From assembly GCA_000687695.1 (NCBI GenBank), contig JHWZ01000017.1:1-51346 (forward strand): a stretch of 51,346 nt of DNA, written 5' to 3'. The DNA comes from Lachnospiraceae bacterium P6B14 (lineage in GTDB: Bacteria > Bacillota > Clostridia > Lachnospirales > Lachnospiraceae). Numbering within the stretch: position 1 is the stretch's first letter; each line of letters begins with the position of its first letter. A model generated the notes under the pieces. It saw only the letters and a program-made list of their open reading frames with translations. It had not been told where the DNA came from and made no database searches. The translations under genes and the position numbers were made by a program. Shown piece after piece: positions 1 to 51,346 of the stretch.

Positions 1-49
1 GGCTGCGCCTCTGCCCTCGTAGGTCCAGGCGCTACTGCGCACAGTGACT

Positions 50-179
50 CTTGATCTGCGTGGCTGCATTATATCTGTGGCCGCCAGTTTGTCAACCCTG
101 CGCTATGCGCACCGCGAAGCGGCTGCGGGGTTGACAAGCCTGGTGGCTCACAGATAAAGTCACGCCTAGGCAGATCAAG
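50..179. repeat. Long imperfect palindrome with two mini-hairpins at its tip
   Basis: CTTGATCTGC at 50-59 is the exact reverse complement of 170-179, and TTGTCAACCC at 89-98 is the exact reverse complement of 128-137; the sequence between also pairs imperfectly. The tip holds two small hairpins side by side, GCGC-TAT-GCGC (100-110) and CCGC-GAA-GCGG (112-122), so a folded strand would be Y-shaped. No coding frame covers it. Whether it is a repeat element, a structured RNA or a terminator of something to the left cannot be decided here. Confidence 0.75.
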
Positions 180-186
180 GGACACC

Positions 187-249
187 TTTGCTTCCTGAAG
201 GAACCAAAGCCTGAACATGAGAGGCTGGCGGAAGCGGAGCGGACGCCAG
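187..249. other. Two further hairpins in a non-coding hairpin-rich stretch
   Basis: The stretch 1-389 holds no credible gene. Besides the palindrome at 50-179 it has a hairpin at 187-210 (CTTTGcTTCCT paired with AGGAAcCAAAG) and another with CTGGCG at 225-230 paired with CGCCAG at 244-249. The region is much more GC-rich than the following AT-rich genes. A structured RNA or decayed mobile DNA are both possible; nothing specific is recognised. Confidence 0.5.
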
Positions 250-389
250 GCTTCCGTTGAAGAAGGCGTTGCGGAAAACTAAAAACTGTGGTATAGTATG
301 ATAGCAGTCAGTTCTTGACCGCATCATCGGGGAGATTTTACCCTGCTTATTCCTACAGTAAATTTACGCGGCCTTCGAAATAAGTATGG

Positions 390-418
390 TTGACAATGCG
401 TGATTTTGGCTGTATAAT
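390..418 (+). promoter_or_regulatory. SigA-type promoter for the small two-gene cassette
   Basis: TTGACA at 390-395 and TATAAT at 413-418 with a 17-base spacer are exact consensus boxes. The predicted start lies about 25 bases before the first gene of the cassette. Confidence 0.85.
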
Positions 419-450
419 CAAGCAAAGGAAAAAGTTTTTGGAGGCGTTTT

Positions 451-723
451 TTGCTTAATCAACTAGATTATTATAAGTATTTTGAAATAATCGACAAAGT
501 CAAGACTGCGGAGCAAATTATTTTGCCCAAAGATGAGTATGCTCATGTTATAAGTGAGATAAATACAAATATGTCAGAGATGGACCGAACTAAAAATCTT
601 GTCACTAAGCCTATTGGTGATTATTACTACACGATCATAAACTATGGTTATAATGATTATCGTATTATTGGAAAGCGTCCAATTATAGATGATATCGAAA
701 TTAAATGGGAGGATAACACATGA
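451..723 (+). CDS. Hypothetical protein, 90 aa, first gene of a two-gene cassette
   Basis: I do not recognise this protein. It is small, rich in Tyr, Ile, Asn and Asp, without a signal peptide or membrane segment, so probably cytoplasmic. The start is a TTG at 451 chosen because GGAGG at 440-444 sits about six bases upstream and no ATG lies close. The stop overlaps the start of the next gene by ATGA, which implies translational coupling. The gene has a perfect consensus promoter just upstream and the pair ends at a terminator, so it is an autonomous two-gene unit. It is clearly more AT-rich than the housekeeping genes to its right, hinting at horizontal origin. A toxin-antitoxin or immunity-type pair is possible on architecture alone, without sequence support. 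Confidence 0.7.
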   Translation: MLNQLDYYKYFEIIDKVKTAEQIILPKDEYAHVISEINTNMSEMDRTKNLVTKPIGDYYYTIINYGYNDYRIIGKRPIIDDIEIKWEDNT

Positions 724-977
724 AAGAAAGCAAAAAAGAGCTTATGGCTCTTCTTCGTGAAATATACGACGACCATGATTTTGTCTGCGGGGCTATGAGT
801 AATGCAGGTGGAGAAAATGGTTGGAAAAAAATGATTGAGTTTATCCGGTTTGCTAAACAGAATAATAAAGAGATTACATCAGATGATATCCTGGCGCTTT
901 CGTTGGTTGTGGGTGACGAAACGGAGACAAAGTCTTCTCGTAGATCGTCTATAGTCGGAAAAGTGGCTGCGTTTTAA
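720..977 (+). CDS. Hypothetical protein, 85 aa, second gene of the cassette
   Basis: I do not recognise this protein. The start ATG overlaps the preceding stop (ATGA), so it should be translated together with the upstream 90-aa protein. The first 60 residues read as a helical, charged cytoplasmic domain containing a GGENGWKKMIEFI segment; the C-terminal tail is basic and serine-rich (SSRRSS) and ends in hydrophobic residues. There is no signal peptide. A hairpin terminator follows about 30 bases after the stop. Composition is AT-rich like its partner. Small acidic or helical proteins of this kind are often antitoxins or immunity proteins, but no motif supports a particular function. Confidence 0.7.
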   Translation: MKESKKELMALLREIYDDHDFVCGAMSNAGGENGWKKMIEFIRFAKQNNKEITSDDILALSLVVGDETETKSSRRSSIVGKVAAF

Positions 978-1007
978 TAATGAGTAATCGCTCGGAGTTA
1001 TGAACGG

Positions 1008-1040
1008 CGCGGAGGGGTCAAAACCTCCGCGTCATTTTTT
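1008..1040 (+). terminator. Rho-independent terminator of the small cassette
   Basis: CGCGGAGG at 1008-1015 pairs perfectly with CCTCCGCG at 1024-1031 across an eight-base loop, followed by TCATTTTTT. It separates the hypothetical pair from proS. Confidence 0.85.
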
Positions 1041-1118
1041 ACAGAAAAGAAATAAATGGGTAGATAAGACAGATTTGACATACTTGACATAATTGACAGA
1101 TTTGAGTTCTAATCTTTG

Positions 1119-1147
1119 TTGACTTTTTACCTTAAATAATGTATTAT
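1119..1147 (+). promoter_or_regulatory. SigA-type promoter of proS
   Basis: TTGACT at 1119-1124 and TATTAT at 1142-1147 are 17 bases apart. Two further TTGACA-like hexamers lie just upstream (about 1084 and 1093), without matching -10 boxes. No T-box leader was seen between this promoter and proS. Confidence 0.75.
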
Positions 1148-1190
1148 ATTAGCGTTGTTTACTGAATTTTTACAGAAGGAGCAAAACACA

Positions 1191-2927
1191 ATGAAACTTG
1201 ATAAAATGGTGGGAGATCGTTTCAAGGAAAAACCGACCGACTGTGTGATCGACAGCCATGCGCTGATGATGCGCGGCGGTTACATGAAGGATATAGCAAA
1301 GGGCATTTACTCTCAGTATCCGCCTCTCAAAAGGATATGCCAGAAGATAGAGCGTATCATCCGTGAGGAGATGGATGCTATCGATGGACAGGAGGTTTTG
1401 TTTCCTGTTGTGATGAGCTCGAATATCTGGGAGGAGTCAGGCAGGTACGAGAGTATCGGTTCTGAGATGCTTCGTTTCACAGACAGAAACGGTGCAAAGA
1501 TGCTTCTCGGTATGACACACGAAGAGGCAGCCGTTCATCTCGTAAGAGATTACGCAAACAGCTATCAGAACTATCCGTTTATGATATACCAGATCCAGAC
1601 GAAGTTCCGCGACGAGGCGAGACCTCGTGCCGGTCTTATCCGCGTGCGCGAGTTCACCATGAAGGATGCGTATTCCTTCCATACTTCACAGGAGGATCTC
1701 GAGGAGTACTATCAGGTGGTATACGAGGCATACAACCGCATCTTCGCGAGAGCGGGAGTGCCGGAGGTCATCACCGTAAAATCAGACTCCGGAATGATGG
1801 GAGGTTCGGTTGCGCATGAGTACATGCTCCTCACTCCGGTTGGAGAGGACTCGCTTGCGATTTGTGACGAGTGTGATTTCAGAGCCAACATGGAGGCTGC
1901 CGAGTCGATCATAAAGAACGAGAAAAATGGTCCGGACGAGCCGCTTACCAAGGTTCACACGCCTGGTAAGCAGACCATCGAGGATGTCTGCGAGTTTTTA
2001 AAGACGCCGGTCGAGCAGTCATGTAAGGCGGTAATGTATCAGAAAAACATGGATGACGAATACGTCGTTGTATTCCTCCGTGGTGATCTCGATGTGAACG
2101 AAACTAAGCTTACAAACTATCTCGGTGAGGATGTACATCCTGCCGAGGTGACTCCGGAAAGCGGACTTCACGCAGGTTATACCGGTCCGGTTAATCTGAC
2201 GATCTCCGGTAAACCGACTGTGATCTATGACAAGTCGCTCCAGGGAACAAACAATCTCTCATGCGGAGCAAACGAGGATGAGTATCACTACACCGGTCTT
2301 TGCATGGAGCGTGATATCCCTGATGCAGAGTATGTGGATGTGGCAAAGATCACAGAGGGTGGAATCTGCCCGAAGTGCGGTAAGCCTGCCATAAAGATAT
2401 CAAGAGGAATCGAGGTTGGAAATATCTTCCAGCTCGGAACCAAATATACAAAGTCGATGAACATGACATACCTCGATGCAGAGGGTCAGACACAGACTCC
2501 GATCATGGGTTGTTACGGTATCGGTGTCGGTCGTCTCGCAGCTTCCGTCTGTGAGGCTCATCACGATGAATACGGACCGATCTGGCCGATCACGATCGCT
2601 CCGTGGCAGGTACATCTGTGTGCCCTCAGAGTTGATGATCAGGCGACACGCGAGTTCGCCGATAATCTTTACGATGAACTTCAGAAAAAGGGCGTCGAGG
2701 TCATCTACGATGATCGTAAAGCTCGTCCTGGTGTTATGTTCTCAGACGCTGATCTCCTCGGCGTACCGATCCGACTCGTAGTCAGCCCGCGTAACATGGA
2801 AGAGTCGGTAGTTGAGCTGTCGACCCGTGATAAATCAGTTCAGGAGAAGGTGTCACTCGACGGAGTAGTAGCAAGAGTAGAGGCTTTGATCAAAGAGCTT
2901 ACTGATGCAATAGAAGCGAAGAAATGA
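1191..2927 (+). CDS. proS: Prolyl-tRNA synthetase (bacterial type, with editing insertion)
   Basis: Charges tRNA-Pro with proline in the cytoplasm. At 578 aa it matches the bacterial-type class II enzyme. The N-terminal class II core (about 1-220) includes the motif 2 region FRDEARPRAGLIRVREF; residues about 230-395 form the YbaK-like insertion that hydrolyses mischarged Ala-tRNA-Pro; motif 3 is at about 439 (GCYGIGVGRL); and the C-terminal anticodon-binding domain runs from about 470. The start is the ATG at 1191, five to ten bases after AGAAGGAG; an in-frame TTG at 1155 has no ribosome site and overlaps the promoter. It is monocistronic, with its own promoter and a strong bidirectional terminator shared with the convergent ppk. 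Confidence 0.97.
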   Translation: MKLDKMVGDRFKEKPTDCVIDSHALMMRGGYMKDIAKGIYSQYPPLKRICQKIERIIREEMDAIDGQEVLFPVVMSSNIWEESGRYESIGSEMLRFTDRNGAKMLLGMTHEEAAVHLVRDYANSYQNYPFMIYQIQTKFRDEARPRAGLIRVREFTMKDAYSFHTSQEDLEEYYQVVYEAYNRIFARAGVPEVITVKSDSGMMGGSVAHEYMLLTPVGEDSLAICDECDFRANMEAAESIIKNEKNGPDEPLTKVHTPGKQTIEDVCEFLKTPVEQSCKAVMYQKNMDDEYVVVFLRGDLDVNETKLTNYLGEDVHPAEVTPESGLHAGYTGPVNLTISGKPTVIYDKSLQGTNNLSCGANEDEYHYTGLCMERDIPDAEYVDVAKITEGGICPKCGKPAIKISRGIEVGNIFQLGTKYTKSMNMTYLDAEGQTQTPIMGCYGIGVGRLAASVCEAHHDEYGPIWPITIAPWQVHLCALRVDDQATREFADNLYDELQKKGVEVIYDDRKARPGVMFSDADLLGVPIRLVVSPRNMEESVVELSTRDKSVQEKVSLDGVVARVEALIKELTDAIEAKK

Positions 2928-2944
2928 TCAATGACTATATAAAT

Positions 2945-2983
2945 AAAACGAGCTATTTGATCGTGTCAAATAGCTCGTTTTTA
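2945..2983. terminator. Bidirectional terminator between proS and ppk
   Basis: AAAACGAGCTATTTGA (2945-2960) pairs perfectly with TCAAATAGCTCGTTTT (2966-2981) across a five-base loop. Flanking A-run and T-run make it usable from both strands, which fits the convergent proS and ppk genes. Confidence 0.9.
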
Positions 2984-2984
2984 A

Positions 2985-5048
2985 TTATCTGTTTTTTGAA
3001 GTTTTGATCGCTCGCTGACAGAAGGTTTCCTGCGCGCCTATCGCTTTTTTGCCGCGCATATCGATCTTCTCATATGTTCCGTCCGGCTGCATGATACGAG
3101 CTTTCTTGGTATCTGACAGCTGGACTTTTAATATGTCTATAACATCCTCTTTGAGGACAGGATCCTCTACAGGGAACAGAATCTCGACGCGCTTGTCAAG
3201 GTTTCTCGGCATCCAGTCGGCGCTGCCCATAAAGATCTCAGGTGAGCCGTCATTCTCAAAATAGAATATACGCGAATGCTCGAGGAATGTACCGACTATG
3301 GAGCGTACCGTTATATTCTCACTCATTCCAGGTATCCCTGCCTTCAGACAGCATATACCGCGGATGATAAGGTCTATTTTTACTCCCTGTGCTGAAGCTC
3401 TATACAGGGCTTCTATAACCTCCTTGTCGCAAAGGGAGTTCATCTTCGCTACGATACGGCCGGTTCTGCCGCGTTTAGCATTCATCGACTCACGTTCTAT
3501 GAGCTCGAGGAATTTGTCGCGGAGCCACTGAGGAGCGAGCGTAAGCTTGTTCCAGCCGAGAGGTTCTGAGTATCCGGAAAGCATGTTAAAGACTGCCGTT
3601 GCGTCCTCACCGTAGCTTCGTTTGCAGGTAAGGAGTCCCATATCCGTATAGAGCTTCGCGGTAGAATCATTGTAGTTTCCTGTTCCTAAGTGGACATAAC
3701 GGCGGATGCCGTCCTCCTCACGACGTACGACCAGGGTTATTTTTGAGTGAGTCTTTAATCCGACCAGACCATAGATAACGTGGCAACCGGCCTCCTCAAG
3801 CTTTCTCGCCCATACGATATTATTCTCCTCGTCAAAACGCGCCTTCAGCTCGACGAGCACCGAAACCTGCTTGCCGTTTTCGGCAGCGGCAGCGAGTGAC
3901 GCGATGATGGGTGAGTGCGAGCTGACACGATACAGTGTCTGCTTGATCGCGAGCACATCCGGATCCTGTGAGGCTTCACGGATGAAACGAACCACCGGAT
4001 CGAATGTCTCATACGGGTGATGAAGAAGTATATCATGCTCTCTGATCTGATCAAAGAGATCCTCGTCAGGTTTTAAATACTTCGGCTGCTGAGGAGTATA
4101 TGGTTTGTCTTTCAGATGATCGAAACCATCGAAGTTGTATACCTTCATCAAAAATGTCAAGTCCAGCGGACCATTGATACGGTAGATAGCTTCCTCGTTG
4201 ATCGGGAGTTCCTTTTTAAGCACCTTTAAAAGCTGCTTGTCAATACCGGACTCCACCTCGAGACGGATAGGCTCACCCCACTGGCGACGCTTTAACTGTC
4301 TCTCGATCTCTATCAAAAGATCTGCTGCCTCGTCCTCATCGAACGGCAGATCCGCATTTCTCATAACACGATAAGGTGTCGCGCACAGAACCTTATAGCC
4401 TGAAAACAGGCGATGAATATTTTTCTCTATGATCTGCTCCAAAAGGATAACAGTCGTACACTCATCCTCATCGGTAGGGATGGTAACGACTCTCGGCAGA
4501 CCGGATGGTACCTGGACAGTAGCGAAGTCGACGGTATTTTTGTTCTGCTTGTCCTGTAAGAGGGCGCCGATGTTCAGATAACCCGTGCGGATCAGAGGGA
4601 ACGGTCTCGATGTATCGACGGCCATCGGTGTGAGCACCGGGAAGACCTCCGAGCGGAAATACTTGTCAACATATGCCGACTGTTCCTCGTTCAGATCCTC
4701 GAAGTATGACACGATCTTCAATCCGTTTTTCTTTAAGAGCGGCAAAAATGAGCGATTGTAGGTAGTGTACTGACGCTCTACGAAATCATGTGTGTAAGAA
4801 AGGATAGCCTCGATCTGCTCGCGTGCGGTCATACCCGCGATGTCGAGTCCTTTGTAGCCTGCGTTTACCTGATCCTTTAGAGAAGCAACACGCACCATAA
4901 AAAACTCGTCAAGGTTTGACGACGTGATGCTAAGGAATTTCAGTCGTTCCATCAGGGGGATAGCAGAGTCTCGTGCCTCCTCCAGGATACGGACATCGAA
5001 ATCAAGCCAGGATAACTCTCTGTTATTAAAACGCTCTGAATCTGTCAT
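2985..5048 (-). CDS. ppk: Polyphosphate kinase 1
   Basis: Reversibly polymerises the gamma phosphate of ATP into inorganic polyphosphate. The 687-aa length is normal for PPK1. The N-terminal domain begins with the typical RELSWLDFDVRILEEA segment; the catalytic phospholipase-D-like half contains the expected autophosphorylated His in HLGTGNYND (His453) and a second conserved His in FLEHSRIF (His591). The gene lies 32 bases after ppx on the same strand, so the two form a ppx-ppk operon in which one product may degrade or sense what the other makes. The promoter is the one in front of ppx. Recognition is firm. Confidence 0.97.
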   Translation of the reverse strand: MTDSERFNNRELSWLDFDVRILEEARDSAIPLMERLKFLSITSSNLDEFFMVRVASLKDQVNAGYKGLDIAGMTAREQIEAILSYTHDFVERQYTTYNRSFLPLLKKNGLKIVSYFEDLNEEQSAYVDKYFRSEVFPVLTPMAVDTSRPFPLIRTGYLNIGALLQDKQNKNTVDFATVQVPSGLPRVVTIPTDEDECTTVILLEQIIEKNIHRLFSGYKVLCATPYRVMRNADLPFDEDEAADLLIEIERQLKRRQWGEPIRLEVESGIDKQLLKVLKKELPINEEAIYRINGPLDLTFLMKVYNFDGFDHLKDKPYTPQQPKYLKPDEDLFDQIREHDILLHHPYETFDPVVRFIREASQDPDVLAIKQTLYRVSSHSPIIASLAAAAENGKQVSVLVELKARFDEENNIVWARKLEEAGCHVIYGLVGLKTHSKITLVVRREEDGIRRYVHLGTGNYNDSTAKLYTDMGLLTCKRSYGEDATAVFNMLSGYSEPLGWNKLTLAPQWLRDKFLELIERESMNAKRGRTGRIVAKMNSLCDKEVIEALYRASAQGVKIDLIIRGICCLKAGIPGMSENITVRSIVGTFLEHSRIFYFENDGSPEIFMGSADWMPRNLDKRVEILFPVEDPVLKEDVIDILKVQLSDTKKARIMQPDGTYEKIDMRGKKAIGAQETFCQRAIKTSKNR

Positions 5049-5080
5049 ATAATCCCTCCGTACGATGTTGTCTGTTATTA

Positions 5081-6595
5081 TTATAAATTACGTCCGGTCT
5101 TCTTTTGTACCAGTTTCGGACGTATACCGAATATCTCCTCGAATGCGCTTGCCTTGTCGTGGAAAAGTCCTTTTTCCAAGGTGATATCCTCCATCGTCTC
5201 CGCGGTGACCAAAAGGACATCTCCATCCAGAGTTACACCGATCTGCTTTATCTTGTGACGGTTACTCTTGTCAAGGACGTTTGCTATTTTTACTATAGCG
5301 TTAAGCTTGACGACGGTGATGTACTGCTCCTTTGAAATGTCTTCATTTAAAGCCATATAATCCGGAAAACGGTCCTCGTTATAGCGAATCATATTCGCGA
5401 TCATCCTGCGTTCTCTGTCCGATATCCCGATGATCTCCGTATTCATCAGAATGTGATATGCGTTTTCGCGGGAATGTATGTCGCTGATAAATGATCCGAT
5501 GTTGTGTAACAGCACTCCGATCTGTAAGAGAAGTCGTTCTCTTTTTCCGAGCCCGTGGAGCTTTTTAATCTTGTCAAAGATCTGTAATGAAAGTCTCTCG
5601 ACCGTCTCGACGTGGTCGATATCACTGTGATATTTGGCAGCGATATTACGCGCATTCGAGATGATGTCCAAATTGAAATCGTGATCAGGAAGTATATGAA
5701 GGCGCTTCTCAGCGAACTCCGCAGCCATCGCATCGCAAAGATCGATGGGGGAGAGGATGAACTTGTTACAGTTCGCCATGATCGCTATTTTTCTGAGAAT
5801 AAGTACCGTTGGCAGAACGAGCTTTAAGTTTTCAGGTGAAATACCCGTGAGTGATTTGACCTTGTTTAGGCTTTTACTTTTTATGATCCCGTCGAACTCG
5901 ACCTTTTGATCTTTCATATAGTGATAAGCATCGGGGATCATTCCTCCGACAGCCACGATATGTTTTATCTTGACTCCTTCTAAGTGAAGTTTGAAAAAGC
6001 TTGTGATATCTTTCTCAATGTACTCGTCGATGAGCTCGTTGTAATCATACGCCTCGTCCTCCATCACCTGCAACAGTTCCTGGATTCGTGAGGAGCCTAA
6101 GAGCAGGTTTTCGGTAACCTGCAAAAGTCCTTTCTTGAAGAATGAAAGCTGCATCGAGCCCGCGCCTACATCGACGGTAAGTATACCGTCCGCACTAAGC
6201 GCGGAAAAGTTTGGCTCATTCATGGCCAGCGCTTTATAATACAAAAAGCGCGCCTCGCTGTTTGAGAGAATACGCGCATTATAGCCTGTCTGAATCCTGA
6301 TCTGATCGAGCAGTACGAGCATGTTTTCAGCCTCGCGGATACCGCTGGTTCCGCAGACATCAGAAGAGTCGACACCGAACTCGCTCATGATACGTGTGAA
6401 GTCGTTTAGTGTGTCGCATATCTCTGTCATGCTCCTGTAGGAGATGTAGCCTGTCGAGTAGGTCTCCACACCGATGGCAAATTTGCGACGTACGTGGGTT
6501 AACTCCGTGATGCCTGTTTTCTTGGAAATCTCGTAGATCTTTAGTGCGAGTTCGGATGAACCGAGATTGATCGCGCCGAAGATGTGACCTGCCAT
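5081..6595 (-). CDS. ppx: Ppx/GppA-family exopolyphosphatase-like protein with C-terminal HD-type domain
   Basis: Family members cleave terminal phosphate from polyphosphate or pppGpp. The 504-aa protein has an N-terminal ASKHA actin-like fold (about 1-300) and a C-terminal HD-like helical domain (about 310-500), the usual long Ppx layout. Several signature positions deviate: the first phosphate loop reads AINLGSS with Asn10 where family members normally have Asp, the second reads DVGAGSMQ rather than the usual DxGGGST, and the C-terminal HD pair reads LLHNIGSF. These suggest altered or lost catalysis, perhaps a sensory role. AGGAGG precedes the ATG by about seven bases. It is first in the ppx-ppk operon. 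Family assignment is firm, enzymatic activity is uncertain. Confidence 0.9.
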   Translation of the reverse strand: MAGHIFGAINLGSSELALKIYEISKKTGITELTHVRRKFAIGVETYSTGYISYRSMTEICDTLNDFTRIMSEFGVDSSDVCGTSGIREAENMLVLLDQIRIQTGYNARILSNSEARFLYYKALAMNEPNFSALSADGILTVDVGAGSMQLSFFKKGLLQVTENLLLGSSRIQELLQVMEDEAYDYNELIDEYIEKDITSFFKLHLEGVKIKHIVAVGGMIPDAYHYMKDQKVEFDGIIKSKSLNKVKSLTGISPENLKLVLPTVLILRKIAIMANCNKFILSPIDLCDAMAAEFAEKRLHILPDHDFNLDIISNARNIAAKYHSDIDHVETVERLSLQIFDKIKKLHGLGKRERLLLQIGVLLHNIGSFISDIHSRENAYHILMNTEIIGISDRERRMIANMIRYNEDRFPDYMALNEDISKEQYITVVKLNAIVKIANVLDKSNRHKIKQIGVTLDGDVLLVTAETMEDITLEKGLFHDKASAFEEIFGIRPKLVQKKTGRNL

Positions 6596-6632
6596 AGACG
6601 ACTCCTCCTGCTGAAGTTAGGATATTACTAAT

Positions 6633-6661
6633 ATTATAGCGTTTCTATGGGGTTACGTCAA
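6633..6661 (-). promoter_or_regulatory. SigA-type promoter of ppx-ppk
   Basis: On the minus strand TTGACG (6656-6661) and TATAAT (6633-6638) are 17 bases apart, about 40 bases before the ppx start. Confidence 0.85.
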
Positions 6662-6680
6662 TAGAAAAGTAGAGCAGATA

Positions 6681-7121
6681 TCATTTACCGATCGCCTTGC
6701 GAGCGAGCATGTCCGCATGGTCATTCCATTCGTCGCCGGAGTGCCCCTCGACCTTGACAAAATCTATGGAAAGACCATTCAGACGCATCTCCTGATAATA
6801 GTCCTTGTACACCCGGGTTCCTTCTTTTTTCGTCTTCCATGCTCCGGTGCACCAGTCCGCGATACCCTGGTAATCATGATAGATAACAAGATGATTTATC
6901 CCGCGAACACGAGCCTCCCTCATGGCCATCATGGATGCCATGACCTCACCCGATACGTTGCGCATGGTAGCGGCATCAGGGTTTGAACCTTTTTCCGATA
7001 ACTCTATCAGTTTACCATCCGTAAAAAAGGCAACGCCCGCACCATACTCGCCGGTCTCATTATTGAAGCTTCCATCGACGTAGGCTATGGCCTCGCCGAT
7101 TCCGGTAACCGGGTATCCCAT
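6681..7121 (-). CDS. rnhA: Ribonuclease H1-like protein
   Basis: Cleaves the RNA strand of RNA-DNA hybrids. The 146-aa protein is a bare RNase H fold with all four expected acidic residues: Asp16 (YVDGSF), Glu59 (SGEVMA), Asp83 (YHDYQG) and Asp137 in NDHADMLA, and the GHSGD loop His127 before it. The start is the ATG at 7121 (MGYPVT), preceded by GGAGG with a six-base gap; an upstream in-frame TTG at 7133 lies inside that ribosome site and is not credible. It follows uppP by 16 bases on the same strand and is probably cotranscribed with it. Unlike many clostridial homologues there is no N-terminal hybrid-binding domain. Confidence 0.93.
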   Translation of the reverse strand: MGYPVTGIGEAIAYVDGSFNNETGEYGAGVAFFTDGKLIELSEKGSNPDAATMRNVSGEVMASMMAMREARVRGINHLVIYHDYQGIADWCTGAWKTKKEGTRVYKDYYQEMRLNGLSIDFVKVEGHSGDEWNDHADMLARKAIGK

Positions 7122-7137
7122 ACTATCCTCCAATCCT

Positions 7138-7986
7138 TTACGCCACTGCCGCTCCGGTCAGCATGAAGTAGAGCAGAACCGCGACACCAAGGATGATCCT
7201 ATAGACACCAAACGCTTTGAAATCATGCTTTCTGATATAACCCATCATGAACTTGATAACAAAGAGCGATACGACGAAGGCAACTATCATTCCGACTCCG
7301 AGTGTGATATAGCCCATCATATCGAAATGAAGTCCGTGCTTAACTACCTTGAGAAGGCTCGCTCCGAACATGACCGGTATCGCCAGATAGAATGTAAACT
7401 CAGCTGCCGCGCTTCTCGCGATACCGAGAAGAAGAGCTCCTATGATGGTCGCTCCCGAACGTGATGTCCCCGGTACGACAGCAGCGAGAACCTGGAATAT
7501 ACCAATGATGATCGCGGATGAAAATCCGATATCCGCAACAGTCTTCATAACAGGGTTTCGTCCCTTGTTCCAAATCTCAACTATGATGAATAGAATACCG
7601 TAGATGATCAGCGCGCCTGCCACGACAAACGCGTTATAAAACAGCTCATCTATCATGTCGTCGATCGTGAATCCGACGATGGCAGCGGGGATGCTCGCTA
7701 CCGCGATCTTTACCCAGAGCAAAAATACATCGGTCTTTATTATGCTCTCGCCTCTGGCTCTTTTTACGAATCTGAACGGCCACAGCTTCGACCAGAAGAG
7801 TATCACGACAGCCATGATCGCTCCCAATTGCACCACCACGAGGAACATTGACTGGAACTCCTCATCAGAGAATGACATGAACTGATTGACTAAGATCATA
7901 TGCCCCGTAGAGCTCACCGGCAGCCACTCCGTGATGCCCTCGACGATTCCGAGAACCAAAGCAACGATTATATCAAATGCACCCAT
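7138..7986 (-). CDS. uppP: Undecaprenyl-diphosphatase (BacA/UppP family)
   Basis: Integral membrane enzyme that dephosphorylates undecaprenyl pyrophosphate to recycle the lipid carrier of peptidoglycan and other wall polymers; it can also confer bacitracin tolerance. The 282-aa protein has the family signatures EGITEWLPVSSTGH near residues 16-29 and PGTSRSGATI in the second half, with about eight membrane segments. The ATG at 7986 (MGAFDI) is preceded by AAGGAAGG at a normal distance; a TTG seven codons earlier overlaps that ribosome site. It is followed by rnhA and is divergent from the lipid operon beginning with another membrane phosphatase. Confidence 0.96.
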   Translation of the reverse strand: MGAFDIIVALVLGIVEGITEWLPVSSTGHMILVNQFMSFSDEEFQSMFLVVVQLGAIMAVVILFWSKLWPFRFVKRARGESIIKTDVFLLWVKIAVASIPAAIVGFTIDDMIDELFYNAFVVAGALIIYGILFIIVEIWNKGRNPVMKTVADIGFSSAIIIGIFQVLAAVVPGTSRSGATIIGALLLGIARSAAAEFTFYLAIPVMFGASLLKVVKHGLHFDMMGYITLGVGMIVAFVVSLFVIKFMMGYIRKHDFKAFGVYRIILGVAVLLYFMLTGAAVA

Positions 7987-8018
7987 TTTTATATCCTTCC
8001 TTTCCAAACAATATAACT

Positions 8019-8047
8019 ACTTTACCACACTTTAAAAATATTATCAA
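8019..8047 (-). promoter_or_regulatory. SigA-type promoter of uppP-rnhA
   Basis: On the minus strand TTGATA (8042-8047) and TAAAGT (8019-8024) are separated by 17 bases, 33 bases before the uppP start. It is back to back with the promoter of the lipid operon. Confidence 0.65.
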
Positions 8048-8053
8048 GAATAT

Positions 8054-8082
8054 TTGCCAAAAACTCTTTCTTATGATATAAT
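8054..8082 (+). promoter_or_regulatory. SigA-type promoter of the membrane-lipid operon
   Basis: TTGCCA (8054-8059) and TATAAT (8077-8082) with a 17-base spacer and an extended -10 (TGA before TATAAT). The leader is about 35 bases. Confidence 0.8.
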
Positions 8083-8124
8083 AATTTGGTATGCGTAAAA
8101 AGCACACGTTTTGGGGGATTGACG

Positions 8125-8835
8125 ATGAATTCATTTTTGAAAAAATATATAGACCCGCTGGTGCCTATATGGGCGCTGGTGCCTCTTTTGTTGTGTTTTG
8201 CCCTGAATTGCGTTGTTTACTGGGTTACCATGGCACTCTGCGGTGACCTGCCTCACTACAATCTGACACTTCCGGTGGACGACAAAATCCCCGTCATAAC
8301 GGGATGGATATTTATATATCTTTGCTATTGTTATGTGTTTTGGGCGTTGAGCTACTGCTACATCGCCAGGACTCTTCGAAAAAGACCGATTGACCTGTTC
8401 AGGTTTGTGGTCGCTGATATGATGAGCAGGATCATCTGCATGTTTTTCTTTATATTTTTGCCGACGACGAATGTGAGACCTGAGATTGTGGGAACCTCAT
8501 TTGCCGATGAGCTCACAAGGTTTTTGTATTCGATCGATCAGCCGACGAATCTGTTTCCGTCGATCCACTGTCTGGTCAGCTGGCTTTGTTTCATCGGAAT
8601 CAGAAAAGAAAAAAGTGTTCCGCTCGGAACCAAGATCTTTTCATGCGCATCGGCGATACTTATCATGTTGTCGACTCAGTTTTTGAAGCAGCATTACGTC
8701 GTAGATGTGCTCTCGGGAGTTCTGCTCGGTGAGCTGTGTTATATCATAGCCCAAAGACTATTCCTCCCGGTATTTATTACACGTTGGTACTCGAGACTGG
8801 TGAGGAAGATAGTGCCGGGCGCGAAGCTTCAGTAA
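8125..8835 (+). CDS. PAP2-superfamily membrane phosphatase
   Basis: A 236-aa polytopic membrane protein of the type 2 phosphatidic acid phosphatase group. The second and third PAP2 motifs are visible: PSIHCLVSW, with the acid-base His, and QHYVVDVLSGVLLGE, with the His-Asp pair. The first motif is not obvious, as is common in the short PAP2_3-like branch. Likely substrates are phosphatidate, phosphatidylglycerophosphate or an isoprenyl pyrophosphate. The ATG at 8125 follows GGGGG at 8113-8117; an in-frame codon at 8086 overlaps the promoter region. It is the first gene of an operon with an LPG-synthase-like protein, pssA and psd, which points to a phospholipid substrate. Confidence 0.85.
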   Translation: MNSFLKKYIDPLVPIWALVPLLLCFALNCVVYWVTMALCGDLPHYNLTLPVDDKIPVITGWIFIYLCYCYVFWALSYCYIARTLRKRPIDLFRFVVADMMSRIICMFFFIFLPTTNVRPEIVGTSFADELTRFLYSIDQPTNLFPSIHCLVSWLCFIGIRKEKSVPLGTKIFSCASAILIMLSTQFLKQHYVVDVLSGVLLGELCYIIAQRLFLPVFITRWYSRLVRKIVPGAKLQ

Positions 8836-8852
8836 CGGATGAGGTGTTTGAC

Positions 8853-9971
8853 GTGGAAAAGAAGAAAAACCTGTATAAAAATCTCTTCAACGTGGGATTT
8901 TTGCTTGCATTGCTCATACTGACAATGTGGCTTATCTTCAGAGACCAGGATATCGGACAGATATTCAAGCTTCTTTCGGATATACCGGTTGTATTTTTGG
9001 TAATATGCTTTTTCCTCGTTATATTCTTCGTATGTAGCGAGTCCGTCATCATCAAATACCTGATGAGTACGGTGAATATAAAGGTTCCGCTTTTAAACTG
9101 CATAAGATATTCCTTCGTGGGATTTTTTTATAGCTGCATCACACCGTCGGCGAGCGGCGGGCAGCCTATGCAGATATTTTACATGAAAAGGCAGAACATA
9201 GACATTGCGACAGCTACGATCATTCTGATGGTCGTAACGATAGAGTATAAGTTTGTACTCGTTGCCGTAGGTCTCGGGCTGGTCGCTTTCGGTCAGGGAC
9301 TGCTTGCCACGATCGACGGAGAGGTCGTTTTCTTCCTCTATGTGGGAATCGTGCTGAATGTATTTTGCGTGGCGATCATGAGTATCCTCGTATTCATGCC
9401 GAACACTGCAAAGTTCGGAATCACAAAGGGATATGCATTGCTTAAAAAGCTCCACATCATGAAGGAGAAAAACAACCGTGCCGAGCGCCTCGAGCGTTCC
9501 ATGGAAAAATACAAGCACGCGTCGGCATACTTAAAAGCAAACAAGCTTGCGGTGTTTAATACGACGCTCATAACATTTTTGCAGAGATTCTTTTTGTTCT
9601 TCATCACCTATATCGTTTATTTGGCGATGGGGAACTCCAAAGAAAACGCGATTACGATCACTCTTTTACAGGCGATCGTATCCATAGCGGTTGACATGCT
9701 TCCGCTACCCGGAGGTATGGGTATCAGTGAAAGACTGTATCTTTTGATATTCGCTCCGATATTCGGAGGAAGTACGGCGGCAGTTGCATCGATGATGGTC
9801 AGCCGAGGATTTTCATACTATGTGCTGGTTGTAGTCAGTGCAGTCATCGCGGTTATCACACATCTGACCGTGCGTGCGCCGGAGGATCCGAAGCCACGCA
9901 TCCTGTTCAGACATCCGGACCGCACCAAAGCATCGAAAGACAAGATCCTAAACGGATCAGAGGATATATAA
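8853..9971 (+). CDS. Lysylphosphatidylglycerol synthase TM-region-like membrane protein (UPF0104/YbhN type)
   Basis: A 372-aa protein with about eight membrane segments resembling the N-terminal flippase half of MprF and stand-alone YbhN-like proteins. The signature segments are SASGGQPMQIFYMKR at about 100 and LPLPGGMGISE at about 285. The C-terminal aminoacyltransferase domain of MprF is absent, so it should not make lysyl-PG; lipid flipping or export is inferred from family context. The start chosen is GTG at 8853, six bases after GAGGTG and 17 bases after the previous stop; earlier in-frame starts lie inside the upstream gene. The protein ends with a basic cytoplasmic tail. It sits between the PAP2 phosphatase and pssA. 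Confidence 0.82.
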   Translation: MEKKKNLYKNLFNVGFLLALLILTMWLIFRDQDIGQIFKLLSDIPVVFLVICFFLVIFFVCSESVIIKYLMSTVNIKVPLLNCIRYSFVGFFYSCITPSASGGQPMQIFYMKRQNIDIATATIILMVVTIEYKFVLVAVGLGLVAFGQGLLATIDGEVVFFLYVGIVLNVFCVAIMSILVFMPNTAKFGITKGYALLKKLHIMKEKNNRAERLERSMEKYKHASAYLKANKLAVFNTTLITFLQRFFLFFITYIVYLAMGNSKENAITITLLQAIVSIAVDMLPLPGGMGISERLYLLIFAPIFGGSTAAVASMMVSRGFSYYVLVVVSAVIAVITHLTVRAPEDPKPRILFRHPDRTKASKDKILNGSEDI

Positions 9972-9989
9972 AAGGAGGGTTCCTAAACT

Positions 9990-10619
9990 ATGATCGGAGT
10001 CTACAATCACTCTGTTATCGTGACTTATCTTGGAGTCGCGCTCGCGATAACGGGAATGGTGTTTTCGTTTAACGGGTATTTTGAATACGCGATACTTTGT
10101 CTCGCTTTGGCAGGTGCGTGTGATACCTTCGACGGAAAGATAGCGCGTGCCATGAAAAACAGAACCGAGGAGCAGATCATCTTCGGCGTCCAGATTGATT
10201 CTCTGTGCGACATGGTATGCTTCGGTGTAACTCCCGCGGTCCTCGCATACAACATGGGACTTCAGCGTCCGTGGGGCATTGCGGTGGAGATCGTATTTGT
10301 TCTGTGTGGAGCCATCCGTCTTGCTTATTTCAATGTGATGGAAGAGATGAAGAAAAAGGAACAGCCGAAAGAAGAGGGGGCCAAGTATTTCAGAGGGATG
10401 CCCATCACCACGATCACGATCATCTTTCCTGTGGTCTACCTTTTTGAGCCGTATGTAAAGCATGAGGTGTTTGTTCTCATATTGGCGGTCTGCATGCTTC
10501 TCACTGCATTTTTGTATGTATTTGATATACGCATCAAAAAGCCCGGCAACGCCGGTATCGCCGTTATGATGGTATTTGTCACGATCGTGATGCTTCGTGT
10601 ATTACATATTTTCTGGTAA
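9990..10619 (+). CDS. pssA: CDP-diacylglycerol-serine O-phosphatidyltransferase
   Basis: Makes phosphatidylserine from CDP-diacylglycerol and L-serine in the membrane. The 209-aa protein carries the CDP-alcohol phosphatidyltransferase signature: Asp45, Asp48-Gly49, Ala52-Arg53, Gly66, Asp70 and Asp74. The gap between Ala-Arg and Gly is 12 residues rather than the usual eight, an insertion containing RTEEQ; the remaining residues (QIDSLCDMVCFGVTPA) match the serine-specific type II branch. AGGAGG at 9973-9978 is a rather distant ribosome site. It is directly followed by psd, so together they make phosphatidylethanolamine. Confidence 0.93.
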   Translation: MIGVYNHSVIVTYLGVALAITGMVFSFNGYFEYAILCLALAGACDTFDGKIARAMKNRTEEQIIFGVQIDSLCDMVCFGVTPAVLAYNMGLQRPWGIAVEIVFVLCGAIRLAYFNVMEEMKKKEQPKEEGAKYFRGMPITTITIIFPVVYLFEPYVKHEVFVLILAVCMLLTAFLYVFDIRIKKPGNAGIAVMMVFVTIVMLRVLHIFW

Positions 10620-10629
10620 GGTGGAATAA

Positions 10630-11511
10630 ATGGATTACATAGATCTCAATGGAAAAAAGATTATCGAGGAGACAGAGCAGGATCGTCTCTTGACATTTTT
10701 GTATACGAATAAGTTTGGAAGGATGCTGTTAAAGCCTTTGGTACAGCCCGGTATCTCAAAGCTGTCGGGGCGTATTTTGTCATCCTTCTTTTCACGTCAT
10801 CTGGTGAATCCGTTCATCAAAAAAGAGAAGATAGATATGACGGATTTTCCGAAAAGAAAATACACGTCTTTTAATGACTTTTTTACGAGAAAGGTTACAG
10901 ATGGGGCGCGTCCTGTTGATCCGGATCCGAACGCTCTTATCAGTCCCTGCGACTGTCGGGCGACGGTTTATCCCATCCTTTCCAACTCGAACTTTTCCAT
11001 CAAGCATACAGAGTATACGCTTCGCTCGCTGCTTCACTCGAGGAGGCTCGCAGACCGTTTTCAGGGCGGCTATATCTACGTGCTCCGTTTGACGGTGTCT
11101 GATTATCATCGCTATGTTTATGCGGCATCGGGGCGTCAGTCAAAGCAGTATCGCATAGAGGGAAGCTTTCATACGGTCAATCCCGTGGCGAATGATTATC
11201 TGCCTATCTACAAGGAAAACACGCGTGAATACACGCTGATCCACACTGAGGAGTTCGGCGACGTTCTGCAGATGGAGGTCGGCGCACTGCTCGTTGGAAA
11301 GATAAAAAATCACAAGGACTCATGCTTCTGTGTTCGCGGTGAAGAAAAGGGATACTTTGAATACGGCGGGTCGACGATCATCGTCATCACCGAGCCGGGA
11401 GCGGTTACGCCACGAGAGGATCTCATCCTTAATACTAAAAACGGAATGGAGACACGGATCCTGCAGGGTCAGAGGATCAGCATGGCGTCTCCGAATGAGA
11501 AAAACCTGTAG
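10630..11511 (+). CDS. psd: Phosphatidylserine decarboxylase proenzyme
   Basis: Decarboxylates phosphatidylserine to phosphatidylethanolamine using a pyruvoyl group made by self-cleavage. The 293-aa proenzyme has the cleavage motif GGST at 246-249, where Ser248 becomes the pyruvoyl; the conserved DYHRY His160 and CDCR Asp108 complete the expected catalytic residues. The C-terminus after cleavage is short. It lies ten bases after pssA in the same operon. The last 43 bases overlap the end of the convergent queA; the typical family ending ([12 protein letters not shown]) lies in the overlap, so the overlap is real and not an annotation error. Confidence 0.96.
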
Positions 11512-12506
11512 CGTTCTTTTACCGCTTCTTCGTAAGCGTCCAGGATGAAATCACGTCCTGCCAAAGCTGAGACCAGCATAAGGAGAGTTGACTCCGGCAG
11601 GTGAAAGTTTGTGATCAGGGCATCAAGTATTTTGAACTTATAACCCGGATAGATAAAGATATCCGTATCGCCCTCGCCGGCGTGGAGGATACCGTTTTCA
11701 TCCGTGGCGGATTCGATGGTTCTGCAGCTGGTTGTACCAACGCAGATGATTCGTCCGCCTTCTTTTTTTATTCTGTTGATCTTGTCAGCTTCCTCCGGCA
11801 GTATCTGGTACCATTCCGAATGCATATGATGTGCGGTCACGTCCGTAACCTTTACCGGACGGAATGTGCCGAGTCCTACATGGAGTGTTACGTCGGCGAT
11901 CTCTACGCCCATATTTTTCACCTTGTCAAAAAGTTCCTCGGTGAAATGAAGTCCGGCCGTCGGGGCAGCAGCAGAGCCGTCGTATTTCGCATAGACGGTC
12001 TGGTAGCGGTTTCTGTCCGCGAGCTCATGGTGGATATACGGCGGGAGAGGAGTCTGACCGAGTACATCCAAAACCTCTTCAAATATCCCCTCATAGGTAA
12101 ACTTTACAAGCCTGTTTCCGTCAGGGAGTACCTCGAGTATCTCTCCGCGAAGAGGAGCGTCCTCTCCCTCGCCTCCGAAGGAAACTCTGGCGCCGGGTCT
12201 CAGTTTTTTTCCGGGCTTAACGAGTGTCTCCCAAACATCACCCGACCTGCGCTTTAATAAAAATACTTCGACATGAGCGAGCGTATCGGGCTTTACCCCG
12301 AGGAGTCTCGCCGGTATAACACGGGTGTTGTTTCTGACCAGACAGTCGCCGGGGCTGAGATACTCACAGATGTCTTTAAATGATCGGTGCTCGATATTTT
12401 TATTGTTTTTATTCAGTACCATAAGTCGTGACGCGCTCCTGTCCGTAAGCGGATCCTGAGCTATCAGTTCTTCGGGTAGTTCATAGAAAAAATCGCTGGT
12501 TTTCAT
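11469..12506 (-). CDS. queA: S-adenosylmethionine:tRNA ribosyltransferase-isomerase
   Basis: Adds the epoxycyclopentane ring (from the ribose of S-adenosylmethionine) to preQ1 in tRNA during queuosine synthesis. The 345-aa length is typical. Diagnostic segments are the N-terminal [13 protein letters not shown], the central [23 protein letters not shown] and the C-terminal [12 protein letters not shown], which lies within the part overlapping psd. No tgt neighbour is in the window. It has its own promoter divergent from the acyltransferase gene. Confidence 0.97.
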
Positions 12507-12541
12507 GTAATTCTCCGTTTCGATTGCAATTTATAAAACTA

Positions 12542-12570
12542 ATAATACCTATAATCGAGTTTATTGTCAA
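12542..12570 (-). promoter_or_regulatory. SigA-type promoter of queA
   Basis: On the minus strand TTGACA (12565-12570) and TATTAT (12542-12547) are 17 bases apart. It is back to back with the acyltransferase promoter. Confidence 0.85.
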
Positions 12571-12578
12571 ATATGTTG

Positions 12579-12607
12579 TTGCAAAAGTGCCGATTTTGTG
12601 AGATAAT
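12579..12607 (+). promoter_or_regulatory. SigA-type promoter of the acyltransferase gene
   Basis: TTGCAA (12579-12584) and GATAAT (12602-12607) with a 17-base spacer, about 50 bases before the start codon. Confidence 0.7.
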
Positions 12608-12659
12608 CAATTGTCGGGAAATGATCACAATGATCACCGTTAGAGGAGATAGGAGAGTC

Positions 12660-13925
12660 ATGGGAACGAAAGAGCGTAATGAGGGAATCGATCTTTTGAG
12701 GATCGTAGCGATGTTTTTGGTTATGATACTCCATACCCTGGGGCAGGGTGGACTTTTGGGAGTAAATGGAGATGTCGTCAACGGTCGTATCATATGGGCT
12801 ATGGAGATTGTAGCGTATGGTTCCATAAATATCTTTGCGTTGATCAGCGGATACGTCGGATATTCAGAAAAAAGAAAGCCGTTTCGGGTGTCAAGATATG
12901 TCATGCTGTGGCTGATGGTATTTACCTACAGTGTAGTTCTGACTCTCATCGGATACGGGATACTGGATGAAGGAGCTGTCAGCGGAAAGGACATAGCAGC
13001 TTCATTTTTCCCGGTAACCGGTGGTTCTTATTGGTATTTCCTTGCATATACGGGACTGTTTGTACTGATGCCTGTTTTGGATGCGGCGATAAGGTCATTC
13101 TCGGAGGAAACACTCAGAAGGATATTTGTTGTCCTTCTTATCGTGTTCAGTGCTTATGATTTTTGGTCTGACAAGTTTATTCCGTCAAACGGATACTCTA
13201 TGGTATGGCTGGTTATCATGTATATCGTCGGCGCCATCATCAAAAAATGCGAAATCGGTTATTACATGAAAAACAGAACGCTGATCCTCATCATCGTTCT
13301 TTGTAATTTCTTTGCATGGATATGGAAAATGGTCACACCTACATTCCAGATTTTCAATATCGGTATTTCAGGAGACACATTTGTTGATCTTACATCGCCT
13401 GCAATGGTGATTTCTTCGATTGCGTTTGTTGTTCTTTTTTCAAAGCTCAGGATCAAAAAAGAAGGAGATATGCACAGGTTTATAAAGTTCAGTGCACCGG
13501 CTGTTTTTGCTGCCTATATCATATGCAGTCATATGCTGGTATGGTGGCATGTTCTGCCCGGAAAATTTGCATTTTTGGCAGGCAGAAGCGGTATCGAGCT
13601 CGTCGGAGTAGTGCTCGCGTTCTCTGTACTGTGTTTGGGATTGTCAGTTCTGATAGAGAGAGGAAGAATGGCTTTATTCGAGCTGATGAGAGTGCGCAAG
13701 GGCGTAGAATGGCTGGAGGATAGGATACGTGACAGACTGTTCGCGCCAAAGGAGCATGTCTCTGACAAGGAGCGTATCGAGAGACTTATGAACGCACAGA
13801 AAAAGCACGCGACACCGATCCACACAGAGGTAAAACCGAAAGCGGCGTCACATGCTGAGCCTGTATATAATATTCAGGATGATGAATTAGATGGTGTAGA
13901 AGTGGAGATCAAGGAAGACTTCTGA
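12660..13925 (+). CDS. Membrane-bound acyltransferase (acyltransferase 3 family)
   Basis: A 421-aa protein with about ten membrane segments that probably transfers an acetyl or other acyl group to a cell-surface glycan. The N-terminus NEGIDLLRIVAMFLVMILH matches the family: the Arg/Asp helix and the first-helix His. A long charged cytoplasmic tail (about 345-421), rich in Lys and Glu, follows the last helix and is not part of the catalytic domain. The start is the ATG at 12660, the first Met with Shine-Dalgarno sequences (GAGGAG, AGGAG) upstream. It is monocistronic. The acceptor molecule cannot be told from the sequence. Confidence 0.88.
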   Translation: MGTKERNEGIDLLRIVAMFLVMILHTLGQGGLLGVNGDVVNGRIIWAMEIVAYGSINIFALISGYVGYSEKRKPFRVSRYVMLWLMVFTYSVVLTLIGYGILDEGAVSGKDIAASFFPVTGGSYWYFLAYTGLFVLMPVLDAAIRSFSEETLRRIFVVLLIVFSAYDFWSDKFIPSNGYSMVWLVIMYIVGAIIKKCEIGYYMKNRTLILIIVLCNFFAWIWKMVTPTFQIFNIGISGDTFVDLTSPAMVISSIAFVVLFSKLRIKKEGDMHRFIKFSAPAVFAAYIICSHMLVWWHVLPGKFAFLAGRSGIELVGVVLAFSVLCLGLSVLIERGRMALFELMRVRKGVEWLEDRIRDRLFAPKEHVSDKERIERLMNAQKKHATPIHTEVKPKAASHAEPVYNIQDDELDGVEVEIKEDF

Positions 13926-13939
13926 AAGGATATAGTCTG

Positions 13940-15046
13940 TTATGATCTCTCTACGACCTCGTAACCGTGCTTCATAAGAAGATCACGAGCGATCTCTACG
14001 TCGCCATCGGAATTGAGCTCGATGCGGAGTACTCCGTCAGCGAACTCGCGGTTATTTATAATACCAATATTTCGAATACTGAGTCCACCGACTGACAGGA
14101 TGGTAGCGATGCTCGCAATGGCTCCCGGTCTGTCATCAATGTTTACAAAAAGCTCGTGCATTTTTCCAACCAATGCATTGGCTTTTTTTGGTAGTGAATT
14201 TCGATAGTCACCTGCCGTTTCAAAGGCATTAAAAATGGAATCACCATCACCCTCGCCTATCTCCTCGCGATAGTCTTTTATCATGCTTTCAAGCTCTGAA
14301 AGAAGCTCGTCTATAGCCGTGGAGTTGGTCAGGCAGATCTCCTCCCACATCTGCGGAGAGGATGAAGCTATGCGCGTGATATCCCTGAAACCGCCGGCTG
14401 CAAAGGTCTTTAACGTCTGTTCGTCATCGTCGTGGTTTCTCACCAGGTTTACGAGCGCAACCGCCAACAGATGCGGAACATGAGATATGGCAGCTGTGAT
14501 ATGATCATGCTTATCGGGATCGAGAACGACGCAGGTCGCGCCGGTCATTTTTACAAGATCCTTTAAAAGAGTGATATCCTCTTCGGAGTTCTCCCCGGTA
14601 GGAGTCAGAAGGTAAAAAGCGTTTTCGAGCAGGATGTCGGTGGCGTTTGCGTATCCCGTCTTTTCCGAGCCGGCCATGGGATGTCCGCCGATAAACTTAT
14701 TGCTCATACCAAGCTCAGCGGCAGCATGTACGATCTCGCCTTTAACGCTGCCTACATCGGTGATGATGCACTCGCCTGATGCGACCTCCTTTACTCGTGG
14801 GAGAAGGTCTATGATCTTTCTCACCGGTGCGCATAAAAATATCACGTCACAGTCAGCGAAGTGATCATCGATATCGTAAACGATCTCATCGATCACACCC
14901 TCACTTACTCCGACCTCAAGGTCGGGATTTACCCGTCTACTGTAAACAAGGACGCGGATGTCCGCGCCCTGTTTTTTTAAAGCCTTGGCAATCGATCCTC
15001 CGATCAAACCGAAGCCGATAAATCCTAAATTTAATCGCTTAAACAT
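13940..15046 (-). CDS. tyrA: Prephenate dehydrogenase with C-terminal ACT domain
   Basis: Oxidatively decarboxylates prephenate to 4-hydroxyphenylpyruvate for tyrosine synthesis. The 368-aa protein begins with a Rossmann NAD site (G11-F-G13-L-I-G16) and continues with the all-helical dimerisation domain; the conserved His lies in ISHVPHLLA. A C-terminal ACT domain (from about 295, LFVNIDDRPGAIASIA) suggests feedback control by tyrosine. The ATG at 15046 has GGAAA upstream; an in-frame TTG nine codons earlier lacks a ribosome site. It follows the PRTase-like gene by 74 bases, which contain a hairpin. Confidence 0.95.
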   Translation of the reverse strand: MFKRLNLGFIGFGLIGGSIAKALKKQGADIRVLVYSRRVNPDLEVGVSEGVIDEIVYDIDDHFADCDVIFLCAPVRKIIDLLPRVKEVASGECIITDVGSVKGEIVHAAAELGMSNKFIGGHPMAGSEKTGYANATDILLENAFYLLTPTGENSEEDITLLKDLVKMTGATCVVLDPDKHDHITAAISHVPHLLAVALVNLVRNHDDDEQTLKTFAAGGFRDITRIASSSPQMWEEICLTNSTAIDELLSELESMIKDYREEIGEGDGDSIFNAFETAGDYRNSLPKKANALVGKMHELFVNIDDRPGAIASIATILSVGGLSIRNIGIINNREFADGVLRIELNSDGDVEIARDLLMKHGYEVVERS

Positions 15047-15089
15047 TGTTATTTCCTGCACCTTAATTTTCAATATAATTTAATAAAAG

Positions 15090-15120
15090 CTATCATAGCG
15101 TTCGGCGCGTCGCTATGTGC
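15090..15120 (-). other. Hairpin between the PRTase-like gene and tyrA
   Basis: On the minus strand CATAGCG (15111-15117) pairs with CGCTATG (15094-15100), followed by a short AT-rich tract with TTTT. It could be a weak terminator or an RNA-processing stem between the two genes. Confidence 0.45.
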
Positions 15121-15768
15121 TTAAAGCTCCGAGTAACCAAAACTGTTAACCATCGCATCGAGCTTCTGACCCTTCTGGCAGAAAGGACATGTCTCCTGCG
15201 AGAACGTCTGATAATCATCAAGATCATCCGCACCGAAGATGTGATGAACCTCGTGTCCGAAGATCTCACCTGATGCTGAGAAGATCGCTGATACTCCCTG
15301 CACGATACCTCCATAGTACTGGATACACTCGATACCACGGGCGATGGTGCGTCCGGTAGTAGCGGATGCGAGTAAGAGCAGGATATTTTTATTCCTGATC
15401 ATCGGTTGGATATTGTCACGGAAGATCATCTGACCGCCTGCGCCGATCTCCGGTGTTACGATGTACAGAGAATCATGTGTGTTCAGAGACATAACACCGT
15501 TTTTCTTGAGTTCTTCGGCGAGATATGCACCGATGACCTCACAACCGTCTGTAACGACGATGGTATCTATAGGTTTGTTATACTGATAGTCCGAAGCCAT
15601 AGACTTGGCAACCTCGGCTGCCTCGCTGTGGCGGTACTTCAGCATGGTCATATCGATATAGCAGTTGATATGAGAGTGAACTGTTGCAAAATGTCCCTTC
15701 AATACACGAAGCTTCAGATTCGGATTTACTTTGGATGGGATCTTGATTTCGTGGTCGACTAAAAGCAT
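15121..15768 (-). CDS. Phosphoribosyltransferase-like protein
   Basis: A 215-aa protein whose core resembles the type I PRTase fold of orotate phosphoribosyltransferase. The position of the PRPP loop reads LLLLASATTGRTIARGIE: the TTGRT phosphate loop is present, but the two acidic residues that precede it in active enzymes are replaced by Ala-Ser. A C-terminal extension contains CPFCQKG, a possible metal-binding or redox Cys pair. The start is the ATG at 15768, five bases after GGAGG; upstream in-frame codons overlap this site. It lies upstream of tyrA on the same strand, so they may be cotranscribed. I cannot name a substrate; a regulatory or non-canonical PRTase is likely. Confidence 0.75.
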   Translation of the reverse strand: MLLVDHEIKIPSKVNPNLKLRVLKGHFATVHSHINCYIDMTMLKYRHSEAAEVAKSMASDYQYNKPIDTIVVTDGCEVIGAYLAEELKKNGVMSLNTHDSLYIVTPEIGAGGQMIFRDNIQPMIRNKNILLLLASATTGRTIARGIECIQYYGGIVQGVSAIFSASGEIFGHEVHHIFGADDLDDYQTFSQETCPFCQKGQKLDAMVNSFGYSEL

Positions 15769-15902
15769 GTTATCCTCCATTCCGAGGCGCACTTACGGCA
15801 AACCGCGACACGCCCTCTTTCAGTGTAGCTAGCTCCTTTATCATCATACCACATTTTTTTTGAAAAGAAAAGCAAAAACTGTAATTTTTGACAAGAGAAT
15901 AG

Positions 15903-15931
15903 TTGAAAAAAATCCTTAAGCGTGGTATGAT
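15903..15931 (+). promoter_or_regulatory. SigA-type promoter of rel
   Basis: TTGAAA (15903-15908) and TATGAT (15926-15931) are separated by 17 bases. A TTGACA at 15888-15893 lies just upstream without a matched -10. The GTGGTATGATG around the -10 recurs inverted at about 15840 in front of the divergent PRTase-like gene, perhaps its -10 region. Confidence 0.7.
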
Positions 15932-16015
15932 GGTAACATCGTTCGCTTTATATATTAAGGAAACGCTGATTTATGCGTTTTCGGCGAGATAATTCTTTGA
16001 GAGAGGAGGGAAGAT

Positions 16016-18415
16016 ATGGCACTTTTTTTCGGAAAGAATGCTGCCAAGACAGCACAGACGGCAGATTCTAAAGAGATGACCGCGAAGGAAGCCATACTCT
16101 CAACTCTCACTCCGAGGGGTTTCGACACCGGAGAGCTTTCAAGTGATGTCATCCCCCCGAACTTCACCGATCCGGACGTTCTTTTTGATATCCTGGTTAA
16201 GACAGTGAGTTCATACCATCCTTCCAGTGATCTGGACATGATCCAAAGAGCATATGATCTTGCGAAAAAAGCCCACGAGGGCCAAAAGAGACGTTCGGGT
16301 GAGCCGTATCTGACTCATCCTGTTTGTGTGGCGATCATACTTGCCCAGCTGGAGATGGATAAAGAGACGATCGTTGGCGGACTGCTTCACGACGTGGTCG
16401 AGGACACCTCGTATACAACGGAGGATATCACAGAGCAGTTCTCCGAGGAGGTTGCTATACTGGTTGACGGTGTCACAAAGCTGACCCAGTTGAACTATTC
16501 GGCTGACAAGGTTGAGGTTCAGGCGGAGAACTTAAGAAAAATGTTCCTCGCCATGGCCAGTGACATCCGAGTTATCATCATAAAGCTTGCCGACAGACTG
16601 CACAACATGAGAACGATGCAGTTTATGCCGCCTGAGAAGCAAAAAGAAAAATCCCGCGAGACGATGGATATCTACGCGCCTTTAGCGGACAGGCTCGGTA
16701 TTTCTAAAGTAAAGGTCGAGCTCGACGACCTCGCGTTAGAGTATCTGGAGCCGGAGGAGTACAGAGAGCTGAAGCAGGAGTTTTCAGAGCTTAAAAAGAC
16801 CAAGGCAAATTTTATAAAGGACATCATGGAGGAGGTCGGTACCCATCTCGAGGAGAACGGTATAAACGCCACCATCGATGGACGTGTAAAGCATCTTTTC
16901 AGTATCTACAGAAAGATGATCACACAGGAAAAATCCCTGGATCAGATATACGATCTATTTGCCATACGTATCATAGTCGATACGGATCAGGAGTGCTATA
17001 CGGCGCTCGGTATTATTCACGAGATGTATAAGCCTATACCTGGACGATTTAAGGACTATATCGCGATGCCGAAACCGAACAACTATCAGTCGTTACACAC
17101 GACACTGATCGGTCCGGACGGACAGCCGTTTGAGATCCAGATACGTACCTACGAGATGCACAGGACGGCCGAGTACGGAATCGCCGCTCACTGGAAATAC
17201 AAGGAGACGGGCGGATCATCCGACCGTACGATGGATGACAGTGAACGTGAAAAAATGGCATGGCTCCGTCGTATTCTTGAGTGGCAGCACGACATGGATG
17301 ACAACAGGGAGTTCCTCAGCATCATAAAGAGCGACCTGGATCTTTTTTCAGACAGAATATACTGCTTTACACCTGACGGAGATGTGAAGACGTTACCGAC
17401 AGGCTCGACACCTATCGACTTTGCGTATTCGGTACATACCGCGGTCGGAAACAGGATGGTAGGTGCGAGAGTAAACGGAAACATCGTAACAAACGATTAC
17501 GAAATACAGAATGGTGACCGTATCGAGATCATCACGAGCCAGAACTCGAAAGGTCCGAGCCGTGACTGGCTGAAGATCGTAAAGAGTACGCAGGCCAGAA
17601 ACAAGATAAATCAGTGGTTCCGCCAGCAGTTCAAGGAAGAGAATATAGAACGAGGCAAGGAACTCATAAACGCATACTGCAAAAAGCACAGCGTTGTGCT
17701 ATCGGATCTGATGAAGCCGGAGCTTATGAATGCGGTGCTGCAGAAATACGGATTCTCCGACTGGGATGCTATCTGTGCGGCAGTAGGACACGGTGGACTG
17801 AAGGAAGGCCAGGTGGTCGAGAAACTTCAGGAACGCTACAAGCATTCTACAAGCCGCATCATATCCGACCAGCAGGTGATCGAGGTCGTGGAAAAGGCCA
17901 GAGAAGCCAGAGAGAATGGCGGGCTTGACAAGACCAGAGAGGCACTCGAGAGCAAGAGCGGTATCATAGTCGAGGGTCTGAATGACCTTGCAGTGCGTTT
18001 TTCAAGGTGCTGTTCACCGGTGCCGGGAGATGAGATCGTAGGCTTCGTGACCAGGGGACGCGGTATTTCCATACATAGAACCGACTGCGTAAACATGATC
18101 CACCTGCCGGAGAGTGAGAGAAACCGCCTGATAGAGGCTGAGTGGTCGCAGAACGCCAGAGATGGTGAGGGAACCTATCCGGTTGAGATCATCCTCTATT
18201 GTATCAACAGAAACGGTATCCTTATGGATATCTCGAGAATATTTACGGAGGGCAAGATAGACGTCCGCTCCATGAATGTCAGAACCAATAAACAGGACAA
18301 GGCTACGATAACCATCGGATTTGAGATACATCGTGTGGCACAGCTTGACGAGCTTTTGAAAAAGCTCCGCCAGGTCGAGAGTGTCACGGATATAGAGAGG
18401 AGTACCAATGGCTGA
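16016..18415 (+). CDS. rel: Bifunctional (p)ppGpp synthetase/hydrolase
   Basis: Makes and degrades the stringent-response alarmone (p)ppGpp on stalled ribosomes. The 799-aa protein has the full long-RSH layout: HD hydrolase (about 70-220, with HDVVED at His125-Asp126, so hydrolysis should be intact), synthetase domain (about 270-400, with the RFKDYIAMPK segment), TGS (about 445-505), helical and Cys-containing region (CCSPVPGDE at about 663), and a C-terminal ACT domain (about 720-799). AGAGGAGG precedes the ATG. It is the first gene of a run with an MBL hydrolase, hemZ, hisS and aspS, an order seen in other Clostridia. Confidence 0.97.
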   Translation: MALFFGKNAAKTAQTADSKEMTAKEAILSTLTPRGFDTGELSSDVIPPNFTDPDVLFDILVKTVSSYHPSSDLDMIQRAYDLAKKAHEGQKRRSGEPYLTHPVCVAIILAQLEMDKETIVGGLLHDVVEDTSYTTEDITEQFSEEVAILVDGVTKLTQLNYSADKVEVQAENLRKMFLAMASDIRVIIIKLADRLHNMRTMQFMPPEKQKEKSRETMDIYAPLADRLGISKVKVELDDLALEYLEPEEYRELKQEFSELKKTKANFIKDIMEEVGTHLEENGINATIDGRVKHLFSIYRKMITQEKSLDQIYDLFAIRIIVDTDQECYTALGIIHEMYKPIPGRFKDYIAMPKPNNYQSLHTTLIGPDGQPFEIQIRTYEMHRTAEYGIAAHWKYKETGGSSDRTMDDSEREKMAWLRRILEWQHDMDDNREFLSIIKSDLDLFSDRIYCFTPDGDVKTLPTGSTPIDFAYSVHTAVGNRMVGARVNGNIVTNDYEIQNGDRIEIITSQNSKGPSRDWLKIVKSTQARNKINQWFRQQFKEENIERGKELINAYCKKHSVVLSDLMKPELMNAVLQKYGFSDWDAICAAVGHGGLKEGQVVEKLQERYKHSTSRIISDQQVIEVVEKAREARENGGLDKTREALESKSGIIVEGLNDLAVRFSRCCSPVPGDEIVGFVTRGRGISIHRTDCVNMIHLPESERNRLIEAEWSQNARDGEGTYPVEIILYCINRNGILMDISRIFTEGKIDVRSMNVRTNKQDKATITIGFEIHRVAQLDELLKKLRQVESVTDIERSTNG

Positions 18416-19049
18416 TAAGAAAAATGTCATCATACGCGCCATGACTGTGGGGCCTGTCGGGACAAACTGCTACTTGGCTCATGTCGAAGGGCGTACGGAC
18501 TGTGTCGTGGTCGATCCCGGTGCGAGCGGAGACAGGATCGCTAAGGTCCTTTCAGATGACGGGTTGAGCCTTAGTGCGGTACTTCTTACGCACGGGCATT
18601 TCGATCATTATGAGGGAGTGCCGGAGCTCACCGCGAAGATGGGTGGGAAGGTCTATATCCTCGAGGAGGAGATGGATCTGATCACGGATCCGATGAAGAA
18701 CGGTTCCATGGGACTGATGGGCAGCGGTTCGGCCATAGAGCCGGAGTGCACGGTACGAGATGGAGAGGTACTGAATCTCGCCGGTATGGATTTCAAGGTG
18801 ATTCATACTCCCGGACATACCAAAGGCGGATGCTGTTACTACCTCGAGGATGAGGGAGTGCTTTTCGCAGGCGATACCATTTTTATGGAGTCGATAGGTC
18901 GTACGGACCTTCCGACGGGAAATATGAAGGAGATACTTCAGTCAGTGCGGGAAAAGATACTTGCGCTGCCAAACGATACAAAGATACTGCCGGGACACGG
19001 GCCGGCGACGGACGTTGCTTACGAAGCAGCGAATAACCCATACGCATAA
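18408..19049 (+). CDS. Metallo-beta-lactamase-fold hydrolase (glyoxalase II-like)
   Basis: A 213-aa MBL-fold protein, probably a di-metal hydrolase acting on thioesters or similar. All metal ligands are visible: THGHFDH gives His62, His64, Asp66 and His67, followed by His137 (HTPGH), Asp156 (AGDTIF) and His197 (LPGHG). It lacks the long C-terminal substrate domain of classical glyoxalase II, like the YcbL-type short members common in Firmicutes. Its start lies inside the end of rel (eight-base overlap), implying translational coupling. The physiological substrate is unknown. Confidence 0.9.
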   Translation: MADKKNVIIRAMTVGPVGTNCYLAHVEGRTDCVVVDPGASGDRIAKVLSDDGLSLSAVLLTHGHFDHYEGVPELTAKMGGKVYILEEEMDLITDPMKNGSMGLMGSGSAIEPECTVRDGEVLNLAGMDFKVIHTPGHTKGGCCYYLEDEGVLFAGDTIFMESIGRTDLPTGNMKEILQSVREKILALPNDTKILPGHGPATDVAYEAANNPYA

Positions 19050-19074
19050 CGACTAACCATGGAGGAACAAATAG

Positions 19075-20631
19075 ATGATCACTATTGAGATCAAAGCATC
19101 GAGCGAACATAAAAACGGCGAGTTTGCTTATGATCTGATGACACTTGCAAATAGCTTTTACCCTGAGAGGGAGTGCGAGGTAGTCACGCGTGAGGATTGG
19201 TCCAACCGCGAGGACTATCCGCTTCGTATACTCCTGAAGGGTAAAGAGATTCTTGAGACTGTTTTAGAGGATTACAACAAAGAGGTTGTAAAGAGAGAGG
19301 CCTACAGATTTTTTTCGAGAAGAAGTAATTCGGCTCTTCCATGGGGAATCCTCACGGGTATCAGACCGGCGAAGATAGCTTACAGACTTTTGACCGAGAC
19401 GAACTCCAGACAGGAGTCCTTCGAGATACTGATGGACGATTATCTGGTATATCCCGAGAAGGCTGAGCTTGTTCTCGATGTGGCTGTAAATGAGCATCAC
19501 GCGATGAGCGGTTTGGATTTGGATGCCGGCTACAGTGTTTATGTGGGGATACCTTTCTGTCCGTCGATATGCGAGTATTGCACTTTTTCTTCATATCCCG
19601 TAAAACAATATCAAAACAGGGTCAGCGACTATCTGGATGCGCTGGAAAAAGAGATGGATTTTGTCGATGTGTTCACTCATGCGCAGAGGAAAAAGAGAAC
19701 GTTACACTCCATCTATGTGGGAGGAGGGACACCGACGTCACTTGAGGCTCCTGACTTAAAGAGACTTATGGATATCATCCGACGGAAACTCCCCATGGAT
19801 GAGGTCATAGAGTTCACCGTGGAGGCAGGACGACCTGACAGTGTGGACATGGAAAAGCTGCAGATCATGAAAAATGCGGGAGTGAATCGAGTATCGATAA
19901 ATCCGCAGTCGATGCTGCAGGATACCTTAAAAAGACTTGGTCGCACACATACCGTCGATCAGGTCAGAGAGGCTTTCCGCATGGCCAGAGAGGTCGGGTT
20001 TGATAACATAAACATGGATCTGATCGTGGGACTGCCGGAGGAGGATGAGGTTGATTTTTACAACACTCTGAATCAGGTTTATGATCTCGGACCGGACAGC
20101 ATCACGGTACATACTCTCGTGATCAAGAGAGCTTCGAGACTCAGACGTGAGCAGATGGAGACCGGCGGACTCATAAGGCCGGAGGACACGCTGATACCGG
20201 TGCTGCAAAAGGGTAGCTACGACTTTTTGAAGGAGCATGGCTACGAGCCCTACTACATGTACCGACAGAAAAACACACACGGAACCACCAGAAATACAAA
20301 CCAGGAAAATGTCGCATACGCGAGACTTGGCAAAGAGTGCCTCTACAACATTTTTATGATGGAGGAACTGGAGGATATCCTCGCGTTCGGATCAGGCGCA
20401 TCATCGAAGCATGTCGTGCATGAGCGTCCGAAGACGGATAAAAAAGACGGCAAAGATGAGGTTGTTTTCGGAAGACATCGTATCTATGAGCCGACCAGGA
20501 TCGAGAGAATAGAAAATGTAAAGAGTGTTGAAGATTATATCTCACGTATCGATGAGATGATCGCGAGAAAACAAAAGATCCTTGATGACGAGATTGAAAG
20601 ACATGCGATGATGAACCGAAAGGTGATCTGA
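19075..20631 (+). CDS. hemZ: HemZ-type coproporphyrinogen III dehydrogenase-like radical SAM protein
   Basis: A 518-aa radical SAM protein of the HemN/HemZ group. The 4Fe-4S cysteines are Cys162, Cys166 and Cys169 (FCPSICEYC), followed by YVGGGTPT as in HemN-like enzymes. The N-terminal extension of about 150 residues (with PWGILTGIRPAK) is typical of the HemZ branch. Oxygen-independent coproporphyrinogen oxidation is the annotated role, but clostridial HemZ proteins often occur without a full haem pathway, and none is in this window, so the true substrate is open. GGAGG lies upstream of the ATG. It is part of the rel-hisS-aspS run. Confidence 0.88.
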   Translation: MITIEIKASSEHKNGEFAYDLMTLANSFYPERECEVVTREDWSNREDYPLRILLKGKEILETVLEDYNKEVVKREAYRFFSRRSNSALPWGILTGIRPAKIAYRLLTETNSRQESFEILMDDYLVYPEKAELVLDVAVNEHHAMSGLDLDAGYSVYVGIPFCPSICEYCTFSSYPVKQYQNRVSDYLDALEKEMDFVDVFTHAQRKKRTLHSIYVGGGTPTSLEAPDLKRLMDIIRRKLPMDEVIEFTVEAGRPDSVDMEKLQIMKNAGVNRVSINPQSMLQDTLKRLGRTHTVDQVREAFRMAREVGFDNINMDLIVGLPEEDEVDFYNTLNQVYDLGPDSITVHTLVIKRASRLRREQMETGGLIRPEDTLIPVLQKGSYDFLKEHGYEPYYMYRQKNTHGTTRNTNQENVAYARLGKECLYNIFMMEELEDILAFGSGASSKHVVHERPKTDKKDGKDEVVFGRHRIYEPTRIERIENVKSVEDYISRIDEMIARKQKILDDEIERHAMMNRKVI

Positions 20632-20675
20632 TATCAGAAAAAATGTGCGCACGCACTTTATAATTGGAGGAAAAA

Positions 20676-21956
20676 ATGACACTGAAAAAGAAACCGACAA
20701 CAGGAATGAGAGACATCCTTCCACGCGAGATGGAGATAAGAGAGTATGTTCTTGACATGATAAGAAAGACATACAAAAGCTTTGGCTTTGATCAGATAGA
20801 AACACCATGTGTGGAGCCTATAGAGAACCTCACCGGTGGTCATGGCGGTGAGAATGAAAAGCTGATCTTCAAGATATTAAAGCGCGGGGAGAAGCTTCGT
20901 CTGGCTGAGGCAAAGGAGGAAGCGGATCTCGTTGACGGAGGTTTACGTTTTGACCTTACCGTGCCTCTGGTAAGATATTATTCGAACAACTCAGCTGAGC
21001 TTTCTTCGCCTTTTAAGGCTATGCAGCTCGGTAATGTTTGGAGAGCGGATCGTCCGCAGAGAGGAAGATTCCGTCAGTTTATGCAGTGTGATATCGATAT
21101 ACTCGGTGAGGCCTCTAACCTTGCTGAGATCGAGCTTATACTTGCCATGACAACGCTTCTCGGAAAACTTGATTTTAAAAACTTTACGATAAGGATAAAC
21201 GATCGACGCTTACTGAAGGGTATCGCAAAGTATTGCGGCTTCAATGAGGATCAGTATGACGACGTCTTCATCGTACTTGACAAGATGGACAAGATCGGTG
21301 CCGACGGCGTAAAGGAGGAGTTACTGTCAGCCGGCTATGCACAGGATGCAGTTGATAAGTGCATGAGTATATTTGCTGCTCAGGATCTGAGTGAGGGAGC
21401 AGACGGTGTGGGAGCGATCGGACTCGACAGGCTTTCAGATCTGGCATCGACTCTCGGTGACAGTCTCGAGGAGGGAGTCAGCGACAACCTTTCAGAGATC
21501 ATGAGTGTGGCAGCGGACAGTTCTGCTACGGAGTTTAAGATCCTTTTTGATCCTACTTTAGTTCGAGGCATGAGCTACTATACCGGACCGATCTTTGAGA
21601 TCGCGATGGATGAGTACGGCGGATCAGTCGGAGGTGGCGGTCGTTACGATACGATGGTTGGAAGGTTCACCGGACAGGACACGCCGGCGTGCGGGTTCTC
21701 GATCGGTTTCGAGAGGATATCGATGTTACTTATGGAGCGCGGATATCAGATCCCGTCCGAGAGTAAGAAGGTGGCATTTTTGATCGACAAAAAATGCACG
21801 GCAGATCAGGTGAGAACCTCGATAGATCAGGCAAATAAGCTTCGAGCTGAGGGGGCGCATGTCAGTGTCATGCGCATGAAAAAGAACAAAAAGTTCCAGA
21901 AGGATCAGCTCACGGAGCAAGGGTTTAACGATATCAGAGAAGTGTTTAATGACTGA
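20676..21956 (+). CDS. hisS: Histidyl-tRNA synthetase
   Basis: Charges tRNA-His. The 426-aa class II enzyme shows the N-terminal KPTTGMRDILP, motif 2 with WRADRPQRGRFRQF, the histidine-binding RGMSYYTGPIFE and the motif 3 segment CGFSIGFERI; a C-terminal anticodon-binding domain follows (about 335-426). The start is the ATG at 20676, five bases after GGAGG; an in-frame TTG four codons earlier overlaps that ribosome site. The stop is only seven bases before a large palindromic element which separates it from aspS. Confidence 0.97.
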   Translation: MTLKKKPTTGMRDILPREMEIREYVLDMIRKTYKSFGFDQIETPCVEPIENLTGGHGGENEKLIFKILKRGEKLRLAEAKEEADLVDGGLRFDLTVPLVRYYSNNSAELSSPFKAMQLGNVWRADRPQRGRFRQFMQCDIDILGEASNLAEIELILAMTTLLGKLDFKNFTIRINDRRLLKGIAKYCGFNEDQYDDVFIVLDKMDKIGADGVKEELLSAGYAQDAVDKCMSIFAAQDLSEGADGVGAIGLDRLSDLASTLGDSLEEGVSDNLSEIMSVAADSSATEFKILFDPTLVRGMSYYTGPIFEIAMDEYGGSVGGGGRYDTMVGRFTGQDTPACGFSIGFERISMLLMERGYQIPSESKKVAFLIDKKCTADQVRTSIDQANKLRAEGAHVSVMRMKKNKKFQKDQLTEQGFNDIREVFND

Positions 21957-21963
21957 TACAATA

Positions 21964-22105
21964 GGGTGTCGCGATTTAATTACATTCGCTCGGGCCCGCT
22001 TGCGCTTAATTCCAAGCGTAGCGGTGCATGGCGCCAAAATACGGCGCCTACGCACCGACGCTTGCAAATGACCCTCGCCGAATGTGAATTAAATGCGCTC
22101 CACCC
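21964..22105. repeat. Structured palindromic element, copy B (after hisS)
   Basis: Outer arms 21964-21988 and 22079-22105 pair imperfectly (GGGTG with CACCC, ATTTAATT with AATTAAAT, CATTCG with CGAATG). The core starts with GGGCCCGCTTGCGCTTAATT (21992-22011), 17 of 20 identical to the corresponding block of copy D. The tip pairs GTGCATGGCGCC with GGCGCCTACGCAC. It fills most of the hisS-aspS gap; there is no coding frame. Confidence 0.85.
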
Positions 22106-22135
22106 ATGAATTAGTGATTTAGAATTTCGATGTGA

Positions 22136-22181
22136 TATTCTTGAAATTGTGATGTGAGTATTCTTGAAATTGTGATGTGAA
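22136..22181 (+). repeat. Tandem 23-base repeat upstream of aspS
   Basis: Two adjacent 23-base units (22136-22158 and 22159-22181) share TATTCTTGAAATTGTGATGT and differ only in the last base; 22122-22135 is a degenerate partial third copy. They lie between the palindrome and the aspS promoter region. Confidence 0.85.
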
Positions 22182-22197
22182 TATTATTAATGATAAT
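22170..22197 (+). promoter_or_regulatory. Possible promoter of aspS
   Basis: TTGTGA (22170-22175) and GATAAT (22192-22197) with a 16-base spacer; the -35 lies inside the second 23-base repeat. The match is moderate. Confidence 0.45.
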
Positions 22198-22228
22198 AAT
22201 AAATAAACTATTATGAGGTGAATGAAAA

Positions 22229-24031
22229 ATGGCTGAATCAATGAAAGGCTTGCACCGCACTTGCAGATGTGCGGAACTTAGTGAGGCAAATATCGGAGAG
22301 ACTGTGACCGTCATGGGATGGGTACAGAAGAATCGAAATAAGGGTGGACTTTGCTTCGTAGATTTACGAGATCGTTCGGGACTCCTGCAGATTCTTTTTG
22401 AGGAGGATAAGATCGGAACAGAGAACTTTGAGCGTGCAGGACATCTGAGAGCTGAGTTCGTTATCGCTGTTACCGGTGAGGTCGCAAAGAGAGGCGGCGC
22501 TGTAAACGAGGATCTGGCGACAGGCTCCATCGAGGTTATCGCCAGAGATATGAGGATCCTTTCCGAGTCTGAGACTCCGCCGTTCCCGATCGAGGAGAAT
22601 TCAAAGACGAAGGATGAGGTCAGACTTAAGCATCGTTATCTTGATTTGAGAAGGCCTGATCTTCAGAGAAATCTGATGTTAAGATCAGAGGTTTGTATGG
22701 AGGTCAGAGCATTTTTGGCAGAGGAGGGATTCCTTGAGATAGAGACGCCGATGCTTACGAAGTCAACTCCCGAGGGAGCGAGAGACTATCTGGTACCGAG
22801 CAGGGTTCATCCGGGGAATTTTTATGCGTTACCACAGAGCCCGCAGCTTTTTAAACAGCTTTTGATGTGCTCGGGTTATGACAGATATTTCCAGATTGCC
22901 AGATGTTTCCGTGATGAGGACTTGAGAGCTGATCGTCAGCCTGAGTTTACGCAGATAGACATGGAGCTTTCTTTCGTGGATATCGATGATGTTATCGATG
23001 TTAACGAGAGGCTTTTAAAGAGAGTTTTTGCCAAGGTCGGAGTGGATGTACAGATTCCACTGCAGAGGATGCCGTGGATCGAGGCGATGAACCGTTATGG
23101 TTCCGACAAGCCGGATACCAGATTCGGCATGGAGCTTGTGGATGTGACGGATGTTGTTGCGGGTTGTGGCTTCGGAGTATTTACGGGTGCTATCGAGGCA
23201 GGTGGCTCAGTGCGCGGACTGAACGCAAAGGGCCAGGGCGATATGCCGCGTAAAAAGATCGATAAGCTCGTGGATTTTGCCAAGGATTTCGGAGCAAAAG
23301 GTCTGGCTTATCTTGCGGTGAATGAGGATGGTACGTATAAATCGAGCTTTGCGAAGTTTATGACGGAGGATGAGCTCGATGCTCTTGTCAAAGCTATGGA
23401 TGGTGAGAAGGGAGATCTTCTCGTATTTGCTGCGGACAAAAATAAGGTTGTTTGGGATGTGCTCGGCAACCTTCGTCTCGAACTCGCCCGTCAGATGGAG
23501 ATTATCGATGAGAGCAAGTTTAATTTCCTTTGGGTAACCGAGTTCCCGCTTCTTGAGTATAACGAGGATCTCGGTCGTTATCAGGCGATGCATCATCCGT
23601 TCACGATGCCTATGGAGGAGGACCTTGAGTTCCTGGAGTCTGATCCGGGACGTGTTCGTGCCGAGGCGTATGATATCGTACTTAACGGTACTGAGCTTGG
23701 CGGTGGATCTATTCGTATCCATCGTGATGATATACAGGAAAAGATGTTTGATGCTCTCGGATTTACCAGAGAGAGAGCTTATGAGCAGTTCGGATTCCTG
23801 CTTGACGCGTTCAAGTACGGAGTGCCGCCTCATGCAGGCCTCGCATACGGGCTTGATCGTATGATCATGCTGATGGTCGGAGCCGAGTCTATCCGTGATG
23901 TCATCGCGTTCCCGAAGGTTAAGGATGCATCATGTCTTATGACGGAGGCACCGGGAACTGTTGATGATGAGCAGTTAAAGGAGCTGGGGCTTGCGATAAC
24001 CGTAGAAGAAAAAGCTGATCAGGCTGAGTGA
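22229..24031 (+). CDS. aspS: Aspartyl-tRNA synthetase
   Basis: Charges tRNA-Asp (and possibly tRNA-Asn). The 600-aa bacterial-type class IIb enzyme has the N-terminal OB anticodon-binding domain (about 1-110, with VMGWVQKNRNKGGLCFVDLRD), the catalytic core with FLEIETPMLTKSTPEGARDYLVP-region motif 1, QIARCFRDEDLRADRQPEFT motif 2, the inserted GAD domain (about 290-400) and GLDRMIMLM motif 3. The ATG at 22229 follows GAGGTG at about nine bases. It ends the rel-hisS-aspS synteny block. Confidence 0.97.
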   Translation: MAESMKGLHRTCRCAELSEANIGETVTVMGWVQKNRNKGGLCFVDLRDRSGLLQILFEEDKIGTENFERAGHLRAEFVIAVTGEVAKRGGAVNEDLATGSIEVIARDMRILSESETPPFPIEENSKTKDEVRLKHRYLDLRRPDLQRNLMLRSEVCMEVRAFLAEEGFLEIETPMLTKSTPEGARDYLVPSRVHPGNFYALPQSPQLFKQLLMCSGYDRYFQIARCFRDEDLRADRQPEFTQIDMELSFVDIDDVIDVNERLLKRVFAKVGVDVQIPLQRMPWIEAMNRYGSDKPDTRFGMELVDVTDVVAGCGFGVFTGAIEAGGSVRGLNAKGQGDMPRKKIDKLVDFAKDFGAKGLAYLAVNEDGTYKSSFAKFMTEDELDALVKAMDGEKGDLLVFAADKNKVVWDVLGNLRLELARQMEIIDESKFNFLWVTEFPLLEYNEDLGRYQAMHHPFTMPMEEDLEFLESDPGRVRAEAYDIVLNGTELGGGSIRIHRDDIQEKMFDALGFTRERAYEQFGFLLDAFKYGVPPHAGLAYGLDRMIMLMVGAESIRDVIAFPKVKDASCLMTEAPGTVDDEQLKELGLAITVEEKADQAE

Positions 24032-24108
24032 TATTTAAGCTATGAAACTTACACGCGAGGGGGAGTTTGCGTGTCGGAATATTTTTCAAAATGAATGGAG
24101 GTAGTAAA

Positions 24109-25152
24109 ATGGCAGTAACAAAAGAGCAGTTCGGAACAACTAAGGACGGTGTGGGCGTAACCAAGTTTACGATCACAAATAAGAACAACATGAGTGTGGC
24201 ACTTCTTGACTTCGGTGCGACAGTACAGGCGATCAATGTTCCTGACAAATCAGGTAAGGTTGATGATGTGGTTCTCGGATTCGATGATGTTGCAGGCTAC
24301 GAGGATGGTGACACCTTCTTCGGAGCGTTTGTCGGAAGACATGCTAACCGCATCAGAAATGCGCGTTTCAATCTCAACGGAACGGATTATGATCTTCAGA
24401 AAAATGACGGCAACAACAACCTTCACGGTGGCGAGCCATGGTATAATAAAGTAATGTACAAAGGTGATACTGCAGGTGATAACGCTGTTTATTTTGAGAG
24501 AGTAAGTCCAAACGGTGAGCAGGGATTTCCGGGCGCTCTTGAGGTGAAGGTTACCTATACACTTACTGATGACAACGAGTTAAAGATCGAGTATTTCGCC
24601 CGCTCTGATGCGGATACTATTTACAATCCTACCAACCATTCATTCTTTAATCTGAAGGGTGAGGGTTCAGGTACGGTTGTGGAGCATTCACTTCAGATCA
24701 ATGCAGATCAGGTTACAAAGGCTGACGGTGAGCTTATCCCGACAGGAGAGTTTATCGATGTCGAGGGTACTGCTTTTGATTTCCGTACGACAAAGAAGCT
24801 TTCAAAGGATATCGATGCCGATGATGAGATGCTCAAGGGTGCCGGCGGTTATGATCAGAACTGGGTTCTCAGAAAGGATCCGAGAGGTTATGCCAAGGTT
24901 GCTACTCTTTCTGAGGAGAGCACGGGAAGAAGCATGGATGTATTTACCGATCTTCCGGGTGTCCAGATTTATTCAGGAAACTTCCTTGACGGCGTGAGCG
25001 GCAAGGGTGGTCATGTTTACAACAAGCGTGATGCAGTTTGTCTTGAGACACAGTTCTTCCCGAATGCCGTAAATATTCCGGAGTTTTTGTCATGCTATCT
25101 GCCGAAGGGGGAGGCGTTTAACTCTACGACAGTTTACAAGTTTAATTGGTGA
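24109..25152 (+). CDS. galM: Aldose 1-epimerase (mutarotase)
   Basis: Interconverts the alpha and beta anomers of galactose, glucose and related sugars. The 347-aa protein has the GalM signatures: GATVQAINVPDKSGK, the FVGRHANRIRNARF strand, NNLHGG with the catalytic His, and NPTNHSFFNL with the second His; the catalytic Glu lies in LETQFFPNA near the C-terminus. The start is the ATG at 24109 behind GGAGG; an in-frame GTG at 24067 has no ribosome site. No signal peptide, so cytoplasmic. There are no sugar genes nearby. The last three codons form part of the left arm of palindromic copy C. Confidence 0.95.
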   Translation: MAVTKEQFGTTKDGVGVTKFTITNKNNMSVALLDFGATVQAINVPDKSGKVDDVVLGFDDVAGYEDGDTFFGAFVGRHANRIRNARFNLNGTDYDLQKNDGNNNLHGGEPWYNKVMYKGDTAGDNAVYFERVSPNGEQGFPGALEVKVTYTLTDDNELKIEYFARSDADTIYNPTNHSFFNLKGEGSGTVVEHSLQINADQVTKADGELIPTGEFIDVEGTAFDFRTTKKLSKDIDADDEMLKGAGGYDQNWVLRKDPRGYAKVATLSEESTGRSMDVFTDLPGVQIYSGNFLDGVSGKGGHVYNKRDAVCLETQFFPNAVNIPEFLSCYLPKGEAFNSTTVYKFNW

Positions 25153-25415
25153 TTTAAGCCAGAACAGCCATGATATATAACGGGATGAAGACGTATATCC
25201 GTGAGGGCACGCTTTCGCTTTTTTCCCGAGCGTCACGTTGTGCGCGCAGAGAAAACTCTACGAGTTTTCAATACCTGCGCTGCGCAACGACGCTCGCGAC
25301 ACATCCCTCACGGTGATATACGTTTTTCATCCCGAAAGCATATATCATTGGCTGTTCTTGTTTCACGCATGAATTGGTACTCATATTCTGGTCTACTGTA
25401 AGTAAATCACCAATT
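25144..25415. repeat. Structured palindromic element, copy C (after galM)
   Basis: Nested arms pair exactly in several blocks: 25144-25156 with 25403-25415 (13 of 13), 25161-25169 with 25350-25358 (9 of 9), 25170-25178 with 25340-25348, and 25181-25189 with 25326-25334. Inside, TATCCGTGAGGG pairs with CCCTCACGGTGATA. Core block GGGCACGCTTTCGCTTTTTT (25205-25224) is 19 of 20 identical to copy D, as is CGACACATCCC (25297-25307). The outermost left arm includes the galM stop codon. The tip carries an extra hairpin (GAAAACTC with GAGTTTTC) not present in B or D. Confidence 0.88.
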
Positions 25416-25457
25416 GTTCCTGCTTTTGTACTTGTGTATATACGAGGAGTATTTTTA

Positions 25458-26720
25458 ATGATAGTGATTAAAAATGGTCATATAGTCGATCCATTTACTT
25501 CAACTGAGGACGATCTTGATATCATTATTAATGATGGAAAGATCGTAAAGGTCGGGAAGGATCTGCCCGCAGGGGAGGATGACGAGGTCATCGATGCGAC
25601 CGGATGTGTGGTGGCACCGGGACTAATGGATGCTCATGTGCATTTCAGAGATCCGGGATTCACTCATAAAGAAGATATCGAGACAGGAGCAGAGGCTGCA
25701 AAGAGAGGCGGCTTTACCACCGTTGTCTGTATGGCAAATACAAAACCTGCGGTGGATGAACCAAAGACCTTAAAATACGTCCTTGATAAGGGAGCAAAGA
25801 CAGGGATTCACGTTCTGTCTTGTGCGACCGTGACCAAGGGGATGGCAGGTAAAGAGCTTGTTGATATGGACATCTTAAAGGCAGCGGGAGCTGCCGGCTT
25901 TACCGATGACGGACTCCCTATCATGGATGAATATATACTCAGAAATGCGTTTGCCAAAGCATATGAGATCGGTATGCCTATAAGCCTTCATGAGGAAGAT
26001 CCTAAGTTTATAGTTGCTCCCGGAGTGAATCAGGGAAAGGTTTCCGAACAGTTGAATTACGGTGGAGCTTCTCATGAGGCTGAGGATGTTATGGTGAAGC
26101 GCGACTGCCAAGTAGCACTCGAGACGAAGGCGAGAGTTTGTATACAGCATATCAGCTCGGCGGTTTCCGTAGACATAGTGAGAGAGTATAAAAATAAGGG
26201 AGCGGACATACATGCCGAGGCAACTCCTCATCATTTTTCTCTGACTGAGGATGCCGTTTTAGAGTACGGTACGATGGCGAGGATGAATCCGCCGGTGAGA
26301 ACTGAGGCCGACAGACAGGCGATCATCGCGGGGCTCAAAGACGGAACCATCGATATGATCGTGACCGATCATGCGCCTCACACTCGTGAGGAGAAAAATG
26401 TCCCGATGGAGAAGGCGCCGAGCGGTATTATTGGACTCGAGACATCGCTTGGTCTCGGTATCAAAAATCTTGTTAAGCCGGGGCATCTTTCCATGATGCA
26501 ACTTTTGGAAAAGATGAGTAAAAATCAGGCGGATTTTTACGAAGTAAAGCCGTGGCCGATTGAAGAAGGCGGAGTTGCCGATCTGGTCATTTTTGCTCCT
26601 GATAAAACATGGAAGGTGGAGGGCTTCGCGTCGAAGTCGGATAATTCACCTTTCCTTGGATGGGAGCTGCCTGGAGTGGTAAAATATACCATTTGTGATG
26701 GGATAGTTTTAAACAAATAG
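25458..26720 (+). CDS. pyrC: Dihydroorotase
   Basis: Cyclises carbamoyl aspartate to dihydroorotate in pyrimidine synthesis. The 420-aa protein is a class I dihydroorotase: metal site DAHVHFRDPG at about residue 60, conserved ANTKP at about 95, further His ligands in HEEDP and HISSA, and VTDHAPH with the catalytic Asp at about 305. The ATG at 25458 follows GAGGAG; earlier in-frame codons lie inside the palindrome. No other pyr genes are in the window. Confidence 0.96.
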   Translation: MIVIKNGHIVDPFTSTEDDLDIIINDGKIVKVGKDLPAGEDDEVIDATGCVVAPGLMDAHVHFRDPGFTHKEDIETGAEAAKRGGFTTVVCMANTKPAVDEPKTLKYVLDKGAKTGIHVLSCATVTKGMAGKELVDMDILKAAGAAGFTDDGLPIMDEYILRNAFAKAYEIGMPISLHEEDPKFIVAPGVNQGKVSEQLNYGGASHEAEDVMVKRDCQVALETKARVCIQHISSAVSVDIVREYKNKGADIHAEATPHHFSLTEDAVLEYGTMARMNPPVRTEADRQAIIAGLKDGTIDMIVTDHAPHTREEKNVPMEKAPSGIIGLETSLGLGIKNLVKPGHLSMMQLLEKMSKNQADFYEVKPWPIEEGGVADLVIFAPDKTWKVEGFASKSDNSPFLGWELPGVVKYTICDGIVLNK

Positions 26721-26724
26721 ATTC

Positions 26725-26753
26725 TTTACAAGAGTGATAAGAAGTGATAAAAT
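26725..26753 (+). promoter_or_regulatory. SigA-type promoter of the rnf operon
   Basis: TTTACA (26725-26730) and TAAAAT (26748-26753) with a 17-base spacer just after pyrC, about 85 bases before rnfC. Confidence 0.65.
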
Positions 26754-26766
26754 ATTGTTCGTGAGA

Positions 26767-26818
26767 GTATTTGGTGAAAAAGGCGTTTCGGCGTATTTTT
26801 CACTATGATTACCAAATA
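26767..26818 (+). other. Hairpin in the rnf leader
   Basis: TATTTGGT near 26770 pairs with ACCAAATA near 26810, and GAAAAA pairs with TTTTTC closer in, around a GGCGTTTCGGCG tip. It lies in the untranslated leader of rnfC; it lacks a terminal T-run, so an mRNA stability or attenuation element is more likely than a plain terminator. Confidence 0.5.
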
Positions 26819-26839
26819 TAAAACAAGGAGGTAACAACC

Positions 26840-28234
26840 GTGGGACTGTCAACCTTTCGAGGAGGTGCGCACCCCTATGAGGGTAAGGCTCTTTCCGAAA
26901 ACAAGCCCATCAAAACGCTTGAAGCGGGTGATGAGCTTGTCTTTCCGATGAGTCAGCATATCGGTGCGCCGGCGACACCGGTGGTTAACGTCGGGGACGA
27001 AGTGAAGATGGGACAGCGTATCGGCGAGGCGAGCGGATTCATCTCGGCGAACATCGTTAGTTCCGTATCCGGCAAGGTCAAAGCGATCGAGCCAAGGACA
27101 CTTTCTTCCGGAGCGAAAGCAACCTGTGTTGTCATTGAGAACGACAAAAACTACACACCGATCGACGGACTCGGAACAGAGAGAGATTATAAGTCTCTGT
27201 CAAAGGATGAGATCCGCCAGATCATCAAGGATGCCGGCATCGTCGGCATGGGTGGCGCGGGCTTCCCGACCAACGTAAAGGTCACACCGAAGAATGAGGA
27301 CGCGATCGATCATGTCATCATCAACGGTGCGGAGTGCGAGCCTTATCTGACTTCAGACTATCGTCTGATGCTGGAGCGACCGGAGGAACTCATCGAGGGC
27401 CTCAGAGTCGTGCTTTCCATTTTTAAAAATGCCAAGGGCGTGATCGCGATCGAGGATAACAAGCCCGAAGCTATCGAAAAGCTCACCTATCTTACGGAGA
27501 GCGATCCCAATATCACCGTAAAAAGATTAAAGACAAAGTATCCGCAGGGAGCGGAGCGTCAGATCATCTATGTGACGACCGGACGCAGGCTTCATGCGAA
27601 GCTTCTTCCGGCTGATGTCGGCTGTATCGTGGACAACGTGCAGACGATGTTGGCTATCTACGATGCTGTCGTAAAGCAGACACCGTCGATGACGCGCGTG
27701 ATGACACTGACAGGTGAGGCTATGGCTGATCCGCAGAACTATCTCGTTCGTTTCGGTATGAGCCACGCAGAGGTGTTGGATGCTGCGGGCGGTCTCAAGC
27801 CGGAGGGTGCTGCGAAGCTCATCTCAGGCGGACCGATGATGGGTATGGCGATGTACACGCTCGACACACCGATCACGAAGACGAGCTCATCCATCCTTGC
27901 TTTCTCTGAGGATGAGGTTCTGAAAAATGAGCCGACAAACTGTATACGTTGCGGACGCTGCGCGAGCGTATGTCCGTGCCACCTCGTGCCGCAGATGATG
28001 GCGCAGGCGGGAGAGAGAAACGATCTCGAAGCATTCGAAGCTTTGAATGGTATGGAGTGCTACGAGTGCGGTACATGTACGTTTGTATGTCCGGCTAAGC
28101 GCAGACTTACTCAGACCTTCAAGCAGTGCAGACAGGCTGTGATGGCTAAGAACAGAAAAGCCCAGGCTGAAGCAGCTGCAAAGAAAAAGGCAGAGGAAGA
28201 GGCTGCAGCAAATAAAGGAAAGGAGGACGCATAA
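26840..28234 (+). CDS. rnfC: Rnf complex subunit RnfC
   Basis: Soluble-side subunit of the ion-pumping ferredoxin:NAD+ oxidoreductase, carrying the NADH/FMN site and two 4Fe-4S clusters. The 464-aa protein starts with FRGGAHPYEGK, has the GMGGAGFPTNVK nucleotide/flavin-binding loop at about 135, and the two cluster motifs CIRCGRCASVCPCH and CYECGTCTFVCP near 370-420. An Ala/Lys/Glu-rich tail follows. GTG start at 26840 with AAGGAGGT upstream. First gene of rnfCDGEAB, the clostridial gene order. Confidence 0.97.
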   Translation: MGLSTFRGGAHPYEGKALSENKPIKTLEAGDELVFPMSQHIGAPATPVVNVGDEVKMGQRIGEASGFISANIVSSVSGKVKAIEPRTLSSGAKATCVVIENDKNYTPIDGLGTERDYKSLSKDEIRQIIKDAGIVGMGGAGFPTNVKVTPKNEDAIDHVIINGAECEPYLTSDYRLMLERPEELIEGLRVVLSIFKNAKGVIAIEDNKPEAIEKLTYLTESDPNITVKRLKTKYPQGAERQIIYVTTGRRLHAKLLPADVGCIVDNVQTMLAIYDAVVKQTPSMTRVMTLTGEAMADPQNYLVRFGMSHAEVLDAAGGLKPEGAAKLISGGPMMGMAMYTLDTPITKTSSSILAFSEDEVLKNEPTNCIRCGRCASVCPCHLVPQMMAQAGERNDLEAFEALNGMECYECGTCTFVCPAKRRLTQTFKQCRQAVMAKNRKAQAEAAAKKKAEEEAAANKGKEDA

Positions 28235-28236
28235 TC

Positions 28237-29250
28237 ATGGAAGAAAAACAGGAAAAGAAATTATTAAGCGTATCCTCCTCTCCGCATGTGAGAGACAGAT
28301 CATCAACGAAGTCCATCATGAGGGATGTGGTGATCGCATTACTTCCTGCAACGGCGGTTGGTATTTATAACTTCCGTCTGAGCGCGGTACTTGTGATCCT
28401 GACCACATGCGTTACCTGTATCGTGGCTGAGTGGATCTGGCAGAAATGTATGAAACAGCCTGTAACTACGGGAGATTTTTCTGCGTTACTTACAGGACTT
28501 TTGCTCGCGATGAACCTTCCGAACACCATTCCTCTTTGGATGTGCGTGGTCGGTGGTGTTTTTGCGATCATTGTTGGTAAACAGATATTCGGAGGACTCG
28601 GACAGAACTTCATGAACCCTGCGCTCGCAGGTAGGTGCTTCATGGTGCTTTCTTTCTCGAGTGCGATGACAAGCTTCACTATCAAAGAGGGCGCTGACTG
28701 GATGTACGGAATCGCAGTTGATGCGACATCGGCAGCAACTCCTCTTATGCAGGTAAAGCAGGGAGCTACAATCGGCGGACTTCCGAATCTCATGGATATG
28801 TTCTTGGGTACAACGACGGGTACCATCGGTGAGGCATCCTGTGCAGCACTTTTGCTCGGTGCAGCTTACCTTCTCATCCGTCGCGTGATCACATGGCAGA
28901 TCCCGGTGATCTACATAGGAACTTTTGCAGTGATCGATCTGATCTATCAGTTCGCAGTAGGCGGGGCTCCGTACCCGATCCTCTACGAGCTTTGCGGAGG
29001 CGGTCTGATGCTCGGTGCATGGTTCATGGCTACCGACTATGTGACCAGTCCGATCACGAAAAAAGGTCAGGTTATATATGCGATACTGCTCGGTTTGCTT
29101 ACGGCACTATTCAGATTTTTCGGAGAGAGCGCAGAGGGTGTTTCCTTCGCGATCATCATCGGAAACTGTTGTGTGCCTCTGATCGAGCGTTTCTCCATAC
29201 CGAAGCCTTTCGGTAAGGAGCATGAGAAAAAGAAAAAGGAGGCGGCGTGA
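28237..29250 (+). CDS. rnfD: Rnf complex subunit RnfD
   Basis: Integral membrane subunit with a covalent FMN, homologous to NqrB. The 337-aa protein has about nine membrane helices. The FMN-binding motif reads D162-ATSAAT-PL with Thr168 as the likely flavin attachment point (SAAT in place of the more usual SGAT). Only two bases separate it from rnfC, and GGAGG lies within the end of rnfC. The C-terminus is Lys/Glu-rich and cytoplasmic. Confidence 0.96.
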   Translation: MEEKQEKKLLSVSSSPHVRDRSSTKSIMRDVVIALLPATAVGIYNFRLSAVLVILTTCVTCIVAEWIWQKCMKQPVTTGDFSALLTGLLLAMNLPNTIPLWMCVVGGVFAIIVGKQIFGGLGQNFMNPALAGRCFMVLSFSSAMTSFTIKEGADWMYGIAVDATSAATPLMQVKQGATIGGLPNLMDMFLGTTTGTIGEASCAALLLGAAYLLIRRVITWQIPVIYIGTFAVIDLIYQFAVGGAPYPILYELCGGGLMLGAWFMATDYVTSPITKKGQVIYAILLGLLTALFRFFGESAEGVSFAIIIGNCCVPLIERFSIPKPFGKEHEKKKKEAA

Positions 29251-29251
29251 C

Positions 29252-29899
29252 ATGGAAAAGAAAAAAGATACTATGATCAAAGACGCCATCATCCTTTGCT
29301 TAATAACATTGGTACTTGGCGCAGTGCTTGCGGGCGTATATGCGATCACAAAGGATCCTATCGACCAGGCACAGGCAAAGACAAATAACGAGGCGTGCGC
29401 AAAGGTCGTTGCTTCAGGCGACAGTGTGCAGGATAATGATACCGCTAAAGTCGATGCGGCTGCGGCATATTTTTCTTCACATGATCTGAGTAACGCCGAG
29501 GTCGCTGAGGGCGAGACGCTCGCCACATGGGTCGAGGTGACAGAGGTTCATCCGACAGCAAACGGCGGAAACGTTTATCTCGTTAATGCGAAAAAAGGTT
29601 ACGGCGGAAACGTGAGCTTCGCGCTCGGCGTAGACGCCGAGGGAAAGGTCACGGGAATCTCCATCACCGCTCAGTCTGAGACAGCAGGACTCGGAGCAAA
29701 CTGTGTGAACGAGGACTGGCAGGCAAGTTTCGCCGGAAAGGTTCTTCCGTCTGATCCTTCCCAGAATATGTACAACAAGGAAGCTGCTACGGACTCACAG
29801 GTGCAGGCACTCTCAGGTGCTACCGTGACATCCCGCGCAGTGACCAATGCAGTCAAGGGCGTCCTGTTCTGTGATGCTGCAGGAAAGGGGGCGGCGTGA
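29252..29899 (+). CDS. rnfG: Rnf complex subunit RnfG
   Basis: Membrane-anchored subunit on the outer face carrying a covalent FMN, homologous to NqrC. The 215-aa protein has one N-terminal membrane helix (about 12-32) and an extracytoplasmic FMN-binding domain; the flavinylation motif is ALSGATVTS with Thr191 as attachment site, and QSETAGLGANC is the other conserved segment. Start at the ATG 29252, two bases after the rnfD stop, behind AAGGAGG within rnfD. No flavin transferase gene (apbE) is in the window. Confidence 0.95.
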   Translation: MEKKKDTMIKDAIILCLITLVLGAVLAGVYAITKDPIDQAQAKTNNEACAKVVASGDSVQDNDTAKVDAAAAYFSSHDLSNAEVAEGETLATWVEVTEVHPTANGGNVYLVNAKKGYGGNVSFALGVDAEGKVTGISITAQSETAGLGANCVNEDWQASFAGKVLPSDPSQNMYNKEAATDSQVQALSGATVTSRAVTNAVKGVLFCDAAGKGAA

Positions 29900-30642
29900 T
29901 GAGTGTATTTGGCGAAAGAATGAGTAATGGTCTCGTCAGAGAGAACCCGACGTTCGTGCTTATGCTCGGTATGTGTCCGACATTGGCCGTTACGTCATCA
30001 GCTATCAACGGTGTCGGCATGGGGCTTTCTACCACGGTTGTGCTCGTGCTCAGTAACATGTTGATCTCGGCTCTCAGAAAGATCATTCCCGATAAGGTAC
30101 GTATCCCGGCGTTCATCGTCGTGGTTGCGTCGTTTGTAACGATCGTCCAGTTGCTTTTGAAGGCGTTCGTGCCTTTCCTCGATGCGGCGCTGGGCGTGTA
30201 TATCCCGTTGATCGTGGTTAACTGTATCATCCTCGGTCGTGCGGAGAGTTATGCATCGAAAAACCCGATCATGGCATCATGCTTTGATGGATTGGGTATG
30301 GGACTTGGATTCACGGTCGGTCTTACCTGTATCGGTATCGTCAGAGAGCTCCTCGGCTCAGGTGCGGTATTCGGTTACGAGATCATCCCTTCAGTGGCAC
30401 ATATCGCTATATTCGTTATGGCGCCCGGAGCATTTTTCGTACTCGCAGGCCTGACCGCAGTGCAGAATCGCTTCCTGCTGCCGTCGGCTACAAACAAGCC
30501 TGACAATGATGAGAAGCATCCGGATATGCCGGAGCTTTCCGACGATCCGATGGATAACAAGGCGGCAACTATGGACGATCAGATGCTGGAGACCGTCGAG
30601 GAGAAGGCGGCTGAGTCTGAGAATGGAGGTGATGAGGCATGA
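29899..30642 (+). CDS. rnfE: Rnf complex subunit RnfE
   Basis: Integral membrane subunit homologous to NqrD, part of the central membrane core thought to hold a 2Fe-2S or iron centre together with RnfA. The 247-aa protein has six membrane helices with the conserved GMCPTLAVT and VVNCIILGRAE segments containing the two Cys. A long acidic cytoplasmic tail (about 195-247) is an extension relative to NqrD. The ATG at 29899 overlaps the rnfG stop (TGATG). Confidence 0.96.
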   Translation: MSVFGERMSNGLVRENPTFVLMLGMCPTLAVTSSAINGVGMGLSTTVVLVLSNMLISALRKIIPDKVRIPAFIVVVASFVTIVQLLLKAFVPFLDAALGVYIPLIVVNCIILGRAESYASKNPIMASCFDGLGMGLGFTVGLTCIGIVRELLGSGAVFGYEIIPSVAHIAIFVMAPGAFFVLAGLTAVQNRFLLPSATNKPDNDEKHPDMPELSDDPMDNKAATMDDQMLETVEEKAAESENGGDEA

Positions 30643-31214
30643 CGTTATTTACTATTCTGTTTACGGCAGCGCTCGTCAACAACTTCGTGTTGAGCCAGTT
30701 TTTGGGAATCTGTCCGTTCCTCGGAGTTTCCAAAAAGGTTCAGACAGCTGCCGGCATGGGTGGTGCGGTTATTTTCGTCATCACCATCGCTTCACTTATA
30801 ACCAGTACACTTTACAACCTGCTTTTGCTGCCGAATCAGCTTGAGTACTTAAATACTATCGTATTTATTCTCGTGATCGCAGCGTTGGTACAGTTTGTCG
30901 AGATGTTCATGAAAAAGGCCATGAAGGGTCTGTATCAGGCACTCGGTGTGTATCTGCCGCTGATCACTACGAACTGCGCGGTTCTCGGTGTGGCGCTCCT
31001 TTCGGTTCAGAACGGAGACAATATCCTCGAGGCTACTATCCGCGGATTCGGTGCTGCCGTGGGATTTTTCCTGGCGATATGCCTGATGGCAGGTATCAGA
31101 GAGAAACTTGAAAACAGCAATATCCCGTCAGCCATGAAGGGTACGCCGATCGTGCTTATCACAGCAGGATTGATGGCTATCGCTTTCTGTGGTTTCGGCG
31201 GCGTCAGCTTCTGA
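30639..31214 (+). CDS. rnfA: Rnf complex subunit RnfA
   Basis: Integral membrane subunit homologous to NqrE and paralogous to RnfE, with inverted topology. The 191-aa protein has six helices and the paired Cys segments SQFLGICPFLGV (about 20-32) and LITTNCAVLGVAL (about 108), proposed to coordinate the membrane iron centre. It overlaps the end of rnfE by ATGA. Length and sequence are fully typical. Confidence 0.97.
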   Translation: MTLFTILFTAALVNNFVLSQFLGICPFLGVSKKVQTAAGMGGAVIFVITIASLITSTLYNLLLLPNQLEYLNTIVFILVIAALVQFVEMFMKKAMKGLYQALGVYLPLITTNCAVLGVALLSVQNGDNILEATIRGFGAAVGFFLAICLMAGIREKLENSNIPSAMKGTPIVLITAGLMAIAFCGFGGVSF

Positions 31215-31242
31215 TGATCGGATTATATAGGAGGTTATTGAT

Positions 31243-32097
31243 ATGACTACAATTATTATCTTCTCCATCATTCTGCTGGCGGTGCTGGGTATCCTTATCG
31301 GTATACTCCTCGGAGTGGCCGGAAAGGTGTTTGCTGTCGAGGTTGATGAGAGAGTGGTTAAGGTACGTGAGTGCCTGCCCGGTAACAACTGTGGTGGTTG
31401 CGGCTACCCGGGTTGTGACGGTCTGGCAGACGCGATCGTTGCAGGGACAGCTCCGGTTAACGGATGTCCTGTCGGTGGTGCTCCGGTGGCAGCCGAGATC
31501 GGAAAGATCATGGGTGTCGATGCGGGCGCTGCAGTGAAGAAGGTTGCTTTCGTTAAGTGCGCGGGCACGTGTGAGAAGGCAAAGGATAAGTATCAGTATG
31601 TCGGAATCGAAGACTGTCGTGCGGCTGCAGCTATCCCGGGTGCGGGTGGTAAGGCTTGTGCATCGGGATGTCTTGGTCTCGGATCATGTACTACCGTATG
31701 TCAGTTTGATGCGATCCGTGTGACTGATCAGGGTATCGCACTTGTCGATCGTGAGAAGTGCGTGGCATGCGGCCAGTGTGTGGATGCATGTCCGAAGCAT
31801 ATCATCGAGCTTATCCCGTATGGTCCTAAACAGGGCAAGACGTTCTACATGGTTCAGTGCTCGTCCACTGACAAGGGCAAGGATGTCATGGCCGTGTGTG
31901 AGGCCGGATGTATCGGTTGCGGTATCTGCGAGAAGAGTTGTAATTTCGATGCGGTTCATGTGGAGAACAATATCGCGCACATCGATCCGGAGAAGTGCCG
32001 CGGATGCGGATTGTGTTCTATGAAGTGTCCGAAGCATGTTATCATTGATGTTGCGACCGGAAAGCCGAAGGAGGCACCGGTGAAGAAAGAGGCGTAA
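31243..32097 (+). CDS. rnfB: Rnf complex subunit RnfB, multi-cluster ferredoxin
   Basis: Entry point for electrons from reduced ferredoxin. The 284-aa protein has an N-terminal membrane anchor (about 1-28), an Fe-S domain starting with CLPGNNCGGCGYPGC, a central Cys-rich segment, and 4Fe-4S ferredoxin motifs CVACGQCVDACPK, CIGCGICEKSC and CRGCGLCSMKCPK. It ends the rnf operon and is followed by a strong terminator. In anaerobic Clostridia this complex couples ferredoxin oxidation to sodium or proton export. Confidence 0.97.
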   Translation: MTTIIIFSIILLAVLGILIGILLGVAGKVFAVEVDERVVKVRECLPGNNCGGCGYPGCDGLADAIVAGTAPVNGCPVGGAPVAAEIGKIMGVDAGAAVKKVAFVKCAGTCEKAKDKYQYVGIEDCRAAAAIPGAGGKACASGCLGLGSCTTVCQFDAIRVTDQGIALVDREKCVACGQCVDACPKHIIELIPYGPKQGKTFYMVQCSSTDKGKDVMAVCEAGCIGCGICEKSCNFDAVHVENNIAHIDPEKCRGCGLCSMKCPKHVIIDVATGKPKEAPVKKEA

Positions 32098-32113
32098 GGC
32101 CGAGAAATAGTAT

Positions 32114-32147
32114 AAAAAGGCAAGATTTTTCTTGCCTTTTTTGTTTT
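32114..32147 (+). terminator. Rho-independent terminator of the rnf operon
   Basis: AAAAAGGCAAG (32114-32124) pairs with CTTGCCTTTTT (32131-32141) across six bases, followed by further T-rich sequence. Confidence 0.92.
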
Positions 32148-32162
32148 TACTAAAAAAAGGGG

Positions 32163-32191
32163 TTGACAGATACTACGACAGGTGCTATACT
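32163..32191 (+). promoter_or_regulatory. SigA-type promoter of padR
   Basis: TTGACA (32163-32168) and TATACT (32186-32191) with a 17-base spacer. One of the ATACTACGACAG boxes lies in the spacer, so a repressor bound there would block the promoter. Confidence 0.8.
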
Positions 32192-32252
32192 ACGTTTAAC
32201 ATACTACGACAGACGTGATACGTCAGGCGTGATATGATGGTCGTGGTATGAT
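32170..32252. promoter_or_regulatory. Operator-like repeats at the padR promoter
   Basis: The 12-mer ATACTACGACAG occurs at 32170-32181 and again at 32201-32212, 31 bases apart. A near-complement (GTCGTGGTAT, one mismatch to the inverse of ATACTACGAC) follows at about 32230-32239. PadR repressors usually bind their own promoter, so autoregulation is a reasonable inference. Confidence 0.6.
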
Positions 32253-32283
32253 AACCTTGAGAGAATAATTAGGAGGTGTGCGT

Positions 32284-32607
32284 ATGATCAGTAGTGATGT
32301 GATCCGCGGGTATAATGATACAATCATACTATTTTTGCTTCGCGAGGAGCCTTCGTATGGGTATGAGATCTCCAGACGGATCAAGGAAATATCGGATGAG
32401 AAATATGTGATCAAGGAGACGACGCTGTATTCGGCCTTCACCAGGATGGAGAAGAACGATTATATAGAGTCGTTTTCGCAGGTTGGAGAGAACGGAAAGA
32501 ACCGTACTTACTACAAGATCACCGACAAGGGGAAAGATCATTTCAAGAACAAGTGCGAAGAGTGGGCACTGACGAAGGATGTTATCGACAGATTTGTTGT
32601 AACCTGA
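32284..32607 (+). CDS. PadR-family transcriptional regulator
   Basis: A 107-aa winged-helix protein. The typical PadR opening (TIILFLLREEPSYGYEISRRI) and the wing region with LYSAFTRMEKNDYIES and RTYYKITDKG are visible. Start is the ATG at 32284, seven bases after AGGAGG. It lies directly upstream of a HAAS/DUF4097-like membrane protein, a frequent pairing in which the regulator controls envelope-stress genes. Repeated boxes in its own promoter suggest autoregulation. The inducing signal is unknown. Confidence 0.92.
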   Translation: MISSDVIRGYNDTIILFLLREEPSYGYEISRRIKEISDEKYVIKETTLYSAFTRMEKNDYIESFSQVGENGKNRTYYKITDKGKDHFKNKCEEWALTKDVIDRFVVT

Positions 32608-32625
32608 GAATAAATGTGTTATAAT
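32597..32625 (+). promoter_or_regulatory. SigA-type promoter of the HAAS/DUF4097-like gene
   Basis: TTGTAA (32597-32602) overlapping the last codons of padR, 17-base spacer, TATAAT (32620-32625) with an extended -10 TG. It indicates that the large membrane protein can be transcribed apart from padR. Confidence 0.7.
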
Positions 32626-32707
32626 ATGTAAGTTGATGTTTTTCTGAAATAAACATATTGATATAGATGAAATAAAGAACAGGAAAGAAAAAAACGGAGG
32701 TGTACTG

Positions 32708-34927
32708 ATGGAGGCACTTAAAGAGTTTCTTGATAATATGTTTCGCGGAGTGGATGGGACGACGGATGTCCTGAGAGCAAAAGCGGAGCTGCTCCAGATG
32801 ATGGAGGATAAATATGAAACGCTCATTGCCGATGGCAAAAATGAAAACGAGGCTGTGGGTATCGTTATTTCCGAGTTTGGAAACTTCCAGGAGATCGCGG
32901 ATGAGCTTGGTATCGCGGATGCGGTGAAGGATGCGCCTGCGATCCAGAAGGCAGAGAGCACACAGGAAGAGGATGTTGAGACTGTTTCTGAGGCAGATGA
33001 TGCTGACGGCTCGGAGGATGCAGCGGATGTTTCTGAGTCTGCTTCAGTTGATGAAGGTGATCAGCAGTCCGAAGCAGATGTGACTGATACAGATGATACA
33101 ACGAATATTGCTGAAAATGCCGACGGCGCAGATTCTGCTTCAGATGCTACGGAAGGAGCAACGGGTGCAGGGTTCGCAGCAGGTGCGGCTACAGCAGCAG
33201 GTATGGCTGCGGGGGCAGTTGGAGCAGCTGCCACAGGCGGCGCGGGAGCCGGGTTTACCGGTGGAGCACAGGACGGTGCAGGAGCCGGTCAGGCGAACTA
33301 TGGGAACAACCAGAATAACTATGGACCTAACCAGAATAACTACGGAAACAATCAGAATAACTATGGTAACAATAATAAAAAGCGTCCGCGCAGATGGCTC
33401 AACTGGAAGCTTGAGGATGTTGAGAAGTATCTGAAGTATACCAAAAAGCATGCAAGGTTTGTTGCTTTTGGTGTAGCGTTGTGTATACTGGCGCCATTCA
33501 TTAACTGTGTTTTGGAGGCAGTTTTGAGCATCGGAGCTCCGAGAGCTGTGGTTGAGGCGATCAGCGATTCCATGTTCTTTGCATGTATAGCCGGTGCCGT
33601 GGCATTTTTCATAGTAGCTGCCAGCCAGACCAAGAGATACGGAGAAGTGAATAAGGATGCGGTTTCGCCGAACGGTGGTGCGGCCATGGAGATACAGACG
33701 GCCGGTGATGAGTGGGCCGGAAGAAGAACGGCATGTGTCGTTGTTGGTATTATTCTTATTATCCTCGGGCCTGCTGCATCGAGTATGGGAAATATGTTCC
33801 CCGGCCTCATCGGTGAGATAGTGGATGATTCGGTGCTTCTGTTCACGGCGATCGGTGTCGGTTTGCTGGTTTACTCTTCGAGCGTCAGCAGCCGTTTCAA
33901 GGATCTGGCTAAGGGCATAAATAGAGCTAAGGAGACAGATTTCTCGACATTTTCCGGAGAGGTTTACGGGACTGCGAGCAATGATTCAGGTGCTACGGGT
34001 CAGTACGGAGCGGGCCAGCCGGGAGCTAATGATTGGACATTTAAGCAGAAAAAGGGAATGCCTACATGGCTTTTGGTGCTGATCATTATCTTTGTATTTT
34101 TGACAGTGAACAGTGCGTTTAATATTTTCAGAGGTCTGCCGGTGATCACCGGATTCAGAGGTTGCGGGCGTGTGTTCGGTGGCGGCAAGACAGTTGTGGT
34201 TGATGACAAGAAGTCATTTGACGCGGCAGGCATTAACAAGATTGATGTAGATCTGAGTGCTTCGGAGCTTACGATCGAGGTGACTGATCAGAAAGAGATC
34301 TCGGTTGAGGTTAACGGTGATTTCAGTGAGAAGCCGGTGGTTGAGAAGAACGGCAGCGATCTGAAGATCGGTGAGCAGTCCGGTTTCAGCTTCTTCGGAT
34401 GGAAAACAGGTTCCGGAAACGTGAAACTCAGGGTGCCGAAGGATGCATTGATCTCTTACGATCTCGATCTGTCTATGGGAGATGTAAAGGTTCAGGGCTC
34501 GGGAGATGTGAATGCGATCCAGGCTGACAAGTTCAATGCGGATTTGTCTGCAGGTAAGCTTTCGGTGAAATATATGACTGCGCATCAGATGGATGTGGAT
34601 CTGTCTGCGGGTGACCTCGATATCGAGGGTGTGAAGTGCGATGGCAAGGCGGATTTTGATCTGTCGGCCGGTGCTGCGAAGATCAGTAATTCAGACCTTT
34701 GCATGGTTGATGCGGATCTGGCGTTGGGAAGTTTTGAGTATGAGCTGCCGGAGCCGAAGGCACAGATTGCTGACAAGTATGCGCTTGATCTGGATGTGAG
34801 TCTTGGTAATATCGTATTCCTGGATGAGAAGGATGGCGACGAGATCAGGAGAGATGCGAAGGATGAGAGCGGCGAGGAGAGGTATTTTAAGGTTGATGCC
34901 TCGCTGGGTAGTATCACAATCAGATAA
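32708..34927 (+). CDS. Large membrane protein with HAAS-like N-terminus and DUF4097-like beta-repeat C-terminus
   Basis: A 739-aa multi-domain protein. Residues about 1-80 look like the HAAS/DUF1700 helical domain often encoded beside PadR. An acidic, Asp/Glu/Ser-rich linker (about 85-150), a Gly/Ala-rich stretch, and an Asn/Gly/Tyr repeat of the type NNYGNNQ (about 196-224) follow. Four hydrophobic helices lie at about 251-270, 288-305, 340-360 and 375-392, and a fifth at about 453-475. The C-terminal part (about 500-739) is a series of beta-strand repeats with a recurring DLSAGDL-type motif, as in DUF4097 putative adhesins. It probably sits in the membrane with the repeats outside. The fusion of domains usually split over two genes is notable. 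Function unknown; an envelope-stress role is inferred from context. Confidence 0.85.
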   Translation: MEALKEFLDNMFRGVDGTTDVLRAKAELLQMMEDKYETLIADGKNENEAVGIVISEFGNFQEIADELGIADAVKDAPAIQKAESTQEEDVETVSEADDADGSEDAADVSESASVDEGDQQSEADVTDTDDTTNIAENADGADSASDATEGATGAGFAAGAATAAGMAAGAVGAAATGGAGAGFTGGAQDGAGAGQANYGNNQNNYGPNQNNYGNNQNNYGNNNKKRPRRWLNWKLEDVEKYLKYTKKHARFVAFGVALCILAPFINCVLEAVLSIGAPRAVVEAISDSMFFACIAGAVAFFIVAASQTKRYGEVNKDAVSPNGGAAMEIQTAGDEWAGRRTACVVVGIILIILGPAASSMGNMFPGLIGEIVDDSVLLFTAIGVGLLVYSSSVSSRFKDLAKGINRAKETDFSTFSGEVYGTASNDSGATGQYGAGQPGANDWTFKQKKGMPTWLLVLIIIFVFLTVNSAFNIFRGLPVITGFRGCGRVFGGGKTVVVDDKKSFDAAGINKIDVDLSASELTIEVTDQKEISVEVNGDFSEKPVVEKNGSDLKIGEQSGFSFFGWKTGSGNVKLRVPKDALISYDLDLSMGDVKVQGSGDVNAIQADKFNADLSAGKLSVKYMTAHQMDVDLSAGDLDIEGVKCDGKADFDLSAGAAKISNSDLCMVDADLALGSFEYELPEPKAQIADKYALDLDVSLGNIVFLDEKDGDEIRRDAKDESGEERYFKVDASLGSITIR

Positions 34928-34967
34928 AAGAAATGCATGAATAGGTACGGGATATGTATGTGTATTC

Positions 34968-35022
34968 TGGGGCCCTGTACGGATGGTTCTAAACTGTTCG
35001 TTCGGGGCCCCATGCTTTCTTA
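34968..35022 (+). terminator. Probable terminator after the HAAS/DUF4097-like gene
   Basis: TGGGGCCC (34968-34975) pairs with GGGCCCCA (35005-35012) around a long 29-base loop, followed by a pyrimidine-rich tract. The long loop makes it less typical than the others. Confidence 0.55.
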
Positions 35023-35032
35023 AATGTTTTTA

Positions 35033-35061
35033 TTGTATTATTTGACTGATTGTGATATTAT
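35033..35061 (+). promoter_or_regulatory. Promoter of serS with extended -10
   Basis: TTGTAT (35033-35038), 17-base spacer, TATTAT (35056-35061) preceded by TGA. The leader is only about 33 bases, so there is no room for a T-box. Confidence 0.6.
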
Positions 35062-35099
35062 GTATGTGTTCGCAAATTTTTGTTAGAAGGAGAGAAGAT

Positions 35100-36377
35100 A
35101 TGTTAGATATCAAATTTGTGCGTGAGAATCCTGACGTAGTTAAGGAGAACATCAAGAAAAAGTTTCAGGACAAGAAGCTGCCGCTCGTGGATGAGGTTAT
35201 CGAGTACGATAAGAAGAGAAGAGATGTGCAGCAGAAGGCTGATGATATACGTAACGCGAGAAATAAAAAGTCCAAGGAGATAGGTGCTCTGATGGCGCAG
35301 GGCAAGCGTGATGAGGCTGAGCAGGTTAAGGCTGAGGTCAGTGCGCAGGCTGAGGAGCTAAAGGCTCTGGAGGAGCAGGAGGTCACCCTCGCTGAAGAGG
35401 TTAAAAAGAGGATGATGGTGATCCCGAATATCATCGATCCGAGCGTGCCTATCGGTAAGGATGACTCAGAGAATGTTGAGGTTGAGAAATACGGAGAGCC
35501 GGTGGTTCCTGATTTTGAGATCCCATATCATACAGAGATCATGGAGAAGCACAACGGTATTGATCTCGATGCGGCCAGAGATGTAGCCGGAAACGGATTC
35601 TACTATCTCATGGGCGATATCGCGAGACTGCATTCGGCGGTTATTTCTTATGCGCGAGACTTTATGATCGATCGTGGATTCACATACTGTGTACCGCCGT
35701 TTATGATCCGTTCAAACGTGGTTACGGGTGTTATGTCATTCGAGGAGATGGACGCCATGATGTATAAGATCGAGGGCGAGGATCTCTATCTGATCGGTAC
35801 GAGCGAGCACTCCATGATCGGTAAGTTCATCAACAAGATCATACCTGAGGAGGAACTTCCGAAGACCCTTACCAGCTACTCTCCGTGCTTCCGTAAGGAA
35901 AAAGGTGCGCACGGTATCGAGGAGCGCGGTGTATATCGTATCCACCAGTTTGAGAAACAGGAGATGATCGTTGTCTGCAAGCCGGAGGAGAGCCCGATGT
36001 GGTTTGACAAGTTGTGGCAGAACACGGTTGATCTTTTCCGCTCACTTGATATCCCGGTTCGTACTCTCGAGTGCTGCTCGGGTGATCTGGCTGACCTGAA
36101 GATCAAGTCATTAGACGTGGAGGCGTGGTCTCCTCGTCAGAAAAAATATTTCGAAGTTGGTTCATGCTCAAATCTTTCGGATGCCCAGGCGAGACGCCTT
36201 GGAATCCGTGTAAAGAGCAAGGATGGAAAGTATTTCGCACATACGCTGAACAATACCGTAGTTGCTCCGCCGAGAATGCTTATCGCGTTCCTGGAGAACA
36301 ACCTGAACGAGGATCTGAGCGTCAACATTCCTGAGGTGTTGCAGCCTTATATGGGTGGGAAAACAAGGATTGGTTGA
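35100..36377 (+). CDS. serS: Seryl-tRNA synthetase
   Basis: Charges tRNA-Ser and tRNA-Sec. The 425-aa class II enzyme has the N-terminal coiled-coil arm (about 30-105, rich in Lys, Glu and Gln), the GTSEHSMIGKF segment, motif 2 in FRKEKGAHGIEERGVYRIHQF and motif 3 near LNNTVVAPPRMLIAFLEN. The ATG at 35100 follows AGAAGGAGAG; an in-frame codon at 35052 overlaps the promoter. Confidence 0.97.
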   Translation: MLDIKFVRENPDVVKENIKKKFQDKKLPLVDEVIEYDKKRRDVQQKADDIRNARNKKSKEIGALMAQGKRDEAEQVKAEVSAQAEELKALEEQEVTLAEEVKKRMMVIPNIIDPSVPIGKDDSENVEVEKYGEPVVPDFEIPYHTEIMEKHNGIDLDAARDVAGNGFYYLMGDIARLHSAVISYARDFMIDRGFTYCVPPFMIRSNVVTGVMSFEEMDAMMYKIEGEDLYLIGTSEHSMIGKFINKIIPEEELPKTLTSYSPCFRKEKGAHGIEERGVYRIHQFEKQEMIVVCKPEESPMWFDKLWQNTVDLFRSLDIPVRTLECCSGDLADLKIKSLDVEAWSPRQKKYFEVGSCSNLSDAQARRLGIRVKSKDGKYFAHTLNNTVVAPPRMLIAFLENNLNEDLSVNIPEVLQPYMGGKTRIG

Positions 36378-36410
36378 TAGTATGTTTTTCCATGAGGGGA
36401 TTCGATTAAT

Positions 36411-36764
36411 ATGCATGAGATGAGTTACGTGGTCAGATTCGTGAATCAGGCGATTGAGTGCGCGCAGGAAAACAAAGCGACACTTGTCAGTAAGGTATGC
36501 GTGTCGGTCGGGGAGATGACGGATGTGTTACCTGAGTATCTTCACAAGTACTATCCGCAGGCAGTGAAGGGGACGATCCTGGAGGGATCGAAGCTGGAGG
36601 TTGAGATGGTGCCGGTGAGGGTCATCTGCGGAGGCTGCGGGAGCGAGTATCATCCGTGCAGAGAGAACAAATATTTGTGTCCGAGCTGCGGCGATGGAAA
36701 CGGTAAGGTTGTCGCCGGGCGAGATGTGGTGCTTGAACAGATCGAGATATCTGATGAGCACTGA
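36411..36764 (+). CDS. hypA: Hydrogenase nickel-insertion protein HypA
   Basis: HypA delivers nickel to NiFe hydrogenase or urease maturation factors. The 117-aa protein starts with the nickel-binding Met1-His2-Glu3 and has the zinc site of two CxxC pairs (Cys73/Cys76 and Cys90/Cys93). The ribosome site is weak (GAGGGG about ten bases before ATG). It follows serS by 33 bases and is followed by a terminator, so it may be read with serS. No hypB, hydrogenase or urease genes are in the window, so it is an orphan here. Confidence 0.93.
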   Translation: MHEMSYVVRFVNQAIECAQENKATLVSKVCVSVGEMTDVLPEYLHKYYPQAVKGTILEGSKLEVEMVPVRVICGGCGSEYHPCRENKYLCPSCGDGNGKVVAGRDVVLEQIEISDEH

Positions 36765-36813
36765 GTGAGTCTGAACGAGCTGATATACTTAAGGTGAGGT
36801 AAGTGATTTAGGT

Positions 36814-36843
36814 AAAGATGTCCGTGTGGGCATCTTTTTTTAC
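36814..36843 (+). terminator. Rho-independent terminator after hypA
   Basis: AAAGATGTCC (36814-36823) pairs with GGGCATCTTT around GTGT, followed by a run of T. Confidence 0.88.
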
Positions 36844-36850
36844 TTATGTC

Positions 36851-36879
36851 TTGACATGGGATTTTTCATGTGTTATGAT
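36851..36879 (+). promoter_or_regulatory. SigA-type promoter of the secreted Gly-rich protein
   Basis: TTGACA (36851-36856) and TATGAT (36874-36879) with a 17-base spacer. The predicted start is about 250 bases before the start codon, leaving a long leader. Confidence 0.8.
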
Positions 36880-36884
36880 ATAGT

Positions 36885-37130
36885 TCCTTCGAAGGATACA
36901 ACATCGTGTGACTTTTAAACAGAGTTGTACACCATGTTGTCAGAAAAACCGTTGTTTTCAGGCGGTTTCATAAGGTCTTGCACACCGGAGAGCGATCGTT
37001 GTCCGGCGGGCGTCATGGCAGTCAGTCTGCTGATTTTTCACAAATTGAATGAAGTTAATAAGAGTGTTCCGATGATACGGAGCGTGTTATTTTTGTACGA
37101 AAAATGTAATTTTTTGCATGAAATGGAGGA
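36885..37130 (+). other. Long structured 5' leader of the secreted protein gene
   Basis: About 250 untranslated bases. Near the predicted transcript start, ACAACATCGTGT (36898-36909) pairs with ACACCATGTTGT (36929-36940) with one mismatch; a second hairpin pairs AACCG with CGGTT (about 36947-36967). The remainder shows no clear gene; a frame at 36925-37143 lacks a ribosome site. I do not recognise a known riboswitch consensus. Confidence 0.5.
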
Positions 37131-37135
37131 TTTAT

Positions 37136-38929
37136 ATGATTAATAATAGGATTAGAAGAAAAATGATGGCATGGGGACTCGGGATGGCGTTCGCTTTTTC
37201 TATGATTTTTCCGCAGAATGTAGTTAAGGCGTATGATGGTTATGATTCGGAGTTACATTTCTCGTGGACAAACGAGAACATTTCTGCGGAAGAACAGAAC
37301 AGATTTGAGACATATGGTCATGCTGCGAACAGCTATATGGGAACCAGACCGGACGGGACTACGGGGAGCATCTACTATGCGTTTGCGCTTATGGTGGATC
37401 CGAACAAAAAATGGGGAAGTAATGTCGCTCACAACGAGGGCGGGCACGAGAAGAGATATACATCAAGTGTTGATGAGGTTTATGATTTTTCGAATGAGTT
37501 CGGAGCGAAAGCGAATATCATGCTTGTTCCGACCGGTGAAAATGTGACGATACCTGATTCTGTGAGTAACAGGTCGCTTAAGGCAGGGACGACGATCATT
37601 GTTCCGGCAATGAGTACGGCGAGGTTTCGGGGAGCAAACATAAACTGTGAGCCCGGAGTCAGATTTGAGGCTTTGGAGTATGAGAGCAGATATGATGGCT
37701 TGCTGTATGGTATTTTTGATATCAGGTCGTCTTCGTCGCATATTGTCGGCAGTGGGCTCCAGATGATCGGAAATCCTGAATACTTTATCCAAAAGGATTA
37801 TAATGTGACGCAGTCGGGCGAGTACGCTGTGGAAGTTACCATCAACAGAGGTCAGGCGCTGAGGGAAGCGAGCCTAACCGGTGGTGCCGTGAAGTGGAGT
37901 GCCGAGGTTGAGGGTGCGTGGAGCTTCGCTAACGGTGATACCGTTCCGGAGGTGGGAACGCATACCTATGATGTCGTGTTCTCGCCGACATGGAATGTTG
38001 ACTACACAAAGAAAACGTTTACCGGAAAAGGCCGTGTGACAGTAGTTGATGGCGGAAGCGGAACAGGCTCCGGCGGTGGCACAGGCGGAGGCAACAGTGC
38101 AGGCACAGGCGGAAACGGTTCAGGAACCGGTACGGGCGGAGAGTCCGGAACGGGAACCAGCGGAGGATCAGGAACCGGAGGAAACGGGTCCGGAACAGGT
38201 GGATCTGGTACTGGAGGAAATGGATCGGGAACCGATGGTGGCAATGGAACCGGAGGAAATGGCTCTGGGACTGGCAACGGTAGCGGTGCCGGTACAGGTA
38301 CAGGTGGATCTGGCACAGGTGGTGGTAGTGGAACTGGAGCAGGTGGAAGTGGCTCTGGTGGAGGCTCAGGCGAAGGTGGAAATGGAACAGGCGGAGGCTC
38401 GGGTACAGGTGGAAATGGCTCGGGCAGTCAGCCTGCTCCGACGCTAGCTCCCGGTGCTACTGCAGCTCCGGGTGCATCAGCATCACCCGGGCCGACAAAC
38501 TCACCCGGCGCTACTGGAACACCGCTTCCATCAGGATCCCCGGATGCAGCCACGGGTCCGGCGGCGTCCTTGGTTGATGAGCCTGAGGTCGAACCGCCTA
38601 TCGTAATAGAAAAAATAGTTTCCGACATCTCGACGATCTCATCCGCTGACAGACCGTCGAAGGTAAAGACTACCTATGTTTCCCGGGTTGGTACGACATT
38701 TACAGTAAGAGTTCAAAAGGTCACCAAGAAAAAACCGACCGGTTATCAGATTCAGTATACAACAAATAAGAAAAGCTGGAAGGGTGCGAAATCAAAGAAG
38801 TTTAAGAAACTGAAGATGACTGTCAAAGGTCTGATGAGTGGCAGGACGTACTACTTCAGGATACGGGCTTATCGTAGAGTGAAGGGGCAGACTGTATACG
38901 GCAAGTGGAGCAAACGCAAGAAGATTTGA
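37136..38929 (+). CDS. Secreted protein with long Gly/Ser/Thr-rich linker and basic fibronectin-III-like C-terminus
   Basis: A 597-aa exported protein. Residues 1-32 form a signal peptide with a basic start, a hydrophobic core and a likely cleavage after Val-Lys-Ala. Residues about 33-300 are a globular region I do not recognise. Residues about 304-432 are almost only Gly, Ser, Thr and Asn in units such as GTGGNGSG; 433-480 are Pro/Ala/Ser/Thr-rich; the last about 90 residues are strongly basic and resemble a fibronectin type III module (GYQIQYTT, YYFRIRAY). There is no sortase motif or transmembrane anchor; the basic end may bind anionic wall polymers. Start at ATG 37136, five bases after GGAGGA. 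It has its own promoter and ends at a palindromic terminator shared with lysA. Confidence 0.85.
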   Translation: MINNRIRRKMMAWGLGMAFAFSMIFPQNVVKAYDGYDSELHFSWTNENISAEEQNRFETYGHAANSYMGTRPDGTTGSIYYAFALMVDPNKKWGSNVAHNEGGHEKRYTSSVDEVYDFSNEFGAKANIMLVPTGENVTIPDSVSNRSLKAGTTIIVPAMSTARFRGANINCEPGVRFEALEYESRYDGLLYGIFDIRSSSSHIVGSGLQMIGNPEYFIQKDYNVTQSGEYAVEVTINRGQALREASLTGGAVKWSAEVEGAWSFANGDTVPEVGTHTYDVVFSPTWNVDYTKKTFTGKGRVTVVDGGSGTGSGGGTGGGNSAGTGGNGSGTGTGGESGTGTSGGSGTGGNGSGTGGSGTGGNGSGTDGGNGTGGNGSGTGNGSGAGTGTGGSGTGGGSGTGAGGSGSGGGSGEGGNGTGGGSGTGGNGSGSQPAPTLAPGATAAPGASASPGPTNSPGATGTPLPSGSPDAATGPAASLVDEPEVEPPIVIEKIVSDISTISSADRPSKVKTTYVSRVGTTFTVRVQKVTKKKPTGYQIQYTTNKKSWKGAKSKKFKKLKMTVKGLMSGRTYYFRIRAYRRVKGQTVYGKWSKRKKI

Positions 38930-38950
38930 TAGTAAATTATTATAAAAAAT

Positions 38951-39020
38951 AAGGGGTGTGATTTAATCTCCGCATGACGCGAGTGGAGCGCCATGCGGAG
39001 AGATTAAAATCACATCCCTT
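38951..39020. terminator. Palindromic bidirectional terminator between the secreted protein gene and lysA
   Basis: The arm 38951-38976 pairs with 38992-39020 almost completely (AAGGGGTGTGATTTAATCTC against its complement, then CGCATG with CATGCG). A 15-base GC-rich loop separates them. It sits exactly between two convergent genes. GGGTGT/CACATCCC at its ends resembles motifs in copies B, C and D of the palindrome family, but the core of that family is absent. Confidence 0.75.
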
Positions 39021-39036
39021 GCTTAGTTTAAGAGCG

Positions 39037-40311
39037 TTAGTCATCAAATTTGATTCTATCATAGTAACGCGAAAAATCGAAAGTCGAGAAGTAATCTCTC
39101 GGCGTTTCTTTCCTTCGGATCATCTCGACCGAACCGTCTTCCTTCAAAAGAAGCTCAGGTGATTTGAGTTTTCCGTTGTAGTTATATCCCATCGAATAGC
39201 CGTGTCCGCCGGTGTCGTGGATCACTATATAGTCACCGATCTCAATCTCAGGGAGAGCACGGTCAATGGCGAACTTGTCATTGTTCTCACAGAGAGAGCC
39301 TGTCACATCATAGATGTGATCACATGGTGCGTCTTCCTTTCCGAGGACGGTGATATGATGGTAAGCTCCGTACATAGCCGGACGCATCAGGTCAACCGCG
39401 CAGGTGTTAAGTCCTACGTATTCTTTGTATATGTGCTTCTGATGAATACACTTGGTCACGAGCTGTCCGTACGGAGCGAGCATGAAACGACCAAGCTCGG
39501 TGAATATAGATACATCGCCGAGACCTGCAGGAACTAATATCTCATCAAACTTTTTGTGTACGCCTTCGCCGATAGCCATGATGTCGTTTGGCTCATCCTT
39601 CGGATCATAGGCTACACCCACGCCGCCGGAAAGGTTGATATATGAGATCTCTACACCGGTCTTTTCTTTCAACTCTACAGCGAGCTCGAAAAGTATGCCG
39701 GCGAGCTTCGGATAGTATTCGTTTGTTACGGTGTTACTTGCAAGGAACGAATGGATACCGAATCTTTTTGCGCCGCGGACCTTCAGCTCATTGAATGCGT
39801 CAATCATCTGCTCCTTCGTCATGCCGTATTTTGCGTCGCCCGGATTGTCCATGACTCCGTTACTCATCTCGAACACACCGCCCGGATTGTAGCGGCAGAA
39901 GATGGATTCGGGAACGCCGACATTTTTGCGAAGGAAATCAACATGTGTGACATCATCAAGGTTGATGTATGCGCCGAGGTCATAGGCTTTTTGATACTCT
40001 TCAACAGGCGTCACATTCGATGAAAACATGATGTCGGAGCCTTTGAACCCGACTGCCTCAGAGAGCATGAGCTCGGTGAGCGATGAGCAGTCGACGCCGC
40101 AACCTTCTTCCTTTAATATATGAAGGATGAAGGGGTTGGCATTTGCCTTGACGGCGAAATACTCGCGGAATCCCGGATTCCAGGAGAACGCTTTTTTCAT
40201 TGCGCGCGCATTCTCGCGGATGCCTTTTTCATCGTAAATATGAAATGGGGTCGGGTAGGTCTTTTCGATTTCCTGGACTTGTTCCTTTGATAATATAGTT
40301 GTTTTTTTCAT
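39037..40311 (-). CDS. lysA: Diaminopimelate decarboxylase-family enzyme
   Basis: PLP enzyme of fold type III that makes lysine from meso-diaminopimelate. In the 424-aa protein the Schiff-base Lys is Lys55 in YFAVKANANP; HSFLASNT and the glycine-rich NLSGGVGVAYDP help bind the cofactor phosphate, and GSLCENNDKFA carries the catalytic Cys across the dimer. Family sequence divergence leaves open a related carboxylyase (for example a carboxynorspermidine-like enzyme), but lysA is the best fit. The start codon is preceded by GGGAGG. It is monocistronic with its own promoter. Confidence 0.85.
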   Translation of the reverse strand: MKKTTILSKEQVQEIEKTYPTPFHIYDEKGIRENARAMKKAFSWNPGFREYFAVKANANPFILHILKEEGCGVDCSSLTELMLSEAVGFKGSDIMFSSNVTPVEEYQKAYDLGAYINLDDVTHVDFLRKNVGVPESIFCRYNPGGVFEMSNGVMDNPGDAKYGMTKEQMIDAFNELKVRGAKRFGIHSFLASNTVTNEYYPKLAGILFELAVELKEKTGVEISYINLSGGVGVAYDPKDEPNDIMAIGEGVHKKFDEILVPAGLGDVSIFTELGRFMLAPYGQLVTKCIHQKHIYKEYVGLNTCAVDLMRPAMYGAYHHITVLGKEDAPCDHIYDVTGSLCENNDKFAIDRALPEIEIGDYIVIHDTGGHGYSMGYNYNGKLKSPELLLKEDGSVEMIRRKETPRDYFSTFDFSRYYDRIKFDD

Positions 40312-40367
40312 AATGATCCTCCCACTTTTTCAGTAAGTGTGCAGGAAATAATGCCCTGCAAATCTAA

Positions 40368-40396
40368 ATATTAGCGGATTTCAAGCGAAAAGTCAA
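40368..40396 (-). promoter_or_regulatory. SigA-type promoter of lysA
   Basis: On the minus strand TTGACT (40391-40396) and TAATAT (40368-40373) are 17 bases apart. The leader contains a short hairpin (TGCAGG with CCTGCA, 40340-40360) but is too short for a lysine riboswitch. Confidence 0.75.
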
Positions 40397-40478
40397 CTAT
40401 TTTAGTGTACTATTGGAAGAAAAAAGCATCATAGTGATACGGATTATTCGTATAGTAAATAAAATATATAAAAACAAC

Positions 40479-40507
40479 TTGCAATTATATAAAATATATA
40501 GTATGAT
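40479..40507 (+). promoter_or_regulatory. SigA-type promoter of the hic locus
   Basis: TTGCAA (40479-40484), 17-base spacer, TATGAT (40502-40507). The sequence ATAAAATATATA is present both before the -35 (40459-40470) and in the spacer (40489-40500), so these could be HicB binding sites. Confidence 0.65.
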
Positions 40508-40519
40508 AAGGAGGTAAAG

Positions 40520-40591
40520 ATGTATGGTCTTGAGTTGGTAAACCTCATGAAGAAGAATGGATGGACGGACTGTGAAAGGAGAAAGCCATGA
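40520..40591 (+). pseudogene. hicA: Remnant of a HicA-type toxin gene (23 codons)
   Basis: A 23-codon frame begins at ATG 40520 behind a strong GGAGG. Its peptide starts MYGLELVNLMKKNGW, which matches the N-terminal helix of HicA mRNA interferases (an ELIKLLKKNGW-type opening). The frame then ends at TGA after about eight unrelated residues; the catalytic GSH segment and the rest of the usual roughly 60-80 residues are missing. The stop overlaps the hicB start (ATGA), so coupling has been kept. It is best seen as an internally deleted toxin gene, now at most a coupling leader peptide. Confidence 0.7.
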
Positions 40592-40971
40592 TAAAAGTAT
40601 ATCCTGCGTTGATTCATAATGAGAACGGATATTGGATAGAGTTCCCTGATTTGGAGGGATGTCAGGCTGTGGGCGACAGCTTTGAGGAGTTAATGGGGGA
40701 GGCATCAGAGGCACTTGGGTTGTATCTGGTGGCGATATTGGAAGATGGAAAGGATTTGCCGGAGGCCAGTGATCTGGCCAAGCTTAATCCAAAAAAGGGA
40801 GTGGAAACTACATATATATGTACAGATGTGGATAAGTACAGACGGGATACAAGAGCTGTTAAAAAGATGCTGTCGATCCCGGCGTGGCTTGCTAAGGAAG
40901 CAGAGGAGAAGAACATCAGTCTGTCAAAGGTCTTACAGGAGGCGCTGAAGCAGAAGGTCAGCATGCTCTGA
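40588..40971 (+). CDS. hicB: HicB-family antitoxin
   Basis: A 127-aa protein with the HicB N-terminal partial RNase-H-like fold (about 4-48: YPALIHNENGYWIEFPDLEGC) and a C-terminal ribbon-helix-helix-like DNA-binding segment (about 97-125: IPAWLAKEAEEKNISLSKVL). HicB binds HicA and represses its own operon. AAAGGAGA lies before its ATG and the start overlaps the end of the HicA remnant. With no functional toxin beside it, it is a solitary antitoxin or repressor. AT-rich repeats at the promoter may be its operator. Confidence 0.92.
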   Translation: MIKVYPALIHNENGYWIEFPDLEGCQAVGDSFEELMGEASEALGLYLVAILEDGKDLPEASDLAKLNPKKGVETTYICTDVDKYRRDTRAVKKMLSIPAWLAKEAEEKNISLSKVLQEALKQKVSML

Positions 40972-41070
40972 AACCTATTGCTGTGTATTTATAACAGAGT
41001 ATCGTATGGAGAAAAAGCAGTCCTACGATAAGAAAACAAACAGTCGTTCGAGATTGTCAGAAGAAAAAGC

Positions 41071-41099
41071 TTGACGAAAGCTATAATATGGAATAGAAT
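41071..41099 (+). promoter_or_regulatory. Probable promoter of the topoisomerase genes
   Basis: TTGACG (41071-41076), 17-base spacer, TAGAAT (41094-41099). The leader of about 130 bases contains a CACC/GGTG hairpin near 41131-41146; no known riboswitch is seen. Confidence 0.55.
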
Positions 41100-41234
41100 A
41101 TATACTGTGTGTGCATGAGACCTGATACACCATATAAGGTGGTGAGACAGGCGGATTCGCGGGGGCCGGAGGGAGTTCGGACGATGCGGATGGCGCATAC
41201 GCAGTGAATGTAAAAGTGGAAAGGAAGATAATCC

Positions 41235-43169
41235 ATGAGCGAAGAATACAGCGGAAAAGACATAGTCGTTCTCGAGGGGCTCGAGGCAGTGAGAAAACGT
41301 CCCGGTATGTACATCGGAAGTACCGGTGCGAGGGGTCTCCACCATATGATCTGGGAGATCCTTGACAACGGAATCGACGAGCACCTGGCAGGTTTTTGTG
41401 ATGAGCTGCACTTGACTCTGCTTAAGGACGGCGGTGTGATCATCGAGGACAACGGGCGAGGCGTGCCGGTGGACATCCACCCGACGCAGAAGATCCCTAC
41501 CGTGCGCGTGGTCTACACGATCCTGCACGCCGGAGGTAAGTTCAGTAGCGATGTCTACAAGGTCTCCGGAGGTTTGCACGGAGTCGGAGCGTCAGTCGTA
41601 AACGCCCTCTCAAAGAGTCTTTCAGTCGAGGTGCGCCGTGACGGACGCATCTACCGCGATGAATATAAAAATGGTGGCAAGCCGGTCACAAAGCTTGAAA
41701 AAGGAAACAAGCTCCCAGAGATCGGACATTGCCTGAAGAATAATACCGGAACTAAGGTGACTTTTTATCCGGATGACGAGATATTCGAGACAGTCGAGTT
41801 CAAGGCTGACACCATTCGCAAAAAGCTCAAGGAAATCGCATATCTTAACAAGGGTCTGAGGATACATTTCAAGGATCAGAGGACAGGTGAAGAGGCTGAG
41901 TTCTATGAGGAATTCGGTATCCAGAGCTATGTTAAGTACATAAATCGTGACGTTCCGAAGCTCCATCCGGACGTCGTTTACATCGAGGGCAAGAGTGGCG
42001 ACATCGAGGTCGAGATAGCATTCCAGTATACGAGCGAGTACACCGAGCAGATCAACTCGTACTGTAACCGCATCAACCTCGCGGATGGCGGAACGCTCGT
42101 GACAGGCTTCAAGACCGCACTCACGCGCATCATGAATCAGTACGCGCGAGAGCTCGGTTTCCTGAAAGGAAAGGACGACAACTTCGACGGTAAGGACATC
42201 CGAAACGGGATCGTTGCCATCGTATCGATCAAGCATCCGGATCCCCAGTTCGAGTCGCAGACGAAAAACAAACTCGGAAACACCGACGCAAAGACGGCTG
42301 TCGACGAGGTCATGGGCGAGAAGGCGGTTCTGTATTTCGATAAAAATGTCGAGGTCCTGAAGCGCATTCTCGAGAATATCCACAAATCATTCAAGGCGCG
42401 TACCGCCGGCGACAAGGCTCGTAAGAATATCATGAAGCAGCTTAACGATGTCGATACGAGGTCGAAGCTTGCGGCGTGCTCATCCAAAAAAGCAGAAGAG
42501 TGCGAGATCTATATCGTCGAGGGAGATTCGGCGGGAGGTACCGTGAAGACTGCTCGCAACCGCAGGACTCAGGCGGTGCTGCCGCTGCGCGGAAAGATAC
42601 TTAACGTGGAAAAAGCTCCGCTCGAGAAGATTCTTGTAAATAACGAGATAAAGACCATGATATCAGCCTTCGGCTGCGGGATCGGAGAGGAGTTCGATAT
42701 CACGAAGCTCCGCTATGACAAGATAATAATACTAACCGATGCCGATGTCGACGGGGCGCATATATCGACGCTTCTACTGACATTTTTCTACAGATTTATG
42801 CCGGAGCTTATCTATCAGGGCAAGGTCTATCGAGGACTGCCGCCATTGTACAGGGTTTCATATGATGATAATTCCGGCAAGAAAAAACAGCGCGTGAATG
42901 AGTATCTTTTTAATGATTTCGAGCTTGAGAAGTTCAGGAAAAAAGGCATAAAGATAAAAGAGCTTCAGCGATACAAAGGTCTCGGCGAGATGGATGATGA
43001 GCAGCTGTGGGAGACAACGCTTGATCCGGAGCAGAGAGTGCTCGCGCAGGTGTCCATCTCGGATACTGTCGAGGCGGATGAGATCACGGATATCCTGATG
43101 GGATCAAATGTGCCGCCGAGGCGTGAGTTCATCATGGAAGAGGCCAAGTACGCGGTGCTCGATGTGTGA
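41235..43169 (+). CDS. Type IIA topoisomerase subunit B (GyrB/ParE)
   Basis: ATPase and TOPRIM subunit of a DNA gyrase or topoisomerase IV. The 644-aa protein has the GHKL ATPase (EILDNGIDE, GRGVPVDIHP, GGLHGVGASVVNAL), the transducer, and the TOPRIM domain with EGDSAGG and TDADVDG, ending in RYKGLGEMD. Several segments (PLRGKILNVEKA, GCGIGEEFD) look more GyrB-like than ParE-like. The gene is followed by an A subunit and lies beside flagellar genes, not beside dnaA/recF where the main gyrB usually is, so it may be a second enzyme acting as topoisomerase IV. GGAAG precedes the ATG. Confidence 0.92.
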   Translation: MSEEYSGKDIVVLEGLEAVRKRPGMYIGSTGARGLHHMIWEILDNGIDEHLAGFCDELHLTLLKDGGVIIEDNGRGVPVDIHPTQKIPTVRVVYTILHAGGKFSSDVYKVSGGLHGVGASVVNALSKSLSVEVRRDGRIYRDEYKNGGKPVTKLEKGNKLPEIGHCLKNNTGTKVTFYPDDEIFETVEFKADTIRKKLKEIAYLNKGLRIHFKDQRTGEEAEFYEEFGIQSYVKYINRDVPKLHPDVVYIEGKSGDIEVEIAFQYTSEYTEQINSYCNRINLADGGTLVTGFKTALTRIMNQYARELGFLKGKDDNFDGKDIRNGIVAIVSIKHPDPQFESQTKNKLGNTDAKTAVDEVMGEKAVLYFDKNVEVLKRILENIHKSFKARTAGDKARKNIMKQLNDVDTRSKLAACSSKKAEECEIYIVEGDSAGGTVKTARNRRTQAVLPLRGKILNVEKAPLEKILVNNEIKTMISAFGCGIGEEFDITKLRYDKIIILTDADVDGAHISTLLLTFFYRFMPELIYQGKVYRGLPPLYRVSYDDNSGKKKQRVNEYLFNDFELEKFRKKGIKIKELQRYKGLGEMDDEQLWETTLDPEQRVLAQVSISDTVEADEITDILMGSNVPPRREFIMEEAKYAVLDV

Positions 43170-43279
43170 TGCTGGCACATCGTTGTATTGTGTGACGGAT
43201 GCATGCCGGCAGGTGTGTGCAGTAGGAAGGATGAACTGCACGGAAGAACAGAAAAACTATTTTTGAGAGGATAGTTAAT

Positions 43280-45598
43280 ATGGCAAAAAAAGTAGTGGAA
43301 GATAATATCATACAGCTGGATTTCGCTGAGGAGATGAAGACGTCCTACCGTGACTACGCGGTGAGCGTTATCGTGGCGAGAGCGCTGCCTGACGTGAGAG
43401 ACGGTCTGAAGCCGGTGCAGAGAAGGATCCTGTATGCGATGCAGGAGCTCGGGCTCACGCCGGATTCTCAGTACAGAAAAAGTGCCCGTATTGTCGGTGA
43501 TACGATGGGTAAATACCATCCGCACGGCGACAGTTCGATCTATGACGCACTCGTGCACATGACGGAGGACTACTCTCTGAACGCGCCTTTGGTCGACGGT
43601 CACGGAAACTTCGGTTCCATCGACGGAGATTCGGCAGCGGCCATGCGATACACGGAGGCGAAGCTCTCGCCTGCTGCGATGAGCATGCTCGAGAATCTCG
43701 AAAAAGGCCTCGTAGACTTTACTCCGAACTTCGACGATACGGAGCAGGAGCCGGTCGTACTTCCGGCACAGCTCCCGAACCTTCTTATAAACGGAACAAC
43801 AGGTATCGCCGTCGGAATGGCGACGAACATCCCACCTCACAATATCGGTGAGGTCATCGATGCGACCATCGCTTACATCGACACCCCGGGAGTGCGCCTG
43901 GATACGCTGCTTGGACACTGTCCGGGTCCTGATTTCCCGACAGGCGGCATCATCATAAACGCCGACGAGCTCCCCGAGATCTACAAGACCGGAGAGGGCA
44001 AAATCAGAGTCCGCGCCCGCACCGAGATCGAAAAAGGTGAGTACGGCAAAACAAATATCGTGATCACGGAGATCCCGTACACTGTATCCGGTAACAAGGA
44101 AAAGCTGGTGCAGTCACTGTCAGATCTCATGAAAAACAAAGTCTTCGATGAGATTGCCGATGTAAGAGACGAGTCCTCGAAGGAGGGTATCCGTATCGTC
44201 ATCGAGGTAAAAAAAGACCGCGACGTCGAGAACCTCTTAAACGGCCTTTATAAAAAGAGCCAGATGGAGGATACATACGGAGTCAACCTTCTCGCGATCC
44301 GCCCGACAGAGGGTGGCGTCGGAGGCCAGCCCGAGACCTTTAATCTGAAAACGATGATCGAGGCCTTCGTCAACTTCCAGGAGGAACTTTATACAAAAGA
44401 ATATGAGTTTTTGCTTGATAAGGCGAGAAAACGTCTCGAGGTAGTAGAGGGACTCATCCGCGCAGTCGATGTCATCGATCTGATCATCGAGATACTCAGA
44501 GGATCGAGCTCTGTCGCACAGGCAAAGGCCTGCCTCATAGAGGGTGTGACCGACGATATCAAGTTCAAAAATAAAGGTTCCGAGGAGCAGGCAAAAACAC
44601 TTCTTTTCTCAGAGGTTCAGGCAAACGCTATCCTTGCGATGCCGCTGCAGAGACTCATCGGTCTGGAGATACTGAAACTCCAAAACGAGAACGAAGAGCT
44701 CGAGGCAAAGATAAAAGAATACCGACTTATACTCGGCGACAAAAAGGAACTCTTTAAGGTTATGAAAACACGCCTCAGAGAGTTCAAAAAGCAGTATGCC
44801 ACACCGCGAAAGACTGAGCTTGCAAACGCCGAAGTTACGGCATATGTTGAGGAAGTTGTGGTGGAGGATCTCTACGTTCTTTTCGACAGATTCGGTTATA
44901 CAAAATGTATCGATGCGGGAGCTTATTCACGTCAGACCCCGGAGACTCTCGCCGAATATGTCAGGACGCTCCACGTCGAGAATACTGATAAGATCTGTAT
45001 ATTTACCGATAAAGGAAATATGTATCAGGTAAAAATGGACAAGATCCCCCGTTGCAAACCGAAGGACAAGGGAACCCTTATCCACAATCTGTGCAAGATG
45101 GAAAACGACGAGAACGGTATACTTTACATCGGTTTCGAGGAGCTGTATGAATCGATGTTGATGTTCGTGACACAGAGCGGCTATATCAAGCTCGTAAGCG
45201 GTGCCGAGTTTGAGACCGGGCGCCAGAAGATCGCCGCAACGAAGCTTGATTCGGATGATGACAGGGTTGTGGGTATAGATACTTTGACGGGTTCCGAGGT
45301 GCTCGCCGGCACGAAGAAGGTAATTCTTCTTACGGATGCAGGACTCTCGCTGGGATTCCCCGTGGGAGAGGTCAACGAGTTCAAGAAGACCAGCCGCGGC
45401 GTGAAGGCCATATCTTTAGCTATCGATGACAAGCTTGTATACGGAACGGCGGTCGATCCGATGGCCGAGACATTTATTTATCATGGACAGACGCTTAATG
45501 CCCGCAGGGTACGTAACAGGAGGCGTGGTGCCAAGGGTCAGAAGGCTGATCTGACACTCGATGCGTCAGTGGTTGAGCAGCAGAAACTGGAATTTTGA
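43280..45598 (+). CDS. Type IIA topoisomerase subunit A (GyrA/ParC)
   Basis: DNA-cleaving subunit partnered with the preceding B subunit. In the 772-aa protein the catalytic Arg123-Tyr124 pair lies in AAMRYTEAK; quinolone-determining positions are wild type (Ser85, Asp89 in [10 protein letters not shown]). The C-terminal beta-pinwheel begins near 500. A basic GyrA-box-like motif (RRRGAKGQK) is at about 747-755, near the extreme C-terminus, whereas classical GyrA has its box in the first pinwheel blade. Whether it can introduce supercoils is therefore open. AGAGGA lies upstream of the ATG. It is probably cotranscribed with the B subunit. Confidence 0.92.
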
Positions 45599-45626
45599 TT
45601 TTTTTGAATTATTTAATAAAAGGGGT

Positions 45627-45653
45627 TAACTATCCGGCGATACGTCCGATAAA
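45627..45653 (+). promoter_or_regulatory. SigD (sigma-28)-type promoter of flgM
   Basis: TAAC (45627-45630), 15-base spacer, CCGATAAA (45646-45653) closely match the motility sigma consensus (TAAA-N15-GCCGATAT). The leader has two hairpins, CACATCG/CGATGTG at about 45662-45690 and GCGG/CCGC at about 45702-45713. FlgM inhibits this sigma factor, so the arrangement would form a feedback loop. Confidence 0.75.
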
Positions 45654-45734
45654 TATAGTGAACACATCGAGATGAGTATGTCCCGATGTGCTAACGAAAG
45701 GCGGAAAACCGCTTATGAACGGAGGTTGAGGAAC

Positions 45735-46004
45735 ATGAGAATTGATTCGTATATGGCTGTGAATCAGGTCTATGGACCGAACAAAACAAGACGTTCTCCG
45801 TACGCAAACGCTGCATCACCGCGTGATGCCGTAGAAATCTCGGATTTCGGTAATGCTTACCAGGTAGCAAAGAAAGCTGCCAAGGAAACTGAGCCGGTTC
45901 GTGAAGATCGCGTAGCAGAGATCAAAGAGCAGCTTGCAAACGGTACCTACAATGTACCGCTCACAGCAGTAGCTGAAAAAATGGCTAGCCAGCTCTTAGG
46001 TTAA
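45735..46004 (+). CDS. flgM: Anti-sigma-28 factor FlgM
   Basis: Small inhibitor of the flagellar sigma factor, relieved on completion of the hook. The 89-aa protein shows the C-terminal FlgM region (VEISDFGN..., VAEIKEQLANGTYNVPLTAVAEKM) which binds the sigma factor; the N-terminal half is variable as expected. The start is the ATG at 45735 just after GGAGG. It is followed by flgN and flgK in the usual order, and preceded by a SigD-type promoter. Confidence 0.93.
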   Translation: MRIDSYMAVNQVYGPNKTRRSPYANAASPRDAVEISDFGNAYQVAKKAAKETEPVREDRVAEIKEQLANGTYNVPLTAVAEKMASQLLG

Positions 46005-46016
46005 GGGGGACAAACT

Positions 46017-46532
46017 GTGGCCAGTTTGATGGAAGAACTGATGGAGACGCTCACAAAGGAGGAGAAACTCTACTCTGAGCTCATACCCATCGAGGAAGAA
46101 AAGACCAGAGCGATCGTGTCAAACGATCTTGATAAGATGCAATCCATCACGGACACTGAGCGAGAGATGGTTGACAAAACCACAGCTCTCGAGGCTAAGC
46201 GTGAGGAGATCGCGGTGAACATCGCGACTGTTCTTGGTAAAAACCCGAAGACTATCACGCTGGAGGAGATCGAGGATTCTCTTCAAAAACAGCCGGAAGA
46301 CAGAAAGAAATTACAGCAGATCCATGATAAGCTCAAAAAGACGGTTGAGAGACTTAGGACCGTGAATGAACAGAACAAGGAGCTTTTGCAGGAGTCCATG
46401 GACATGGTTGAGTTCAATATGAATGTAATGCGAAGCGCGCAGATGACGGCAGGCAGCTCCAATTATGGGAGTGATGCCTCGGAGGTCAACGGAATGGCCC
46501 CTCAGCATCCGCGTTTCGATGCTACTCAATAA
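46017..46532 (+). CDS. flgN: FlgN-family flagellar export chaperone
   Basis: Chaperone for the hook-associated proteins FlgK and FlgL. The 171-aa protein is almost wholly helical with long amphipathic coiled-coil segments (about 5-135) and a disordered, Gly/Ser/Asn tail. The start is GTG at 46017 behind AAGGGGGA. It lies between flgM and flgK, its client, 12 bases after flgM. Sequence identity in this family is low, so the call rests on length, helical pattern and position. Confidence 0.88.
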   Translation: MASLMEELMETLTKEEKLYSELIPIEEEKTRAIVSNDLDKMQSITDTEREMVDKTTALEAKREEIAVNIATVLGKNPKTITLEEIEDSLQKQPEDRKKLQQIHDKLKKTVERLRTVNEQNKELLQESMDMVEFNMNVMRSAQMTAGSSNYGSDASEVNGMAPQHPRFDATQ

Positions 46533-46544
46533 ACAAGGATGTTT

Positions 46545-46580
46545 CGAGTCTGCACCCTTTATTAGGTGTGGGCTCGTTTT
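46545..46580 (+). other. Hairpin between flgN and flgK
   Basis: A 12-pair stem (46545-46556 with 46565-46576, allowing G-U pairs) with an eight-base loop is followed by TTTT. It may act as a weak terminator or attenuator that lowers flgK expression relative to flgM-flgN. Confidence 0.6.
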
Positions 46581-46587
46581 GGGATTT

Positions 46588-46611
46588 ATGGGAGGAAACA
46601 TGGGAGGAAAC
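46588..46611 (+). repeat. Duplicated ribosome-binding site ahead of flgK
   Basis: ATGGGAGGAAAC occurs twice in direct tandem (46588-46599, 46600-46611) just before the flgK ATG at 46614. The first ATG opens a 12-codon frame that ends at a TGA (46624-46626) inside flgK. Confidence 0.8.
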
Positions 46612-46613
46612 GT

Positions 46614-48704
46614 ATGGCTAACTTGATGACGAGCTTTTATACAGGAGTATCCGGGTTACACTCTGCGCAGGCGTCACTGAATACGACGTCTCACAACCTG
46701 GCAAACGCCCAGACAAAGGGATATGTCAGACAGCAGGTGTTGCTTTCGGATGCTTTTTACGTTAAGTCCATAGGTCCTTCAGATAACGTTATGATGACCG
46801 GTAAAGGAACCGTCATCCAGCAGACACGTCAGATCAGAAACGAGTTTCTGGACTATCAGTATCGCATGCAGAACGGAAGACTCGGATTCTATGAGAAGAA
46901 TAAAGAGACAGCCATCGAGATCCAGGACATGGTGGGCGAGCTCTACGGCGAGCAGTTCCAGACGGCAGTCACTGAGCTGAAGACCGCCATCGCATCACTT
47001 GCCGAGGATCCCGGTAACATTGTATACAAGGACCAGGTTGTATCTATCGCTTCGCAGTTCGTGGAGAGAGCGAAGGTACTCCAGGATGAGTTAAACAGCT
47101 ATCAGACGAGCCTCGATGTCGAGATCCAGCAGGAAGTAGATAGCATAAACAGTATCGTTAACACCATAAAAGATCTTAACAGAAAAATACAGAAATACGA
47201 GGCGATCGGTGAGCCGGCAAACGACTACCGTGACCAGAGAAATAAACTTCTCGATGACCTTTCAAAGATCATCGATTTCGAGACAAACGAGGAGAAGGAT
47301 GGTACGATCACCATCTTTGCACAGGGACAGTTTTTGCTGGATACGACAAACCAGTACAGACTGACTACGGTTCCTATCGGAAAGTACGATAGAAATGGTC
47401 AGTTGTGGCCGGTTGACGATCCGGATAACCGTGACGCAGGTTCGATGCTCCTCAAGGTAAAATGGGAGAACGGCGGCGACTATTTCACGGATGACCAGCT
47501 TGAATATGACTCGGCGAAACATACTGATGTGGGTACGCTCCGTGGACTTATGGTAGCCAGAGGCGGTCACGCTGCGAAGTACACGGATAACAATGTAGGC
47601 GAGAAGCCGCAGCTTATCGACTATACAAATAAGGTCGATGGCACTACCTACACTCAGGCTGATGCGATCGCTGATTATAATAAGGCGGCAAAAACATACG
47701 ACGAGAGGCTCGAGGCTTACAACAGCTATATCGATCCTTCTATCGTAATGACTATACAGATCCAGATCGACACGATGGTTCACGGAATCGTGACCATGAT
47801 CAATGATACGCTGAGCCCGATCAAGTATGCGACTACAGATGGTTCAGATAACAAGACAAAGGCTATGAAGTATTATGATCCGGTGACAGATCAAGAACTT
47901 GGACCGATCGTGGATGCTGCCGGAAATGCGGTACGTATTTTCGATTTTGAGAATGCATTTGTCGGTGATGATAAAAATAGCACCGCAGGCACCGAGATAT
48001 TCTCGAGACGTGGTATGGAACGCTTTACAAAAGCTGAGCCACCGCAGTATTACAAAGGTAATGATGGAAAAACCTATGAAGTATGGATCTACAATGAGGA
48101 GATCACAGAGGCACCGACTGCAGATATCAAGATGGAAGGTTCTCCGGCAACCGAGGTCACATATAAGACATGGCAGGTTAACGGAAAGAATGTGACGAAA
48201 AAAGAATCAGATATGACTGCAGCAGAGAAGCAAATCTGGCAGGACCAGAAAGATCAATGGAACAAGAGCCTCTATACTATCGGCCAGCTTACCATGAACC
48301 CTGATATCCTGCAGGATTCTTCGAGGATCCCGACCAAGTTCCACGAGAACAGACCACAGGCGGGAGGGTATTCAAACGAGGCTATACTCCAGGTGGTAAA
48401 AAACTTCGAGGAGAGTCTCGGTACACTCGATCCGAACTCGCAGACGGAGTTCGATGTGACACATTACTATGCGGGTATCATCGGAAACCTCGCAACCGTT
48501 TCAAATGTGTGGAACGGAATCGTAGAAAATCAGGAGCTGACGGTTCACAGTTGTGACAACGAACGACTTGATGTTATGGGTGTTTCCGGCGATGAGGAAC
48601 TGTCTGATCTGATCAAGTTCCAGAGGTGCTATGACGCCTCGTCGAGATATATAACGGTTATCGATGAGATGTTGGAACATCTGATAACGCGCCTTGGAGC
48701 ATAA
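46614..48704 (+). CDS. flgK: Flagellar hook-associated protein FlgK (HAP1), first copy
   Basis: Joins the hook and filament. The 696-aa protein has the conserved rod/hook N-terminus (SFYTGVSGLHSAQASLNTTSHNLANA) and C-terminus (ELSDLIKFQRCYDASSRYITVIDEML), which form the coiled-coil D0 domain; a large variable middle part lies between. The start is the ATG at 46614, seven bases after the second GGAGG. It belongs to the flgM-flgN-flgK operon. It ends ten bases before a palindromic element, and a second, divergent flgK follows. Confidence 0.94.
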   Translation: MANLMTSFYTGVSGLHSAQASLNTTSHNLANAQTKGYVRQQVLLSDAFYVKSIGPSDNVMMTGKGTVIQQTRQIRNEFLDYQYRMQNGRLGFYEKNKETAIEIQDMVGELYGEQFQTAVTELKTAIASLAEDPGNIVYKDQVVSIASQFVERAKVLQDELNSYQTSLDVEIQQEVDSINSIVNTIKDLNRKIQKYEAIGEPANDYRDQRNKLLDDLSKIIDFETNEEKDGTITIFAQGQFLLDTTNQYRLTTVPIGKYDRNGQLWPVDDPDNRDAGSMLLKVKWENGGDYFTDDQLEYDSAKHTDVGTLRGLMVARGGHAAKYTDNNVGEKPQLIDYTNKVDGTTYTQADAIADYNKAAKTYDERLEAYNSYIDPSIVMTIQIQIDTMVHGIVTMINDTLSPIKYATTDGSDNKTKAMKYYDPVTDQELGPIVDAAGNAVRIFDFENAFVGDDKNSTAGTEIFSRRGMERFTKAEPPQYYKGNDGKTYEVWIYNEEITEAPTADIKMEGSPATEVTYKTWQVNGKNVTKKESDMTAAEKQIWQDQKDQWNKSLYTIGQLTMNPDILQDSSRIPTKFHENRPQAGGYSNEAILQVVKNFEESLGTLDPNSQTEFDVTHYYAGIIGNLATVSNVWNGIVENQELTVHSCDNERLDVMGVSGDEELSDLIKFQRCYDASSRYITVIDEMLEHLITRLGA

Positions 48705-48714
48705 TACTTGAAGA

Positions 48715-48865
48715 CATACGGAAAGTTGTTGATGTATCCGTACGGGCACGCTTGCGCTTTTTTCGAGAACGTAGCAGTGCATGCGTGCATAATACGCACG
48801 CTACGCACTGACGTTCTCGACACATCCCGTACGGTGATACATTTAACAACTTTCCTGCATATATG
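48715..48865. repeat. Structured palindromic element, copy D (after flgK)
   Basis: GGAAAGTTGTT (48720-48730) pairs exactly with AACAACTTTCC (48845-48855); further in, TATCCGTACGGG pairs with CCCGTACGGTGATA. Core blocks are GGGCACGCTTGCGCTTTTTT (48744-48763) and CGACACATCCC (48818-48828). The tip pairs GTGCATGCGTGC with GCACGCTACGCAC. It starts about ten bases after the flgK stop, and there is no coding frame. Confidence 0.88.
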
Positions 48866-48895
48866 AAAAAGTGCTTTTTAAGGCACTTTTTTTCG
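48866..48895 (+). terminator. Rho-independent terminator after the first flgK
   Basis: AAAAAGTGC pairs with GCACTTTTT around TTTTTAAG, followed by a T-run. It directly follows palindromic copy D. Confidence 0.85.
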
Positions 48896-48904
48896 CTTTT
48901 GGGG

Positions 48905-48933
48905 TTGATTTTTATCGAAATTTGGTCGATAAT
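48905..48933 (+). promoter_or_regulatory. Promoter of the second flgK
   Basis: TTGATT (48905-48910), 17-base spacer, GATAAT (48928-48933) fits SigA. GTCGATAA at 48925-48932 also resembles a SigD -10 box, without a good -35, so either factor is possible. Confidence 0.55.
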
Positions 48934-48981
48934 AAGTATAGCAACACATAAGTTAACAGTTTATGACAGGAGGAGACGCAT

Positions 48982-50916
48982 ATGCCTTCAACATTCGGAT
49001 CACTCGAGATTTCTAAGACCGGCATGATGACATACAATGCCGCTATTCAGACTACAGCTCACAACATCGCAAATATAGAGACCAAGGGTTACTCCCGACA
49101 GACCGCGAACTATGAGGCTCTCGTGGCTAATAAGAGTGCCATCACCGTTCAGGGATTCGGTGTCGGAAATGTAAATGTGACCCGCGAGCGAAACGAGTAC
49201 TATGACAACAAGTTCATCCGTACTCAGTCCGCTTTCAGCAAATATGATACAGATACATATTATCTTAACGCTCTTCAGGACATGATCTGCGGTAACGTCA
49301 CAAGTGATGACAAGTCAAGGATCATGGACGCTTTTGATGACTTCTATGCAAGTCTCTCAAATCTTGTCGGAAACCCAAATAACCTGACCATCAGAACAGA
49401 GGCTGCGACCAGAGCGCAGACGTTCGCTGAGTATGTCCAGAACATGGGTAAAAATATGCAGCAGTTGCAGGATGAGGCAAATATCGAGATCAAGACGACT
49501 GTAGATCAGATAAACGCCATCGCCGAGAAGATATCATCTCTGAACCGCCAGATAAACGTCATCGAGTCATACGGAAACATGGCGAATGACCTTCGCGATC
49601 AGAGAAGCGTGCTTATCGATGAGCTCTCTCAGTATGCAAAGGTTGAGACGCTCGAGAAAAAAGGTACGATCACGAAGACTAGTGGAAGACAGACCGATGA
49701 GCTTACCGTAGATACTCAGTTCTATGTATACATGAACGGAAACACTCTGGTAGATGGCTACAGGATCAACCATGTCGTATACACTCAAAAAGATACCTAT
49801 ACAAACATAAACGATATAAAGGGTCTGTATGAGCTCAGCTGGGAGGATGGTACAGACTTCCTCGAGCATGCGAGAAATCTTGGTGGAAAACTTCAGTCAC
49901 TTTTTGAGATGAGAGACGGGAATAATTCGACCACTCTCGAGGGGTATGTTTCAGAATATGATGCAAGCACGATAACTATCAAATCAAAGAGTAATTTTGC
50001 ATCGGGCGATGACGGGTATGATCCGACTGCAAACTTTATAAACGACACAGCACTTCTTAATATCCCCACACATGACGGAGAGATCATGGTAAACGGAAGG
50101 ATGTACAGATATGATACATTCGAGGCAAAGTGGGATGAAACAGCTAAGGAGTATACATACGTCTTTAAGATGCATGATACGATCGATACAACAAACGATG
50201 CGATACTGACTACAGCGGTGTCATCAAAGATGACGGTATCAGTCGGCGAGAATGTCTCTGCAAGGGGAATCCCGTATTACTTTGCTCAGTTGAATGAGTT
50301 CGTGAGAACGTTTTCGGAAAGGTTCAATGAGATACAGAACCAGGGACATGACCTCTACAATGAGTTCGGAATCGACTTCTTCACATCCAAGACTCCGACA
50401 CAGGGTAGAGACTATGTGATGAAAGAAGGCGAGCACAACTTCAACACAGCAAATATGGATCAGACTGCGGATGGCAGTTATTACTATATGAACGCTGCGA
50501 ACTTTAAGGTCAGCGAAGAGATGATCGTCGATCCGAAGAAGCTCGCATGCAAGGCAATCGTAAAAGATGAGAATGGAAACATCACCTCGATCGGAAATGA
50601 CAACTGGGAAAATGTTCAGAAGCTCTCAGAGCTTAAGGATGATTCAAAGATGTTTTTGCACGGAGCGCCGGACTCCTTCATCCAGTCGCTCGCATCATCG
50701 ATGGGCGTCGAGTGCATGAAGGCAGAGCACTTGTGCAAAAGCCAGGAGAACCTTCTGCTCGCGATCGATATGAACAGAAAGAGTGTGTCAGGTGTAGACG
50801 AGGACGAAGAGGCTGAGGACCTGATGGTATTCCAGCAGATGCTTTTTAACCAGTACAAGGTTCTGTCCGTAATGAATCAGGTTTTGGATAAGCTGATAAA
50901 CGGAACGGCAGTATAA
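48982..50916 (+). CDS. flgK: Flagellar hook-associated protein FlgK (HAP1), second copy
   Basis: A 644-aa FlgK-type protein, a divergent paralogue of the preceding one. The N-terminus (SLEISKTGMMTYNAAIQTTAHNIANI, with ETKGYSRQ) and C-terminus (EDLMVFQQMLFNQYKVLSVMNQVLDKL) are clearly FlgK; the middle domain differs from the first copy. GGAGGAG lies just before the ATG. It has its own promoter and terminator upstream, so it may be expressed separately. It might form part of an alternative hook-filament junction. No flgL is seen in the window. Confidence 0.93.
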   Translation: MPSTFGSLEISKTGMMTYNAAIQTTAHNIANIETKGYSRQTANYEALVANKSAITVQGFGVGNVNVTRERNEYYDNKFIRTQSAFSKYDTDTYYLNALQDMICGNVTSDDKSRIMDAFDDFYASLSNLVGNPNNLTIRTEAATRAQTFAEYVQNMGKNMQQLQDEANIEIKTTVDQINAIAEKISSLNRQINVIESYGNMANDLRDQRSVLIDELSQYAKVETLEKKGTITKTSGRQTDELTVDTQFYVYMNGNTLVDGYRINHVVYTQKDTYTNINDIKGLYELSWEDGTDFLEHARNLGGKLQSLFEMRDGNNSTTLEGYVSEYDASTITIKSKSNFASGDDGYDPTANFINDTALLNIPTHDGEIMVNGRMYRYDTFEAKWDETAKEYTYVFKMHDTIDTTNDAILTTAVSSKMTVSVGENVSARGIPYYFAQLNEFVRTFSERFNEIQNQGHDLYNEFGIDFFTSKTPTQGRDYVMKEGEHNFNTANMDQTADGSYYYMNAANFKVSEEMIVDPKKLACKAIVKDENGNITSIGNDNWENVQKLSELKDDSKMFLHGAPDSFIQSLASSMGVECMKAEHLCKSQENLLLAIDMNRKSVSGVDEDEEAEDLMVFQQMLFNQYKVLSVMNQVLDKLINGTAV

Positions 50917-50917
50917 T

Positions 50918-51017
50918 GGCTTCCCCTTGAGGAGAAACTGTCCGCGAAGCGGCCGGATGAAGTGCATGTAGGCTTCTCCTTGAGGAGAAGCTGTCCGCGA
51001 AGCGGACTGATGAGGTG
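50918..51017 (+). repeat. Two tandem copies of a 47-base hairpin repeat
   Basis: Copies at 50918-50964 and 50971-51017 differ at only about five positions. Each contains two hairpins, GCTTCTCCTTGAGGAGAAGC-like and GTCCGCGAAGCGGAC-like, and ends GATGARGTG. The array begins one base after the second flgK stop. From general knowledge, similar GGCTTCCCCTTGAGG...GACTGATGAGG repeats are common in gut Clostridia. Confidence 0.85.
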
Positions 51018-51023
51018 TTTAAG

Positions 51024-51346
51024 AAAGACTAACTATTAAATGTCAAGAGGAAATTAAAAAAATTTTGATAAAAATGCAGAAATGTATTTTTATAGATTTG
51101 ATCTTTGAAAACTGCATGGCAAACAGAGCATCTGAACAGATGCTCTCAGAAAAGGTATAGAGAGGCAAGACTATCCTCGATATGCTTCGCCTGTCATCTC
51201 CATACGGTAGATAGTACGAACGAGCTTTTTGGCAGCATGGGATATCGCCACGTTGTAATGCTTACCTTCAGCGCGCTTCTTGGATAGGTAATTTCTAAAC
51301 TCAGGAGTATACATACAGACAAACTTTGTGGCATTTATTATAGCGT
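51024..51346 (-). mobile_element. IS110-family insertion sequence, partial (cut by window edge)
   Basis: The minus strand carries the end of an IS110-type transposase gene followed by about 145 bases of non-coding DNA down to the 47-base repeats. This tail contains a perfect hairpin GAGCATCTG-AA-CAGATGCTC (51125-51144). The exact left boundary is unclear. In the IS1111 subgroup such a downstream tail carries the bridge RNA; which subgroup this belongs to cannot be told. Confidence 0.65.
51170..51346 (-). CDS. IS110-family transposase, C-terminal fragment
   Basis: Only the last 58 codons are in the window; the frame is open to the right edge and ends with TAG at 51170-51172. Peptide segments NATKFVCMYTPEFRNYLSKK, RAEGKHYNVAISHAAKKLVR and TIYRMEMTGEAYRG match the end of the Tnp_20 domain of IS110 transposases: the KxxxGKxxxxAxxxxAxKL signature is clear. 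The fragment contains no catalytic DEDD residues, which lie upstream. Whether the full gene is intact is unknown. Confidence 0.85.

Follow-up and report, generated by a model that had tools for sequence, protein, structure and literature searches.

A large family of interspersed nested-hairpin repeats in Lachnospiraceae, possibly maintained at the DNA level

The window analyzed here is a stretch of 51,346 nucleotides from Lachnospiraceae bacterium P6B14 (contig JHWZ01000017.1, forward strand). Three gaps between its genes hold structured elements, designated copies B, C, and D, which the original prediction, made from the letters alone, had grouped as an intergenic family with a shared asymmetric core and compensated stem changes. 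The elements, their parts, and their neighbors (gene families from Pfam for copies C and D) are as follows:

21964-22105, plus strand: copy B, of the subtype with GGGCCCGCTTGCGCTTAATT; model match 21966-22101; hisS (ORF 20664-21956) lies upstream and aspS (22229-24031) downstream
25144-25415, plus strand: copy C, with a long imperfect outer stem; model match 25177-25336; an aldose-1-epimerase-family gene (24067-25152) lies before it and an amidohydrolase-family gene (ORF 25374-26720, probable ATG at 25458) after it
25208-25224, plus strand: 5' side of the asymmetric internal loop of copy C, CACGCTTTCGCTTTTTT, with a 2-bp mini-hairpin inside (alignment A1, columns 32-48)
25299-25304, plus strand: 3' side of the same loop, ACACAT (alignment A1)
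48716-48857, plus strand: copy D, a full canonical element between a FlgK-like-domain gene (46566-48704) and a second FlgK-like gene (48982-50916)
48747-48763, plus strand: 5' side of the asymmetric loop of copy D, CACGCTTGCGCTTTTTT
48789-48795, plus strand: terminal loop of copy D, ATAATAC (family consensus AAAATAC)
48820-48825, plus strand: 3' side of the asymmetric loop of copy D, ACACAT

The sequence blocks on which the grouping was based are present as described: GGGCACGCTTGCGCTTTTTT differs by one base between copies C and D and by three between D and B, CGACACATCCC is found in both C and D, and TATCCGT with ACGGTGATA frames the cores of C and D, with GA opposite TC in the former and AC opposite GT in the latter. 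The tips are compensated as well, pairing GCGTGC with GCACGC in D and GGCGCC with GGCGCC in B. All three copies fold far more stably than their dinucleotide shuffles, with z scores of -13.5 (C), -10.2 (D), and -5.9 (B). We built a covariance model (R1) from 26 full-length copies lacking tip insertions (alignment A1) and searched the window with it, which returned exactly the three copies, at 95 bits for B (E 2.4e-30), 134.2 bits for C, and 147.4 bits for D (E 1.1e-48). Upstream of aspS, at 22136-22181, the window also contains a 23-bp tandem duplication that is single-copy in one of the two close sister genomes used below (G048; the other is G002).

When the 2.69-Mb genome from which the window derives (G000) was searched with R1, 61 copies were obtained, after two weak antisense readings of copies already counted were removed from 63 rows. 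A truncated copy (L018; L numbers denote loci) and a chance match (L039) were left out of folding and alignment, and eight copies with tip insertions (length at least 160) were left out of A1. A simple search for the 18-base core, allowing as many as three mismatches, finds 36 occurrences in this genome, compared with one for the reversed pattern, and a single 235-kb sequence (C3, ca. 9% of the genome) carries 15 of the 61 copies. Within the genus, 19 of 39 genomes have R1 matches, the richest having 61, 59, 54, 23, and 19; the figures of 59 (G048) and 54 (G002) are raw matches that may include antisense doubles. Thus, many more copies exist in the genome and in its relatives, and the three in the window are part of a set of interspersed repeats common to many relatives, not a local set of three.

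At the level of the taxonomic family, 68 of the 299 genomes sampled gave R1 matches with E up to 0.001, the weakest being close to the threshold; counts per genome at this level are lower bounds (ten candidates per genome were scored). We inspected alignments of 32 matches from the 29 best other family genomes (alignment A4, hereafter the wider family) and built a second model, R2, from them. A class-wide sample searched with R2 gave 11 positives among 391 genomes, all 11 in the same taxonomic family. This clustering is a rough check on the specificity of the models, standing in for palindrome decoys, and within the genomes sampled the element is restricted to a single clostridial family, probably the Lachnospiraceae. 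Database records with the exact core that also match the model come from an uncultured Lachnospiraceae bacterium, Clostridiales RUG381, and Eubacterium sp. RGIG3472 (goat rumen), and exact-core records from other groups are loci without a model match. In one genome, four similar members form a direct tandem with a period of ca. 165 bp (L250:3115-3747, G163:C59:125114-125746). A phage or viral origin was considered and rejected: ten viral contigs contain a 17-base core pattern and none of them matched the covariance model, the family-level core pattern had no viral matches, and one wider-family member gave a single weak, partial phage match (E 0.01). A plasmid origin fared no better, as copy D had no plasmid match.

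The original prediction had recognized no named family, and Rfam release 15 agrees, with no match above the gathering threshold in the window or in 20 other sources that hold members; two rows near copy C are at chance level and below threshold. A repeat matched in 68 of the 298 genera sampled from one bacterial family of gut and rumen thus has no Rfam match. Among mostly freely accessible papers dealing with repeats of Lachnospiraceae or clostridia, with interspersed palindromes, or with cruciforms, we found no title or abstract that describes the element; a survey of structured RNAs in the human microbiome reports 250 palindromic candidates (PMC8040213), among which the present element may or may not be included.

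The unit is ca. 140 nt long and consists of nested stems interrupted by a 17x6 asymmetric loop and bulges and closed by a tip loop like AAAATAC; this structure was derived from pairability in A1 and is given in A1 columns. The outermost stem, P1, has about 10 bp, is private to each site, and often extends past the model. A small 1x2 loop joins it to P2 (7 bp), and an extrahelical 2-nt bulge on the 3' side, GT in many copies, separates P2 from P3, which has 8 bp and mostly ends in GGG/CCC. The asymmetric loop follows, with CACGCTTNCGCTTTTTT opposite ACACAT and a two-pair mini-hairpin in which GT..AC replaces GC..GC in a few distant members. Beyond it lie P4 (9 bp), a 2-nt bulge, P5 and P6 (together 14 bp, interrupted by a single bulge), and a terminal loop that approximates AAAATAC; 8 of 34 copies have a further small hairpin inserted at the tip. 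When scored with loose patterns, the asymmetric-loop motif is present in all 32 and the tip loop in 29 of the 32 members from the 29 inspected genomes, and in 51 and 46, respectively, of the 61 copies in G000. Truncated half-elements occur in three genomes (L018, L117, L087, L285, and L306), most of them interrupted close to the tip of the hairpin. G048 also contains a different, unrelated nested-hairpin repeat with the core TGTGAGCTTTT..AAAACTCAC (L287:877 and L112:2457), which at L287 occupies the place of a G000 family member.

Covariation in these stems is very strong. In A1, 88.9% of 1243 cells are paired, and both sides change in 39 of 48 pairs, giving 310 such cells against 99 +/- 9 in shuffled alignments and 61-85 in a control with slid partners. 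The corresponding values for A4, an alignment fitted to the model and hence leaning towards it, are 47 of 48 pairs and 593 cells against 181 +/- 11. The effect is most extreme in P1, which is 97.5% paired in A4 and has all four Watson-Crick pairs at each of its ten positions. The number of further pair types in A4 is not above the shuffles (68 of 500 reach the value). Because the inner part of the element is contiguous, an exchange carries both arms together; part of the covariation between copies is therefore inherited in blocks, and the cells are not independent events. With this qualification, the shape is conserved largely independently of sequence, by compensation that is mostly Watson-Crick, and the prediction of an intergenic family whose members share an asymmetric core and compensated stems is borne out both by the further copies and by pair changes far above shuffles.

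Selection on RNA, selection on folded DNA, and template switching could each produce such covariation, and covariation statistics alone cannot separate them, which makes the repeat a natural test of where covariation comes from. From the sequence comparisons, we give roughly even weight, or slightly better, to the proposal that these nested hairpins form a large family of interspersed repeats that is kept up and reshuffled as DNA, with a core read by a putative protein. The main rival to this DNA-level reading is a structured RNA of 3' untranslated or intercistronic regions (serving, for example, in protection of mRNA from exonucleases or in protein binding) that old duplications spread and that selection on the RNA fold has since preserved. 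We consider this rival rather unlikely, albeit the best of the alternatives; retention of the asymmetric loop and tip loop in the wider family, scored as loose motifs, is consistent with it, whereas the lack of a matching Rfam family counts against it. Another explanation, that the elements are passive quasi-palindromes, leftover repeats recognized by nothing and kept complementary only by template switching and gene conversion, seems to us improbable.

The gene context of the elements offers some support to the RNA reading. With genes called by a simple longest-ORF rule, 37 of the 61 copies in G000 lie in sense and 15 in antisense between same-direction genes, 7 have convergent and 1 divergent neighbors, and 1 has neighbors of unassigned arrangement (36, 14, 8, 2, and 1 under other ORF limits). 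The plus-strand row of L051 and three duplicate locus ids were dropped both from these orientation counts and from the same-site comparison below. A gene ends upstream in the same direction for 44 of 60 copies, at a median of 16 nt from stop codon to model match. A sense bias just downstream of stop codons would suit an RNA and counts against the DNA reading; however, sense and antisense are equal in the wider family (11 and 11 of 32, with 5 convergent and 2 divergent), which counts against an RNA. Relatives gave 30 sense, 21 antisense, 11 convergent, and 5 divergent placements (n=74), and the mixture of orientations across the three sets favors the DNA reading. Alignment with the locally G-rich strand, seen for 40 of the 61 copies, is confounded with gene direction. 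Several convergent pairs of elements lie ca. 150-350 bp apart. At one locus (L135, ca. 7195-8265), a 357-aa open frame resembling a tyrosine recombinase starts ca. 37 nt from a G000 element, and a similar match lies near elements in G048:C2. Intrinsic or bidirectional transcription terminators would fit the position just 3' of stop codons and the excess of convergent over divergent gaps (7 vs 1 in G000), but we regard them as extremely improbable and reject the intrinsic form, as T runs after the outer stem are not above background (6/60 in G000 vs 3-7/60 in windows further on; 3/31 in the wider family vs 0-5/31) and a terminator-like hairpin, separate from the element, lies beyond copy D.

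The mismatches bear on the same question. RNA helices usually contain several times as many G-U as A-C pairs; our own tRNA control is tiny (2 tRNAs, 46 pairs, 6 G-T, 0 A-C). Over whole alignments, G-T and A-C cells number 62 and 68 of 2790 among 60 distinct G000 copies, 66 and 74 of 3513 in relatives, and 22 and 23 of 1491 in the wider family, an equality that owes much to a single fixed A-C position; other mismatches number 164, 170, and 104, respectively. In the inner stems, counted after exclusion of two fixed positions (one U-G, one A-C), G000 has 0 G-T and 5 A-C among 1223 cells, relatives have 15 and 14 of 1522, and the wider family has 7 and 8 of 706. P1 of the wider family, moreover, has 5 G-T among ca. 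310 paired cells. This scarcity of G-T argues against selection on an RNA fold. In contrast, the outer stems P1-P2 of G000 show an excess of G-T over A-C (41 vs 15 of 998 cells), which is the expectation under RNA selection and counts against the DNA reading; relatives show 28 vs 17 and the wider family 9 vs 14, although the model-fitted alignment itself favors G-T. We count the inner stems and the wider family in favor of pairing being judged or copied in DNA, a sign that the outer stems of the G000 copies do not carry.

We compared the elements at orthologous positions in the sister genomes, using a same-site set of 48 from which L121:201 (the same site as L274), intervals with two G000 elements (L105 and L080), and two repeat rows of L108 were dropped. 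Opposite orientation was found in 6 of these 48 comparisons, in which some sites are counted more than once. At least three are clean inversions of the hairpin within the same outer stem: window copy C relative to L088 (G002), L157 relative to L122 (G048), and L160 relative to L112 (G048). For copy C, the whole hairpin is inverted in place in G002 and has a different inner module. As to the other cases, L162/L299 is similar, L140/L274 differs in sequence too, and L146/L085 is probably a different element. Inversion of the hairpin in place argues against the RNA reading. Together with the scarcity of G-T intermediates, it is a discriminating mark that could be sought in other supposed structured-RNA families.

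Stem changes between orthologues were scored in 32 pair comparisons, which include two rows that pair L142 with its neighboring element, one deliberate cross-site row, and two rows (marked G002x) that pair neighboring sites. In 15 of the 32 rows, at most one of the 48 pairs differs, and seven of the eight single changes among them are one-sided; the remaining rows have 4 to 17 compensated changes, except one with 2. Copy B is unchanged in G048 at all 44 pairs compared. At the orthologous sites L138 vs L053 and L072, the structure is kept at ca. 80% flank identity, which would be expected of a structured RNA. Elsewhere, the inner module has been swapped under an almost unchanged outer stem (copy C/L088, L134:2216/L084:5083, L137/L082, and L156/L100). 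The same modularity is evident within G000, where the 61 copies comprise 55 distinct outer stems (P1-P3), 30 P4 modules, and 25 tips: 12 different outer stems enclose the commonest P4, ATCATACGT/ACGTATGAT, and none of the 11 recurrent tips is limited to a single P4. At two sites 1.9 kb apart, element types seem to have been exchanged between G000 and G002 (L145:2014 and 3912 vs L114:595 and 2377).

The presence of elements varies as well. We looked up 20 further G000 loci in G048 and G002, chosen from 31 sites without a paired sister element, a choice that favors absence. The 38 sister loci retrieved include four at contig edges, and 17 of the remaining 34 contain an element recognized by R1. 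Among those without one are bare outer hairpins (L275 and L289), half elements (L285 and L306), a clean absence (L286), and the unrelated hairpin (L287). The hisS-aspS gap of G002 likewise has only a short bare palindrome at the position of copy B, and a bare outer hairpin occurs at a second L146 position in G000. These last two at first resembled empty insertion targets, but that reading was undercut by copy D, which in G048 has suffered an apical deletion that leaves only P1, P2, and the extrahelical bulge and keeps element-specific bases; at L146, both G048 and G002 are filled, so that the bare hairpins may be either empty targets or remnants. An 8-bp direct repeat at one site (L141 vs L275) is equally readable as a slippage deletion. 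Among the sister loci compared, we found no clean insertion with a target-site duplication and no general pattern of this kind, and several empty sites look like deletions. Thus, losses are clear, whereas gains are inferred only from dispersal.

That presence varies between sisters, albeit in a sample biased to absence, would suit passive palindromes, as would the occurrence here of both arm homogenization and spacer inversion, which are reported outcomes of template switching. However, the unpaired asymmetric core and the tip loop are kept across 29 inspected genera, and passive copying would erase them.

In the DNA-level proposal that we prefer, the preserved feature would be the shape of one DNA strand folded as a hairpin or cruciform. 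Complementarity of the arms would be upheld by template switching during replication, in which copying proceeds across the folded hairpin and may also invert spacers, and central tracts would be exchanged between copies by recombination. Template switching and recombination together would yield the Watson-Crick compensation, the inversions, the exchange of blocks, and the apical deletions. They do not explain an asymmetric unpaired core kept over many genera; template switching across the whole hairpin would in fact erase the asymmetry, so that selection on the core must be assumed too. We therefore add recognition of the folded DNA by a putative protein, most simply the dispersal machinery, to which retention of the asymmetric loop, bulge, and tip might be ascribed; no host benefit is required. 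The predominance of one-sided changes in near-identical orthologues counts against the proposal, as it means that the arms are not corrected at once. So do the number of pair types in A4, the lack of a clean insertion among the sister loci, and the failure to find either of two mobilizing enzymes, Y1 transposase and integron integrase, in the ten copy-rich genus genomes (see below). The original description of a conserved folded nucleic acid stands, with a refinement: inner-stem G-T scarcity, in-place inversions, and module swaps point, not conclusively, to DNA rather than RNA.

Several known systems share features with this repeat. Miniature inverted-repeat transposable elements (MITEs) are short, non-coding, dispersed, and palindromic, with conserved terminal inverted repeats. 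The present repeat has the first four properties but lacks conserved terminal inverted repeats, the outer stems being nearly all distinct, and we reject a classical MITE on the grounds that the ends are not shared. The REP/BIME repeats of the GTAG and CGTC super-families are described as intergenic, mostly 3' of coding regions in co-directional or convergent gaps, and often in opposite-orientation pairs, and the individual REPs as 20-40 bp palindromes with an end tag (PMC3733652); in a word search, the main text of that paper contains neither Clostridi- nor Firmicutes. Like them, the present elements are intergenic, often downstream of genes, and partly in opposite-orientation pairs; unlike them, the unit is ca. 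140 nt, with freely varying, private outer stems. With regard to the unpaired GTAG or CGTC tag at one end of a REP, many members carry CGTAGCGG..CCGACG in the interior of the core, away from the ends, and in G000 CGTCACG frequently takes its place. Mobilization of the IS200/RAYT kind was rejected, as the Y1 transposase (PF01797) matches 10 of the 39 genus genomes, the assemblies being incomplete, and none of the ten with at least eight R1 matches.

Mobile double-hairpin elements of fungal mitochondria, mentioned in PMC5910586, are also dispersed hairpin repeats proposed to be mobile. They are organellar, and relatedness to the present repeat is without support. Template switching between inverted repeats is described as causing arm homogenization and spacer inversion (PMC8604942) and loop inversions (PMC8794818). 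It is a mutation process rather than a repeat family, with complementary arms and inverted spacers as the shared features; the inversions described in passages of PMC8794818 and PMC8604942 involve a few bases, whereas those seen here involve ca. 100.

A further analogy is the integron attC site, which is described as a folded single-stranded DNA that is recognized through a kept shape despite variable sequence, with an unpaired spacer, extrahelical bases, and a variable tip (PMC2727003). The present element resembles it in its conserved shape, its variable sequence, and these three structural features, but its copies are dispersed singly and do not form cassette arrays. attC sites carry an R box, GTTRRRY, near the outer end. 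This motif occurs within the outer 40 nt of 2 of 61 copies in G000 and 2 of 32 in the wider family, and the integron integrase (TIGR02249) was above the cut-off in none of ten copy-rich genus genomes, with weak matches in 9 of the 10 and in 14 of 14 controls; with neither integrase nor R box found, an integron attC proper was rejected. By analogy, the element might nonetheless be the substrate of a new folded-ssDNA recombination or transposition system of this bacterial family, unrelated in origin to that of attC, in which a candidate protein would bind the core and tip and swap, invert, and move the modules, a bolder idea to which we assign a small probability. Were such a system real, shape and not sequence would be what is inherited, and if a protein does read the folded core, a new folded-DNA recombination system, comparable in principle to attC, would be within reach.
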